From contig FMBT01000290.1 in the NCBI GenBank assembly GCA_900095095.1, positions 744,001-808,000 on the forward strand: a stretch of 64,000 nucleotides of DNA. The letters run 5' to 3'. How positions within the stretch are numbered: position 1 is the first letter of the stretch; the number at the start of each line of letters is the position of its first letter. The position numbers were made by a program, and so were the translations under genes. Of the stretch, positions 1 through 64,000 are shown piece by piece. Origin of the DNA: Fragilariopsis cylindrus CCMP1102 (lineage: Eukaryota > Bacillariophyta > Bacillariophyceae > Bacillariales > Bacillariaceae). Under the pieces are notes generated by a model, which saw nothing but the letters and a program-made list of their open reading frames with translations, ran no database searches and was not told the origin of the DNA.

Positions 1-1060
1 TGGTGCGGTGGTTTCATAATATTATTCCCACCATAGCATACAGGTAGAGAAATCCATTGGATAAGCGCATGTAATGTGCGTGCCTTCAAATTTGTTGGAA
101 TTTCTACCAGGAGTGGGCAATGATTCGGATGTTTTGTGTCTGTTGCTTGTTGCGATGTTAGTCGTAGTGTGAGATCTGCTATTTCTTTGTGCTGCTACTG
201 TACGTGCCTGCCCTATACTGTGCTGTACTACATAGATCGATCCAACTAACGCATTGATCGATCCAACTAAATCGCATCTCCCACGTGTCCCAAGACAAAA
301 CTCATCCTCCTTAAACGCCGCCATCGTTTGTTAATTATTCCAGCAACGCATCATCCATCTAGCATCCCCACACACACGTACAATCTGCACCCCACTCACA
401 TACTAAATCTTTGTGAGAGGGGTCGAGAGTCAAGTAATAAAAGATATGGAGAATGGAATCATTGGGATATTGCGTGTTTTGCGAAAAATCCTCTTTTCCG
501 ATAGTGGTGGAGGGTAACTGACTTTTGATCCATACTCATGAAATTGGTAGCTAATGACTTTCTATTATCCGACGGTTTGATCATGTCAGCGGATGGTGGG
601 ATATTTTACATTATACTTAGTAGTAAGTGTAGTCATAATAATAGCCATCCACAGCATCACCTACTTAAATATGATGATGGTTTGTTTTGAAGTAGGGTAA
701 CCTATGCAAGCGCAATTATTTGCCGCCAGAGACTGTTTGCTACGATAAATTTACGTATTACATTCCTATCATCACTAAATGCATACAATCGTTCGAGAGT
801 TTGATCAGGATACAAGTGGATGGTACTACGTAGGAGACGTAACGCATTGTTCGGGTGGATAAGGAGAAATTAATTAACGAAACAATTATTTCGGTTTTTT
901 ATTCGTGTCCTACGACGGAATATCGTGTTGGGCGCGTGACTATTAATAATTATAGACAATTTTTTTCGCAATTCGTAGTAATATTATTTACAATCAAACA
1001 TGCAGGAGTAGAGTAGAGAGTTGATCATAATGATTTGTCGCAGTGTCTACGATACTGTAA
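1..1060. other. intergenic, no gene seen
   Basis: No convincing coding signal on either strand. A 100-codon open frame at 22-324 (minus) has no recognisable domain and is left out. The stretch is AT-rich and holds the upstream region of the ML-domain gene that follows. Confidence 0.5.
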
Positions 1061-1090
1061 ATGCGATTCATAACAACAATCTTATATAGA

Positions 1091-1666
1091 ATGACGAACG
1101 ATCACACTCATCACTACCACCTCATACTCCTCCTACTAATCTTCCTCCTCCCCACCAAAACAATCGCCAAATCAGACACCAACTACTGGTACGACTGCTC
1201 CATCGACGAACACATCCCCAACCCAAAAACCAAATTCCTAAACGTCACATCCAACCCCACAACCGTCACACGACACTCCGGTCAAATCATTTACAAAACA
1301 ATCCAGTACGATGGAATCCCCGGTGTTGATTTAAATTTAGAAACGATTAGTGCGGATTTTCATCAGTACTACAAGGTATTTGGTAAACGATGGACGACAT
1401 TCCTCCACGTGCACAAGGTTCCACAATGTGACGCCAAGGGGAATGAAAATCTATGTCCGTTGAAGGTGGGGGAGAGTGTGGAGATAAAGAGTGTGCATCC
1501 TCCGTTGGGGTGGTATACGCCGTATGGAATGTATAGGTCGAGGCAGGTGTGGAGGGATGGTAGTACGGAGGAGCCTTTGGGGTGCGTGGATATGGAATTC
1601 GAGTATAGGGCTGAAGACGTGGTGGTAGGTGATGAGGAGGAGAGTGAGGTAGAAATTACAGAATAA
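1091..1666 (+). CDS. secreted ML-domain (NPC2/MD-2-like) lipid-binding protein
   Basis: Predicted 191-residue single-exon protein. A hydrophobic signal peptide (about residues 10-27, rich in Leu/Ile) is followed by an ML domain to about residue 175. Visible family marks are the early cysteine after a Tyr-Asp pair, a central CPLKVGE segment, a PPLGWYTPYGMY stretch and a late LGCVDMEF strand, which match the cysteines and beta-strands of NPC2 and phosphatidylglycerol/phosphatidylinositol transfer proteins. Such proteins bind sterols or phospholipids in the endomembrane or lysosomal lumen. The ATG at 1061 is also in frame, but the one at 1091 puts the signal peptide nearer the N-terminus. The tail is acidic. 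Domain assignment is by motif only; the ligand is unknown. Confidence 0.75.
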   Translation: MTNDHTHHYHLILLLLIFLLPTKTIAKSDTNYWYDCSIDEHIPNPKTKFLNVTSNPTTVTRHSGQIIYKTIQYDGIPGVDLNLETISADFHQYYKVFGKRWTTFLHVHKVPQCDAKGNENLCPLKVGESVEIKSVHPPLGWYTPYGMYRSRQVWRDGSTEEPLGCVDMEFEYRAEDVVVGDEEESEVEITE

Positions 1667-1711
1667 GTTTAGTATAAAGCTTTTAAAGATTATTTAAATT
1701 TAGAGGATATA

Positions 1712-1878
1712 GTTTTTGACCTAGATTATCTAGAATCTACCGTCTAAATAATAACCTATTTCGCACCTCTAGATTAGTTATTAGCTTTTGATTCGACATG
1801 TGAGGGTTTGTTGCTGTTTTTGTTCTTGTTCATCAGTATAATTTTTGAGCTAGATTCTAGATAATCTAGGTCAAAAAC
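1712..1878. mobile_element. 167-bp MITE-like palindromic element with TA flanks
   Basis: Two perfect inverted arms, 1709-1739 and 1851-1881, share about 31 bp. The arm interior begins GTTTTTGACC and ends GGTCAAAAAC, with TA on both outer sides (1710-1711, 1879-1880), as expected for a Tc1/mariner-type target-site duplication. The core has no coding capacity. It starts 45 bp after the stop of the ML-domain gene and could be transcribed in its 3' UTR as a hairpin. Confidence 0.6.
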
Positions 1879-2189
1879 TATTAACTGTGCTGTACTGTAT
1901 CTCTACCGTATGTATCTATACTTAGATGGGATTGGTTTGCAGTCACGTATAAATCTCAGCGTACTAGTAATTCATCGTTGTTGTTGTGCGCGCGCGCCTC
2001 TTGATTGATGATCACTCTCCTTCCTCTCAACAATTATTTGATTTTCAATTTTCGAATTTCATATTTCATTCTTGACATGAACAACATCGTACGGTATAAC
2101 TTTTGTCGACTCAACAATCATTATCTCAGCCAATAGCCAACAGCCAAACTTATTTACTGCTACGAGTCATATATATTCACAGTATTAGT

Positions 2190-3242
2190 ATGTTTGATAA
2201 TGTATCATGGGGTGAAATAGTAATTGTTGGTAGTATTGGAATAGCAATCACCGGCAAACGTGATATACCCAAAGTATGTCATTTCGTTGGTAGTCAATTA
2301 GGACGTGTCGTTGGTTTATTACAGGGTGCACGAGTACGTGCGGATCAATTTACACAACATAATGAATTAAAATCATTACAAAATGAATTACGTAGTGGTT
2401 TGCGGGAATTAGATCAAGTAAAAACTGAATTAGCAATTGCTGCATCATCTTCTGGTATGGTTGGTCGTTCCTTAGGACAAACAACTATGTCCGCAAATAA
2501 AAAAGGATCATCGTCGTCGTCGTCGTCGCCGAACGTTGTTTTTCCTCCATCATCGTCTTTTCTATCATCAACGACTAATAAGAACAATAACATCAATAAT
2601 CACAATAGAATAGAACAACAACAATCCTCTTTACAGATGAAAGATTTTGATTTTCATATTAACTCTGATGATTCTTCTTCAGATGATAATCTTGCTGCGA
2701 CGACGACAGGTCATAACAACGATGCTCATGATCATGCTCATCCGAATCAACATCAAAATCAAAATCAAAATCAACAACAACACAACCAAGAAGGAGTTGC
2801 TGCTGCCTTATCATCATCATCATCATCATCATCATTATCATCATCGCACTTATTATCACCAGTCCTACAAACTGAACGAGCTGTTATGGAAGAAGAATGG
2901 AAGAAACAAGGAATTGGTTTCCGTGCACGCGCAGAACAAGGATTATGGATCGATAATAATAATAATGACAACAACAATGCAAGTAATAACAATACTAACA
3001 ATAATAACAATACTAATAACAATAACAATGATGGTAGTAGTAATAATAGTAGTATTATAACAGATGCAACAAGAGCAACGGGTAGTGAATTATTAGAACA
3101 TATACAAAGAGAAGTATTAATATTTGATCAATATGATCGTGTGGTTGGTGAGCAAGAAAATCAAATCCAACAAAGAATTAATAGAATACAAAAAGAACGT
3201 AGTAGTAGTAGTAGTAGTAGAAGTAAAAGCACTACAAAGTAG
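2190..3242 (+). CDS. TatB/Hcf106-like membrane protein with low-complexity tail
   Basis: The first about 60 residues resemble the TatA/TatB family of twin-arginine translocase subunits: MFDxVSWGEIVIVG, a short hydrophobic helix, a KRDIPK hinge in place of the usual G-P-K/R-xLP, then an amphipathic helix (VGSQLGRVVGLLQGAR). The start with Met-Phe-Asp is TatB-like. The remaining about 280 residues are Ser-, Asn-, Gln- and Asp-rich, with short ordered segments near 240-265 and 310-340. The predicted protein is 350 residues. The ATG at 2190 is chosen because it places the helix at the extreme N-terminus; the open frame extends 29 codons upstream without an ATG. A role in organellar Tat transport is an inference. 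The last about 110 bases are copied at 9430-9544. Confidence 0.55.
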   Translation: MFDNVSWGEIVIVGSIGIAITGKRDIPKVCHFVGSQLGRVVGLLQGARVRADQFTQHNELKSLQNELRSGLRELDQVKTELAIAASSSGMVGRSLGQTTMSANKKGSSSSSSSPNVVFPPSSSFLSSTTNKNNNINNHNRIEQQQSSLQMKDFDFHINSDDSSSDDNLAATTTGHNNDAHDHAHPNQHQNQNQNQQQHNQEGVAAALSSSSSSSSLSSSHLLSPVLQTERAVMEEEWKKQGIGFRARAEQGLWIDNNNNDNNNASNNNTNNNNNTNNNNNDGSSNNSSIITDATRATGSELLEHIQREVLIFDQYDRVVGEQENQIQQRINRIQKERSSSSSSRSKSTTK

Positions 3243-4615
3243 TAATAATAATACTTGAAAAAATGATAATTGAAATATCAGAAAGAAAGAAAAGAAAAAC
3301 TCACACATTTTATAATTCATATTTATACTAATGCTCTTTAAGTATTCCACCCTTGCTCAAGCGGAAATATTTATTTTGTAAAGTCTATGATCCGGCTCAA
3401 AGTAGTAACCACCTGATCTATAATTCTAGTTCTAATTACATTCCAAAATTGTTTGGGAAGGCATTTTCCACAGCAATCCAGGCCGGCTCAACAAGTTCCG
3501 GATTATCGGCCAACTTGCTGAAGATGCTGCCTGGCCACCCTTGCACGTACAATCCTTCCGACACGACCTCTTTGGAACATGGATCTTGCAATCCACCGGG
3601 AACGCTGTAATCAACCGTAACCTCCACTAATGGGCAAGTACACGTCACGTTGTGTTGACCAAAATGGTAAGGGTTTTCCGACGGCGCCGAATACCAACAG
3701 GGTGCCCCCATGCAAACGGGAATGAATCGACCGGGGGCCGCTTCGCACTCCCAGGAGGCCAGGTAATTGCCGTCTTCGTCAACCTGGACATTGTTTTCCG
3801 GCCTCAGTTCTGCAGAATACGTCGATACTAAATCAGCACCGGGCCATAATGATTCGTCATTCATGGCATTGCAAACCGGGGTCTTGTCGCGCGTGAGTTC
3901 TAACGGCAACTGCACACCGCATCCGTCGGGAGAGCTTACACAAGCTTCATAGTAAGCCTCGACTGTGGCTTGCCGGAGACCTTCGTCAGGAATTAACGAA
4001 ATCCGCATGCGACTAATACCACTTGGCTCGTCAAATCCGTAACAACCGCACGAGGCCGTCGTTTCGTCGGCATTTATGGTGCAATTCGCAAAGGCGCACA
4101 AAGCGTATGGGCTGGTGCATTCGACCAAAAAGCTTTCGATCAATTCGATATCGTGCAATAATGATGCGGCTGCTGCTTCAGCGGTTGACATGTTCATCAT
4201 CTTCCCTAGAAAGGTTAGGCACAAAAATAATTGTGCAGCCGTTGTTGTCGTTGTCATTGTTGTTTTCATTTTTTTTTCTTCTTTTAAAGTATTTTGCTTT
4301 TCTAATTTGTGAGCTCTTCACTTCAATATTATCTCAAATTCGCGATGTAAAAAGAGTAAGTGACCAAGTACTGTAAACAACGAAAGCGCCGTGTATATGC
4401 TAAGTAAGTACTTGAAGTACTGTAAACAACGAAAGCGCCGTTATAAAATGGGGAAATCAATCGTGCATTCGCGCAATTTTATGCCCTGATGTTGGATTTC
4501 CTGTAGAGTGTTTGAAATCTGCGCGCGCGACATTTCTTTGTTGGTCCTTCCTTCAAAGCAGGAATAACTGTACAGGATCGGCACAGCAAACTTCCTAAGC
4601 AGAATTAGAATTATT
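3132..4615. repeat. left arm of a roughly 1.5-kb inverted duplication
   Basis: This stretch matches the reverse complement of about 7855-9544. It comprises the last coding bases of the TatB-like gene, its 3' flank, the whole secreted Cys-rich gene, its promoter with two copies of a motif containing GAAAGCGCCG, and about 180 bp more upstream (to about 4615). Identity is high but not perfect. Homology stops abruptly inside the TatB-like coding region near 3132. Confidence 0.85.
3436..4269 (-). CDS. secreted cysteine-rich protein, short paralogue
   Basis: Single-exon protein of 277 residues. A signal peptide (about residues 1-33, Thr-rich start, hydrophobic core TAAQLFLCLTFLG) precedes a cysteine-rich body with motifs such as YALCAFANC, CGCYGFDEPSG and NVTCTCPLVEV, and a possible N-glycosylation site at NVT. 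No known domain is recognised. It is the paralogue of the gene at 8283-9245 in opposite orientation. Relative to that copy it lacks 48 residues containing four cysteines just after the signal region, carries about five extra residues near the middle, and is six residues shorter at the C-terminus. The family is probably lineage-specific and extracellular. Base composition is more GC-rich than the neighbouring genes. Confidence 0.75.
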   Translation of the reverse strand: MKTTMTTTTTAAQLFLCLTFLGKMMNMSTAEAAAASLLHDIELIESFLVECTSPYALCAFANCTINADETTASCGCYGFDEPSGISRMRISLIPDEGLRQATVEAYYEACVSSPDGCGVQLPLELTRDKTPVCNAMNDESLWPGADLVSTYSAELRPENNVQVDEDGNYLASWECEAAPGRFIPVCMGAPCWYSAPSENPYHFGQHNVTCTCPLVEVTVDYSVPGGLQDPCSKEVVSEGLYVQGWPGSIFSKLADNPELVEPAWIAVENAFPNNFGM

Positions 4616-5100
4616 ATCGATTTATCATGATGATTATAACTACTATCATCATCGATCACCCAGAACAAGACGAAGAGGAAAAAGAAAGGGAAGCATCTTC
4701 GACTGCTGCAAAGGCATTTTTAATAGTATCATTCGGAATATGTGATATATGCACGTACAATCAAGTCATCGGTGATCATCCGTGTTGTTTGGAAGGTTTC
4801 CCGATACAGCTTGGTTGGGAATACAGGCAAGAAAACCATCAATCGCTATACATGAATACGAACAACACCAACGCCGTCAATGGTAATCGAACGAACGCAA
4901 TTGTTTACTGCCACTATTACAGAACTCCACTCTTCAAGTATTATTGCAGCCACAATGAAATCGTGCACGACCAATAATGACGACGATGATGATAAACGCG
5001 ATGATTATCATCATCATCCCACTATATTAGCAGCACCAGAGGAGCTGAAATACGTCACATACTAGCACAGTTGTCTAACACCCGAAAAACGAAAAGAAAT
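4270..5100. other. promoter side of the Cys-rich gene and unassigned spacer
   Basis: Bases 4360-4440 hold two copies of a roughly 43-bp unit containing GTACTGTAAACAACGAAAGCG, just upstream of the Cys-rich gene. To about 4615 the sequence belongs to the inverted arm. From 4620 to 5100 several short open frames exist but none shows a domain or gene-like composition. Confidence 0.5.
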
Positions 5101-5139
5101 CATTACCAAACAAATGCTATTACGACCAAGTCTTATCAC

Positions 5140-5328
5140 GCATGCCACAACTGCTACCATATTGTCAGTAGATTCCTTTGGCAACAGTTTGACAGAAGAA
5201 ACATCTAAATTCCAGTCACTACGATTGATATCAGCAACCACCATCTGTTGTATAGTTGAATCGGATTCTATTTTGTGCGGACTTTCTAAAAAAAACGCGT
5301 TCGAATGCATCATCAATGTCATCATTAT
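5140..5328 (-). pseudogene. fragment copied from exon 1 of the gene at 9865
   Basis: On the minus strand this matches about 55 codons of the gene at 9865-11062 (near 10055-10230), sharing FLESPHKIESDSTIQQMVV and SVKLLPKEST. The copy has small insertions and loses similarity on both sides, so it is an isolated exon scrap and not a functional gene. It lies in inverted orientation to its source. Confidence 0.8.
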
Positions 5329-5350
5329 TAATTATTAATATCTTAAGATA

Positions 5351-6673
5351 TTATATTATATTATTATTATTTGGATATGTATATTGAAATAATTTCATTA
5401 TTTTTGGATTTAATGTTTGTATTGCAAATTGTATATCCTCAGATGTCATATTCTGTATACGACGACTATACGCATCGGTATTGCCATATTTTATCATTGC
5501 TGTTATAAAATTATTATGTTCTATTTTTTGATTATGATCTGGTTTTGATTCATTTATATTATATATAAATTTAGTACTAGTACTAGTACTATTACTTAGT
5601 GATGTTTTCATAGTACCACCACCACAATTACAAACTTTTTCTATAACTTGACGTGGATAAAATAATGTATCTTCAAATCGTACAATAAGTCTTGGCCAAA
5701 ATGTTGATGATGATGATGATAATGATGATGACGCTGATTCCTCCTTGTGGTACTTGCTGTTGTTGTTGTCGGTACTATTATTAGTATTATTAAATAAATA
5801 TGATTCGTACCATTCATTCCAATAGTGTATTAATGATGGCCAAGTTGGACCGACTTGTCGATTTGGACCCATCCAAACTTGAACAGAAGATGAGTTAGTG
5901 TTGTTGTTGTTGTTGTTGTTACCTCTGAAAAATTGTTTAAATTGTTTCTTATCATATTCATTTGGTACTAAATTAGGACAATGGTATTTTGAATTATGAT
6001 CCCATCGTACACCATATCCTTCTTTACACATAGATTGCATCCAAAACATTGGATCTTGAATGAAATGAATACAAACAAACAAACAAAAACGATGACGACA
6101 AGATAAGAGTGTAAATAAGCGTAGAATAAGTACAGGAAGCATCTTTCTTAAAAACCGAAACTTGGTTTGGGTATGACACTGACTTGACTTTACTTCACTT
6201 GACTCTAACTCTAACTCACCTCGAATTAATACAATTGGTAGTACATTTTCACCTTTTATTATAGTATTCTCTATTGTAGGGTGGTTATTATTATTCTTGA
6301 TATACAAATCACGATATTGTGACATCTTATGTTTCCTCCATGGTACTTGATTTAATATCCTATTAACACTTTTTATATCCTTTGTTATACTAATAACAGT
6401 ATCCTTATCATTATTGGTAGTAGTGGAATAATCAGAAGAATCTTCGCCGCCATCACCACCAGAAGAATCTTTATTAGTAAGGAAATGACAATTATTTTGT
6501 AATGTTATAGCAAATGCTGTTGTACCAGAATTAAAATTTCCTGCTATACCTAAAAACCGATCCGAATATTTGACACGTTGACGGAATTCTCCACAGGTAT
6601 CTAATCCAATAATGATAGGACCACTCCTAGGTTCAGAATTATCATAATCTATATATTTACTTCCAGATCTGTT

Positions 6674-6704
<31 letters not shown>

Positions 6705-7159
6705 CCCGTCCTAGTAGTAGAAGAACTTCTATTATTATTATTGTTGGTGTAGTAAAGTTCAGTAACAGAAGACCACATCGGTAATCGAAGAACATCCATC
6801 GGATCGTATGTATCAATCCCAGCATCTTTTAATATTGATAATACATGTTCTCGTCCTTTACTTGCCTCTTGAAAAGTCAAGTCATTATTTGTACTAACAT
6901 TAGCATTAGGAGTAGTAGTAGTACCACTATCATTTGTTAAATAATGAGATAAAACATTCTTCTCCATCGTCATCGTCATCGTCGTCGTCGATGGCGACGT
7001 AGAAGATTGGCGATGATGATGATTTTTGTCATCCATCTTTGATCCGTCATTATTATTATTATTATTATTACTATTGTTGTTGTAACTATTGGAAGGTTTG
7101 TTGTCGTCTAACGATGCTGAAATGATGCTTGCCATCGTCGATTGTTTTTCATCATTTTC

Positions 7160-7194
<35 letters not shown>

Positions 7195-7606
7195 GATTAT
7201 ATTTCTGTTCGGTGGTCATTGCTATTTGATTTGTATGATAATCATTTTCATTTTCAATCCTTTGATCTAAATGATAAGATACCGTAGAAAAAAATGAGAG
7301 GAAACATGATACAAAGAAAATTCGACGCAGAATAACAATGGCTAAACTTGATTGACGTTGATGTTGACGTTGATGAGTCGTCGTCATCGTCGTCGTCGTC
7401 GTCGTCGTTCTTCTTCTCCCCGTTAATAGTCGACATAAACACCGTTGGAGTAGCGGTAATACTATTGTCTTCCACCACTGCGACCAGCTGCTATTAGGAA
7501 GAACATTGTCGTTGAATTTGTATTCGAATTCGAATGATTGTTGTTCTAGTCCTAGTCCTGATGGCAACACTTTCTCGTTCTTGTTGTTTCTTCTTGATGA
7601 CGCCAT
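5351..7606 (-). CDS. sulfotransferase-like type II membrane protein
   Basis: Two exons, 7606-6220 and 6054-5351, joined over a 165-nt GT-AG intron that happens to stay open in frame; removing it restores the motif VLIRDPMFWMQSM. The protein would be 696 residues. A short cytosolic N-terminus and one membrane helix (about residues 88-108) precede a long Ser/Asn/Gln-rich stem, then a P-loop sulfotransferase-like domain. It carries a 5'-phosphosulfate loop-like GNFNSGTTAF, the RDP...S motif of the 3'-phosphate site, an HYWNEWY segment and a C-terminal IKYGNTDAY region. The same order appears in the gene at 36704-38429. It probably acts in the Golgi on glycans or proteins; the substrate is unknown. 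It sits between the two arms of the inverted duplication. Confidence 0.7.
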
Positions 7607-8282
7607 ACCTATCTCAAATCCAAAACATAAGAAAATTGCATTGTTATAATCACTTCTCTTCTCTTCTCTTCTCTCTCTCTCTCTCTTACCAGTCTCGCTC
7701 TCGTTTTGTCTTCAATGACTCGGAGAAAGGTATTGTTTGCAGTACGGTACGTACAAAGTGGTAAGTTATGCGTTCGATGATCGATTGATTCACATGATCA
7801 CAATATCACACATGATCACACACATCAGCGGGCTACGCCATCATCATAATTCTAATTCTGCTTAGGAAGTTTGCTGTGCCGATCATCTAACATCCAATAC
7901 TGTACAGTTATTCCTGCTTTGAAAGGACCAACAAAGAAATGTCGCGCGCGCAAATTTCAAACACTGTACTGTACAGGAAATCCATCATCAGTGCAGAAAA
8001 TTACGAAAAATTGCGAGAATATGCGCGATTCCCCCATTATAACATCGCTTTCGTTGTTTACAGTACTTACTTAGCATAACGGCGCTTTCGTTGTTTACAG
8101 TACTTCAAGTACTTACTTAGCATATACGGCGCTTTCTTTGTTTACAGTACTTGGTCACTTACTCTTTTTACTGTAGTAAAGTACGGTATTCCAATGATAG
8201 TCGACACATCGCGAATTGAGATATTATTGAAGTGAAGAGCTCACAATTTAAAAAGCAAGATACTTTAAAAGAAAAAAGAAAA
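7607..8282. other. bidirectional upstream region
   Basis: This lies between the divergent starts of the sulfotransferase-like gene and the long Cys-rich gene. It holds a CT-rich tract (about 7653-7690), then from about 7855 the inverted arm. Three copies of the GGCGCTTTCGTTGTTTACAG motif lie at about 8046-8065, 8085-8104 and 8130-8149, against two in the left arm. Confidence 0.6.
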
Positions 8283-9245
8283 ATGAAAACAACAACGACA
8301 ACAACGGCTGCACAATTATTTTTGTGCCTAACCTTTCTCGGGAAGATGATGAACATGTCAACCGCTGAAGCAGCAGCTGCATCATTACTGCACAACATCG
8401 AGCAATGCACGGATGAGTTTAAGCCCGTCGTTTGCAGCAGCAGCAGCAGCAGCAGCAGCAGCACGGGCAAAGAAGACGTAAAGGAATACTTCTCGAACAT
8501 GTGTATTGCATCCCGCGACAAGATTAACCCCGACTTTAATTGTGAATTGATAGAAAGCCTTTTTGTCGAATGCACCAACCCATACGCTTTGTGCGCCTTT
8601 GCAAACTGCACCGTAAATCCCGACGAAACAACGGCCTCGTGCGGTTGTTACGGATTCGACGAGCCAAGCGGTATTAGTGAAATGCGGATTTCGTTAATTC
8701 CCGACGAAGGTGTCCGGCAAGCAACAGTTGAGGCTTACTACCAAGCTTGTGTAAGCTCTCCCGCCGGATGTGACGAACACATGCGCGACAAGACCCCGGT
8801 TTGCAATGCCATTAATGACAATTTATTATGGCCCACGGCCGATTTAGTATCGACGTATTCACAAGCACTAGAGGAGGAAAACAATGTCGATTACGACATC
8901 GGTCCCAACTGGAGATGCCCAGCGGCCCCCGGTCGATTCGTTCCCGTTTGCATGTTGGCACCCTGTCTGGATTCGGCGTCGTCGGAAAATTCGTACCATT
9001 CTGGTCAACACAACGTGACGTGTACTTGCCCATTAGTGGAGGTCACGGTTGATTACATCGTTTACGGTGGATTGCAAGATCCATGTTCCAAAGAGGTCGT
9101 GTCGGAAGGATTGTACGTGCAAGCTGCGGGAGGCAGCATCTTCGCCAAGTTAGCCGATGATCCGCAACTTGTTGAGCCGGCCTGGATTGCTGTGGAAAAT
9201 GCCTCCCCTAACAAGTTTGGAATGAAATTAGAACCAGAATTATAG
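8283..9245 (+). CDS. secreted cysteine-rich protein, long paralogue
   Basis: Single-exon protein of 320 residues, starting at the ATG that aligns with the start of the paralogue at 4269; an ATG 51 bases upstream is also in frame but lies in a lysine-rich leader. A signal peptide is followed by a region absent from the other copy: a (AGC)n poly-Ser tract and four cysteines. After that the two proteins align throughout, with conserved YALCAFANC, CGCYGFDEPSG, RDKTPVCNA, NVTCTCPLVEV and LQDPCSKEV. Function unknown. Secretion is likely and disulfide bonding is inferred from the conserved cysteines. Confidence 0.8.
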   Translation: MKTTTTTTAAQLFLCLTFLGKMMNMSTAEAAAASLLHNIEQCTDEFKPVVCSSSSSSSSSTGKEDVKEYFSNMCIASRDKINPDFNCELIESLFVECTNPYALCAFANCTVNPDETTASCGCYGFDEPSGISEMRISLIPDEGVRQATVEAYYQACVSSPAGCDEHMRDKTPVCNAINDNLLWPTADLVSTYSQALEEENNVDYDIGPNWRCPAAPGRFVPVCMLAPCLDSASSENSYHSGQHNVTCTCPLVEVTVDYIVYGGLQDPCSKEVVSEGLYVQAAGGSIFAKLADDPQLVEPAWIAVENASPNKFGMKLEPEL

Positions 9246-9339
9246 GTCAGGTGGTTACTACTTTAAGCTGGATCATAGACTTTACAAAATAAATGTTTCC
9301 GCTTGAGCAAGGGTGGAATATATAAAAAGCATTAGTATA

Positions 9340-9544
9340 AATATTAAGAATAAAATGTATGAGTTTTTTTTTCCTTTCTTTCTGATATTTCAATTATCAT
9401 TTTTTCAAGTATTATTATTACTACTTTGTAGTGCTTTTACTTCTACTTCTACTACTACTACTACTACTACGTTCTTTTTGTATTCTATTAATTCTTTGTT
9501 GGATTTGATTTTCTTGTTCACCGACCACACGATCATATTGATCT
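9340..9544 (-). pseudogene. copied 3' end of the TatB-like gene
   Basis: On the minus strand this repeats the last roughly 35 codons and the 3' flank of the TatB-like gene, including its poly-Ser/Arg end. No other part of that gene is present, so this is a passenger fragment of the inverted duplication. Confidence 0.8.
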
Positions 9545-9864
9545 AACACGTAACTTACCGGTGCTAGCAGCTTCATCATTTCGTCTTTTTCAAATGATCC
9601 GAAATGGCGCGTGTTCTGCGCGCAATAGTTAAAATTTGATATGTATTCACGAAGTCGAATTTTTGTCTTATGAATCCGCGCTTGATATCTTTAGCCTTCG
9701 ACTATTAGAGAGACACCGAATTAAAGATCGCACCCCTTGCCTATGGAGTTTTCGACTGTGAATGGACACATAAAAATATATTTCTTGAACAATAACAATA
9801 GACTAATAGTAGGAACAGTGATTCTTGTACGTACCGATTAGTAGTAAAAAAACAACGACGGACG
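9545..9864. other. short spacer upstream of the 9865 gene
   Basis: No coding signal, repeat or recognised regulatory site seen. It begins where homology to the TatB-like gene ends. Confidence 0.4.
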
Positions 9865-11062
9865 ATGACGAAAGTAGCATACGACGTAGATGACTTACTG
9901 ATGAAGGTTGGATTTACGAAGCAAGATATTGCAAAAGTGAAAAAGGGTTTTGTTGTGAATAGTGTTAATATTGAAACCTTGTCGGATCGCGATCTAGCAA
10001 CTATGATTGCATTTGAATTTGAAATAAAGAATAAGAATACTGAAGAAGGAGTTAATGTTAATGATGACATTGATGCATTCGAACGCGTATTTTTAGAAAG
10101 TCCGCATAAGATAGAGTCCGATTCAACTATACAACAAATGGTGGTTGATATCAATCGTGATGGGAATTTAGATTTTTCGTCTGTCAAACTGTTACCGAAA
10201 GAATCTACTGGCGATATGGTCAAGTCGTATATGAAATTCCAAGGTGGTAGTGAATTAAATTTATCACTAAAGGAAATTGATATGTTTCAAGCAATAGATA
10301 ATACTCATCCTGATCTAAAAGGACAGGTTGAAATGGTCCTTGGTAAAGTATTACAAGGTCGATTAGAAGAAGTACGTTTTTTGTTGTTGTTTTTACAAGA
10401 TATGATTCTTATATTTTTTTTGATAAGCCTGTTTTCTGTTCTACATTATTCTCATCAATTGTCTCTTTTAATATCTATGCTTGTTCCTTCTAATTCGAAT
10501 TAATATATAGTATCAGCATCTTGGATTAGAAGGAATATCACCCTATTTGAGAAAAGGTGATAAATGTTTTTATCCCGGTAAAGAACTGCAGGAAAAAACT
10601 GAGAAAAGTGAAATATTACATCAACCACACGTTAAAGAATTTTCAGATTATATATTAAATTGGCCGTCATCATCTTCCACCTCTAATGGCGGCAATGACA
10701 ATAACAGTGACAATAATAGCCACGCTAAAGAAACATATGGATGGATTAACTATAATATCGATGATAAGCCATCGATTGCATTATATCATCGTATTATTTG
10801 GTCCGATGAGACAAATACTATCAAATTTTTATTGAGTCGTACATTTTATGTATCGAAGGGACATAATAGTGTCCAACAAATTGGATTTGCTGTCCCAACT
10901 GGTGATACTTCGATATTATTAGCTTTTTCCTCACGAACATCCACAGATGCTGTTACTGGATTCGGTGGTAGTGCCAAACGTGTTATTGGAAGTCGTATAA
11001 TGAGTGGACGGATTGCTGAAAATTTTGAAGCATTGCGGAAATTATCAGCTTCGAAAAAATAA
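9865..11062 (+). CDS. conserved-looking two-exon protein, function unknown
   Basis: Exons 9865-10371 and 10517-11062 join in phase 0 (donor GTACGT, acceptor ATCAG), giving 350 residues and replacing an open but low-complexity intron translation with GRLEE-HLGLEGISPYL. The N-terminal half is mixed alpha-helical and charged. After a Ser/Asn/Gly-rich insert, the C-terminal 130 residues look like a compact domain (GWINYNID, IALYHRIIW, FYVSKGHNSVQQIGFAV, GFGGSAKRVIGSR). No family is recognised. No signal peptide is seen, so it may be cytosolic or nuclear. A degenerate copy of part of exon 1 lies inverted at 5140-5328. Confidence 0.7.
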
Positions 11063-11390
11063 TGAAAAAAAAATCATCAATACTTTTTTTTTTAAGTGCA
11101 TGTGCAATCAATATATTTTCTCATTCAAATAGAATCCAAAAATCTACCCTTTAAACACATATTGATTTAACAGAAATGACGATCGACGATCGAACGAACG
11201 GAAACATAATCTCTACTACGATAAAAATATAAAGGAAAAAGATAATCGCAATGAATCACTTTAGAATATAAGAGCGTCATAGATAATGATTATGTGTGCA
11301 AAGAGCTAGAAACCCATAATCTTCTTCTCTTCTTTCTTAGATATGTACGTCACTTTTTTTCTTCCTCTTTTTTTTTTTTTTCTTACAACA

Positions 11391-12767
11391 TCAGTAGGCA
11401 TTTCCCGGTCCTACAATACGTCGCTTTTTTATAATACGGTCACTCCGTCTTTGTCGTTTTCCTCTTCTTTGTTGTAGTAGCATTTTAGTACGATCGAATA
11501 ATTGTGTATGGTCTACTACAATGCCCTTCTCTCCTCCTCGTAAAAATTTATATAAAAGTAAAGGTTTCTTTGCTAATACTTCAAGTATGTCCGGATATAT
11601 TTTTAATGAAATTGGTTTCCTTTCTTTTCGTTGTCGTTGTTGTGCTGCATTTCGTTGTTCGACACCACCACCACTATAATCTTCTTCTTCGTCGTCATCA
11701 CTATCATTATCACTGCTACTGCCCCTACTAAAATCACGATAGGGAAATCTCTGTAATCTATTCCAAAATCGATTCAAATTCATATGACGATCAATTGAAG
11801 ATTGAATCTCAATTGAAGATTGAATCTTCCTAGTCATCATGTGTTTAAAATGTCGACCAAATTTAGATGGATCAGGACAATCTTCTATTGTACTTAATTT
11901 CAATAACGTCGTATTATCACGTAGACTTTCCAGTAAGAATCGACGTCTTGTATTAGTAATAATTCCCCATGAAAGATGAAGATTCTTAAGTCCTTGATTA
12001 CGTCTTAGTGCATTTGCAAGTTGTTCCATCCCCTCTTGATATTGCGTAACATTCATAATATCATCATCTTCATCAAATAGCCTGAGTTCTAATGTTTCGA
12101 GTGTTGTGTTACTGGCAAAATTAGATCTTCCGATACAACCCCCACGGCACAAATCAAGAATTGATTCAGCTTGCACATCGAATTCCTTCACGTTCCCTCC
12201 ATCAAGTACTGCATTGAAAATACATTCAAATGTTCCTACATTTTTAAATAAATCACCCCATAAAGATAATTCATCGATACGTCGTCGTCGTCGTCGCAGG
12301 CATCGTTGAATCTTGTTTGCGTCATTCAATTCCATAGCATCCCTGGACTCATACCGTGCCTGAAAACGAAATCCATGTTCGGGTCTAGTATTTAAATATC
12401 GTAAAAAGAAATCCAAACATTGTTTCTTATTTTCTCTCTCGATACAATCATCAATTACAATCAAGTAACAAACAGGACGGTGCGATGTATCTCTATTGGA
12501 TATAATAATATCCTGTATCTCATTTGTTGCACCACTCGATATAAGTTCATCATCAAAGTTACATTCTAATACATCAATCCATCTAGAATATTCTGTGTCT
12601 ATTGTTTCAGGACGATCGATCCAAGGACGATCGATATCGAAGATATTGTTCATTCGAAATGCATTCAATACCTCATCCAATGAATTATCTTCGTCTGGAA
12701 AAGATAAATCCATATAGCTACGAGAATATTCATCTGCTGCCGCCGCCGCTGCTGCTGAATTGCTCAT
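11391..12767 (-). CDS. leucine-rich-repeat-like (RNI-type) diatom protein
   Basis: Predicted 458 residues, one exon. After an Ala-rich N-terminus there is an irregular leucine-rich region (about residues 150-320) with NTTLETLELRLFDE, LANALRRNQGLKNLHLSW and LLESLRDNTTLLKLS, the spacing of ribonuclease-inhibitor-type repeats. A charged Asp/Glu/Ser insert follows, then a C-terminal module with SLKIYPDILEVLAKKPLLLYKFLRG and a basic KRQRRSDRIIKKRR end that could act in nuclear import. A short C18 and (AC)n tract lies in the presumed 5' UTR. Role unknown, perhaps protein-protein interaction. Confidence 0.65.
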   Translation of the reverse strand: MSNSAAAAAAADEYSRSYMDLSFPDEDNSLDEVLNAFRMNNIFDIDRPWIDRPETIDTEYSRWIDVLECNFDDELISSGATNEIQDIIISNRDTSHRPVCYLIVIDDCIERENKKQCLDFFLRYLNTRPEHGFRFQARYESRDAMELNDANKIQRCLRRRRRRIDELSLWGDLFKNVGTFECIFNAVLDGGNVKEFDVQAESILDLCRGGCIGRSNFASNTTLETLELRLFDEDDDIMNVTQYQEGMEQLANALRRNQGLKNLHLSWGIITNTRRRFLLESLRDNTTLLKLSTIEDCPDPSKFGRHFKHMMTRKIQSSIEIQSSIDRHMNLNRFWNRLQRFPYRDFSRGSSSDNDSDDDEEEDYSGGGVEQRNAAQQRQRKERKPISLKIYPDILEVLAKKPLLLYKFLRGGEKGIVVDHTQLFDRTKMLLQQRRGKRQRRSDRIIKKRRIVGPGNAY

Positions 12768-12796
12768 CTTTGGTAGATAAATTCAAAAGCACAATA

Positions 12797-12800
12797 GTGT

Positions 12801-12831
<31 letters not shown>

Positions 12832-12832
12832 G
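12797..12832. repeat. (GT)n followed by an 18-base G run
   Basis: A dinucleotide tract of about nine GT units runs directly into 18 consecutive G. It lies 30-65 bases upstream of the ATG of the leucine-rich-repeat-like gene (on the opposite strand). Confidence 0.9.
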
Positions 12833-13026
12833 AGGAAGAAAACTGCTTACGCCGATGCCTACGGTTCTGCCTTGTAAACTTCCTACAATAAAATGATTTG
12901 ATCAGACACTCAGAATAGTGATATGCAGCAGCATAATAAAATAACATCATAGTCGACAGTCAGTCGAAACAAAACACAAAAGAACGAAACCTCTACTAAA
13001 AATTTAAAGGGCGCGTTGAAACTTTA

Positions 13027-13438
13027 CTACTTCCTCCAGCGAAGGCTTATTTCACCCGCGCTATCGCGTGTAAATTAACACACGCCAAAGCACGCTATCA
13101 TTCAAAAAGCTAAATAATGCCCAAAAAATAACTAGCAAATACTAGTAAAACTATACAAAAACTATACATCATTCAACTGTGTGCAACTCTATCAATAAAG
13201 GATATCTTTCAAAATTTGAAGGTTCCATGTAAACCATTATTCTACACAGATTTCATATATCAACATATCAAAGTTTACCCTGGCATATTTCCTGCTGAAA
13301 TAGGCAACCTGATAGACTAAATTAGCATGTGTGAAATGCACGTTAAAAAAATCAAGATTTACCTTTGAACGTTTTAATAACACGTGCTAAATTTTCACGC
13401 GATAGCGCGGGTGAAATAAGCGTTCGCTGGAGGAGTAG
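13027..13438. mobile_element. 412-bp MITE with 43-44-bp terminal inverted repeats
   Basis: Left arm 13027-13070 and right arm 13396-13438 are inverted copies with only a few differences; both contain CTCCAGCGAA, CTTATTTCACCCGCGC and TATCGCGTG. TA dinucleotides flank both ends (13025-13026, 13439-13440), which suits a Tc1/mariner-like target-site duplication. The 325-bp core has no open frame of note. It is a non-autonomous element. Confidence 0.75.
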
Positions 13439-13727
13439 TATCGTAAAATTTTTCAGTCGTGATTGAGTTTCATAATTTATTTCTCAATAACAGAATTCTA
13501 CATACCGTATTGTCTACCTAGAACTAAATAATGTTATAGCATTACGCATGCCTAGTTAGTCGAGAAGATGCTGATAAGATGCTATACTGATATGTTTTTT
13601 TTATTTTAAATTGAAAATGATGCTGCTACTGCTATTGTACACACACACACACCAGAATAATAGGGCCTCCATTTAAGTGTTTCCCCGTTTTGTCTTACTC
13701 CATTTTTTGGTCTCAAGATACATATAA
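13439..13727. other. 3' flank of the coiled-coil gene
   Basis: A short AT-rich spacer with a CA microsatellite near 13640. Nothing else seen. Confidence 0.4.
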
Positions 13728-15131
13728 TCATTTCTTTTTTGTGTTCATAATGCTTGCAATTGTCCTTTTTGTATTGGATAGACTGAAAGATCTATTCGCT
13801 TTTGTTGTAGAAAAATCGAAATCACGATTAGCAGAATTCACGAGACGCTTTGTTGTTGCATTCTTAATATTGGTCACCCTTTTCATTGCTTGGCGACTTG
13901 CAGGATCATTTTTTGTAACCGATTCGTAAACGGAATTAACCTGAGCGTCTATCTCAATCAAAGAAGGAGTGTGTGCATGTTTATTTCGATTGTCATTTTC
14001 ACCTCCAAATGCCTTCGTGAAAGTACGCAAATCCTCAATACTAGGTCCATTTCCGTTATCCTTCTTTTTTGCTCGTTTAATGTGGTCTGCAGCAAGATGG
14101 AGTGGATGCAAGTCTTTCTTATTTCTAGGTACATCTAGGCCGTATCGAACGAGACTTTGTTCAACGATGATTTCCGTCATAGCAGTTTTCGCTTCACCTC
14201 GAGTAGTCGTTTTTTCTCTTTCGATAACTGTCATATTTGCACCATCGTACTTTTCGGCCATTTCAGTTGCACAATCACAACACTCTTTGACCTTACTGCG
14301 AAGTCTATTATTCTCGAGATTGCTCTCATATAGATCATGCTGAAGATCCGTGTTCTCTTTCTCCAAGTTCGAGATTTTGGTGTCTCTTTTTTCGATTTTG
14401 GTATCTTGATATCCGATCTTGTTTACTTTCTGTTTCAGTTCAGTTTCAATAGCTGTAAATCTAATTTCATTTTCAACTTTAGAAGCTGCGGAACTAGATT
14501 TTTCAGCTTCCAGTTTGTTACCCATAGCTTCCAGTTTGTTTTCAATGACCTTCATTCCAGCTTTCATTTCAGCTTTCATTCTGCTTTCACTGCCTTTCAG
14601 ATCCGCAATGGAATCTTCGAGAAACCAATTACAAACCACAGAATGAATAAAAAGTATAGCATTCACATATTCGAAGTTGATTGCTTGTAAAAACGAATAC
14701 TGTAGGATGTTTGCTAATGCAAATAATACAATCGTCACTTTATGAAAACGTGAAGTGAAACACTTCATGCAGTAAGTTTTCCAAGTGACATTGTTGTCGG
14801 TAGTATCGTTATCGGTAACGATGACATCGGTATCGGTATCGGTATCGGTATCGGTAACGATGTCATTGATACTCGGACCACTCCTATCTTGCCCTGGAAC
14901 CTCATCGACGACTTGTTTCTTTCCGTTTCCGTTTCCGTCTCCTTCCTTAGATTTATTCTTTTTCAAATTCTCGGACTTCGTACTGGTATTCGTATTCTGA
15001 TCATCATCATTGATGAATGTATATTTTTTCGTTTGACTTTTGAGAGAACGTGGAGGAAATTTTCCAGATGTACCACCATCAGAACTTCTTGGTATTGGAC
15101 ACTCTTGCATACGTCTAGCTTTAGGATACAT
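13728..15131 (-). CDS. coiled-coil membrane protein, unknown function
   Basis: Predicted 467 residues, one exon. The N-terminal about 115 residues are polar and low-complexity, including a Thr-Asp repeat encoded by a GGTATC hexamer array (about 14818-14857). Two hydrophobic stretches (about residues 132-175, with VLFALANILQYSFL and AILFIHSVVCNWFL) suggest one or two membrane passes. A long heptad-rich coiled coil follows (about 180-300), then a charged C-terminal region with a basic Ser/Thr-rich tail. No signal peptide is apparent. It could be a membrane tether, but no family is recognised. Confidence 0.6.
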   Translation of the reverse strand: MYPKARRMQECPIPRSSDGGTSGKFPPRSLKSQTKKYTFINDDDQNTNTSTKSENLKKNKSKEGDGNGNGKKQVVDEVPGQDRSGPSINDIVTDTDTDTDTDVIVTDNDTTDNNVTWKTYCMKCFTSRFHKVTIVLFALANILQYSFLQAINFEYVNAILFIHSVVCNWFLEDSIADLKGSESRMKAEMKAGMKVIENKLEAMGNKLEAEKSSSAASKVENEIRFTAIETELKQKVNKIGYQDTKIEKRDTKISNLEKENTDLQHDLYESNLENNRLRSKVKECCDCATEMAEKYDGANMTVIEREKTTTRGEAKTAMTEIIVEQSLVRYGLDVPRNKKDLHPLHLAADHIKRAKKKDNGNGPSIEDLRTFTKAFGGENDNRNKHAHTPSLIEIDAQVNSVYESVTKNDPASRQAMKRVTNIKNATTKRLVNSANRDFDFSTTKANRSFSLSNTKRTIASIMNTKKK

Positions 15132-16210
15132 AATAATGATGAATTAATATACGAAGAATAAAAGGACTTCAAATATAAAAGCTAAGATGAAGAGTGTTGT
15201 TTGTTGTGATCGATCGAAACGAAATATAATGAAAGAGATGATGCTGTAGAGAATTTCACCGTAGATTTGTATGAAGAAAGTGAAGAATCATCATTACTAT
15301 CGTTCGTTGGCGTAGTATCGCTCTACATTTCTCGACTGTATTCCCGTCGATGGGGGTGGGAATGGATTGGTTTTTGTTTTCGGTTTTGGACATCATGGTT
15401 TTGTGATTTGTGATGGTTTGAGATATTTTATTGTTTGCTCGCCCAGTGCTCATGACTCGACTCGACTGACTCGATCGACTCAAATAAATATTGTATGATG
15501 ATAGGACAATAAACAACTTGAACATGACATCATGCTGATACACTGCCGGTAGCTAAAACAATCAATCAATTGACAATAGAGTGTGAGACGTCGTCACAAT
15601 TGACGATTGACGTTGGGTATTCATTAGCTAGTATTCATGATATCGATGATCAACAACGATTGTATAAATTTGGTGTCGATCCACTCAAATAAATATTGTA
15701 TGATTGAACAAGCAATAAACAACATGAACATGACATCATGCTGATACACATGCCGGTAGTTGCTGTACAGCAATCAATTGACAATATCATAAAAACTGCG
15801 CATCATCGAGATATGATTAGGGGGATTAATTACCTTCCCCTTTTACTGTATTGTCACTACGCAAAGCAGTCAGAACGAAAAATAGAGTTTGCGCGTTTTA
15901 CTTTTTACTGTACCAAGTGTACTTAGAGTGTACTGTACGCACACGTAAAAATTCAACAAAACTTGAAAGTTGTTGAAAGTGTTTACAATGATATGTACAT
16001 GCAATTAATTGGATTGTGTTTGATAAGTACAGTATTCAATATTATAAATAACACCCACTTGATTTACAGTACTATATTTGAGACAAGGCAAGATAAAGGA
16101 AAATTCCTGAAAAAGACGACAGAAAAACTGAAGAGGAGAAACGAACAAAATCGTTGCCAACAGAAAATTGTAAGAGGATTATTATATTATACGAAGAGAG
16201 AAAATAAGGT
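15132..16210. other. intergenic with local direct repeats
   Basis: A roughly 204-bp unit is partly duplicated: 15479-15552 is repeated at 15683-15759 (shared AAATAAATATTGTATGAT and GACATCATGCTGATACAC). Bases 15578-15677 recur downstream of the ankyrin gene at 18128-18217. Short open frames here look spurious. Confidence 0.6.
15479..15759. repeat. direct repeat, 204-bp period
   Basis: Two copies of a roughly 75-bp sequence (15479-15552, 15683-15759) are separated by the unit that is also found 3' of the ankyrin gene. Confidence 0.75.
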
Positions 16211-18094
16211 ATGTCGCCGATGACGACCATGACGAAGACGACCGCACCGTCATCTTCAAGTGGTGGTAGTACTACTAGTAGTAGCAGTAGTAATAACCGT
16301 CTTCAACAACAACAACAACAACATAAATTTATAGCGAATTTAATCAAGGAAGGTAAAGTCAAATTAACAAATGCAATTTTAACTAAAAATAGAAATGAGA
16401 TGAAAGAGGCATTAATTATTTTATCAAAAACAAAATTAACAACCACAACACACAAAACATCAATTAGATCCAAGTGTAATCCACAAGACGACGATAACGT
16501 CGTCGATGACGATAACGTCGAGGAGGAGTCCTCGGGCGACAACGACGATGACGTCGATGAGTCCTCCGACGATGACAGTGATTATGACGAGGATGGTAGT
16601 GATTATGACGAGGAGGATGAAGATTCTAATAATACTGGTACTGTTTATTATTATACCGAATACCAATTTTGTAATATCAATTTGTCATATGATTCATCTT
16701 TATTATCAGAATGTATTTTCGGTGGCGGCGGCGGCGGCCGTAGCAGTAATAGTACTGGTAATAATAATGATGAGAATGAGAATGATAATGATATTAGTAC
16801 GGATATGGTTCGTTTATTAGTTGTGCCATTCAAAGTAGTAGAACAAATGAGTACTCCTACAAATACTACAACTACTACTACTGTAATATCAACAAATGCT
16901 GGATCGTTCATAAATGGTCCTGGAAAAGGTGGTGGTGGTTTTATTAGTAGTATGAGACTATTACTTATACCACCATTAATACGAGCCTGTCAGTATCAAA
17001 ATTACAATTTAGTTCGTTTGTTATTAGAGTTGGATATCACCGATCCGAATATTATTGGTGGTTCTGCTGATGGATTGACACCATTAATACGTATGTCTAA
17101 AATTGGTGACTTGCAAATGATAAAAATATTATTAGAAAGAAATGACGTCAACATATATAAATATGATCAACAATCAATGAATGCATTAATACATGCCTGT
17201 ACCGAAAATCATATTGATATTGTACGATATTTATTAGACTATAGTAGTAAAAAAAGCAATTCCAATTCCAATTCCAATTCCAATTCAAATTCAAATTCAA
17301 ATTCAAATTCAAATTCAAATTCAAATTCAAATTCAAATTCAAATTTAGATTATGTCAATGACTATAAAGTGGATCCACCAATCTGGTATGCCTGTGCACA
17401 TGGAAATGCTGCCATTGTACGGATGTTATTAGATGAGTATGGTGCAAAAATTAGATATCGAAAAGATCCTACTATCTATTCCAGTACACCATTCATGGAA
17501 GCATGTGAGTGGGGACATTTGGAGGTTGTGAAAATAGTATTAGAAAGAGATCCTAATACTTATAATAATCATGATCATGGAACTTCATCCTCATCGTCCT
17601 CATCGTCCTCATCATCCTCTTCTCTACTAATAGAGGATGATGATGATGAAACGAGAACAACAATTGTAAAAGCAAGAGAATTAGCACGTAGTGCTGGATA
17701 TAATAAAGTTGTGGAATTAATTGACTTTTGGTCGTTAAGAATTCAAAATATTGAAAATACATTTATTAATAATAATAATTGTAATTCGCTAAGTAATGAC
17801 GAAGTTGATGACACTGACAATGACAATGACAATGATGATGATGATAGTGAGATTGATGATGGAAATAACATAAAAGATGATGGAAATGAGGATGATGATT
17901 GTGTGAACGAGAACGAGAACAAGAACGATAACGAAGTCAACAATAACAACATTGACAATAAGAAGAAGAAGAAGAAGAAAATTGATGTAATCCCCCCTTT
18001 GTTACCTATTGTATTAAGTATGACAGCAAAAAGATACGATATTACATATCGAATCATATCAAGACATAAGGATATAATATGTAGTCATCAGTAG
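16211..18094 (+). CDS. ankyrin-repeat protein with low-complexity inserts
   Basis: Predicted 627 residues, one exon. The middle (about residues 255-460) carries ankyrin repeats, seen as LLIPPLIRACQYQNYNLVRLLLE, DGLTPLIRMSKIGDLQMIKILLE and IHACTENHIDIVRYLLD, plus two later ones (WYACAHGNAAIVRMLLD, FMEACEWGHLEVVKIVLE). Between the third and fourth lies a perfect Asn-Ser dipeptide array of about 13 units encoded by CAATTC/CAAATTC-type hexamers (17262-17342). The N-terminal and C-terminal parts are acidic and Ser/Asn-rich. Ankyrin proteins of this kind are common in diatoms; the partner is unknown. About 100-bp direct repeats flank the gene. Confidence 0.75.
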   Translation: MSPMTTMTKTTAPSSSSGGSTTSSSSSNNRLQQQQQQHKFIANLIKEGKVKLTNAILTKNRNEMKEALIILSKTKLTTTTHKTSIRSKCNPQDDDNVVDDDNVEEESSGDNDDDVDESSDDDSDYDEDGSDYDEEDEDSNNTGTVYYYTEYQFCNINLSYDSSLLSECIFGGGGGGRSSNSTGNNNDENENDNDISTDMVRLLVVPFKVVEQMSTPTNTTTTTTVISTNAGSFINGPGKGGGGFISSMRLLLIPPLIRACQYQNYNLVRLLLELDITDPNIIGGSADGLTPLIRMSKIGDLQMIKILLERNDVNIYKYDQQSMNALIHACTENHIDIVRYLLDYSSKKSNSNSNSNSNSNSNSNSNSNSNSNSNSNSNLDYVNDYKVDPPIWYACAHGNAAIVRMLLDEYGAKIRYRKDPTIYSSTPFMEACEWGHLEVVKIVLERDPNTYNNHDHGTSSSSSSSSSSSSSLLIEDDDDETRTTIVKARELARSAGYNKVVELIDFWSLRIQNIENTFINNNNCNSLSNDEVDDTDNDNDNDDDDSEIDDGNNIKDDGNEDDDCVNENENKNDNEVNNNNIDNKKKKKKKIDVIPPLLPIVLSMTAKRYDITYRIISRHKDIICSHQ

Positions 18095-18127
18095 CAGGAG
18101 CAGCAGCAGCAGCTGCAATTGTAGCGT

Positions 18128-18217
18128 AGAGTGTGAAACGTCGTGATGATTGACGATTGACGTTGTGTATTCATTCATGATATCGATGGTCAACACTGAT
18201 TGTATAAATTTAGTGTT
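18128..18217. repeat. copy of 15578-15677 downstream of the ankyrin gene
   Basis: Shares AGAGTGTGA, ATTGACGATTGACGTT, GATATCGATG and GATTGTATAAATTT with the upstream copy in the same orientation. Confidence 0.75.
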
Positions 18218-18437
18218 GTAACAGAAGAAGATGATGATTGATTGATTAAAATTGGACAGCATTGTTTTTGATTTATGAGCATGAATTTTATGAGCATGAA
18301 TCATCATGACAAATGAAAGTATCGAAGCAATCATGCCGCTTGAAGATCAAAAGACAAGATAAGTGCCATTGATAAAAATATCATCTTAAAAATTACATGC
18401 TACTAGAAGTACTACTAGTAGTATTGACACACAACGA

Positions 18438-18535
18438 TATCCTGCCTACAAGCTACTAAAAATAGTCGTGTTTAATAGAAGCTATGATATCCTGCCTACT
18501 AGCTATTAAAAATAGTCATGTTTAATAAAAGCTAT
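18438..18535. repeat. tandem duplication of about 50 bp in the presumed TTI1 3' UTR
   Basis: Two adjacent copies share GATATCCTGCCTAC and AAAAATAGTC. They end a few bases from the stop codon of the minus-strand gene that begins at 18539. Confidence 0.8.
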
Positions 18536-18538
18536 TTC

Positions 18539-21500
18539 TTAAGATAGGGATTGTTCTGGTAGCGTTTCCACAAAATCCAGTAGCTCGTTGCATCGATTGA
18601 CAATATTATTTTCGCTAATGCGTGCGCTTAGTGGTTGCGTTACAGGAAGCGAGGGATTGGCCACTTCTTCTATATGTGAAGAGACAGACGTCGTTTCTTC
18701 GTCGTCACCAACGACAACACTTCCATCTCGCATGTTTCTAACGTCCAATAATAATGGACAGCAAGATATTCTCGTACCACTTAGCTCCAGCAATGGCCTT
18801 CTTAAGATATCACAATCAATCCGCATGATACTCTTGAGACATTCCATGGTCAGATCTTGAATAGTTTCATCGTCATTCCTTTCTACAACATTATCATCTA
18901 GTAGAGGTAGAAGAGTAAATCCGATAGGACCCAATACTTTATAGACAGCTTTACCGCAATCTTCCTGTTGAATTACACGATTGAGGCATGTTAGGATCGC
19001 AATGATTAATTGTCGTTCCGTGTCACTTAATTGAAATGAGAATCTTGTCTCTAATGAACGTAAAAGGGGCACAGCGGGTGTCGCTTCTCGTATTGTAGCA
19101 GATGGTGGTGTGGAATGCACGTAGTTGTGATGTTGGAGTGTACCTGCAATAGTAGCAGTTCCTACAAATGGTGCTGAGTGTGAATCTAGCGGTGGTGGTT
19201 GCCGTTGCAATTGTTCTAACAAATTTTCTAAATGACAAGCCATGACGGGCCAAACATCATTCCGGAAACGTTCAGCAAAGAAATCTCCACTGCATTCACA
19301 CATCGTACCAATCAATATAAATAACTTAGTTAGAAATATTCGTTGTATTCCAACATCGTAAGTTCCACCACCACCATTGTTCGATGATGCCATGCTATTG
19401 TTGTTGTTGCTGTTGTTGTGATCCAAAACGAGAAATACCGATGAATGGTTATGCTGACTCTTCTTTGAAAGTAAGATTTCTTCTGAAAGAGTTCTAAGAC
19501 GTGCACGGATAGACGGCCACGAATCTGCAACTTGTCGGAGTACAGAATTCTTGATGAGATTTTTATCATCACTTGGATCCTATCAGTACAGTAGTAGATA
19601 GTCGTTAGAGAAAAAAAAAAAGTAGGATATAAAAACAATTCAGTTGCACGAGGATGAGTATATTTTCTAGATAGAGATCTCTGTTGACCATCGAGGCATG
19701 ATCAATGTTATACTTACATCGTGCTCACTTCCGACAAATGCAAGAAATTTGAAAGCAATAGTCAGAGCGTCGCATGCCGATATTCGACTTTCCAATTTTT
19801 TGTATGATAACAGGTAGCAATCTCGTGCAATTAATTTTGGGAACAGTGTTATGTCTACCTCAGTTACATCTAATAATCTTCCTCTTCCTCCTTCCCCCAA
19901 TTCTTCTGCCTGATCACAATCTGAACTATCAACTGTGAAAATAGTTGCAGATTGATCGTCTAAAGGAGGGACCTTACGGAATTTTGATAGCTCGTGGAGC
20001 CACGGCTGCTTCGAATCTTTTTCTAGATTCTTCATTTTGTGCGAGTACGTAACATCCTTCTTCACCTTAAACAGGAACAAAAAGTAATTAAAGAATGCCT
20101 TGTGGAGAGAACACACGATTTTGACATCGTCGTCAACTAGGACCTTTTGTAGGAAAAGATGATCCAAGCGATAATCTATTAGAGAGATGAGGTCGACCAT
20201 ACTAGCTTTTCCACCTTTCGGAGAAGAATAAGATCTTCCTTCGCCGTTGCCTTTATTGTTGATTCGGGCTATCATTTCCAGTGTCCATCTGGTAGTATTA
20301 GTAACAGACAGGATTTCTTCTGCATCTTTGCGACTCGGGATCCTAGACCCACCAGGCAAACGTAGTCTACCAACCATTGATGCTATTAACTGGTTCTGTT
20401 CGGCATAAATCAGATCTTCTGTGCTCTTGAACCCACATGACAGGCTCATTACCTTAAGAGTCGAAAGACCAGAATTTTGAACTGCCAACATCGATTCTCC
20501 GTGAATGATCTTATCTACAACTGGGTATAGTATAGTGGACAGCATACTTTCGGCATCCTGTCGTAGAACTTCACAGAAAGTTCCAATCAGTTCCAAAAGC
20601 AAAACCACAACAACTGTATTCTTCTGTAAAATCTGCGACGTCAATGCCTCATTCACCGTGGCGAGCCGATTTTCGGTGGGAAGATTCCAAAGTGAAGAAT
20701 CGACTAATAATGGTAGAATAGACGATGCAAGAGATTGTAATATTCGACTCCTTCTCTTCCTTTTTTTGGACGACGATTCATAGGCCTGCCGCTGATGTTG
20801 CTCTGTATTAGTACTAGTACTAGTATCAGTATTAGAATTAGTAGAAAACGAACCCAACAATACCTCCCGTGCCACGACTAGACTCCCTATCCATTCATGC
20901 AACCATCCTACGAATGAATTGTTATCATCTGTCGAATGATACGACGTTGGCATTTGAAAACTAGCTTCGATCAAATCGGATATGATTTCATCAACAAAAA
21001 TAGCTCCATGCTTTGGACCCAGTAACTTCCCCAAAGTTTGTAGGATATCTCTCCCCAGTGATGATGAATCGATATTATTAAGATGCCGAAGTTGTATTAT
21101 AGACGATGATGCCTGATGGTGGATGTCATCTGCCAACACGACAGGTGCCAATGTTCTTCTGTCATTCACCGAATCTAGCTCTACATCAAGTAGTTCTACC
21201 GATGAGTGATTGATTGATTGATGTACAAAATAAGGGGGAAGGAGAGAGAAAGAAAGAAGGAAAGAGAGAATACGATATACATTAGTAGCAATTTTGACGT
21301 CGTTTCTGTCAATCGCTTTTGAAAAAAAAAAATGATTGATAATCATAAAAACTTAATTTTTTTAACTTACGAATCAAACTTCGTCGAAGGTTTGTAGATG
21401 ATACCAATGCACTACTGATCTTATCATTATCTTCTTTTCGGCTGCTGCTGCTGCTGCTGCTGCTGCCATTGTTGTCAGTATTGACGAGACATTGTAAATA

Positions 21501-23484
21501 ACCATCCAATAAGTTTAGTTGTATTCTAAGTTCCGTACCATTACCCTGATGTACAAGCGTCGATAGTTTTTGTACCAATTCAATTATTCGTGATACCATC
21601 CAAAATGAAGAAGAATATTCTTCTTTCCCACCTCCATCATCCCCAACATAACGACTTTCTATGTATTCCTTTATAATCTTTCTGGCAGATGATATTACGA
21701 TTTTATTCGGATCTCTTTGAAAAGCCATGCATATTTCAAACGGTATTCGTTCCATAATAATAATATTATTAGATTGACTATTATTATTTTCCTCACTGTT
21801 GCTGCTGTTGTTGTTGCTATTGTTGCCGTTATCATGAGAAGAAGAAGAAGAAGAAGAAGCCGACGAATACACCACCTGCTTCAGTTGCTTATTCAGTTGC
21901 TTATTCAGTTGCTTATTCTGTTGCTGTTGCCAGCAATATCGTGGTGTATCTATAAGGATAACACGACATAGTATTAAAACTTGTTTACGTATATTATCGG
22001 ATGATGAAATTGACATTTGTCTCAATAAAATAATTATGGGTCCAACAATTCTTTTCCGTATTTGACATAAAAAAGTAGAGAATTCATTATTATTCTTATT
22101 CTTATTCTTACTATTGCTGCTGTTTGTAATATCATCTTCTTGATTATTTTTCTTCTTCAATGACGACGACGACGATGATGATTGCTGCTGATGTTGTTGT
22201 TGATCTTCGTTTTTACTACCGTCATCATCATTGCTACTTTTATTGTTATTGTTGTTGATTTTAGAGGCTGCAACCATCGACGTGAGTCTTAGTAATAAAT
22301 CATCATTGTTGGTACTACTTGCAGTAGCGTTGCTACCACCACCACCGCCTTCGTACTGGTGGTTGTCATCAGTATCTTCATTCGCTTTATTATTACTATA
22401 ATCATTACATAGACTTACACGTAACAATATAATCATACATTCAAGTGATAAAGTTTGACACGGAATGATGATGGAGAGTGATGATTTAGATTTAGATGCA
22501 GACCTAGATGATGATGATGATTTAGATGATGATACCATCATAATCTGTTGAAATAATGCTGTAAATACTCCAGGAAATACAGACCTCCAAAATAATGATG
22601 CTGACGATAATGACGATAATGACGATATCTTGTTGTTGCTGTTACTGCTGTTGTTGCAGTTGTTGCTGCTGTCGTTGTTGCTGTTGTTAGTAGTGATTTG
22701 TAGTAGTGATAAAAGCGTATTAAGTGCAGCACGATGTACTCGTGATGAAAAGAACGGACATGGACCATCGTTGTTCCTATTTGTAGTAGTAGTACTACTT
22801 GTACTTGCAGCCAAAAATGCAGTAATACAATCCACTAATCTCATTAATAATGTTCCATGCCAAGCATCATTTAATAACAATAAGGATGATGATATACTAC
22901 TTTGATCATCATCATCATTATCATCATTATCATTCTTCTTCTCATCGGTCTTATTATTCTTATTAAAACTTATAAGTATAGTCTGTACGGTATTCAGAAT
23001 TGTGACCCATGAATCACTACCATCATCTAAGGAGGATGATGAATTATTCTTTTGGTCGTCCATCTTTTTCGATTTCACAATAATGTTTGAATAGGATGGC
23101 ATAGAATTAATTAATGCTATCAGATATTTAATTAAATAGTCATTTTTAAGTAGACAACGCCTATTATCTACAACTCCGTTCGTTATAGTCGCTATTGGTG
23201 TTGTTGTTGTTGTTGTTGTTGTTTCATTCACATAAATCTGTATAGCTAAAGCTGCTGCACGATATAATTTATATAGATATGATTGTCGTATAATAATCTT
23301 TTGTTTATGTCTTGCTTGTTGTTGTTGTTGTTGTTGCTGAGATGATATTTCATCGTCATCTTTGTCATTGTCATGAGAATCTGAATATTGTACAACCACA
23401 AGTATTTCCTTTAATGGAAGATGAAATATTGCAGTTAAGGGTAATGTAATATAATCAGCTAATACACATAATACATTCGCACGC

Positions 23485-23515
<31 letters not shown>

Positions 23516-23903
23516 CTGCATGTGCCTGTGAATGCGCCTGTGTTTGTTGTTGCATTGATTGTGATAATGATTCTAATTCAATAACAATATTATTCATAAG
23601 AAAAATAAACTTACTTTCTTCGCCATTGTTATCCTCAGACTCAGACTCAGACTCAAACTCAGATTCAGACGAGTCCTCACTTTCACTTTTTAGTAATAGA
23701 TTTGGTAGTAAACTTTTTAATTCAGTTAATTTTTCAAGAAGTGATTTAAGTACTGGATCAAGTTGATTAAATAATATTGCAAAAATGTCCTTACTATCCT
23801 TCATCATCGTAGATTGTTGTTGTTGCTGTTGTGCTAACGATGACGACGGTGATGGTGACGACGACGGTACAGGCGCCATACTAGTTTTCGTTTCTGCTAC
23901 CAT
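18539..23903 (-). CDS. TTI1-like HEAT-repeat protein (TELO2-interacting protein 1)
   Basis: Three exons: 23903-21371, 21195-19718 and 19579-18539, with introns of 175 and 138 nt (both GTAAGT donors); the sum is an exact 1,683 codons. The junctions restore RRSLIQLLDVELD and GSEHDDPSDDKNLIKNSV. The protein is a long helical array; its C-terminus, with GDFFAERFRNDVWPVM followed by LETRFSFQLSDTERQLIIAIL, resembles the end of TTI1. In other eukaryotes TTI1 works with TEL2 and TTI2 to mature PIKK kinases (TOR, ATM, ATR) with HSP90 in the cytosol. It is much longer than human TTI1 (about 1,090 residues) because of Asn/Ser/Gln/Asp runs in exon 1. Alternative: another HEAT-repeat family. Confidence 0.6.
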
Positions 23904-24677
23904 GTTATCGATTTGATTTGATCTGATACGATCCGATTCAATTCAATCCTCGCTCGTCCTCACTGCGCTACTTTGCAATGCTGCTACGTTACCGTAATCT
24001 TGTTGCTAAGGACTCTCTCTCTCTCTCTAAATGATGAGTTAATCAATCAATCAATCTGCACCACCTTCCCCCCTCTGAAAAGCCAACAGTCAGCCTACTA
24101 CTACTATTACTACTAGTAGGACTGATTTTAATCCTATATTTGTTTTTCTATTTGTCTTTTATCCTTTGAGGTACCCTTTCTCACTTCTCCGCCGTCTTCC
24201 TCTTGGATTGTGTTGTCGCTTATTGCTCAAGCTTTTTTTTTTGCTTATTAGTTTTAATCACGCATCACGCAATTCCACGACTGGATATATTGTCAAACGT
24301 GGCTATGTATGCGTACTAGTAGTACTTCCCTCGTACGTTATTAGCGATCCGATGACCAACCCGAAGATTCGAAATTCCATAGATCGTTATTTCGTATTTT
24401 GTATTCTTGGAATACACCACGTTTCTTGCTTCACAAAGTAGTTCGAAAGTGGTGTGTACCGTTATGCATCGGCTCACCATGAATCTTGAATCTTGAACGA
24501 TAAGGCTTCGTAGCGGACATCCTACACACACACACATACAAAGACTATCTATAGAAACACTGTACGAATCGAATCGAATCCAGTAAGAAGGATTCTTGGT
24601 AGAACTTGCTAACGGCAAAAAGAGAGAAAAAGAATTGGTACTGTCAAGCTAGCTAGCTAGTGATAAGGAAGAAGAAG
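23904..24677. other. divergent upstream region
   Basis: Spacer between the TTI1-like gene and the patatin-like gene, which are transcribed away from each other. Contains a CT microsatellite (about 24015-24028). No gene seen. Confidence 0.45.
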
Positions 24678-26560
24678 ATGATCATGATGAGGAGCTTAAT
24701 AATAATGAAGAATCGTCACAACTGCAAACATCACCATTCTTGTCATTGCTGCAATACTACTTGTACTACGATAACCACTAAGAAGTCCTGTTTTTTGATA
24801 GTAGTAGAAGTAATAACAATGATGATGCTATTACCACATTTACTACCATTAGTATATGCAAGTAACACTTTTACTAATATTGACAATCATAATACACCAA
24901 CAATCACAACAGCCACTAATACTGCCACTGCCACTATCAGTACAGCAGCAACAACAACAACAACTCTTCGTGAATTTTTAATGCAGCACGACGACAACCA
25001 CGACGGTAGTAGTAGTAGTAGTGATGAAAATGAAAATGATGATGCTGGTGGTGTTTATCTTGCAATGGCACCAGCATTTTTTGGTTTTTATGGTTACTTT
25101 GGTGCCTTGGGTGGTATTGAAGATGCATTATTTCCAGTCGTTTCAGTTCCAGTTCCAGCAGCAGAAAGTATTGACGAGGAAAATGATAAAGATGAGTATG
25201 GTAATACTATATCATTATTAATAAAAAATAATATCATAAAAGGTGTATCAGGTGCATCCTCTGGTGCAATGGCTGCTGTTTTATTAGCAGGTAAGTAAAA
25301 GAGAAACAGATGATAATAGAATGAAATAAAGAAAGCAAACGGTAGTTTACGGTACTCACTCACTCAAATACAATGTTTTCGGATTGGCGTTTTCTGAAAA
25401 TCGTTTACATTCTCTCTCTCTCTTTTTTTTTTAATAATACTAATACAAAATTAATTTAAGCTGGTATATCACCAAATGTTGCATCCAAATTTGTTTCCAC
25501 GTTGGAATTAAAACATTTTGATGATTGGTTTGGTTTAGGTTCATTAATGAAAGGTGATAAATTTGAATCTCTTATGCATGATTTTATTTTATCATCGTCA
25601 CCGATTATTATCAACAAAAATGATAATAGTAATGATAGTGATAACAGCAACAACACCAATTCTATTACTGCTACTATACCAAAACGACAACGACAACTAC
25701 AGTTGCACTTTGAGGAGGCATATATACCTGTTGCTATATCTGTCACTGATATATTACCTAACTATGGCAGTACTGCTACTTCTACTGGTACATTATCATT
25801 ATCATTCTGGAATCCATGGTCCTATTTTTATGCATCATTACCAAAACCAAAAATAATAAAAGAAGGACCGATGTCACGTGCTGTTCGAGCCTCCGCATGT
25901 TTTCCTGGTCTATTTCAACCAGTTGGTTGGATTGATTACTATACTAGTAGTAATAGTAATGGTAACAATAATCATGAGAACAATCACAATAACGATAATA
26001 GTAATAACAGCAACGATAGTAATAATAATAATCATGACTTTTCACTTTTAATTGATGGTGGAATTTTTGATTGGGCAGGATATAATGGTTTGAAAGAAAT
26101 TATTAATACAAAATCAGCAACAATCCCAACAGCGACAACTAATAGCAACAGCAACAGCAATAGCAATAGTAACAAAATACGAGTATTGAATATGGTAATG
26201 GGTGGATTTGGAACACACCCGCACGGACCATTAGAAATGACGAATGAATTATTCTCATCGTCCGAATCACAAGATTCGGACCATTCGTCAACAACTAGTA
26301 TTGATTCAGTTCTATCATTGTCAATAATTAATTTACCAAGTTGTGGTCCATTTTCCATGTCGAATGGACCAATTGCTATTAATGCAGCAAAGAATGTTAT
26401 ACGTGATATAATGGATCGTCCAATACAATCAATGCCAATAATGATGCCGTCATCATCATCATCATCAATAAACGAGAATAATGATAACGAGAATGATGAT
26501 AGTAGGAGCGGTAGTAGCCATCACTATTTCTTAGAAATTGATGCATCATCCTACTATTAG
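24678..26560 (+). CDS. patatin-like phospholipase/acyl hydrolase
   Basis: Exons 24678-25290 and 25461-26560 join over a GTAAGT-TTTAAG intron to give 570 residues (LLAGK becomes LLAAGISPNVASKF). A hydrophobic segment at about residues 40-65 suggests a signal peptide or anchor after a Cys/His-rich start. The patatin fold is seen as FFGFYGYFGALGGIE (oxyanion-type Gly-rich loop), the nucleophile elbow GASSG near residue 192, VRASACFPGLFQPV, and the catalytic DGG in LLIDGGIFDWAGY near residue 402, so both dyad residues are present. Asn/Ser inserts interrupt the fold. It probably hydrolyses acyl lipids in an endomembrane or organelle compartment. Confidence 0.8.
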
Positions 26561-26840
26561 GTACAGTAGTAACTGCACGAATTTAACGGCAGGAACAACT
26601 ACCATCATGCATGGATGAATTGAATTGAATTGAATTGAATTGAATTGAATTGAATTGAATTGAATTGAATTGAATTGAATTGAATGGCAACTAAACTAGC
26701 TAGAATACGAACTGTAAATGAACTTTTATCGTTAAAATCAAATCAATCACAACGAAAATCTTTCTAGTTTGCCGTAGAACTATTATGGATTAAAACGACT
26801 ACTTCTCTTAGGTCCCCGTCACAGTTTTTGCTCCCCCCGT
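26561..26840. other. intergenic with pentanucleotide satellite
   Basis: Between convergent genes. The only feature is the TTGAA array at 26615-26685. Confidence 0.5.
26615..26685. repeat. (TTGAA)14 microsatellite
   Basis: About 14 perfect pentamer units, 55 bases after the patatin-like stop codon. Confidence 0.95.
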
Positions 26841-28400
26841 TTACACAACTTCCTTTTCATGGTATTCATTTTTACTAGTAATAGTAGCCTTGTCGTCGTC
26901 GTCCTCCTTTTCTGTCTCAGCTTCTATTTCTGTTTCTGCTTTTGCAAGTAATGCTTCCTCTTTTTCTGTCTCAGCTTCTATTTCTGTTTCTGCTTTTGCA
27001 AATAATGCTTCCTCTCTTTCTGTCTCAGCTTCTACTTCTTCTTCTGCTTTTGCAAGTAATGCTTCCTCTTTTTCTGTTTCAACTTTCTCAGCTAAGAACT
27101 TGTTTCTTTTACGTTTACGTGATTGAAATTTTGAAAATGGTTTATGAAGGGCATTATATAATCGTTTTACTTTTAATGGACCCATACCAATACATAATGA
27201 TAATTCATCAGGTGATGCTGTTGCTATTGATTTTATGGAACCAAATGTATTCCATAATGTAATTGAATCTGTTTTATTGACACCCCCGATACCTTTATGT
27301 CCTGATATTAAAAAATCGGTGACACGATCCACAATATTCGTGGATTCTTTTTTAGTGATACAGGATATATCATGTGTCTTACCATCTTTGGATTTATAGG
27401 TTTCTAAATAACGTGCCAATTCAATTTCTGACCAACACAAAATAACGGTAAAATTTTGTCGTACACCAATTAAATTTAATTGTTGTATGGAATTTGTATT
27501 ATCATCGATATCGACTAATACAAATAATAGACGTAATTTAAAATCTTTATTTAATTCACTAATACGTTTATGTATATAATGGGGATGTAATTTGTGATAT
27601 TTAATACTTAAAAATAAACCACATGTGGTGGGACCCATAATATAATCTGGTATCATTGTCGAATAGGCGATTGGTACATTTTTGATGAGAGATAATACTG
27701 TATTACCTCTTTGTTTGGGACTGACATATAAGACATGTGGTTGTAACATCGTATGATGGATACGTATATCAGTAGTGGCATTGGCATTGGCATTGGCACT
27801 GGCACTAGGTGCGGTTCTTGTAGATGACGTAGAAGTAGCTGTATTAGTTAAAGCACCGCCGCCGTCACGATTACCACCGCCATCACCATGTCTACTGCTA
27901 CTTGCACCTGCAAAACCTGCAGTAGTAGTAGCAGTGGACGTAGCATTATTGTCGTTGTTGTTACTATTCTGATTCTTATTATTGTTTTTCGCCTTTTTCG
28001 CTTTCTTTTTAGACAATGATGGTTTTGATGAAGATGAATCTTTTTTCTTCAGTTCTTGAAATGAATCAGATGCTCTACGAAAATTTGGTGTATCATCAAT
28101 GGAATTAAATGCTTGTGAAAAACTTCCAGCAACAAAGGACAAATTATCTGTACCGAATACATTGTCACTAATACCGCTGCTGCTGCCAAAATTGTTGTTA
28201 TTATTGTTGCTGTTGTTGTTGTTGTTCGTACAGCTTTTATTTTTGTTACTGGGAGCATATGCAAATGATTGTTTTGATGGTGGTGGTGGCGGTGGAGCTT
28301 TACGCTTCTTTGCGTACGGATTACATACAACCTTCTTATTTGGTTGTGCTACTACCCCTGCTGACGCCATTTTTGGATGATTATTATTAGTGCTGCTCAT
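26841..28400 (-). CDS. ERCC1: DNA excision repair protein ERCC1
   Basis: Predicted 519 residues, one exon. A long Ser/Asn-rich N-terminus (about 1-205) is followed by the ERCC1 central domain, with VSPKQRGNTVLSLIKNVP, DYIMGPTTCGLFLSIKYHKLHP and IHKRISEL, all close to animal and plant ERCC1. Then comes the tandem helix-hairpin-helix region (SVNKTDS-like GVNKTDSITLW, FGSIKSIATAS, CIGMGPLKVKRLYNALHKPF). ERCC1 is the non-catalytic partner of XPF in the structure-specific nuclease of nucleotide-excision and interstrand-crosslink repair. The C-terminus is unusual: about 90 extra residues of acidic repeats with ETEKEEALLAKAE units. A basic RKRKRNK just before the tail may serve nuclear import. Confidence 0.95.
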   Translation of the reverse strand: MSSTNNNHPKMASAGVVAQPNKKVVCNPYAKKRKAPPPPPPSKQSFAYAPSNKNKSCTNNNNNSNNNNNNFGSSSGISDNVFGTDNLSFVAGSFSQAFNSIDDTPNFRRASDSFQELKKKDSSSSKPSLSKKKAKKAKNNNKNQNSNNNDNNATSTATTTAGFAGASSSRHGDGGGNRDGGGALTNTATSTSSTRTAPSASANANANATTDIRIHHTMLQPHVLYVSPKQRGNTVLSLIKNVPIAYSTMIPDYIMGPTTCGLFLSIKYHKLHPHYIHKRISELNKDFKLRLLFVLVDIDDNTNSIQQLNLIGVRQNFTVILCWSEIELARYLETYKSKDGKTHDISCITKKESTNIVDRVTDFLISGHKGIGGVNKTDSITLWNTFGSIKSIATASPDELSLCIGMGPLKVKRLYNALHKPFSKFQSRKRKRNKFLAEKVETEKEEALLAKAEEEVEAETEREEALFAKAETEIEAETEKEEALLAKAETEIEAETEKEDDDDKATITSKNEYHEKEVV

Positions 28401-29429
28401 CTTATTTTATTTTTTTTTCGCTCAACACTCTTTCTCGCTCGCTCTCTTTCTACTCTATCTCTATCTCTCCTACTCTCGGTTTGCGTCCTTTGCTTCGACT
28501 AATAGACGTTAGTTGACCACACTTTTCTCTGTCACCAATATAGATAGAGAATAAAATTCAACACTTGCTTCGTTGATACTTGCTTACTTGCGCTATTGCT
28601 TTGTCTCTCTGTTATTCTGTTGTTATTATTGTGTCGCTCAAATAATGAAGATGATCGAAATGAATTCGAAAGAAATCACTTCACAGCAGAAACAAGCAAA
28701 TGGAAATCTCAGCACACAATATATTGATAAATAGTGAAGACTAATTTAGCGCTCTGACTTTTTTCCATTAGTATCATCCTACTAGTACGACCGTATTATA
28801 GTATAGTATGTTAAGACTTAAGTCGAGTGAGTCGAGTCGTACTTTGAATCTCTTTCCTCGCTGTGCTTTGTGTTGTGTGTGCTAGTATGTGTATCGAACA
28901 TTCTACAGTACTTGATACTTCTACTAGGAGTGTCAACAAAAGATTGGATGTTGGGTCTTGGGTCAATCGTATCAAAATAAATGTTATAGCTATCAATAAC
29001 GGAAAGTGATCTAATTGAGAGTCGTAGTACACCATCTCGTTATACATACATACTAGCCAAGCAGGAAGATTTACGTTTTAGTTCGCTTTTTAGAATTCAA
29101 GTTCATTCCGATTTATTCATTTATTTATTCATTCATTCAGATTCATTCATTCATTAAATTGGAGTTGTGTCTGTCCACGTTAAATAAACAAAATCGACTT
29201 TTGACTTACTCCCGTCGAACAAAATTCCTACGAAACTATTGCACTGCCGTGCGTGTCAACGATACGATACAGCATCTATCTTGTCAAATTATATAACCCA
29301 CAGTACTGACTTTTGGTGGTGTCATAAAAAGAAAAGTAGAAAAGGAAAAAAATAACTGTTGATTATTATATTATATTATATTATTGGAAATATAAAAGGA
29401 AAAGCAAAACAGAAAACAGAAACACAAAC
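28401..29429. other. intergenic, no gene seen
   Basis: Divergent upstream region of ERCC1 and the PSI-like gene. CT-rich near 28430-28480. A 78-codon frame at 28811-29047 looks spurious. Confidence 0.45.
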
Positions 29430-30143
29430 ATGGTATATGCTTACTCACCATCGATATCATTGGGAGTTCTTCTTATTTTTACTCTTGGTACGATGATGAT
29501 AGTAAATGTAAATGCACAAAGTGACGCCGTCGTCGATAATCAAATCATGATTAATGAATGTGAAAGTAATACGTCGTGTAGAGATTGTCTATCTTCTACT
29601 AGTACCGCTACTACTACTTGTGGATGGGTCAATGGAATGGGTTGTTTAGAATCATGTAATATAATTGCTGATGTTGGTTGTTACGATATAGAAAATTTCA
29701 ATGGGAATGATGGATTAATGACAGGAGATGATATTTGTACTGTTGCTGAAAATGATATTGCTAATTCGGAATTATGTGACAGTCAAATTGATTGTACTAC
29801 ATGTATTGAAACCAGTCTTCTTGTTGCTTCTTCTTCTTGGAAACCAATTGCTGCTGCAACGACGAAATGTAAATGGTTTTCAGATATGAATTTTTGTGGT
29901 AGTGAATGTAATATGATCGGTTGTGGTGAAAGTACATGTACTACTGCTGATAGTGAAACTGATAATGAATCTTCTGACTTGATAATGGAAGCATCTGGCA
30001 CACCAGCAACAACTCCATCGTCATCGTCAGTCGACGCAGTCAAATCTTCCACTGCTGCAAAGAAGAAGTCTAATTACTCTTTGGTTTGGACAGTAACAGC
30101 AACAGCAACTTTGATGGTAGTAGTAGCATCATGCTTGCTCTAA
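29430..30143 (+). CDS. cell-surface protein with two PSI-like cysteine modules
   Basis: Predicted 237 residues. A signal peptide (about 1-30, ending NVNAQS) is followed by two Cys modules. The first has CESNTSCRDCLSS then CGWVNGMGC; the second has CDSQIDCTTCIE then CKWFSDMNFC. This C-x5-C-x2-C ... C-x-W pattern is that of plexin-semaphorin-integrin domains. A Ser/Thr linker and a C-terminal hydrophobic segment (LVWTVTATATLMVVVASCLL) suggest a membrane or GPI anchor. Likely extracellular; ligand unknown. Confidence 0.7.
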   Translation: MVYAYSPSISLGVLLIFTLGTMMIVNVNAQSDAVVDNQIMINECESNTSCRDCLSSTSTATTTCGWVNGMGCLESCNIIADVGCYDIENFNGNDGLMTGDDICTVAENDIANSELCDSQIDCTTCIETSLLVASSSWKPIAAATTKCKWFSDMNFCGSECNMIGCGESTCTTADSETDNESSDLIMEASGTPATTPSSSSVDAVKSSTAAKKKSNYSLVWTVTATATLMVVVASCLL

Positions 30144-30440
30144 AGAAAAGAAAGACTACATAACATCATATATTATCTAAATATACGTAGCCTACACGTA
30201 TAAATAAGTACTACTCGTAAAAGTGAATAATATTTTTTATTGCAACAACAAGTTTAGAAAATGAAATCAATACTACTACTAAATGTATATGTATGCCTTT
30301 ACCGTAGGATTCTGTTTTCGTTGTCGTTTTCATTCCGACTCCATTTCTCTCATTGTCGTCCATTGGTGGTCCACGTCTTACTTCTATTTCACCTCAGCCT
30401 TCATTTCTTTCAGCAATCGCTCGTGCCAAACATGAAATTT

Positions 30441-31298
30441 TCAAACTACGGCTTGATCTTGCTTGGTAAAGATACCAAAGGAGAGAGGTTGGCCATTCAT
30501 GGTCTTGACCATGTCGATTTTCATTCCCATAACGTAATGGTAGTAGGATCCAAAACACATGGTATCGTCATATAATTCCACTGTATAGACGTGATCGGGG
30601 CAGGTAATGTACTTGGCTGCATTTTTGGGTTTGGAAAGATAAGTCTTCCGTTTGGCGGGTGACGTGTCAATGCCCTTCATGGGGAGTGACTCGCCATTTC
30701 CTTCGGTTGGATTCTCAAACAGGAGTGTGGTATTTTCTTGCAAATTATTTAGCACAACAGACTGTGTCAAGTCGGGCTTGTCTCCGGGCAAGTCCACTCG
30801 CATGATTTGTGCGGATCCAAAGGCTGTCAATATCGTGGGAGTGTCCGACGTCATGTCCATCACCAACCCCGGCGAGATCTTCTCCATAAATTTCTGATAC
30901 AGGCGCATAAGGGTTCCCTTGGGAACTCCCAGAAAGGGTCGTTCGTGAATGTCACCTATTGCAATATCGGAAAGTGGAATCTCCTTGCGGAATTGTCCTT
31001 GAATGACAAATTGATAAAGTCGCTTCTTATTCTTGAAATATTCGTCATGGGACTTTACAGCTGGGTTGGCTTGTTCGCCTTTGCCGGCATCATTAATAAT
31101 GGGTATAGGTTTCAATCGACATATCATCTTTCCCACAAAGAGTTCCGTTTCAAATTCTACAAGCTGCCCTAATGGCAAAGGCGCTCCCGCTTCGTAATCC
31201 TTGGTGTGCACATCGGGATGAGCACAAAAGTGGACTGATCCGAGCGGCCATTCGGATTGTTCCGAAGAAGGAGGAGGACCAGCACCTTTTACTCCCAT
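30441..31298 (-). CDS. DUF1769-family protein
   Basis: Predicted 285 residues, one exon, with more GC-rich codon use than its neighbours. The C-terminal part, with TVELYDDTMCFGSYYHYVMGMKID and a MNGQPLSF ending, matches the tail of the DUF1769/UPF0590 family (small conserved eukaryotic proteins of unknown function). The middle carries YQFVIQGQFRKEIPLSDI and HERPFLGVPKG. No signal peptide or membrane helix. Assignment rests on remembered motif shape. Confidence 0.6.
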   Translation of the reverse strand: MGVKGAGPPPSSEQSEWPLGSVHFCAHPDVHTKDYEAGAPLPLGQLVEFETELFVGKMICRLKPIPIINDAGKGEQANPAVKSHDEYFKNKKRLYQFVIQGQFRKEIPLSDIAIGDIHERPFLGVPKGTLMRLYQKFMEKISPGLVMDMTSDTPTILTAFGSAQIMRVDLPGDKPDLTQSVVLNNLQENTTLLFENPTEGNGESLPMKGIDTSPAKRKTYLSKPKNAAKYITCPDHVYTVELYDDTMCFGSYYHYVMGMKIDMVKTMNGQPLSFGIFTKQDQAVV

Positions 31299-32115
31299 AT
31301 TATTTATCTTGAGATACAGTAGAGAATTAATGGGACCGATTGGTCCTTGGTCAAGACGAAGAAAGGAAGTACCTACATACCGGTACCGGTAGCGGTAGCG
31401 GTAGGCAGCAACGACGACTTCATGTGAGGAAACACATCACTTTCTCTTCAACTTGATCCGCGATGAGAGGAAAATGCGGTCTACGTACTAAGGATTTTAT
31501 TATTGTACATTACTTCTTACTGTACGTCATTTATCATCTTTACACGCTACAGTACATTAACGGAACAAAGTACTCATTATTTTTTGGGAACAAAGGATAA
31601 TACTGTACAACGCTAAGCGATGAAACGATATGAATGCATGATCTTCTGGAAGAGTAAGTTAGAGTGACGAGCGAGTGACGTACCGGTATTCCTTTTTTCT
31701 GTTTTTAAACGAAGTTGAAAGTATCATACGTACTACGTGTACCTACCGATAGGTATGCGAAAGGGAACGAAAGTCATCGCTTGCGTGGTTTCCGTTGCTT
31801 TTGGAGTCTTGGTTTCCATAAAACACTCTACTGTATTAGAACAATTACTGGCTTAATGTTTCTTGTGTTGAAAAAGCTATGCTACTATTCATTTAATTTA
31901 AAATTTAAGTAAAAAGTTTATGTAAAGTTTTTGTTTTAGTGAAGTATATAATTTTTTTATTTTGGATTTTTGAATTTGGCTTCTTTGGTTGTTTAGTAAT
32001 CATTATACCTATACAATACAAAGAAAGAAATAGGGCATTGCATAATTGAGTTTTGGTGTGTGAGGTGCATGCATGCATGCATGCATGCATTGATTGCATG
32101 CATAGATTGCTTATA
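31299..32115. other. intergenic, no gene seen
   Basis: Contains a GGTACC/GGTAGC-rich patch (31377-31405) just upstream of the DUF1769 gene and a GCAT tetramer array (32067-32090). Short frames show no domain. Confidence 0.45.
32067..32090. repeat. (GCAT)6 palindromic microsatellite
   Basis: Six GCAT units, self-complementary as a whole. Confidence 0.9.
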
Positions 32116-33370
32116 TTAATTCATCATCGTCACATAAGTTTTATAACGTAAAGCACGTAAAAAAGCCACCACATAAAACAACACGTACGGTACATACCAT
32201 TTTTTGGTCCATACCATATAAAGCACAGTTCGATTCTGATCAGTTAAATTTCTCAATCCACGATGACATATCCTACCATCAAAAACAATAATTGAACCTA
32301 AATCTGATTCTTTTATCGAAGCTTGAAACCGATTACTTTCATTAGAATCATCAATCGCCATTGAATCTTTACATGTCATTTTGTGACTACCAGGCATAAA
32401 TTCAGTTGCACCATTTTCAACACCGATAGGAACCAATGGTATTAATACAGTATAATAATATGGTGGTAATTTAATATCAATACTTTCATCATCAAATAAT
32501 ATATATGTATCACGATGCCATGGTCCGTCATTGGATTTACCATCGGATGGTAAACAACCACTATAGGATTTATAATCAGCTACTAATAATGTGTCCATTA
32601 ATTCGGACAATATAGATGGACAACAATATTCATTGGAATTAAATATTGGATAACGTTCATCATCATTCATACCATAGACGTAATCATACCGTCCAGGACT
32701 TATTTCAATTACTTCATATTCTTCATCATCGTCATCTTCATCTTCTATCTCATAATGTTTCATTAATAAGTATCGTTTTTTATCAAAGTCATCTTTTTCC
32801 GGATCAATATCATAGGTACGGTACGTAAATAATGTGAGCGTGAGTGAGAGAGAAGTGATGATGGTATGATATCATTGTGAAGCAAAGCAAAGCAAAGCAG
32901 TGCAGTGCAGTTCGAATCGAGGTGATACGTTATAGTAACTTTAACTTTAAGAACTTCCTACTGTACTACTTACGCCGATATGGTTTATTAACTGGTTCAA
33001 CATCTTCATTTGACATCATTTGTTTCACCTTTTTATGTATTCGTTTTTGTTGTTTAATCATTTTCTTAATTTGATTTTTTGTATAAACATTTGGTATAAC
33101 AACAACACCATCATCCTGAAGGGTTTGTACGTACTTATTCATGTCATCTCTATTATTGTTTATTTCCCAATCTTCACGATTATTATCACCAGGGGATGGC
33201 AAACTATACAATATCCGATCGTCATCCAAGACAAATTCTTTATTGTTGCTTGTTGTATTTTTATTATTTTCATCGTCGTCGTCGTCGCCTCTCCCTTCTT
33301 TGTTGTCTTCTTCGTCAATTTCATCATTGGTTATGGACCAAGGATTATTCGGATTTGAATTATTCATCAT
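32116..33370 (-). CDS. phytanoyl-CoA dioxygenase (PhyH)-like oxygenase
   Basis: Exons 33370-32974 and 32792-32116 join over a 181-nt intron (GTAAGT donor, AAAAG acceptor) into 357 residues. The N-terminus is acidic and low-complexity. The domain starts near DGVVVIPNVYTKNQI and contains the Fe(II)-binding HxD motif (PWHRDTY, His225/Asp227), a GATEFMPGSHK strand, the distal histidine (CHRGL, about 309) and the 2-oxoglutarate-binding arginine (NRTVLYMVW, about 320). All metal ligands are therefore present. Substrate unknown. The acceptor lacks a strong pyrimidine tract, so the exact 3' splice site is less certain. A small targeting-peptide frame lies just upstream at 33395-33769. Confidence 0.75.
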
Positions 33371-33394
33371 TCGTAAACGATTAAATCTTGATGA

Positions 33395-33769
33395 TTATGA
33401 TTTTTTTGTCTTTAGTGAAGACGACGATTCTAATGATACTTGTATATGTATTCGTTCGCTTCTATTGCTGTTATGACGATGATTAGATCCTCCACGAGTA
33501 GCAAAAACAGGAATAAGGTGGCGGGATGATGATGATGATGATGATGGATTATTGTGGCGGTTGTTCGTGTTCTTGTTCTTGTTCTTGTTCTTACTATTTG
33601 TATTATTTTTTGATCGATTTGTTATTTGACGAACACTAGGGTGGTGGTAGAAGCTCGTAGAAGATTGAATCAATCGTATAAGGATCAGTAAAATAGGAAC
33701 AAGGAGTTTCACAGTGCTAGAAATTCGAAGGTGATTATTCGTCATAGGAACAATAATGCGATTTGACAC
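33395..33769 (-). CDS. small ORF with plastid-type leader, possible upstream exon
   Basis: 124 codons. A hydrophobic N-terminal segment (about residues 18-39) ends in SSTSFYHHPSV, resembling a diatom signal peptide with the ASAFAP-type aromatic residue, followed by an Asn/Lys/Ser-rich stretch and ATRGGSNH. It ends 24 bases before the start of the PhyH-like gene on the same strand. It may be a separate small gene or a missed 5' exon giving that enzyme a plastid leader. No clear donor was found. Confidence 0.3.
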   Translation of the reverse strand: MSNRIIVPMTNNHLRISSTVKLLVPILLILIRLIQSSTSFYHHPSVRQITNRSKNNTNSKNKNKNKNTNNRHNNPSSSSSSSRHLIPVFATRGGSNHRHNSNRSERIHIQVSLESSSSLKTKKS

Positions 33770-34479
33770 GATTGTTCAATTCAAATGCGAAGATTGCTTG
33801 AATTCATACACTTTGATTCTTTGATCGTCGATTCTTGCATTCTTGCATTCTTGCTTCTTGCAAGATTTTAGAGAGGCAAGAATGATGGGCAACTGCAAAA
33901 AAACGTATCCTTTTTTCTTTTTAATTTTCGCGCCAGGAGATCATGTCGAAAGCATCGAATAAATCTCCGCGTGGAACTAGTCATTGATATAAAAACTAAA
34001 TCATGCCCAAATTTTTACTAGTATTTGTTAGTGTGGTATATAATAACGACTTTAGCATCAAGTATATACACCTAAAAAGTCATTTGTTTGGAAAATTCAA
34101 CTATGAAGTTTATAATTGACCTATTGGATGGAGAACTGCTATATTCCTTAGTCTTGTAAGCCTATTGGTATCTCATAGTGTACTGCTCACACACGGCACA
34201 CATCAAATAACCCCCCAAAATGGCCCAAATGCAGTGTTTTGTGGACATACAGTACACTCAAAAAGATGAATCATCCCAAAATATATGGATGACGTGCACC
34301 ACAAATACCAAAGAGGACTTACTCCTGGTGCTTTGTGTTGATGATCCAGCTTAGGTGCGCACAAAGTTGAAAAACCCTGTTTTGGAGCCCAAATGGCCAA
34401 TTTTGTGGTTAATGCAACCCTACACCTTCATAACCTCCAAAGAAACCTAAGCATTATGAGTATCTTGTAGGTATGGGTA

Positions 34480-35365
34480 TGATGGATGCTAGTGCACCCG
34501 ACCCATCTGGTGTTGTCCTCTGCAACCTTTCCGAATGAGATATTTTGTTGTTCATTTTGATCAAAAATCATGTTGTTTGTGTGCCTTCCACACCAGCAAA
34601 ATGAATATCACTCCGCAACCACAGAAACAGGAAAGTTGTAGGAGGCAAGCACAATGTTCTAGTACTCTATGTGGATGCTAGTGCACCCAACCCATCTGGT
34701 GTTGTCCTTTGATACGGTTTTATATGAGATTTTTTGTATTCATTTCTGATCAAAAATCATGCTGTGCCTTCCATGTGTGTGCTTTCCACACCAGCAAAAT
34801 GAAGTTCATTCCGCAACCGCAAAAACGTTGTAGGAAAATAAATCTTCTAGTACATTATGTGGATGTTTGTGCACCTGACCCATCTGGTGTTGTCCTCTGC
34901 AACCTTTCCGAATGAGATATTTTGTTGTTCATTTTGATCAAAAATCATGTTGTTTGTGTGCCTTCCACACCAGCAAAATGAATATCACTCCGCAACCACA
35001 GAAACAGGAAAGTTGTAGGAGGCAAGCACAATGTTCTAGTACTTTATGTGAATGATAGTGCACCCAACCCATCTGGTGTTGTCCTTTGATACGGTTTTAT
35101 ATGAGATTTTTTGTATTCATTTCTGATCAAAAATCATGATGTGCCTTCCATGTGTGTGCTTTCCACACCAGCAAATTGAATTTCATTCTGCAACCACAAG
35201 AACAGAAAGGTTGTAAGAGGCAAACACAATGTTATAATACATTATGTGGATGTTTGTGTACCTGACCCATCTGGTGTTGTCCCGTGCGCAACCCTTTTAT
35301 TTGCCCGCAACCCTTTTATTTGAGATATCTTGTATGTTCATTATTTTTGGTCAAAAATCGTATGG
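34480..35365. repeat. higher-order tandem satellite, 189-bp monomers in 377-bp dimers
   Basis: The marker CCCATCTGGTGTTGTCC starts at 34502, 34691, 34879, 35068 and 35266. Alternate monomers are almost identical (first with third, second with fourth, both exactly 377 bp apart), while adjacent monomers are diverged: A-B-A-B-partial. The last unit is longer and has an internal short duplication of CAACCCTTTTATTTG. Confidence 0.9.
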
Positions 35366-36125
35366 TCCAAAATACATTCATTTCATTATTTAAATATACC
35401 ACCAGGTAAATATGAACACAGAATCAAGTCACTGTCTTCACTAGGACATATTACTTGTGAATGGGAAGCATCATCATTCCAACCCACCATCATTTTGGAC
35501 GTAATTGCAGTTTACCCCTGTGTTCATAAAAAAAAACCAGTCAAGGACCAACCCTACTTAAAATAGTCACTGTTGGTAATAGAATGATCCCACACCAATT
35601 TTGACAGGATCATCCACACAAATACTCATGAAATAAACTAACCCACCTAAAGCCCCCATTTTTGATAGAGCCTCTGATTCACATGGTACACCTCACATGG
35701 TACACCTCATGCAAAATAAATCTTAGTGGATTTTAGCTAATATAGGCCCAAATTCGGTTTTTTGGCCATTGGTGAAGAAGTAAACCCCCTACCCTGTTCA
35801 CCAATGCCATCCTGCAGATATATAAGATGAAACATATAATCGATTCCATAACTTTATTTCTGGAAACAGTTCTCCTAGCAAAAATAATAGCAGCAATAAA
35901 TTAACTCGTAACATGGTGCATTAATAAAAGGCTAGTCATTGTACATGCATGTGTTCATGAACTGAAGGAGTGCCTACAGCACATTTTTGAGCCATTATTA
36001 TTACTTGCAACTATCCCCAGTTTAAACATATATGGCAACCATTTTTGATGGGTAAGTTTATTCCATTGTGCTTTGTCCTCTGTGTATGCCACACACTATT
36101 GTGTTAAGACATAGATCCTAATACT

Positions 36126-36258
36126 GTAGCAGCAGCAGCAGCAGCAGCAGCAGCGCAGCAGCAGCTAGAAGGCTACTACTACTACTATTATTATCAAGAT
36201 TATACTTCCTTATTGAAGTAGCTTGGATACAATAACAGCAGCAGCAGCAGCAGCAGCA
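36126..36258. repeat. two CAG-type trinucleotide arrays
   Basis: Runs of CAG at about 36126-36165 (one interruption) and 36236-36258, about 70 bp apart. Not inside a supported gene. Confidence 0.85.
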
Positions 36259-36703
36259 ACAACATATTGTTATTTTTACATAATAATAATAAATGGATGG
36301 AATAGTAGGATAGTTAATTGAGCTTAAGTGACGGTCATCAAGCTCTCTTTCACTCTGACTGAGGTAGGATGATACTGCAAACTGATCCAATCAAGAATTG
36401 GTGTTCTGATCTGACAATCCTGGACACACTAATAGGTCCATAGTTTTTGGATTCACTTATACTTCCTTCTAACTAGCATAAGCATTCTTCCTCTAAGTTA
36501 GTCCCCAAGATCCGACGGACACTAGATGTCGTTTTGTCGACAAGAAACAAAAAACAAGTCACAAACACAAAACAAACATCGACAATCAATAAAATATCTA
36601 CATCGACAATGCATGGATGAAGTAGACGAAAGCCTACAAAGCAACAAACTCACAATAACAATAACAATGACAATAAACTTACAGTAACTTAAACTTATAA
36701 ATC

Positions 36704-38429
36704 ATGGCTGAAACAACGATGATAATGACTTCGAAGGCAGCAAAAACAAAACGACGAGCATCGTCGACATCGTCATCGACCACCACCTATAATACGATAC
36801 GAAGAAAAGTAAGTTCCATGTTATTTTTACAACTCCTTTTATTAGTAGTGGTAATAATATCAGTGGTAATATTAGGAATACAAATGCATACATTAGAGTC
36901 AACTTTTTCATCCTTATCAGCATCATCAGTAATAGGAATCGATTCGATTATTGGTCAATTTTTCGATCAAAATCTAATAAAAGAAGGAACTCGACAACAA
37001 CAACAACAACAACAACAGGATGATGATGATGGTGGCAGTGGCAGTGACGGCAAAAATGAAGATAAAGATCAAGATGATGATACCGATGATTATAGTAAAA
37101 AAGAGACCAGCAAACTATATGACTATGATTTAGAGAATGATCAAAATGTCGATGAGGATCTAAAACCAATATTAAAAATTTTACGTCAGGGTGGATATGA
37201 TATCTCACCAAGTAAAGAATCGTATCAATTAATTAATCGTGCATTATTACCAAAATGGTCAGAGATAATGACAGCCTATGGTCCACCTAAAATATTAGGG
37301 TTAGAAACCTCTTGTCAAGCATTTCAAAATTCGATATCCTCAAAGAAAAGAAATATTGCACCAGCTGGGATATTTAATACTGGTACCAATTTATTATCAC
37401 ATTTATTAGGTAAAAATTGTGTATGGGAACACCGATCAGGTGGTAATATGTGGCAACCTCCGTGGGGCAAGCATATACCAGCAGTCCGTCGTACGAATCA
37501 TACACATAGTAAAAGTCGTACACCGTATTATAATACTTTACCAGTGGTGACTATTCGAGATCCCTATACATGGATGCAATCCATGTGTCGACAAAATTAT
37601 GCAGCACAATTTGATCATGATAAAAGTATGTGTCCAAATATTATACCCTATCCAGATGATATACTATCCCATCCAAGATATGGGACTATGAACTATATAC
37701 CAATTTGGGTGAAGGTAAGTCAAGTCTTTTTTTTTGAAGTCTTTTAAGTTTTCAGCATGGGTTGATTCTTCTTCGGCTTTACTATTATGCCTAGATTCTG
37801 CCTGGTTGCCTCTTGCCATTCAAATGGCAGAAGAAAAAGGAATGATTGATTGTTCATTTTCGCAGTATTCTTTTTTGCTAACAAACCATCTAATAAACAT
37901 AATACTATCGTTCCGCTACTTTCTTTCTTTCATCGTTTCCATCGTTGCTATTCTTCTTCTATTTCTTCCTTCAAAATTGCAGTATGATCCAGAATATAAA
38001 ATACATTATGATTCATTGGTACATTTATGGAATGAATGGTATTTACAATATATTCAATTTGAAGAAAATGACAAGAACAACGAAAATAATAGTATTATTA
38101 AAATGAAAGATCCATCCTTTCCATTTTTAATGGTACGGATGGAAGATTTAGTCTTTCATGGACAAACCATTGTACCACAATTATGTGAATGTGCTGGTGC
38201 TAAATTTCGTGGTGGTGAAATCCAACATGTCTCCGCTATTGCTAATGGCAATCATGGGATTGAAATTGGAACGGGTGGATACAATGCTGGCTTGTTACGA
38301 TCGGTGATCAAATATGGGAATGTTACCAAACGGAAAGATGGATATCCAAAATTTCAATTAGAAGCGGCACATAAATTATTAGATTCCAGATTAATGAAAT
38401 TATTATCTTATCCCTATGAAGAACCGTAA
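36704..38429 (+). CDS. sulfotransferase-like type II membrane protein (second paralogue)
   Basis: Exons 36704-37714 and 37983-38429 join over a 268-nt intron (GTAAGT, TTGCAG) to 485 residues. A membrane helix at about 44-66 follows a basic N-terminus: type II topology. After a Gln/Asp-rich stem comes the P-loop sulfotransferase-like domain: GIFNTGTNLLSHLLGKNC as the 5'-phosphosulfate loop, VVTIRDPYTWMQSM as the 3'-phosphate motif, HLWNEWYLQY, FLMVRMEDLVFHG and a C-terminal VIKYGNVTKR. It shares this order and an intron with the gene at 5351-7606, although the introns differ in place. Likely Golgi; substrate unknown. Confidence 0.75.
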
Positions 38430-38782
38430 GTACTGTAAATACAGTACATAATAATAGTAATGCACTATTTGAACAAATAAAAATAGAACGACGAAAAAGA
38501 AAAGGACCGGTTATATAATCTAAATATGCTAACAGAAATACTGCATGTAGCTACATACTAGTATATGGCTACTACCATGTGCTTCACTGACTTTTGTCTA
38601 CTTTAGTTTATGCATTCCTCCCCCTCATCACTGCATCAACACTTTAGTTTACACATCCCTCATTTACTGCATCACCACCACTTTAGTTTACGCATCTCCG
38701 TCATTTACTGCGTCACCCCCCGACTTAATTTGGAATTTATTTTTTAAAACATAATCTTGTTTTTTAATACCGATCACCAGTT
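38430..38782. other. convergent spacer with minisatellite
   Basis: Three tandem units of about 41 bp at 38602-38722, each starting CTTTAGTTTA and ending near CTGCATCA/CTGCGTCA. Nothing else seen. Confidence 0.6.
38602..38722. repeat. three-unit minisatellite, about 41 bp
   Basis: Units begin CTTTAGTTTATGCAT, CTTTAGTTTACACAT and CTTTAGTTTACGCAT. Confidence 0.8.
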
Positions 38783-39629
38783 CTAGTTTCCAGTTATTTC
38801 ACTTCCAGTTCCACTTGCTGCCGCACTTGCACTTGTTGTTGTGGATGTGGATGTTGATCGACGTTGTCTTGTACGTGTACGATTCCAAAATAATGTGGAT
38901 GGTGTTGGTGTTTGTGCAGAAGGAGATGGTACTGCTGCATGTCGATTTGGATTTGCATTATTTACAACTGTAGAAGTATCATCATTAATATCATCTGAAT
39001 GTTGATCTCCACTACCACCACCGCTACCGCCACCAATACCATCATCTTGTGCCTGTTGTTGTTGTTGTTGAGCTTGAGCTTGTTGTTGTTGCTGTTGCTG
39101 TCGTAATGTATGTTGATGTTGTAATCGACCAATAACAATAGGTGTGTGTTTATTATTACCATTATTATCTGAACTACGTGCTGTAGTTATATTTGCTAAT
39201 CGTTGTTCATATGCAGCTTCTGCTAATTCTAATTTTGTTAATCTTATAATAGCAGCAGCAAATGTAATACAAATACAAATTCAATAATACAAAAAAAGGA
39301 GAATGGTCAGTATACTAATATAAGCTGTAGGACTAGGCGACTGACTACAGACACATTGAAAATGCCATCATCATCATCATCATCATCATCATCATAGATG
39401 ACTGAACGACGGCGACGACGTCACCGTACAATAAGAAATCAAGCAAGCAACGCAACGCAACACAACACAACACATAAATTAAAAGTAAAATGAAAAAGTA
39501 AACTATTACAACCATATTTCAAATTATTAAAACTTACGTCGATTCTGATGATGAACGATGATCAAACCATTGTTCTTCAATTGTTTTATGAAGTAGTGGT
39601 TTATGTGGAAATGTAAATGAAAATGACAT
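38783..39629 (-). CDS. small poly-Gln protein, two exons
   Basis: A gene assembled from splice signals: exon 1 is 39629-39538 (MSFSFTFPHKPLLHKTIEEQ...), donor GTAAGT; exon 2 is 39242-38783 after a TATAAG acceptor. The frame closes exactly at 183 residues. The conserved-looking part is N-terminal, about residues 1-50, with TIEEQWFDHRSSSEST and LTKLELAEAAYEQRLANI predicted helical. The rest is Gln/Ala runs, Gly/Ser, and a basic RTRTRQRRSTST segment. No family recognised. Confidence 0.6.
39365..39397. repeat. (CAT)n microsatellite in the intron
   Basis: About ten CAT units within the intron of the poly-Gln gene. Confidence 0.9.
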
Positions 39630-40369
39630 GATTCTAATATTATTATTATGTGATATTATGATATGATGATATTATGATTGACTGATTGACGTCTGGTATT
39701 AGATTCTAAGTTTCGATATTCGACTTCGACTTTGATTATCAAAAGTAATTGGGCGGCGGCGGTGGTAAGAGAGAGAGAGAGAGAGAGAGAGAGTAATTGA
39801 ATTGAGACGTCGATTGATTCAAATTCAATTCAAATTCAATTCAAGTGACGATGATGTGATCGAGCGATGTAATTAATACACACAGCGAAGGCAGCCGCCC
39901 TTTCGCCTAAGTAGTAGCAAAATCAAACAGAAAAAAAAATCAAAAACAAATCATGTTATTTTCAATTTCCTCATCCCCCCAATCGGAGGACGGAGTAAAT
40001 TTGATTCTTTGAGGGTCAATTTTTTCAAGAATACAAGTACGCGTGGCAGTTTGTACTCGCGAAACGCGAAACAAAACGAAGCACTCCTCTATTGACAACA
40101 CATACCTAATTCGCCGACACATCCGAATAAGATAATCAAATCTTTTGTTCCTGCGGCCCAATGTTCCATGTATTATGCGGTGCAATTTCATAATCCCATA
40201 CACATTATAAATCACATTACCTACTGTACCGTACATCATTATTATACATCAGAATTTAAAGCTTAATAGCAACTAATTCTTGCACTGTAATAGTAGTCTA
40301 ATCCAACTAAAATCAAGAAAAAGCAATCTATTTTTCACGAACATCAAATTATAGTAAGGGGAAAGAAAA
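39630..40369. other. divergent upstream region
   Basis: Holds a GA microsatellite (39767-39793). A 99-codon minus frame at 39940-40239 looks spurious. Confidence 0.45.
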
Positions 40370-41749
40370 ATGTCAGAGAACTCCTCGCATCATGTCTATA
40401 TTGTATTTGGTGCTGCCGGTGCCATTGGACGGAATACGGTTCTAGAACTAGCTAAGAAGCGATTTTCTTCTGCAACGAATCTCACTGAAACGAATCTCAC
40501 TGAATTCATCGCAATCGATAAGGATGGTGATGGGTTGGAACAATTGAAGAAGGACTTTAAAAGTATGACCAGCGGTGTCGATAATCCGTCATCGTCGCCT
40601 TCATTGTTATCTACCGAAAACAACAAAAGTGTCAACAGTAAAGATTTCATTCTCACGTGCATTGCAATGAATGTCTTAGACGATAAAAGTTTTACAGAAT
40701 TGTCCGTAGCATTATTAGACAGCAATCATTCGGAGATCCAATCTGTAGTATTCGCGCAATCTGATATTCCTGTTAACACTAACAATAATGAGGGTACAAT
40801 AATTATTGATGTTCCAGTAGACGACGCAATCGATGTAATGATATCTCTGTACGTTGATTTTCCATCAAAATTTCTCACACATTCGTCTACTCTATCTTCT
40901 AAATTGAAGAATGCATCAATTGTCTTTCTCTGTATGAATCTTGGTGACCAACAAGGTAAGGAATTGATCTTTCCAAAACAGATTCTCGATGAAGACAAAT
41001 GTCAATCGATGGAAGATCTGAAATCAATATTAGTGACAGAGACTGCTTCGGATCACGAATATTTCAAAACCAATTTTCCCATGACAACGAACAGCACTAC
41101 TGCTACATCTACATCTACGTCTACCACTGCTACTATTGTTGAGCCGGATTTGTCCTTGTTGTTGGCACATCGTTCCGTGAATCAGATGATTCGTTCCATT
41201 GCCTATGCTGCGACACATTTGATGGGGTATGAAAAAGTGTTAGTTTTGCACCCTGGATTCTACTTTACAAACTCCACTACCCAACAGAGTCTGTTTTCGC
41301 TAGTCACAAAAACATCAAAGAAAATGACGACTAATTCTAATACAACGACTAATACTAATGATGATCAGCAGCAACAACAAGGACAGTATTCGTATCATTA
41401 TCCAGGCATCACCAAAGATCATTCCGAAATGTTGTTTCACAATCAAAAATTTGTCGACGATAATGGAGGCAAGTCAGCAGGTGAATTGGTAGCAAGATCG
41501 ATATTGGAACCCACTCTATATGGTGGAAAATCTATTCATGGACGATATTTTGGAAGTATGCTGTCACGACCAGGAACATGGGCGGGTATTGTAACAAAAA
41601 TTGAACTTCCTATAGTACAAAGTCTTGTTCGGATTTGTTGTTTTTCTGTTACTACAAACGAAGATGGCGTCTCTTCTCTAAAAGAACTCGAACAACAATT
41701 CGATGACAAATTGCAATCTGAACTTATTGGGTCTTTCGAATACGAATAA
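40370..41749 (+). CDS. NAD(P)-binding Rossmann-fold (SDR-like) protein
   Basis: Predicted 459 residues, one exon. It opens with a beta strand and the dinucleotide-binding loop GAAGAIGRNTVLELA (GxxGxxG of short-chain dehydrogenase/reductases), followed by an acidic end of strand 2 (FIAIDKDGDG) that would favour NAD over NADP. Later parts include IVFLCMNLGDQQG, a helix HRSVNQMIRSIAYAATHLMGYEKVLVLHPGFYFT and a C-terminal helical region. No clear catalytic Tyr-x3-Lys is seen, and it is longer than classical SDRs (about 250), so it may be an atypical or non-catalytic member. No targeting signal. Confidence 0.6.
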   Translation: MSENSSHHVYIVFGAAGAIGRNTVLELAKKRFSSATNLTETNLTEFIAIDKDGDGLEQLKKDFKSMTSGVDNPSSSPSLLSTENNKSVNSKDFILTCIAMNVLDDKSFTELSVALLDSNHSEIQSVVFAQSDIPVNTNNNEGTIIIDVPVDDAIDVMISLYVDFPSKFLTHSSTLSSKLKNASIVFLCMNLGDQQGKELIFPKQILDEDKCQSMEDLKSILVTETASDHEYFKTNFPMTTNSTTATSTSTSTTATIVEPDLSLLLAHRSVNQMIRSIAYAATHLMGYEKVLVLHPGFYFTNSTTQQSLFSLVTKTSKKMTTNSNTTTNTNDDQQQQQGQYSYHYPGITKDHSEMLFHNQKFVDDNGGKSAGELVARSILEPTLYGGKSIHGRYFGSMLSRPGTWAGIVTKIELPIVQSLVRICCFSVTTNEDGVSSLKELEQQFDDKLQSELIGSFEYE

Positions 41750-42174
41750 TTTTAAAGAAATGCAGTTTCAACAGGCAACAATAACAGCAAAAATGGTCCA
41801 AATAATTTTCAGAAAAATATATGGACCTCTATAACATCAAACATAAACATAAACAAATGCATACTCTATATATAGATTCATACTTTTTATATAGAGTGAG
41901 TGAGTCCTCGATTTTTTGATGTCTCATCAGGCTTTTTTGGTCTAGAAAGTTAATAGCTTATTTTATTCGTGCTTGCACCGTGACAGTTATATTGTATTCT
42001 CTAGTAGCTATATTTTTGTTCTATTGTGGTGCAAGTTAGTTGTTCATTTTCTTCTTCTTCTAACGTTACTAAAACGTGTTGAACTAAAGCTACTGTTGAA
42101 ATATTTTCTATATTTCTCGGTCTACCATATAATTAATTGTGCACCAATTCATTCATAAATATGAACATAGGGTA
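41750..42174. other. convergent spacer, nothing seen
   Basis: AT-rich 3' flanks of two convergent genes; no repeat or RNA signal recognised. Confidence 0.45.
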
Positions 42175-44026
42175 TTATTCTTCATCTTCATTATCATCTT
42201 CATTATCATCATCAAAAATCTGTTCAAGTAATGACGTTCGTCCTGGTGTTGTTGTTGGACTTAAACTAGTACTTCTTTGAACGTCAGTCAGGTTCATCGC
42301 TTCTTTTAATTTACTCAGCGTATTTCTTTTGGATTTAGGACTAAATGTAGTGGAATTTGCAATCGTATTATTTGTAGCCATATAGGACATTCTCATTGGA
42401 CCTGTGTCAGGATTTTCACTCCTGGCAATTTTAAGATTACGGGTGCTTTGTCTAATCGATTCAGGAATTACTAAGATCGATGATACTTCACCAATATCAG
42501 GACATAACATACGATCAACAACATTGCCATCAATAATATGTTTAATCCAACAACCGGGAATACCCGTCCGATTAGGATCGAATGTACCATCTGGTGAAAC
42601 GGATCCAACAAGAAATACTGGATCGATAGTTTCGATATCCTCCTCATCTGTTGTCACTTTAGGATATAAAACCTTATATTCATTACCATTGATTTGAAAT
42701 GCTGCATTATGATCAATACAGATACCAATTTCTGTTGGATGTCTTAATATCATTTCATCCATATCATACGCTCTCAATACACCATTACTTTGGATACGAT
42801 CATGATGTGGACAACATAATCCTGGTATAAATCCTAACCCATCAACGCGCATATAACCCCAATCTGCATCCTCCTCATCCTCCTCAGCATCTTCATCGTC
42901 GTCTTCATCATCGTCTTCCACATCATCCTCGCCATCCTCGAAATCTTTTGCTCCCACCCCAGCTAGTTTTGCCTCTTTAAAAGAATCTGGATCTGTTAAC
43001 AGATAAGTATTACAGAGAGACAGAGAGAGTAAGTATGTAAAATCTTCTTCTTCTCTTTTCTTCTATCAAGGCATCGTTACGTTACGTACCTAGTGAATCC
43101 GAATGTCCTCCATCAAACCAGCTTATTTCAAATTATTGATGAGGAATACAATCGAATAATAAACAGAACAAAGCAAAAGTAGAGTCTTCGTGTCAGTCTG
43201 TGTTTTATTTGACGAGGATGTATGATTTTGTTATTCCCACCATTTATACACGTCAATAACAATCATACTCTCTCTCTCTGCTTAAACGGATAATTAATTT
43301 AATTGCATTAATTGTACAACTGGTTTTTTACGTACCAAATAGCACCAGCGGATCCACCAGCCATTACGACACCTTTTTCAAAACATGCTTCTCTCAATAA
43401 TTTATCAATACCCATTTTCCTCCAGCGTCTAATAGCAAATGATGTATTACCACCACTAACAATTATAATATCAGCCTTATCAACAATACATTCTCTATGC
43501 AATGCACAAAGTTTAGAAAAAGTAGAAAAATAGTTACGGTATGATACGCATAATATGGCATACGACGAAAAGAAGGAAGAATAAAAGAAATAAGAGGAAG
43601 AGAGAGTCAGTCAAAGTAGTCCGAACTGACAACGCAACGTAACATAAACATAACGAAACATATTACGCATATGACGTTATAGACGTACCTCATATAGGAT
43701 GTTTTTGGTGCATTAGCAACAACATCTAATACAATTAATTGTTTACAATTTTTTTCATACCATGACGTTTGATTCTTTGTTTTTAGTTCAATATCATACG
43801 ATGCTGTACCTAAATACAACACGATACAATCTTCTTTTGCCTTTCCACTTAGTTTAACTAATTGTTCAGCCATACATGATATATTTAATAATAAACCCGA
43901 ACCAGCAAATATACCTTTAATTTGATTTGGTGGTTTGTATGGTGTTGTTGTTAATGTTTTTCTTCTTAATCGTGATGCACGGGATGCACGGGATGTTCGT
44001 AATGATGTTCGTGGCTTCGACGACAT
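42175..44026 (-). CDS. peptidase S51 (peptidase E/cyanophycinase-like) with acidic insert
   Basis: Four exons: 44026-43689, 43494-43336, 43121-43090 (32 nt) and 42992-42175. All introns are GT-AG and the sum is an exact 448 codons. Family marks in order: IFAGSGLLLNIS, VLYLGTASYD, IIIVSGGNTSFAIRRW, the nucleophile elbow AGGSAGAI (Ser about 161), CWFDGGHSDSLDPDSF formed across the microexon, and GLGFIPGLCCPHHD with the conserved His. S51 enzymes are serine hydrolases that cut Asp-X dipeptides or related bonds. Odd features are a run of about 30 acidic residues inserted before the DWGYMRVDGLG strand and a Ser/Thr-rich C-terminal extension. No signal peptide. Confidence 0.8.
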
Positions 44027-45668
44027 GGTGATGGCTGATTTACTTTTGATTTACTTCTTAACTTCTTTTTCTTCTCTTTCGATCTTTCTGTTTCGAAAGA
44101 AAAAAAAGATATGTCATGAAGGAAACACTTCGAATCGACGGCAGCGATCGGGCCAATTTTTGTTGTCGGACGTTTTTCTAGGTTTCTTCGCGTACTGCTT
44201 TTTAAGTTTCAAGAATTGTCGATCTTCCTGGTACAAAATAGGAGGTATGATGTGGCTGATGTTTTTAGGTAAATCATCCCCCACGAATGAAAATTTCCAC
44301 TGAGGCAGCAAGTAGAATTCGTCTACATGGTCAAAGGACAGAACGCAAGGAGGGTAAGTCTTGTTAGTTTCATTAGGGGCAGGCCTGGTCAATGCTATCA
44401 TCCCTCTTCAATAGATCTAGATATAATATGATGTATTCTCTATCTTTTATCCATACCATGCAATTAGCTATGTCTCTTTCTTAACAATCATTGCCTTTGC
44501 CAAGAGCCCAGTCATTGCTAAAAAATAATGCTTCTGATTGTTTATTGGTGATTGGCTTCTTTGCTGTCTTTCAGCGCACAACTTACTTGATTCATTCCTA
44601 AAATTGACACAAATGAGAGGACAAATAGTGATGAAAAATCTGAGTTTGAGCTACAATGAAGTGGGGTGAGGTGTGCACCTGCATTGAAAGCCTCAAGGGT
44701 AGTAGAAGAACCAAAACCTTCTTGGCTTTTTGAGAGAACTCATGAATCCCTTCCACTTCCAATTTGTACATGGATGAGAGGGTGTAGATAGTTGAGCTGC
44801 AATGATTGGGTATATACATTTGAGTGTCTACTTTACCCCACACCACTTGTTTGTCCAACTTGCTGGTTCTTTACCATCACATCTATTTCCTCTCAGAAAG
44901 CCCCTATATCACCTTACCTCTTGTTTGGTCTCTCAATACTGAAGAAAAGGGGTTGAAACGGTATATTTGTGGGAGCTGCTGTTCCTTGTATCTATCCTGA
45001 AGGTAGGTATTACTCAGAAACAAACCCTAAAAATGGCATGGATTGTTGCGTGAATGAGTGAACACAAATTGCAACAAGTTAATCCAAAGGATGTTTGAAC
45101 ATCATAGTAGCTGATTCCAACCTATATCTCGTCCATCCTTCTTGCAAGATTATGGTCTAATTAATTCAGATGATGAATTCTGGGTAGGATTAGAAGTCTT
45201 TCTGAAATGGGATTTGATTTAGTAGCACCCCATAATATAAGTGATATTGTTGTACATTATATACATTGATTTCCTCATCTGAATAGCTGCATACATGCCA
45301 ACAAAGGCCCATGTAACTCATGCCATGCCATATAATTTCTCTACCATGTGTCCCTTGGAACTCTTCCTTTAAATAAATAGATGTAGTTGGTAAACTTATG
45401 TTATCAGTAGTAACAGTGAGGTATAATACACTGTACAACCTCACAATCAATCCCGCGGTTTAATCGTGCTTGAGCAACGTACAACACCACGCACAGTCGC
45501 GTGTGAAGCAAAAAAGGCAGAAAGCTCTCAAATCTCAAATGGAGACCGTTTTAATTAAATTATAGAAATAACAGCAATAAGCTTTCTGGTCGATGTGATT
45601 GAACATCATAATAGTCTATAATAAAAGTAAAGGTAAACGCTTATACGATATACGTCGGTTTATCTACA

Positions 45669-45705
<37 letters not shown>

Positions 45706-45736
45706 TCGAAAAGCTATATAGAATTGAAATATAATA
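44027..45736. other. long spacer, no supported gene
   Basis: Contains a 95-codon minus frame (44114-44401) with gene-like composition but no recognised domain; it could be a remnant. The 44450-45450 part has a texture unlike host genes and may be repeat debris. A GA microsatellite lies at 45672-45701, just before the next ATG. Confidence 0.4.
45672..45701. repeat. (GA)15 microsatellite
   Basis: Fifteen GA units, 36 bases upstream of the ATG at 45737, probably within the 5' UTR. Confidence 0.9.
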
Positions 45737-47023
45737 ATGTCATCCTCATCCTCATCATCATCATCATCATCATCATTATCATCGTCGTCGCACAAACGTC
45801 CTGTCACCACTACCGACGCCACCGCTGTCACCACCGTCAACAGCAGCAATAACAACAACAAGAGGAAGAAGAAGAATCGTAGTAATATATTATCACCACC
45901 ACCAATCCTTGCATGGGTAACACAGGGTAAAACGGATCATATGGTAACACTTATTGATCCAAAAGTGTTATCAATGTTGAATAGTAATACTACTACTAGT
46001 ACTACTACTAGTACCGGTGAGAAAATATTACTACTATTATCATCATTACAACAAGAAAGTGAGATTCTTATTAAATGGCATTCCACAGATAAAAAACAAT
46101 TGGTATTTGTTTCATCTATAAAATTAATTGATATGGATATGGATATGGATATAGAAAATATTGAAGAAGGAGGAGGAGGACGTCGTCGTCGTCATCATCG
46201 TGTACTTCGTAGTGGTGCTAGTAGTCGTTATTTTGGTGAACGTCGTCATTGTAATAATACCGGTTCTCGTATTGATCCTCCTGGTGAAATTAAACGCGAT
46301 GACGACGAACGTGACTATGTTCCCCGTCATCGTCATCGTAATCATAATCGAAAAGAAGAAGAAGAAGTACAACCAGCCGCCGCCGCCACAGTAGTAGCAA
46401 TAGTAGCAGAACAACTATCATCGTCGTTACCGCAATTGCAATTACAGTCCTCCGAAAACAATAGTAACAACAACGAAGTCGATGTCAAAGTCAAAGTCTA
46501 CGTCGACGTTGATTGTGAAGGTGGTCATTATATCACCAGCAATGACATAGATAACAACAAGGAGGAAGACAAGAAGGAGAAAAGCACTAAGGCGAATCTC
46601 AATAAGATCGATGTCGATGTAGATGTTGTCGATGTCGATACCAATGTCAATGTCAATGTCTACAAGGCAGAGGCAGAGGCCAATACCGATGCCAGCGACG
46701 ACGGTGCTACTAGTACTGATTTTGACATTAAGCAAGGGAAGAACAGCCGAAACATCAGCGATGCCAAGGCCGGTACCAAGGCAGATACCGATGACGATTG
46801 TGATGGCGATAGTGATGATACAACAGTACCGATGTCGAACGTTGACAATGGTAATGGCAACGGTAATGGCAATGATGATATTACTATGAATAGTGATGGT
46901 GACGATGACGATGGCGACGACGATGATGATGATGATGATGATGATAAGACTGTGGCTATGTCGTACTACGAAGACTACGCTGACGATAACGAGGATGATG
47001 AAGGCGATAACGATGGGAATTAA
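45737..47023 (+). CDS. acidic low-complexity protein with a small N-terminal domain
   Basis: Predicted 428 residues, one exon. A Ser run and a basic KRKKKNR motif are followed by a short ordered region (about residues 54-130: ILAWVTQGKTDHMVTLID, ILIKWHSTDKKQLVFVSSIKLID) with beta-strand character that could be a small SH3/Tudor-like barrel; this is speculation from pattern. The remainder is Arg/His-rich, then Val-Asp and Glu/Asp repeats ending in a long poly-Asp stretch. Likely nuclear by composition; function unknown. Confidence 0.5.
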   Translation: MSSSSSSSSSSSSLSSSSHKRPVTTTDATAVTTVNSSNNNNKRKKKNRSNILSPPPILAWVTQGKTDHMVTLIDPKVLSMLNSNTTTSTTTSTGEKILLLLSSLQQESEILIKWHSTDKKQLVFVSSIKLIDMDMDMDIENIEEGGGGRRRRHHRVLRSGASSRYFGERRHCNNTGSRIDPPGEIKRDDDERDYVPRHRHRNHNRKEEEEVQPAAAATVVAIVAEQLSSSLPQLQLQSSENNSNNNEVDVKVKVYVDVDCEGGHYITSNDIDNNKEEDKKEKSTKANLNKIDVDVDVVDVDTNVNVNVYKAEAEANTDASDDGATSTDFDIKQGKNSRNISDAKAGTKADTDDDCDGDSDDTTVPMSNVDNGNGNGNGNDDITMNSDGDDDDGDDDDDDDDDDKTVAMSYYEDYADDNEDDEGDNDGN

Positions 47024-48100
47024 TAAAGTAAGATTACGATGTACCGTGCATCATAGAACAATAATAATAATAATAATAATGACAACGGCGACGGCGACGA
47101 TGAGCGAATCGTGTGACTGACTAACAATGAAATGAATGAATGGTAATGAATGAACGAAGATAGTATCACGGTACAGTGTACAATATAGTGGAAATTACAT
47201 TTGTATTGTATTATATTATTTGTATAATGTAGTTATTATAGTTCGACCATATAATCATAATATTTCGTCACAAAAATTAAAATTCCTTTTTTGTGTATCT
47301 CCCCTCTATGTTTATTGAGGAGCTGGGTGGAACAGAGATGGGACAAATTTCGTTTGGAGTTCCGTGTATATGGTATGCATGACCTACAATCTATTATATC
47401 TTCATTCGCTAGCTCGGATAAGGATGGATAGATGAATGAACAAATGAATAAATGAATGGGAAAGAGACATATCATGACTGGATCGATCGATCAATCCCAC
47501 GTGAGTCTACTACTGAAAAGAGCAGTCCTCTAACAAAAATAGTAGAACCCTCCCCTGCCTCCTTTCACGCTCGTGGATGACTTGACTTAACTTAACACGT
47601 TATAGAATTTTTAGAGAAGATAAGGGAGTATATCTATCGTGGAGTCAAGACAAACTCGATCCTCCTTCTCCTAGAGGACCCATTTTTATCTAGGACCTAC
47701 TTCTCCTGGAGAACCAATTTATATCTCCTACTCCTGGAGAAACCGTTTTTACCTCCTGCTTAGGTTCTCTTGAAGCTAAAACTACGGTATTCGAGTATTT
47801 TTGTGATACGACCACGCGACTACGGTACTAACTAAGAGAACATTAGAAAATATGACGTAATTTGTCGCCATCTTTAATCCCTTCTTCTTTGAATAGGTGC
47901 TGTACTATGGTCAAGACAAGACAATTGAAGCTACTACTAAAGACATGGAAAAATTGAATAATAATTGCAACTAGCTAGAGATTATTACGCTACCCGTAGT
48001 TCACACTACGTAAGATGATATGTGGTATGCATTGTATTGTATTTATAGAGTAAGTTTTACTTATTTACTGATTGCCTTCTAGAACGAACCTAAAGCGTAT
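47024..48100. other. spacer with short tandem and direct repeats
   Basis: At 47668-47760 three degenerate units of about 35-40 bp contain CTCCTGGAGAACC-like cores. Bases 47731-47828 are repeated directly at 49626-49730 on the other side of the ice-binding protein gene. No gene seen. Confidence 0.6.
47731..47828. repeat. left direct repeat flanking the ice-binding gene
   Basis: Shares CTGGAGAA(A)CCGTTTT, AAGCTA, ATACAGT/CTACGGT, TTCGA, TATTT(T)TGTGATAC and CGCGACTAC with 49626-49730 in the same order and orientation. Confidence 0.7.
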
Positions 48101-48823
48101 TTACAATGGTGACTGAGTGATGGTCGCCATCTGGAGGGTGACTGCAGTCTGCGAGAAGATACTACCGTTCAAAGATGAACCAGTAATAAATGAAACACCC
48201 TTCTCGCCCAAAATGATTCCCTCCATATGCGCACCTGCATTGACAGTAACACTTCCGGCGACCAACCATAAGATGTTCTTTGCAAGTACACCATCAAGAA
48301 TCATATTGGTGGCCGCCGTTTGAAGTACATTCCCGGTTGTCTGAATGATAAAGACAGAGTTTTCATCGCCTGTGAAGGTGAGGTCACCACCGATGTTAAC
48401 ACTTGTGGTGAAAGTGTAGACACCCTCACCCAACTCTAGACTTCCAAGATTGCCAGCTCCTAAATTGGTAGTGGCATCATCGTCCGAGGTAGCACATCCG
48501 ACGGCTTCTTCATACGCGCTCATCATTTCGTTGACCACGGGGGTCAATGCAGAGCCAACGTAGTCCGGCGCATAGACTTTTCCTGTGACCTGGGTTGACG
48601 TCGAAAACTCGCCCGAACTGTCCATGGTCAAGCTAAAGCCAGTAATGGCAGTCGAAGTTGCGGGCGAGACGGCGATGTTGCCTGTAACAGCCGACTGTGG
48701 CACAGTGGAGATACCAGTCTTTGCGAGGATGACAAATTTGGCGGCGGCCGGGATGTCATAACAAGTACCACTAACAGTACTGACAATGGTGGCTGAAGCG
48801 AGGAAAAAGAGACTGAAGTTCAT
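48101..48823 (-). CDS. ice-binding protein (DUF3494, type-1 IBP)
   Basis: Predicted 240 residues, one exon. Signal peptide about 1-19 (ending STVSG), then a DUF3494 domain to the end. Family marks: AAKFVILAKTGISTVPQSAVTGNIAVSP at the start, TGFSLTMDSSG, VYAPDYVG, the helix LTPVVNEMMSAYEEA, GNLGSLELGEGVYTF, VFIIQTTGN, ILWLVAGSVTVNAGAHMEGIILGEKGVSF and a final Ser-Gln-rich strand. These are right-handed beta-solenoid proteins with an adjacent helix, secreted to bind ice and inhibit recrystallisation in brine channels. The gene is intronless and more GC-rich than its neighbours, in line with the known horizontal spread of this family. The conserved Cys pair near the start and in the middle is present. 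Confidence 0.93.
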   Translation of the reverse strand: MNFSLFFLASATIVSTVSGTCYDIPAAAKFVILAKTGISTVPQSAVTGNIAVSPATSTAITGFSLTMDSSGEFSTSTQVTGKVYAPDYVGSALTPVVNEMMSAYEEAVGCATSDDDATTNLGAGNLGSLELGEGVYTFTTSVNIGGDLTFTGDENSVFIIQTTGNVLQTAATNMILDGVLAKNILWLVAGSVTVNAGAHMEGIILGEKGVSFITGSSLNGSIFSQTAVTLQMATITQSPL

Positions 48824-49002
48824 GTTGGATTTAATTTGATTGATATTGAGTTTCTTTACTTTTTGAACTTGAATGAATTGTAAATTGTGAGAATAGATTT
48901 GTAAGAATTGAATTTATTTTAATGTGTAACTAGTGCTAATACCACTAGCAACCGTACGTAAATATCCAATCATTATTGTTAACTGATTGGACCAGAAAAC
49001 GA

Positions 49003-49475
49003 TTTTGCTATGCTGAGCAGGATTATGTGTTTCAACATTAGCTCAGGCCAATGAGTCGAAAAGATCCAATTAGCTTGAGTAGTATTAATTGCTTCAAAAA
49101 TAGCTCAGACGACGATTTAATTTGCTCTGAGTAGTATTAAATGCTTCAACAATAGCTCGGGCGACGGTTTAATTTGACATTGAGTAGTATGTACCTAAAA
49201 TAGATCGGGCCAGTGATTCAGTTAGAAGCAATATCTGACTCTGAGTAGTATTAAGTACTTCAACAATAGCACGGCCAATGAAGTCGAAAACGATTTTTAG
49301 CCTGAGTAATAAAATACTTCAGGCGACTGAATTCGAAAACGATTTAATTAAGATAAGCAGGATTACATATTTCAATAGTAGCTCGGGCCAACGTAGTCGA
49401 AATTATTTACTATTCCCGCTTGAGTAGTATTAAGTATTTTTTGAACAATAGCTGACCAACTAAGTCGAAAACGAT
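49003..49475. repeat. degenerate minisatellite, about eight units of 50-60 bp
   Basis: Units share GAGTAGTATTAA, TTCAACAATAGCTCGGGC and GTCGAAAACGATTTA. It begins about 180 bp upstream of the ATG of the ice-binding gene. The units are diverged from one another. Confidence 0.85.
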
Positions 49476-49625
49476 TTAAGAATATAATTTAAGAATATAA
49501 TAATAATATGTAGGCGCGATGAGCTATTTTTTTGCATATTGCATGACGCGACCTCAACGTGTAACGCCATACTGAAATTCTATTTCCGTGTGGTTCCTTT
49601 TCATCCCCAGTTACCTTTGTCCATG

Positions 49626-49730
49626 CTGGAGAACCCGTTTTCTCAATCAGTTTCCGATTTTTTTAAAGCTATAAATACAGTTTTCGATAGATATTTCTGT
49701 GATACAACGGCGCGACTACCACGACGACGC
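49626..49730. repeat. right direct repeat flanking the ice-binding gene
   Basis: Partner of 47731-47828; about 1.9 kb apart, enclosing the gene and its minisatellite. Confidence 0.7.
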
Positions 49731-50184
49731 GAAATAACGCTACAGCCACTTTGATAATCATCTAAATAAGTGACGGCAATAGAAGAAAGGAGGATATGAA
49801 TGAATCAATTAATTAATCGAATTAATCGAATGAATCGATATACTAGTATTGCATCCATCCAATAACATCGATCTTAGATTCTTTACTTTTTAACGCCGAA
49901 ATATCGTGAAGAACAGAAGAGACGAAGACTATTGTACTGGTTACGATATACAATCATACGAATCGACGAACCTCATCCATTCCTATTGTGTAGGAATCTT
50001 CAGTAAATAAAAAGAACAAAACCCACACTTTTAATAATGTTATGAGATGGTTGCGCCAGGTCTTTGCACTATTACAATCTGTAAGATTCGAGGACACAAC
50101 ATAACGATAGCGGTTTACCTTTTCGGTGAACCAATGAAGAATTATGACGCCGTGCTTTATTGTTAATCATTAACCTCGTTGTTG

Positions 50185-51637
50185 CTATTTTCTTCTACGT
50201 CGAAAAATGTATATCCCCACTTCGAAATCTCCTGCTGCATTGGTTGATTTCGGACGAGGAGGAGGAGGAGGAGGGAGAGATTTTGATCCATCATTGTCAA
50301 CCTTAACATTGTTATTGTCATCATCATTGTCATCATCATCAAAGTCAGCAACGCTAACGGTACTACTCGTATTTGTATAATTTTTCTCATCATAACGAGC
50401 AATATCAATGATAGGACCATATCTTTCAAAATTATGTTGTTCGAATTGTTTTTTAAAATCTTTCCACGGTACAGCACTTGCAGCTGTGTGTGCATAGATA
50501 AAGACACCATCGTCGGATAATAATGCATCGACTGTATCCCATAATGGTTGTAAACTTGGTACCATATAGACACAATCTGCTCCTAGTATGATATCCTGTT
50601 TACCATATTTTTGTAAAAAGTTTGATGCCGCTCCTTTACCCCAAATTAATTGTGTACATGATATCGTTGTATATGTATCTGTATCTGTTCTTGTATTTGT
50701 GTTGTTGATATTGCAATCACTACCACCATTATCAATACCACTATCATCCTCTTCCGTTTCTTTTCTATTTCGATCGACATTATATTTTAGATTTTTCAAT
50801 GCATCAACATCACCATCTGTAACTACAACACTCGCAGCATTCAAAACTTTGTAGGAAACAATCCCAGGTAGGCCTGAGAAAATCAAATGGAAACGAAGAG
50901 AAGGAAGATGGACAGATTTCGGTTCCGTTGATACGAATATAATAGTCAGATTACAGCTACGTACTTTAATGTGTTGTCGTCAAATATACACCGTTTTGCT
51001 CCTCAAACAACTTACCTGCACCGGCCCCCAATTCTAATACTTTTTTGTTCTGTACCTGTACGAAAGAACCAGTAGTCTTATCTTCACGACTGTCTCTTTT
51101 CATTCCTACTTTTTGCTGTAGCAGTTGTTGTTGTTGTTGTTGTTGTTCACATACACAAAGATATCTCGCTAGAATTTCTGCACTTCTCCAAACAGCTAAC
51201 CCTGTCGAATTTGGATACGCACTATGATGCCGGATCGTTACAATCTTGGTACACTTAGCAGCATCGGCTTTTTCGTTATCGCTATCGCTATCGTTGTCGT
51301 TATTGTTATCGTCTTCAGTCATTGTCATTGATGTTAACATTGGCATTGGATATTCGTAAAAGATATCTTCATAAATATCATCATCGTCTTCCTCATCGAA
51401 CAGTCGAAATAAATACGCCGTATCTTCTTCTACATCTTTGCCATCGCCTTTTCCATTTTCGTTTTTGACACTGCCATTATTTTTACTATCGCCGTCATCA
51501 TCATCGTCATCACCGTAACAGTCATCGTCATGGATATTAAATTCTCTCCAATTCGAGAAAGTACACGACTCGTCGTTGTCTTTTTCCGCGTCGTCGTCTT
51601 TTTCGCCGTAGACTGGTTTCGACACCATGATAGCCAT
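50185..51637 (-). CDS. protein methyltransferase, family 16 (METTL21-like)
   Basis: Exons 51637-51016 and 50873-50185 join over a 142-nt intron (GTAAGT, CTCAG) to 436 residues; the join restores VLELGAGAGLPGIVSY, the SAM-binding motif I. Then come VVVTDGD (post I), LIWGKGAA, DIILGADCVYMVPSLQPLW (motif IV region, with Asp-Cys-Val-Tyr typical of this family) and GVFIYAHTA. Family-16 enzymes methylate lysines of translation factors and chaperones in the cytosol. The N-terminal about 190 residues are acidic, with a poly-Gln run, and are an extension over typical family length (about 230). The usual Asp/Glu-x-x-Tyr motif is seen as DCVY. Confidence 0.75.
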
Positions 51638-52229
51638 GCCTATTTGAGTTAGGATGTGAAAATAAATCTCACGTAATTAGTTCGTGTGTACGTACTTGAG
51701 AGTAGAGGGAAGAAAAAGTATGCTGTTTTCTTTCTGTTGGATTTTCTTAAAATGCTTTCGGACTCTGGTCTCTCGGATTGATCTGGCGTCCCCCTTTGTT
51801 CCACTGTACAAGAAAGCGCTGATTAGTACAATTAGCAACTGTGCCGTTGTCAAAACTGGTATGGATGCGTTACGTGTTAAACGTGATTTTCCAATTTTAA
51901 TAGCGTTTGAGAGTACTTACTATTGTTGCATAAACTGCATAAAGTGGTGAATGATTATTATTTTTTATTTCCCAAAAGTTAGCAGATTTTTTTCTTAATC
52001 ACTAAACGTGAAGGTTATATATACCAATTGCCCCCTCTTTATTATTTTCTGATTTTACTGCTTTTTTGTTTTTAATGGTTAATTTAGTTTTTATTGATAG
52101 TAAAACGAAGAAAACAAAAACAACAAATAACACAGCGAGCGAAGATTTGTGCTGCTGCTGGTGAGCGTTGTGCAATGAGTGAAATGGCTGAGATTGAACA
52201 GAATTCAATTACAGATTATACTGTAGGCC
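51638..52229. other. spacer, no gene seen
   Basis: Short open frames only. AT-rich with T runs near 51960-52060. Confidence 0.4.
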
Positions 52230-54260
52230 TATTCAGATTGTAACTTGCGTTGCATAGATATATGGCATTTACAAGCCAGAAGCTATAGTCACAGTGGCAA
52301 TCCATACATGTGTCTTTCCTTTTTTGTATCACTACTACAAAGCTTAAAGAAAATTGAAAATGCTTCCTTCATCATGTCTAGCCTAGTTCAAATTTCATAT
52401 CTTAGAGGTGCACTAGCTAGGAGAGGGGGTATTACAGGTATGCTTGAGCTGCTTAAGCGCTTCCTTGTCTTCCTTGTGTAGTGCCACATAACAGACTCCT
52501 CCTGATGTATCTTGTTGTCACATCATCAAAAATGCACATTCACTGAATGGTGACCCAATCTATCCAACAGGGGGATCAAGAATATAATGTGGTGTTGTGG
52601 TTTTATTTCTATGAGATTCTATTGAAGCTGCAAAATCTAGAATTATAGCAATTTGTATGTCCCATCAAAAATATACCTTTTTTTCCCTTGAACGAAATTA
52701 GTAACATGTACTGGTGGTCTAAATTGATTTGTACTTGAAAATATATTGATGTATTGAAATATGCTTAGTGACATATAGGTGTGGCACAGTTCTTGTAACA
52801 CCAATTGGTGATATAAGTGTCACAATCTTCAGCTCTGAGTACTTTGTACAGAGATGATGTCTCTTGCTATGAATGCTACCCAATCTCACCCCATACGACT
52901 CCTGCTGAACATTCTATTGGTAGCTTTACTGGTAGACCACCTATAAAGGTCACAAGATCCTATTCCTACGCCAAGTTCTAATTACCTTGTTCTCATTACC
53001 AATGATGAGTCTATTGCAAAAGAGAGTTACAAAATTGTTGGTGACAACCTATAACTACCTGACAGGCCAGAACCAACTTTTACTTATCTAGGTTTGATTA
53101 ATGACTACAACGGTGTTGATGTTAATCAATGCAAAGAATATATTGAAATTAATGCTTCTAACTACATTGATCGAGATTTCACTTTGCACGGTTTGAATGA
53201 TGGCTTCAAGCTTCCTACACCTGACAAACCTCTCTCACCTATGCCATACGATTCTATTGCCAAAGTCTTTGATACTTCCAACTCCACAGTTGAAGGTTCT
53301 GCTGCCAACAAGGATCTTGAAAAGAAGGCGTTATTGTTCTCTCCTTGGAGAACTGATGTATACTTATGTTACCTGTTGTCAAGATATTGGCTACTCCATC
53401 TGTTGTCTAAGAAGATTTAGTCCATATCCTTCTGAATTAAATTTTATTTCTAGAAGGGTTCTAAGCATTAGGGCATTTTTTACCACCAAGAATCTACTAT
53501 TAAACACACTACCATTACTGTTAGCTGCTTTACTGATCAACCAATGCCTCTTCCACCCAACTTCCCTTCCTGACCAACCTACTGGGCTAAACCCAATCTG
53601 TTTTTGTTGATGCTGCTTATCCCAATGACCTCTATGCCATTCAACAACAGGCTATGTTGTTATGTTTGTGGTGCCATTGCTTGGCATTCCAAGACTCAGT
53701 CTATCACTGCTCTTACTTCTACAGAGGCTAAATTTTTGCTGCTGTCTCTGCAGCTAAATCCGTTTCTATCCATCATGTACTCAATTGCTTTGGTCATTAC
53801 CCTACAGAAGGACCTATTTTATAATTTATGAGGACAATGAAGCCTGCATCAAAGTCATCAACGCCTGGCATTCTGCCCAGACCCTGAGTATTCTATGTCT
53901 AAAAAATAATTGAATTGTTTTGAGTGCCAAAATCGTCAAATTCTAGTACCTTGAATTTTTACCTAAATATTATATCAAAAGTCGGTTACTACAACCTGTA
54001 TAGGATCTTGATGAGGTTGATGGTTCAGTTCCTGGTTATTATTTCCAGCTTGAACTAACTCTGTACAATCTGTACTAGGTTCTACACGACAACATTTCAT
54101 ACTTATAGCCCATGATCAAAATTGTGGAGCTGCTTACGGCATTGTAACTCCACTAAATCATTTATTGGTTACATACATCCTTCAAGTCAGTCTGTTAAGT
54201 ATAATTTGTATGTCATCAATATGCAAATTGGACAAGTATTGATAGTGTTGTAAGCAGCTC
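52230..54260 (+). mobile_element. Ty1/copia-type retrotransposon fossil (CoDi-like), broken
   Basis: Scattered matches to the end of a Copia reverse transcriptase (around 53080-53420, with YNGVDVNQ and SNYID) and to the RNase H part (around 53660-53880, with AIAWHSKTQSITALTSTEA). The rest of the element is only faintly recognisable. No clear LTR pair was identified. It carries many breaks across all parts and looks old and inactive. The outer limits are approximate. Confidence 0.7.
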
Positions 54261-54558
54261 CCCCATTTTGTATATCAACGCGTGCTTTCACTAGTTGTAC
54301 ATTTTTTTGCTGCGTACACATACATTTAGACATATTTCCGGCAATCAAATAGTGGGTCGGGCCAGAACGTTTTGTGCGCGCGGTGTTTCAACACGTTTAC
54401 AATTGCAGCATATTCGCATGGTCGATCGCCTTCGTCTTCGTCTATCATGTAGGTTCAAAAATATAATACAGTACCATCGATCACTCTCAGCGTGTATTCA
54501 TTTTTGACAAATCATTCATTATCAGTACCATTATTATCACCAAGATTATTCAAACAAG

Positions 54559-55359
54559 ATGATGCAATCTGCAAGCCTTATCAGTACGCTCGCTGTAACG
54601 GTGGTACTTTTATTCCTTCCTGCTATCAATCGAACAACATATAATGCCTATGGTTTCTCGTTCGATCATCCGGCTCCTCATTCTCCAAGCATGAGTTCGG
54701 ATCGTGTTGTTGTTCCTAGCACCAATCGCGTGGTGGATATTCACCGTCCCGTGCCACAACAGCTTCAAGATCAACAACAGCAACAACAACGTCCGATGAT
54801 GATCGCAGATTCGGTATTGTTACAGAATCTCCTGGACTATACCGAGCAACAAAACGACGACGTGTTGAACTCTCCTCCTCGTCCAAGAACCACACTAATG
54901 AAAATGACGGAATCGACACCACATCAGATGGGTGAGGACCTTAAGACGACTGATCTCGCCAATTGGTATTCTTGGTGTTTATCGGAGGATGACCGTTTTG
55001 ATATGGCGGATTGCAAAGTGATATTGATCGAACAATTGAAGCTTATGATCTCACGCGAGAATAATGGAATCGGGTATGAGGAGACGACCGATCTCGCCAA
55101 TTGGTATTCTTCGTGTTTATCGGAGGATGACCGTTTTGGTGCGGCGGATTGCAAAATGATACTGGTCGAACAACAGAAGCTTATAATCGCACGCGAGAAT
55201 AATGGGCTCAGGATCGCTTTTCTCGGCATGATTGCTGTGTTCGTGAACATCAACACAAAGCAAGATACTCTTCCGGCAGCCAATAAAGGTGAAAAATCGT
55301 TACAAAAATGGTATGGAATTTTAGTCGATGGGATCTTTCCACCAGATAAACAACCATAA
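54559..55359 (+). CDS. secreted protein with an internal duplicated module
   Basis: Predicted 266 residues, one exon. Signal peptide about 1-30, then a Gln-rich linker. Two copies of a roughly 45-residue module follow back to back: each runs TTDLANWYS-CLSEDDRF, then ADCK, then an EQ-KL helix, then ARENNG-like SRENNG or ARENNG. Each has two cysteines, which could pair within a module. A weak third start (LQKWYGILVDG) is seen near the end. The family is unknown. The internal repeat is nearly identical at DNA level, so it arose recently. Confidence 0.65.
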   Translation: MMQSASLISTLAVTVVLLFLPAINRTTYNAYGFSFDHPAPHSPSMSSDRVVVPSTNRVVDIHRPVPQQLQDQQQQQQRPMMIADSVLLQNLLDYTEQQNDDVLNSPPRPRTTLMKMTESTPHQMGEDLKTTDLANWYSWCLSEDDRFDMADCKVILIEQLKLMISRENNGIGYEETTDLANWYSSCLSEDDRFGAADCKMILVEQQKLIIARENNGLRIAFLGMIAVFVNINTKQDTLPAANKGEKSLQKWYGILVDGIFPPDKQP

Positions 55360-55662
55360 ACACAACTACTTTTTATAGCACGACACCTCCTTGTTATAAT
55401 GTGATTGGATTCAGAATAATATATTGAAAAGGAGGAACATGTCTGTAATAGTAAAAGCAATAGTAATAGTAGCACGTAAGACAAAGTCCTAGTTCACGTT
55501 GAAGGAAATATGGATCGTAATATGCCAAAACGAATTGATTATATTTAGAATATTAGTGGGACTATTAATTAATTAAATAAATCAGCATGATGTTTCCGTA
55601 CTTCCCATTTTAATTGTGTATCGTCGTCCAATAGTAACTTTAGGATAATCTTGTTAAACTAC
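55360..55662. other. convergent spacer, nothing seen
   Basis: AT-rich 3' flanks only. Confidence 0.4.
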
Positions 55663-56769
55663 CTACCCTCTCATAGATAAAACAGATAAAGTATGACACA
55701 ATTGTTCTAGTAAAAATGAAGTAGTGATCAACACAAAAACTAGGGACAGTTCGTCTAATATTCCGGTAAGGTGAGACCTAGAAACAAATACAGTATTTCT
55801 AAACCTAACCCAACGCGGATCTTCAAATTCGAATTGAAATTCGACATCAATCAGCGAACCCTTTCCATCATCAGACCTTGAAAGTTGTACCACATCTTTC
55901 GGTAAATATAAACAATCGAGATAGTTATCAGTTTCCCCAAAGAAGAACGGATACAAGCTAAGGGAGCCCGAGCTTGGAATATCTGTATATCCTCTGTCGT
56001 ACCAAAATGAATCGTTCTTTCTGGGAACGGACATAGATATTGATTTCACTCCAACACCATTCTTCTCCGAAGAACTTCCAACGAACTGAACGATAAAGGC
56101 GACCCCTTCTTCGTTATTGTTTTTGACGACGCGACCATCGTTGGGATTAATAACACCAAATGTTAAAATTCTCTGGATAAGGTTCTTCTGCTGCTGTCTA
56201 AAAACAACTTTGAGTTTCCACGGACGCCCATACTGGTCGTGTACGATACCGGTATCAAAATATTTAGAATCGTAAAAAAACGGTTCATCTTTCCATAACG
56301 TGCAAGGTTGGTTAAAGATATCATCGATCCTAAAAACCATGGTGCACTTATTATTGTTTATCTCAGTTTTGATACCGTCGCCATCGATTCGGTTCTTATT
56401 CTTGTACTGTATCCCATTCTTCACGTTTCGTTTTTGATTTCTTTTGTTACAGCGACCACCAATTCGACGACCCGATCGGATTTTTCCTCTTGTCGGATGA
56501 GAATCAATCCTCGCATCGGCGAAAAAAATCGAAGACGATAGTAACGACGATGTTAATAGTTTACTTCCACGACTATTGATCATGTTGTGATGATGATGAT
56601 GATGATGATGACGATCAACAAATGCCGCCACATGATTATTCTTCGTCGTATTCGTAGAAAGAAGGAATAGTACCAATAACTCTACTAGCAATAATGCATC
56701 GATGAGTAATCGCGTGTCGGCAATTTGTGCAACTTGTTGATTCTTCTTCGGAGGAGTTAATAATAGCAT
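55663..56769 (-). CDS. putative plastid-targeted protein, unknown function
   Basis: Predicted 368 residues, one exon. The N-terminal hydrophobic stretch (about 25-40, LLLVELLVLFLLS) is followed by HVAAFVDRH, which resembles the diatom ASAFAP-type cleavage site before Phe, and then a His run and a basic segment: a bipartite plastid leader is possible. The mature part (about 145-345) looks folded: FNQPCTLWKDEPFFYDSKYFDTGIVHDQYGRP, WKLKVVFRQQQ, SLSLYPFFFGETDNYLDCLYLP and DVEFQFEFEDPRWVRFRN. A final hydrophobic segment may be a membrane helix. Not recognised as a known family. Confidence 0.6.
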   Translation of the reverse strand: MLLLTPPKKNQQVAQIADTRLLIDALLLVELLVLFLLSTNTTKNNHVAAFVDRHHHHHHHHNMINSRGSKLLTSSLLSSSIFFADARIDSHPTRGKIRSGRRIGGRCNKRNQKRNVKNGIQYKNKNRIDGDGIKTEINNNKCTMVFRIDDIFNQPCTLWKDEPFFYDSKYFDTGIVHDQYGRPWKLKVVFRQQQKNLIQRILTFGVINPNDGRVVKNNNEEGVAFIVQFVGSSSEKNGVGVKSISMSVPRKNDSFWYDRGYTDIPSSGSLSLYPFFFGETDNYLDCLYLPKDVVQLSRSDDGKGSLIDVEFQFEFEDPRWVRFRNTVFVSRSHLTGILDELSLVFVLITTSFLLEQLCHTLSVLSMRG

Positions 56770-57364
56770 AGTCGTCGTCCTGTACGGTTATTCTATTGCT
56801 TTGAGATTGATATAAAAAGTACAGTTTATTACTTCCTGCTATTACTTCTTTTACTTTTCTTCTTTTTTTATAATTTATGATTATTACAATTATCTTGTTG
56901 TTGTTGTTGTACGGCCAAACTTGAAACTGGTCAGAATAGTACCATGTTTCGGGGTTGACTCCAAGTACGAATGGTTTCCAACGAACAATTAGCCATACCG
57001 TAACTACTACGTACAGTAGTAGCAGCAGCTATCATTCGTACAGTATACATACGTTTTATCTCCGTTTCTTCTTTTTCTCGGATGTGGCAACATCTCCGTC
57101 CCATCTCCTAGCTACGACGTATGCCAAGAACGATGGTTTCTCTAGCTGATGAAGAATCTACACGTACGTAGTCCCCCAACAGTATACCTACGTATACAAA
57201 AAAGTCACGAAAGTGGAGTTGTTGTTGTTTTATTGTAGTTTTATTGTTACATCGTGGATTGCTCTTTTGTATGTGGATGTGTTTCGTTTTGCGCGCGCCG
57301 ACGAAATACCAGTATGTGCATGTTTTGTTCGGGCAGACATTCGATATAAACGGACAGGTGACGA
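56770..57364. other. divergent spacer
   Basis: No supported gene. A missing 5' exon with a signal peptide for the next gene could lie here, but no clear join was found. Confidence 0.4.
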
Positions 57365-58024
57365 ATGAATCGATTCCGTAATTATGATGACGTCGATGGA
57401 GTAACGGGAACCATAACCGTTCAGAGAATACCGACCACTAAATCTTGTGTTGTTACGGTTAACAATGATCAATGTAATAGTTGTGAAATCGTTGATAATT
57501 GTGACACTGCATCCCAATTGGATCATGCTCTTTACGAGAAAGGATTACCATCGGCGGAAGAACTCGGATTTTTTACCGATTTAAAGGTTAATTGTACCAA
57601 CATCAATCCACTGACAACATTCGAATGCTTTGTTGCTGATGGAGCGGGGAATTTCTTACACATTCTCAATGGATACCCCGTCCCAAATCCTTCACCCCCA
57701 ACGATCACACCATTCAGTAGCGTGCCTTCCACCAGCAACGCGTCGTCCGAAGTAGTTGGAATACCATCAACCGCGCCTTCTATTTCGATGTTACCTTCAA
57801 TGTCAGCGCTACCGTCCGTATCAAATCCACCTTCTGGAGTACCAACAATCACAGCCAGTCCTACCGTTACAACTAAGCCTTTCTCTGTGGAATCTATGGA
57901 ACCAACCAAAGGCGTCTCTGTGACGTTTACTGGTGCGGAAGGTTCTGCCTCCCCGCAGACTTCATCGACAATGATTTTATTCTTCTTCTCTGCTATTGTG
58001 TCCCTCCTCCTTCTCACACAATAG
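57365..58024 (+). CDS. Ser/Pro-rich surface protein, possibly missing its 5' exon
   Basis: The open frame encodes 219 residues. The N-terminal half has four spaced cysteines (KSCVVTVNNDQCNSCEIVDNC) and later NCTNINPL and FECFVADG, typical of extracellular disulfide-bonded folds. It is followed by a PS-repeat stalk (SISMLPSMSALPSVSNPPSG) common in diatom cell-wall-associated proteins, and a C-terminal hydrophobic anchor (ILFFFSAIVSLLLL). There is no signal peptide at the start chosen, which suggests the true N-terminus lies in an upstream exon. Confidence 0.55.
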   Translation: MNRFRNYDDVDGVTGTITVQRIPTTKSCVVTVNNDQCNSCEIVDNCDTASQLDHALYEKGLPSAEELGFFTDLKVNCTNINPLTTFECFVADGAGNFLHILNGYPVPNPSPPTITPFSSVPSTSNASSEVVGIPSTAPSISMLPSMSALPSVSNPPSGVPTITASPTVTTKPFSVESMEPTKGVSVTFTGAEGSASPQTSSTMILFFFSAIVSLLLLTQ

Positions 58025-60054
58025 TAAATGGAACCAAAAACATGTAGTTGGTGGAGAGCAAACATAATGTTTATGTCTGTAAAATGCTGTACCTCGGCGA
58101 TAATAATAAAAATAATAACAGCAGTAGTAACGATAATGATATATGTAGATGATATGTATCTTTTAGTTGAAAGAACAACATTAGATATAAGTACTCTCGC
58201 TCTCTATCAGGTTTTTACATCTAGAAACAATATCGTCATAAAATATCATGAATTTAATTCACTACCAGAACTAAGATGTGTTTTCCATGCAGAAAAACTC
58301 TATAGTTGTGGTATACTCTAGCTAGGCTATACTATATCTACTCGATTCACAACAAAATGCTTCAATTATTATTGCATACTCTCGGTGTAAGAACGAGGGA
58401 TATATAGACATTCAAACCCATGCTATTCATACTATTATACTACTAAACACATGTACTGCATACAGAGCACACAATCGACTCCTACCAAGCTGCCCGTGAT
58501 ATCATCAGGGATCCATTTAACATACTAGGTTTAACAAAGAAAATGTCTCTATTCAGAAAGTAACTGCCAACGCAGACGCCTATTCTCTAGTGAAGCCGCA
58601 GTATTTCAGTGATCCGGATCAGAAAAATATACTACTTAGTCGTGTTATCCAAAACCTGATGAACGAAACGCCAGATTTAGCAACAATAAGACTATATTAC
58701 GATTTGTGGTTTTCGGAGAATAAGGAGGGGAGAGAATACAGATTCGGATAGAACGTGAGAACTTCTGCTCAAAAACAAGACAGCAAATCCCGGTTTATCG
58801 CTCCAGTAACGGAAGTGCATTTGAGAGGTTTTGAGACTATTCAACGAGTTCTTGAATCTTATCAAATGTCGCAGGCACTATTAGTATCTCCCGATGAAGC
58901 CCAGAAATGGATGGATCGGCAAAGGCATTGAATTTCGATGGCAGCAATAACGATAATGGCAAGACAAAGGACAGTATTATTCCGTCCAACATCAAATCTT
59001 CCAGTCCAAACATAGGAATCAACGAATCATGGTAGTATCATTCTTGGACGAATAATGTGTGCTATGAAGCATTTTTCAACTTATTCGAAGGTTAAAATAA
59101 TCTTCTCTTCGGCAATTTGGTGGAAATGAAATTGTTGAGGAGATACAGAAAGTGACGATGTCTTCAGGTGATAGTTACGAATCGAAAGAAATCGAACCAA
59201 TTGTTTTGAAAATTTCATACGAGCGCAAAGCAAGCGTTAAATCCGGTACGAATCATATGTGTGTTTTTGTTTTTGTTCTTGTTTTTGTTATTATTACTAT
59301 GATATTACTGAGGGATACTTCCTACTGTGGATTGGTTGCTGCAACTTTTACGTCGACTTTCATCTTTTGTTACGCCAATTTTCTCAACTTTGAACAGGCT
59401 CGTGCTAATTCACCAGAAGAAGAGTAAACAGCTCCAACTACAACTTCTGCCTCAAAATCGCCAACAGCAAGTTTACAATAAGCGGGTTTACGCGAACGAA
59501 TCGTTGATCATCTATCACCTTTCCAATTGAACGAATACGTTTTCTCTGCCCTTATTAAACACACCCTTCATAGGGCGGCTTTTAAATAAGCGGGTTTACG
59601 CGAACGAATCGTTGATCATCTATCACCTTTCCCATTGAACGAATACGTTTTCTCTGCCCTTATTAAACACGCCCTTCATAGGGCGGTTTTTAAAAGCTGC
59701 CTAACTTCAGGATTAAGGATTTCAATAACTGTCCCCATTGTCTCGATTTGAGACTCTCATCTATACTGCTTCAACCAAAATGCAGATCCATATCATCGTC
59801 AATTTCATCACTGCAGAAACGACGACCTGGTACGAAAATTCCTCATGCTACGATTTTTGTGTCCAACGAAATAAGAGTAATGTTATACGTATCATATTTT
59901 TATGTGATTTGCATATGCATATGCATACGTACAGTTTTTTCTTAAAAATTTCAATTATACTAGCTACACCATCCGGCCTATAATTAATAAAAGATAAATG
60001 AAATACTGTAGTAGTAAATAGTATTCTAAATATTAAATTTTTAATTTACAGCTA
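58025..60054. other. spacer with a 108-bp tandem duplication
   Basis: No supported gene. 58440-59040 has the look of degraded coding or transposon sequence but no domain is recognised. A tandem duplication lies at 59477-59692. Confidence 0.45.
59477..59692. repeat. near-perfect 108-bp tandem duplication
   Basis: Two head-to-tail copies begin AATAAGCGGGTTTACGCG at 59477 and 59585 and end CTTCATAGGGCGG. They differ at very few positions. Confidence 0.9.
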
Positions 60055-61110
60055 TCAAATAAATGACCAAATAACTCCAATATCTTCAAGTTTACGTAAT
60101 CGTTTGTCGTCTAATTTTCCTTTTTTCTTAATTTGACGTTGTTTGTTCAACCATGCACCGAGATTTTCATTATTTTCCCTATGCTTTTGTGGAACCCTAC
60201 AGTTGCCTTCCCTTTGTTTGTATTGTAAAAGAAGATAGTACTTTTCATCCCACTGTTGAGAAAATGTATTCCAAACAATACCTAACTTTTCCAACCTCAT
60301 TTGTTCAACAGGATCAATTATTCCTTCTTTCTTGGCGAGACGTTGCTTACTCAACCATGTACCAAGATTCAATCCATCTTCTTTGTAATTTCGTGGTACA
60401 TTGCAATCTCCGTTGTTGCTGTGTTTGTACTTTTCAAGTAATGTAAACATCCTCTCCCACTGCTTTGGCGGTACAACCTCCCATATTACACCAGCATTCG
60501 TCAACAGTTTTTCCTTCCTTGTATCAAGTGTTCCTTGTGTCTCCAATTGACGTTGACAATTCAACCATTGACCAAGATTCTTTCTACCGCCATCTTCTAT
60601 TATATAATAATCGGTTGGGACGTTACGATGACATTCATGATGACTGCATTTTAAAAGCAAGTCATACATCTCGTTCCAATTATCAGTATAGTTAGATTGT
60701 ATTTGTTGTCTATTATCTTCCATTACAACTACCACATCATCATTGACATTGATTTTGATGTTGGAGTTGACATCATCATCATCATCCGTTTCGACGGATT
60801 TCATTACCGTCGTCTCCGTCTTCGTCTTCGTCGTCAAAGTCGTAGATGGATCATTATCTAATAAGATTTCTTCCTCAACTTCTTCTCTGGTGATTTTGGT
60901 AATTTTACGAAATTCCAATGATGATGACAATGATTCTGATACTGATTTGCTGTTATTATCATTATTTGTTGTTGCAAATAATGGGATAGGTTTTGAACGT
61001 GTTGTACATGTAAATGTAGAGACGATCCCAGCATTAAATATTGTAGCCATAACCATAATTAGTATCGTAATTGTACGCGTAGTCATCGTTGTAGTCACGG
61101 TCGTTGCCAT
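60055..61110 (-). CDS. protein with three helicase-associated (HA) repeats
   Basis: Predicted 351 residues from the ATG at 61110, which puts a hydrophobic leader (TITILIMVMATIFNAGIVSTF) at the N-terminus; a longer frame begins at 61248. After an acidic linker, the C-terminal about 210 residues hold three HA repeats of 60-65 residues, each with WxxMxxLLxxY/C, then C-R/N-VP, NLGxWLxxQR and an LxxxGVIW or LGIVW end. HA domains are small three-helix modules, known in bacterial and algal proteins and suspected to bind nucleic acid. No helicase is attached. The leader with VSTFTCTTR could be a plastid-type signal, so an organelle nucleic-acid role is possible. Confidence 0.8.
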   Translation of the reverse strand: MATTVTTTMTTRTITILIMVMATIFNAGIVSTFTCTTRSKPIPLFATTNNDNNSKSVSESLSSSLEFRKITKITREEVEEEILLDNDPSTTLTTKTKTETTVMKSVETDDDDDVNSNIKINVNDDVVVVMEDNRQQIQSNYTDNWNEMYDLLLKCSHHECHRNVPTDYYIIEDGGRKNLGQWLNCQRQLETQGTLDTRKEKLLTNAGVIWEVVPPKQWERMFTLLEKYKHSNNGDCNVPRNYKEDGLNLGTWLSKQRLAKKEGIIDPVEQMRLEKLGIVWNTFSQQWDEKYYLLLQYKQREGNCRVPQKHRENNENLGAWLNKQRQIKKKGKLDDKRLRKLEDIGVIWSFI

Positions 61111-62196
61111 TATTGCTAGTACTGCTTCTATTTTTGAATCGTGTTGGGCAGGAAAGGCAACCCCGAATTTTATTCTGTCTCTCGCTCGTAGTGTAGGTCG
61201 ATTTGATTGATTAGCTTCCCAGCACAAAAAGAACCTGAACAGAGGCAACTAATATGGGGGATAGGAGGGGTGTGGAGCTGTTGATAAAGAGTCCCTAGCT
61301 GCTAGCTAGCTAAGGTTAGTAGCTGGGACGATCAGAAGGTTGGTTTAGATGTTGTGTTCAGAGGATGTACCAAGTGCAGTATTGATTGACAACAATTGTA
61401 TCTTCTTTTGTTAATCGGTACTTTACTTCCTCCGTGGAAGGTTTACTTAGCGCAACGGTGTCGCGAGGAAGTATGCATCGTCGCATCAAATCATGAGTCG
61501 CGCGTAGCAAAATTTAGCGAAAATATATATTTTCTCTTCGACCCCTCTATCCGGGATTAGATTTGATCACGGACTCAGTAGACTTTTAATATCCAGTCCC
61601 GTGGGCAATGAATTGAAACAACATCTTGGTTTTCTGTTGAATCTTCTGTTGAATCTTGTTGAATCTTCTTTTGAATCTTCTTTTGAATCTATCTTCTGTT
61701 GCAATTATATTGATTGACGAGTTTATCATTGTGCTAGTGGGCCTACGTCATACCGTCCCGGTCGCCGCTAACTTGTTTTCCTCGACCCTTTCCGTCGACC
61801 GCTCCACAGCCACTTTACTGTAAGACAATACATTTCACGATCTCTTACGTGGTGAAGGTTGGAGGGGACGATAATTTTTGCTTTTAACAAGCTTCATGTA
61901 CGTCCTATATATTTTATCGTACAGGTCTTGTCCTCTATACCCTTAAAATTTCGAAAGTGAAAGGCAATCAATCACCGCAACACAACAAGAAAGTAGCCTA
62001 GTTATTTTTTCTGACAGTGAAGGAGATAGAATCGAATGGATCGAGTCGATCCACCCGTTGCTGTTACTGATAGTATTACTTGTATAACTTATGTTATTTA
62101 TTTTATAGTAGCCTGTCGCATTTCTCCCCATCAGTGAACGACCCACACCACTTTATTATTCTATAGTACCACGAACTAGTTATTTTGTGCCAACCA
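61111..62196. other. spacer, no supported gene
   Basis: Near 61428-61480 there is a sequence resembling one end of the 13027-13438 MITE (CTTCCTCCGTGGAAGG...GTCGCG) without a clear partner. TTGAATCTTCT units repeat at 61633-61690. Nothing else seen. Confidence 0.45.
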
Positions 62197-63993
62197 TCAC
62201 CGTAGCGTATCGATCGGTAGTATTCTTTTAGAGCTAGGAAGATCAATTAATGTACTTACTTGTCGTAGTGATGGTGGTGATACGTTTCCACCGACCATCA
62301 TCGGTCTACTTTCCCAATGATTGGTACCATTAAGAGGTCCTTCCATTATCTTAATAGGATTCGTGGTGACAGTAGAATCACCTAGACGACTAAATCCTGT
62401 TACGGCGTTATTTGAGTTTATCAGACCTCCGTTCATCTTCATCATGTCAGCATTGTTCATCATACCGTCCGTCATCGTCATTATCGTCGAAGTAGAGCTG
62501 TTATTGTTGCTGTTGTTGGAAGGAAAAGGGCCAATAGTACCCCCTATCTTTCCCAACAATGCAGCATGAGTCATACTATTAGTATCAATACCAGCAGGAG
62601 AAGTAGTAGTGTTAGTACCGCTAGAATCAATACCAGTTCCAGTTATACCATTATCACTATCAATTCCTCCTAATAAACTACCCATATCACCTCTTAATCC
62701 ACCTGCCATACCCACCGATATACGTAATAGTGATATACGTGATCTAGACAAATCCTGTAGTTCATAAATTTGTCGTTCTTGATGTTGTTTCAACAGTCCT
62801 TGATAATGTGGGACTCGTCTTCTTCCTCCTTGTACTCCTCCATTTATGTTCATATGATCATGATTATTTTTGCTATTAAGGTCTCTTAACGAAGACGAAT
62901 TGGATGATATCTCATGAACTTCTTTCTTTGGTTGTTTAGGTAAAAAAATCGCCGATAGTTTACGTAAAAACCTTCCATTCCTTTCTAATGTAATCGTATC
63001 TTGAACGGCTTGTGCTAAACGATTCTTTATAATAATTTCATCATTGTCGTTACTGCTATTGTCATGACTTTTACTATCACTATTACTGTTACTATTACTG
63101 TGGCTGTTCTTTGCCTGCTGTTGCCATGTGCCATTGTCAGTTCCATTGTCGTCCCTTCCAGTGCTAATGACGCCGTTGCTAACATCGTCGTTCTTCGTTC
63201 TGGTTCTATTTACGACCTGATTGTATGCAATTTGCTGCTGCTGCTTTTTCTTCTTTAGGTGACGTTCTTTGGTGAGCTGGAATATTTGTATAATCCGATC
63301 ACGAGCTGTATTAAAATCAACAACGTGAACTTCTTTTCCTATCGAGCAATCGCCACCGCCAGCATTGTCGCCGACATTATTATTACTATCATCATTATTA
63401 TTATCACGACAACGACGACGATGCAATTTAATAAATCGACCATTACTGGATAAGACCGCTAATACAATTTGTTCAACAATCAAAATTCTTTCTTGGATTG
63501 TTTTAGCTTGATAATAGAATCTTTCGTAGTTACACTTAATAATTTCTTTCAAATTACTATTGTCCTTACGAACAGTGTTTACCCCAAATAATACAACATC
63601 ACGGTTATTACTACGGTATTCACGATGGATTGATTCAGTGAACTGTACTTCTTTCAATGGTGTGGAATAACTATTGCTGGTACTATTGTTTCCTTCTCTA
63701 ATGATGACATCATTATCATTTTCATCATCATCGTCATCACTGCCGACCACTGGTGATGGGAATGATGATAGTAATGATGGTAATGATGGTAATGATGACG
63801 GGAGAATCGAAATGGAAGAAATGATATCTTCTAGGACTTCTCCTACTATTGTTCTGACTTTCTTCTCCTTCTCGTACTCGTAGATCATACCATCATCGTT
63901 GTGACTACCACTAAACACAATTTCATTACATTGTGATCGTAGTACTACGTTGGATTGCTTATTACTGTTACTATCGTTCGTCATTCTTGTCAT
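62197..63993 (-). CDS. DUF6824-domain protein, may run past the window edge
   Basis: The frame encodes 598 residues and is open to the window end, so the true start may lie outside. The domain spans about residues 130-250: RDVVLFGVNTVRKDNSN, LKEIIKCNYERFYYQAKT, RILIVEQIVLAVLSSNGRFIKLHRR and VVDFNTARDRIIQIFQLTKE. It matches DUF6824, a family greatly expanded in diatoms, with an Asn-rich insert. The first glycine-rich motif is degenerate here. A second VQDTITLERNGRFLRKL at about 340 looks like a partial copy of the same module. The rest is Ser/Asn/Gly-rich. A GTAAGT at 62256-62261 near the C-terminus may be a donor, so the annotated end is uncertain. Function unknown, perhaps nuclear. Confidence 0.6.
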   Translation of the reverse strand: MTRMTNDSNSNKQSNVVLRSQCNEIVFSGSHNDDGMIYEYEKEKKVRTIVGEVLEDIISSISILPSSLPSLPSLLSSFPSPVVGSDDDDDENDNDVIIREGNNSTSNSYSTPLKEVQFTESIHREYRSNNRDVVLFGVNTVRKDNSNLKEIIKCNYERFYYQAKTIQERILIVEQIVLAVLSSNGRFIKLHRRRCRDNNNDDSNNNVGDNAGGGDCSIGKEVHVVDFNTARDRIIQIFQLTKERHLKKKKQQQQIAYNQVVNRTRTKNDDVSNGVISTGRDDNGTDNGTWQQQAKNSHSNSNSNSDSKSHDNSSNDNDEIIIKNRLAQAVQDTITLERNGRFLRKLSAIFLPKQPKKEVHEISSNSSSLRDLNSKNNHDHMNINGGVQGGRRRVPHYQGLLKQHQERQIYELQDLSRSRISLLRISVGMAGGLRGDMGSLLGGIDSDNGITGTGIDSSGTNTTTSPAGIDTNSMTHAALLGKIGGTIGPFPSNNSNNNSSTSTIMTMTDGMMNNADMMKMNGGLINSNNAVTGFSRLGDSTVTTNPIKIMEGPLNGTNHWESRPMMVGGNVSPPSLRQVSTLIDLPSSKRILPIDTLR

Positions 63994-64000
63994 TGTCGTC

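Follow-up and report, generated by a model that had tools for sequence, protein, structure and literature searches.

A locus of the diatom Fragilariopsis cylindrus raises the question of how two genes flanking a third can each have come to leave a scrap, in inverted orientation, on the far side of that third gene. The window, that is, the whole 64-kb stretch of DNA analysed, covers positions 744001-808000 of contig C91, lies internal to this 1.24-Mb contig, and belongs to a genome of 67.9 Mb in 818 contigs. Scanned for light-harvesting proteins (PF00504), this genome yielded 104 matches; one of them, set against PDB sequences, is closest to the LHCI chains of one entry, followed by VCPI, FCPI, and fucoxanthin chlorophyll a/c proteins, which points to an algal host. 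The TatB-like gene on the left is termed T, the Cys-rich gene present in two copies A, the gene between the arms S, and the right-hand gene R; t and r denote scraps of T and R, and x and y the intervals 4618-5155 and 9547-10058. The relevant features, with the basis of each in brackets, are as follows.

2103..3242, + strand: gene T, TatB-like, open frame intact (ORF; TIGR01410 below cut-off)
3123..4617, + strand: left arm, with the T tail, intergenic sequence, and A-left with its promoter side (self-comparison)
3436..4269, - strand: A-left, Cys-rich, secreted-looking, 277 aa (ORF, alignment)
4618..5155, + strand: x, 538 bp, left side only, with a protein-family fragment (self-comparison, genome search)
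5156..5327, - strand: r, part of R exon 1 (10059-10220) copied in inverted orientation (self-comparison)
5351..7606, - strand: gene S (ORF, genome search)
7843..9546, - strand: right arm, inverted copy of 3123-4617 (self-comparison)
8283..9245, + strand: A-right, 320 aa, paralogue (ORF, alignment)
9421..9546, - strand: t, final 40 codons of T copied in inverted orientation (self-comparison)
9547..10058, + strand: y, R upstream sequence and the initial ~65 codons of the gene, right side only (self-comparison)
9865..11062, + strand: gene R, ORFs 9865-10503 and 10547-11062 (ORFs, paralogue match)
5156..9546, no strand assigned: block of 4,391 bp proposed to have inverted, with r, S, A and t all turned (inferred from order and orientation)

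Duplicated pieces and the genes they touch

The preliminary description placed an inverted duplication at 3132-4615 and 7855-9544, and self-comparison confirms that it is real and that these coordinates are right to within ~16 bases. The arms, 3123-4617 and 7843-9546, are inverted copies with 1,314 of 1,448 ungapped columns identical (90.7%), which BLAST self-comparison returns as two pieces at 87% (E=0) and 76% (E=1.5e-131) with gaps counted, and they carry different in-frame deletions. A second inverted pair, 5156-5327 and 10059-10220, stands at 86% (BLAST, E=1.4e-49), with 14 mismatches in 162 by both BLAST and pairwise local alignment. Together, the arm pair and the r pair are the only minus-strand self-matches of at least 60 nt within the 64-kb window, as scanned by BLAST with E up to 1e-3 and the low-complexity filter on. 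The two gene fragments described earlier, one of the TatB-like gene in the right arm and one of R in the left flank, were both recovered by self-comparison. From left to right, the pieces run T, t-A (forward), x, r (inverted), S, A-t (inverted), y, and R; T is whole on the left with its tail scrap on the right, and R is whole on the right with its exon-1 scrap on the left. The repeats, their order and orientation, and the open frames are directly observed at the locus.

The outer limit of the first duplication, which begins at 3123, falls inside the last 40 codons of T. The resemblance of T to TatB holds weakly (TIGR01410, E=7.5e-4, 20 bits where the cut-off is 56.5), and the sulfotransferase-like label once attached to S was not confirmed: Pfam and NCBIfam gave only below-cut-off matches to unrelated families, and a relative of S in the same genome had no Pfam match and a single PDB match, which was unrelated (E=0.3). 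S is a member of a dispersed family in the genome, with diverged matches at 26-46% identity. The two R ORFs are likely one gene with an intron, and both parts match a paralogue on contigs C679 and C318 (73% and 66%), starting at 9879; as these contigs are 99.97% identical in that stretch, the paralogue was counted once. Because the 5' part of R, absent from the scrap, is matched in the paralogue from 9879, it looks ancestral, and the left scrap would have been trimmed rather than R lengthened.

Other repeats occur elsewhere in the window. Outside the proposed inversion, a ~416-bp element at 13025-13440 with ~52-bp terminal inverted repeats matches at least 39 other genome stretches at 79-97% (among the best 40 of 149 candidates) and has the look, from its sequence, of a MITE-type non-autonomous transposon. 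A tandem-like block with a period of ~190 nt lies at 34478-35282, with a 75-80% similar block within 10 kb upstream of the window (L041 5735-6410), and a short inverted repeat with 31-nt perfect arms lies at 1709-1881, following the gene at 1061-1666.

Copies of gene A

Gene A, whose protein looks secreted when its N-terminus is judged by eye, has further copies elsewhere in the genome. Beyond the arms, a protein search returned four matches at three places, namely on C297 (one copy in two pieces), C648, and C401. The third copy, at C297:276137-277516, has a frameshift and internal stops and is dispersed and apparently decaying, and no T or R flank was found within the 30 kb compared around it. 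A-left is without a ~48-residue segment (holding four cysteines in A-right) that is present in A-right, C297, C648, and C401, and its frame nonetheless stays open.

Between A-left and A-right, dN is 0.11-0.12 and dS 0.17-0.20 over 266 codons. Changes confined to a single copy are lopsided across 263 A codons (right 66, left 18, C297 29), and the synonymous ones number 24 in A-right, 3 in A-left, and 7 in C297; in noncoding sequence they are not lopsided, with right 4, left 5, and C297 15 at 3304-3435, and right 5, left 1, and C297 5 at 4270-4396. When C648 and C401 serve as outgroups, 18 sites are derived in the right copy alone, 8 in the left alone, and 8 in C297 alone, and shared derived sites number 10 for left and C297, 6 for left and right, and 2 for right and C297. 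Faster evolution of A-right, or sequence exchange between A-left and the C297 copy, would each be compatible with these counts, which do not decide between the two. Because the synonymous changes are lopsided and the C648/C401 rooting did not settle the cause, gene A coding divergence was dropped from the dating of the event.

A probable inversion with duplicated breakpoints and its alternatives

The layout had been read as beyond the reach of a single duplication, and as implying at least two events or template switching. The former part stands, as no simple tandem or inverted duplication can carry pieces of both outer genes across to the opposite flanks; the latter does not, as one inversion yields the same order. 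A layout that seemingly needs several events follows from one, and we consider it probable that the locus is one small inversion (4.4 kb) with duplicated breakpoints, a known kind of event.

We infer the inversion, its single date, two subsequent losses, and a molecular route along the following lines. The ancestor would have had the order T-A-S-R, with S opposite to its present orientation. One break zone would have comprised the T tail and A, and the other the upstream portion of R with its first exon. Each zone would have ended up on both sides through staggered nicking of the two strands, staggered breaks of sister chromatids, or an equivalent repair copy. The block with S would then have been rejoined upside down, and fill-in would have given each junction an inverted copy of a zone: T and tA on the left, then r, S, A, and t all inverted, then R. 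The left flank would thereby keep tA and the right flank r, while the turned block carried inverted copies of both. Later, ~0.5 kb would have been lost at each inner edge of the block, the copy of y beside the 3' end of S and the copy of x beside its 5' end. Each broken gene would have kept one complete copy, so that T and R are still whole, and A would have become two genes as a by-product.

The order and orientation of the duplicated pieces are those expected of such an inversion, with no further rearrangement. At the left junction, tA is followed by the 538 bp of x and then by inverted r; at the right, inverted t meets y-R at 9546/9547. At each junction, a retained zone adjoins the other zone's inverted duplicate, strictly only if x and y count as parts of the zones. 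By self-comparison within the window, the right side has no counterpart of x and the left side none of y, and against a single inversion stands the fact that two extra losses of ~0.5 kb must be assumed; with one such loss per inner edge, the outer junctions 5155/5156 and 9546/9547 are clean. The x interval may be spacer that lay between A and S in the ancestor and later disappeared from the right, or it may have been inserted at the junction; insertion is an alternative to loss because x contains part of a dispersed protein family that is matched 14 further times in the genome. The motif fragment of this family lies at 4726-4824, and another relative is located immediately before the start of the window (L041 8002-8127).

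No second haplotype emerged from genome searches with the flank and most of T (best 40 of 54 candidates), the S region (best 40 of 44), or R (six of six candidates), which returned this locus, diverged paralogues, or short simple-repeat-like matches. Likewise, a search of the genome DNA with 4600-8000 showed no further copy of this segment, whether in the same or in the opposite orientation (best 40 of 44 candidates), and no relative was found in viral_contigs (part of R, A protein) or genome_contigs (part of R), collections with no other algal genome among them. The ancestral order is therefore predicted, these searches having turned up neither a relative with the un-inverted arrangement nor a second haplotype. 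The longest perfect run between the arms is 74 bp, and a flip of the middle segment by recombination between them is possible in principle. Over the stretches compared, the contig pairs C679/C318 (99.97%), C613/C147 (98.2%), and C648/C401 (90-92%) suggest retained haplotypes or recent duplications.

The retention of near-identical pairs such as C679/C318 and C613/C147 in the assembly lends some substance to an artefact in which two haplotypes were joined head to head, and the C648/C401 pair, which may be alleles or paralogues, also differs by 8-10%. Nevertheless, the arms differ by 9%, in excess of the C679/C318 and C613/C147 pairs, and have different in-frame deletions; a head-to-head join makes no internal scrap of the R exon lacking both R ends, and no N occurs anywhere in the window, so that this reading appears most improbable. 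Replication-based template switching (FoSTeS/MMBIR-like), whereby segments would have been copied inverted in one complex repair event and x would be a templated or filler insertion, yields an identical end product, and PMC7584159 argues for a repair-only route to inverted duplications at Drosophila O7; x, moreover, is without a counterpart elsewhere in the window and carries its dispersed-family fragment. As it is not required for the order and orientation, such switching is rather unlikely as the full account, and template-switch repair is possible as the molecular route of the inversion. On an inversion mediated by a transposon or by pre-existing repeats the observations point both ways: a genome repeat search that passes over very common words gave no dispersed repeat at the four outer and inner edges, but short dispersed matches lie inside the arms. 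These are ~75-nt stretches upstream of A (4417-4572; 7903-7973), which match C108, C411, and C770 at 84-93%. Outside the arms, 9647-9731 has a match on C164 (76%).

The ages of the two duplicated zones bear on a further reading, in which two or more unrelated events would have duplicated A and the T tail in inverted form and, separately, inserted the R exon fragment, likewise inverted. The pooled noncoding arm (36 of 527 positions differing) and the r pair (14 of 162) show equal divergence (Fisher p=0.49), which speaks against separate events, with the caveat that the two alignments giving 14/162 use the same scoring and are not independent. By MAFFT, the r pair differs at 23 of 166, which exceeds the divergence of the noncoding arm (p=0.0066), as separate events would allow; the beginning of that alignment seems out of register at a small repeat. 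The T tail and 3' spacer (5 of 181) have diverged less than the remaining noncoding arm sequence (34 of 466; p=0.028) and less than the r scrap (p=0.019), the latter difference again favouring separate events; all of these p values are uncorrected for multiple comparisons (21 pairs in one alignment set alone). One age for both pairs would thus fit the BLAST-type alignments and would not fit the MAFFT alignment. Gene A has also spread by another route, as the C297 copy attests, but unrelated events would make it a coincidence that both scraps are inverted and each lies at the far end of the same block, and we regard them as improbable.

Significance and known systems

Paired reciprocal inverted scraps are suggested as a simple test for small inversions where a comparison species is lacking. 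Tentatively, and with more doubt than confidence, staggered-break micro-inversion might be a gene-sparing route to new genes in this alga, two broken genes staying whole and a third being duplicated and diverged; if common, it would give rise to gene pairs in algal genomes in a manner so far overlooked. A narrow search of the open literature (inversion breakpoints, inverted duplications or repeats), covering titles and the starts of abstracts, found no such diatom case. In Helicobacter pylori, DNA duplication is associated with inversion, a locus being duplicated at the break; the likeness is that of an inversion duplicating a locus at its break, in a bacterium there and in an alga here.

The closest comparisons are Drosophila inversions with inverted duplications at the breakpoints, partial genes, and later deletions (2q and 2h, PMC3355041; O4, PMC5080602), to which PMC4965816 adds further inversions of that signature; the isochromatid and chromatid models are described as indistinguishable by the pattern of inverted duplication (PMC7584159). 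Like the present locus, D. mojavensis 2q has inverted duplications on both sides of the inverted segment (there ~1 kb and 4.3 kb long) and an incomplete copy of a gene, 2h has a copy on one side cut by deletions to scattered blocks, and the dating of both was drawn, as here, from noncoding divergence (PMC3355041). These are fixed chromosomal inversions demonstrated against D. virilis, whereas the present case is an algal one of 4.4 kb that lacks a comparison species. D. subobscura O4, in turn, is polymorphic and was compared with the non-inverted arrangement, whereas here the ancestral order is predicted only; it shares with this locus gene fragments duplicated at inversion breakpoints, which its authors held to be solely consistent with staggered double-strand breaks (PMC5080602).
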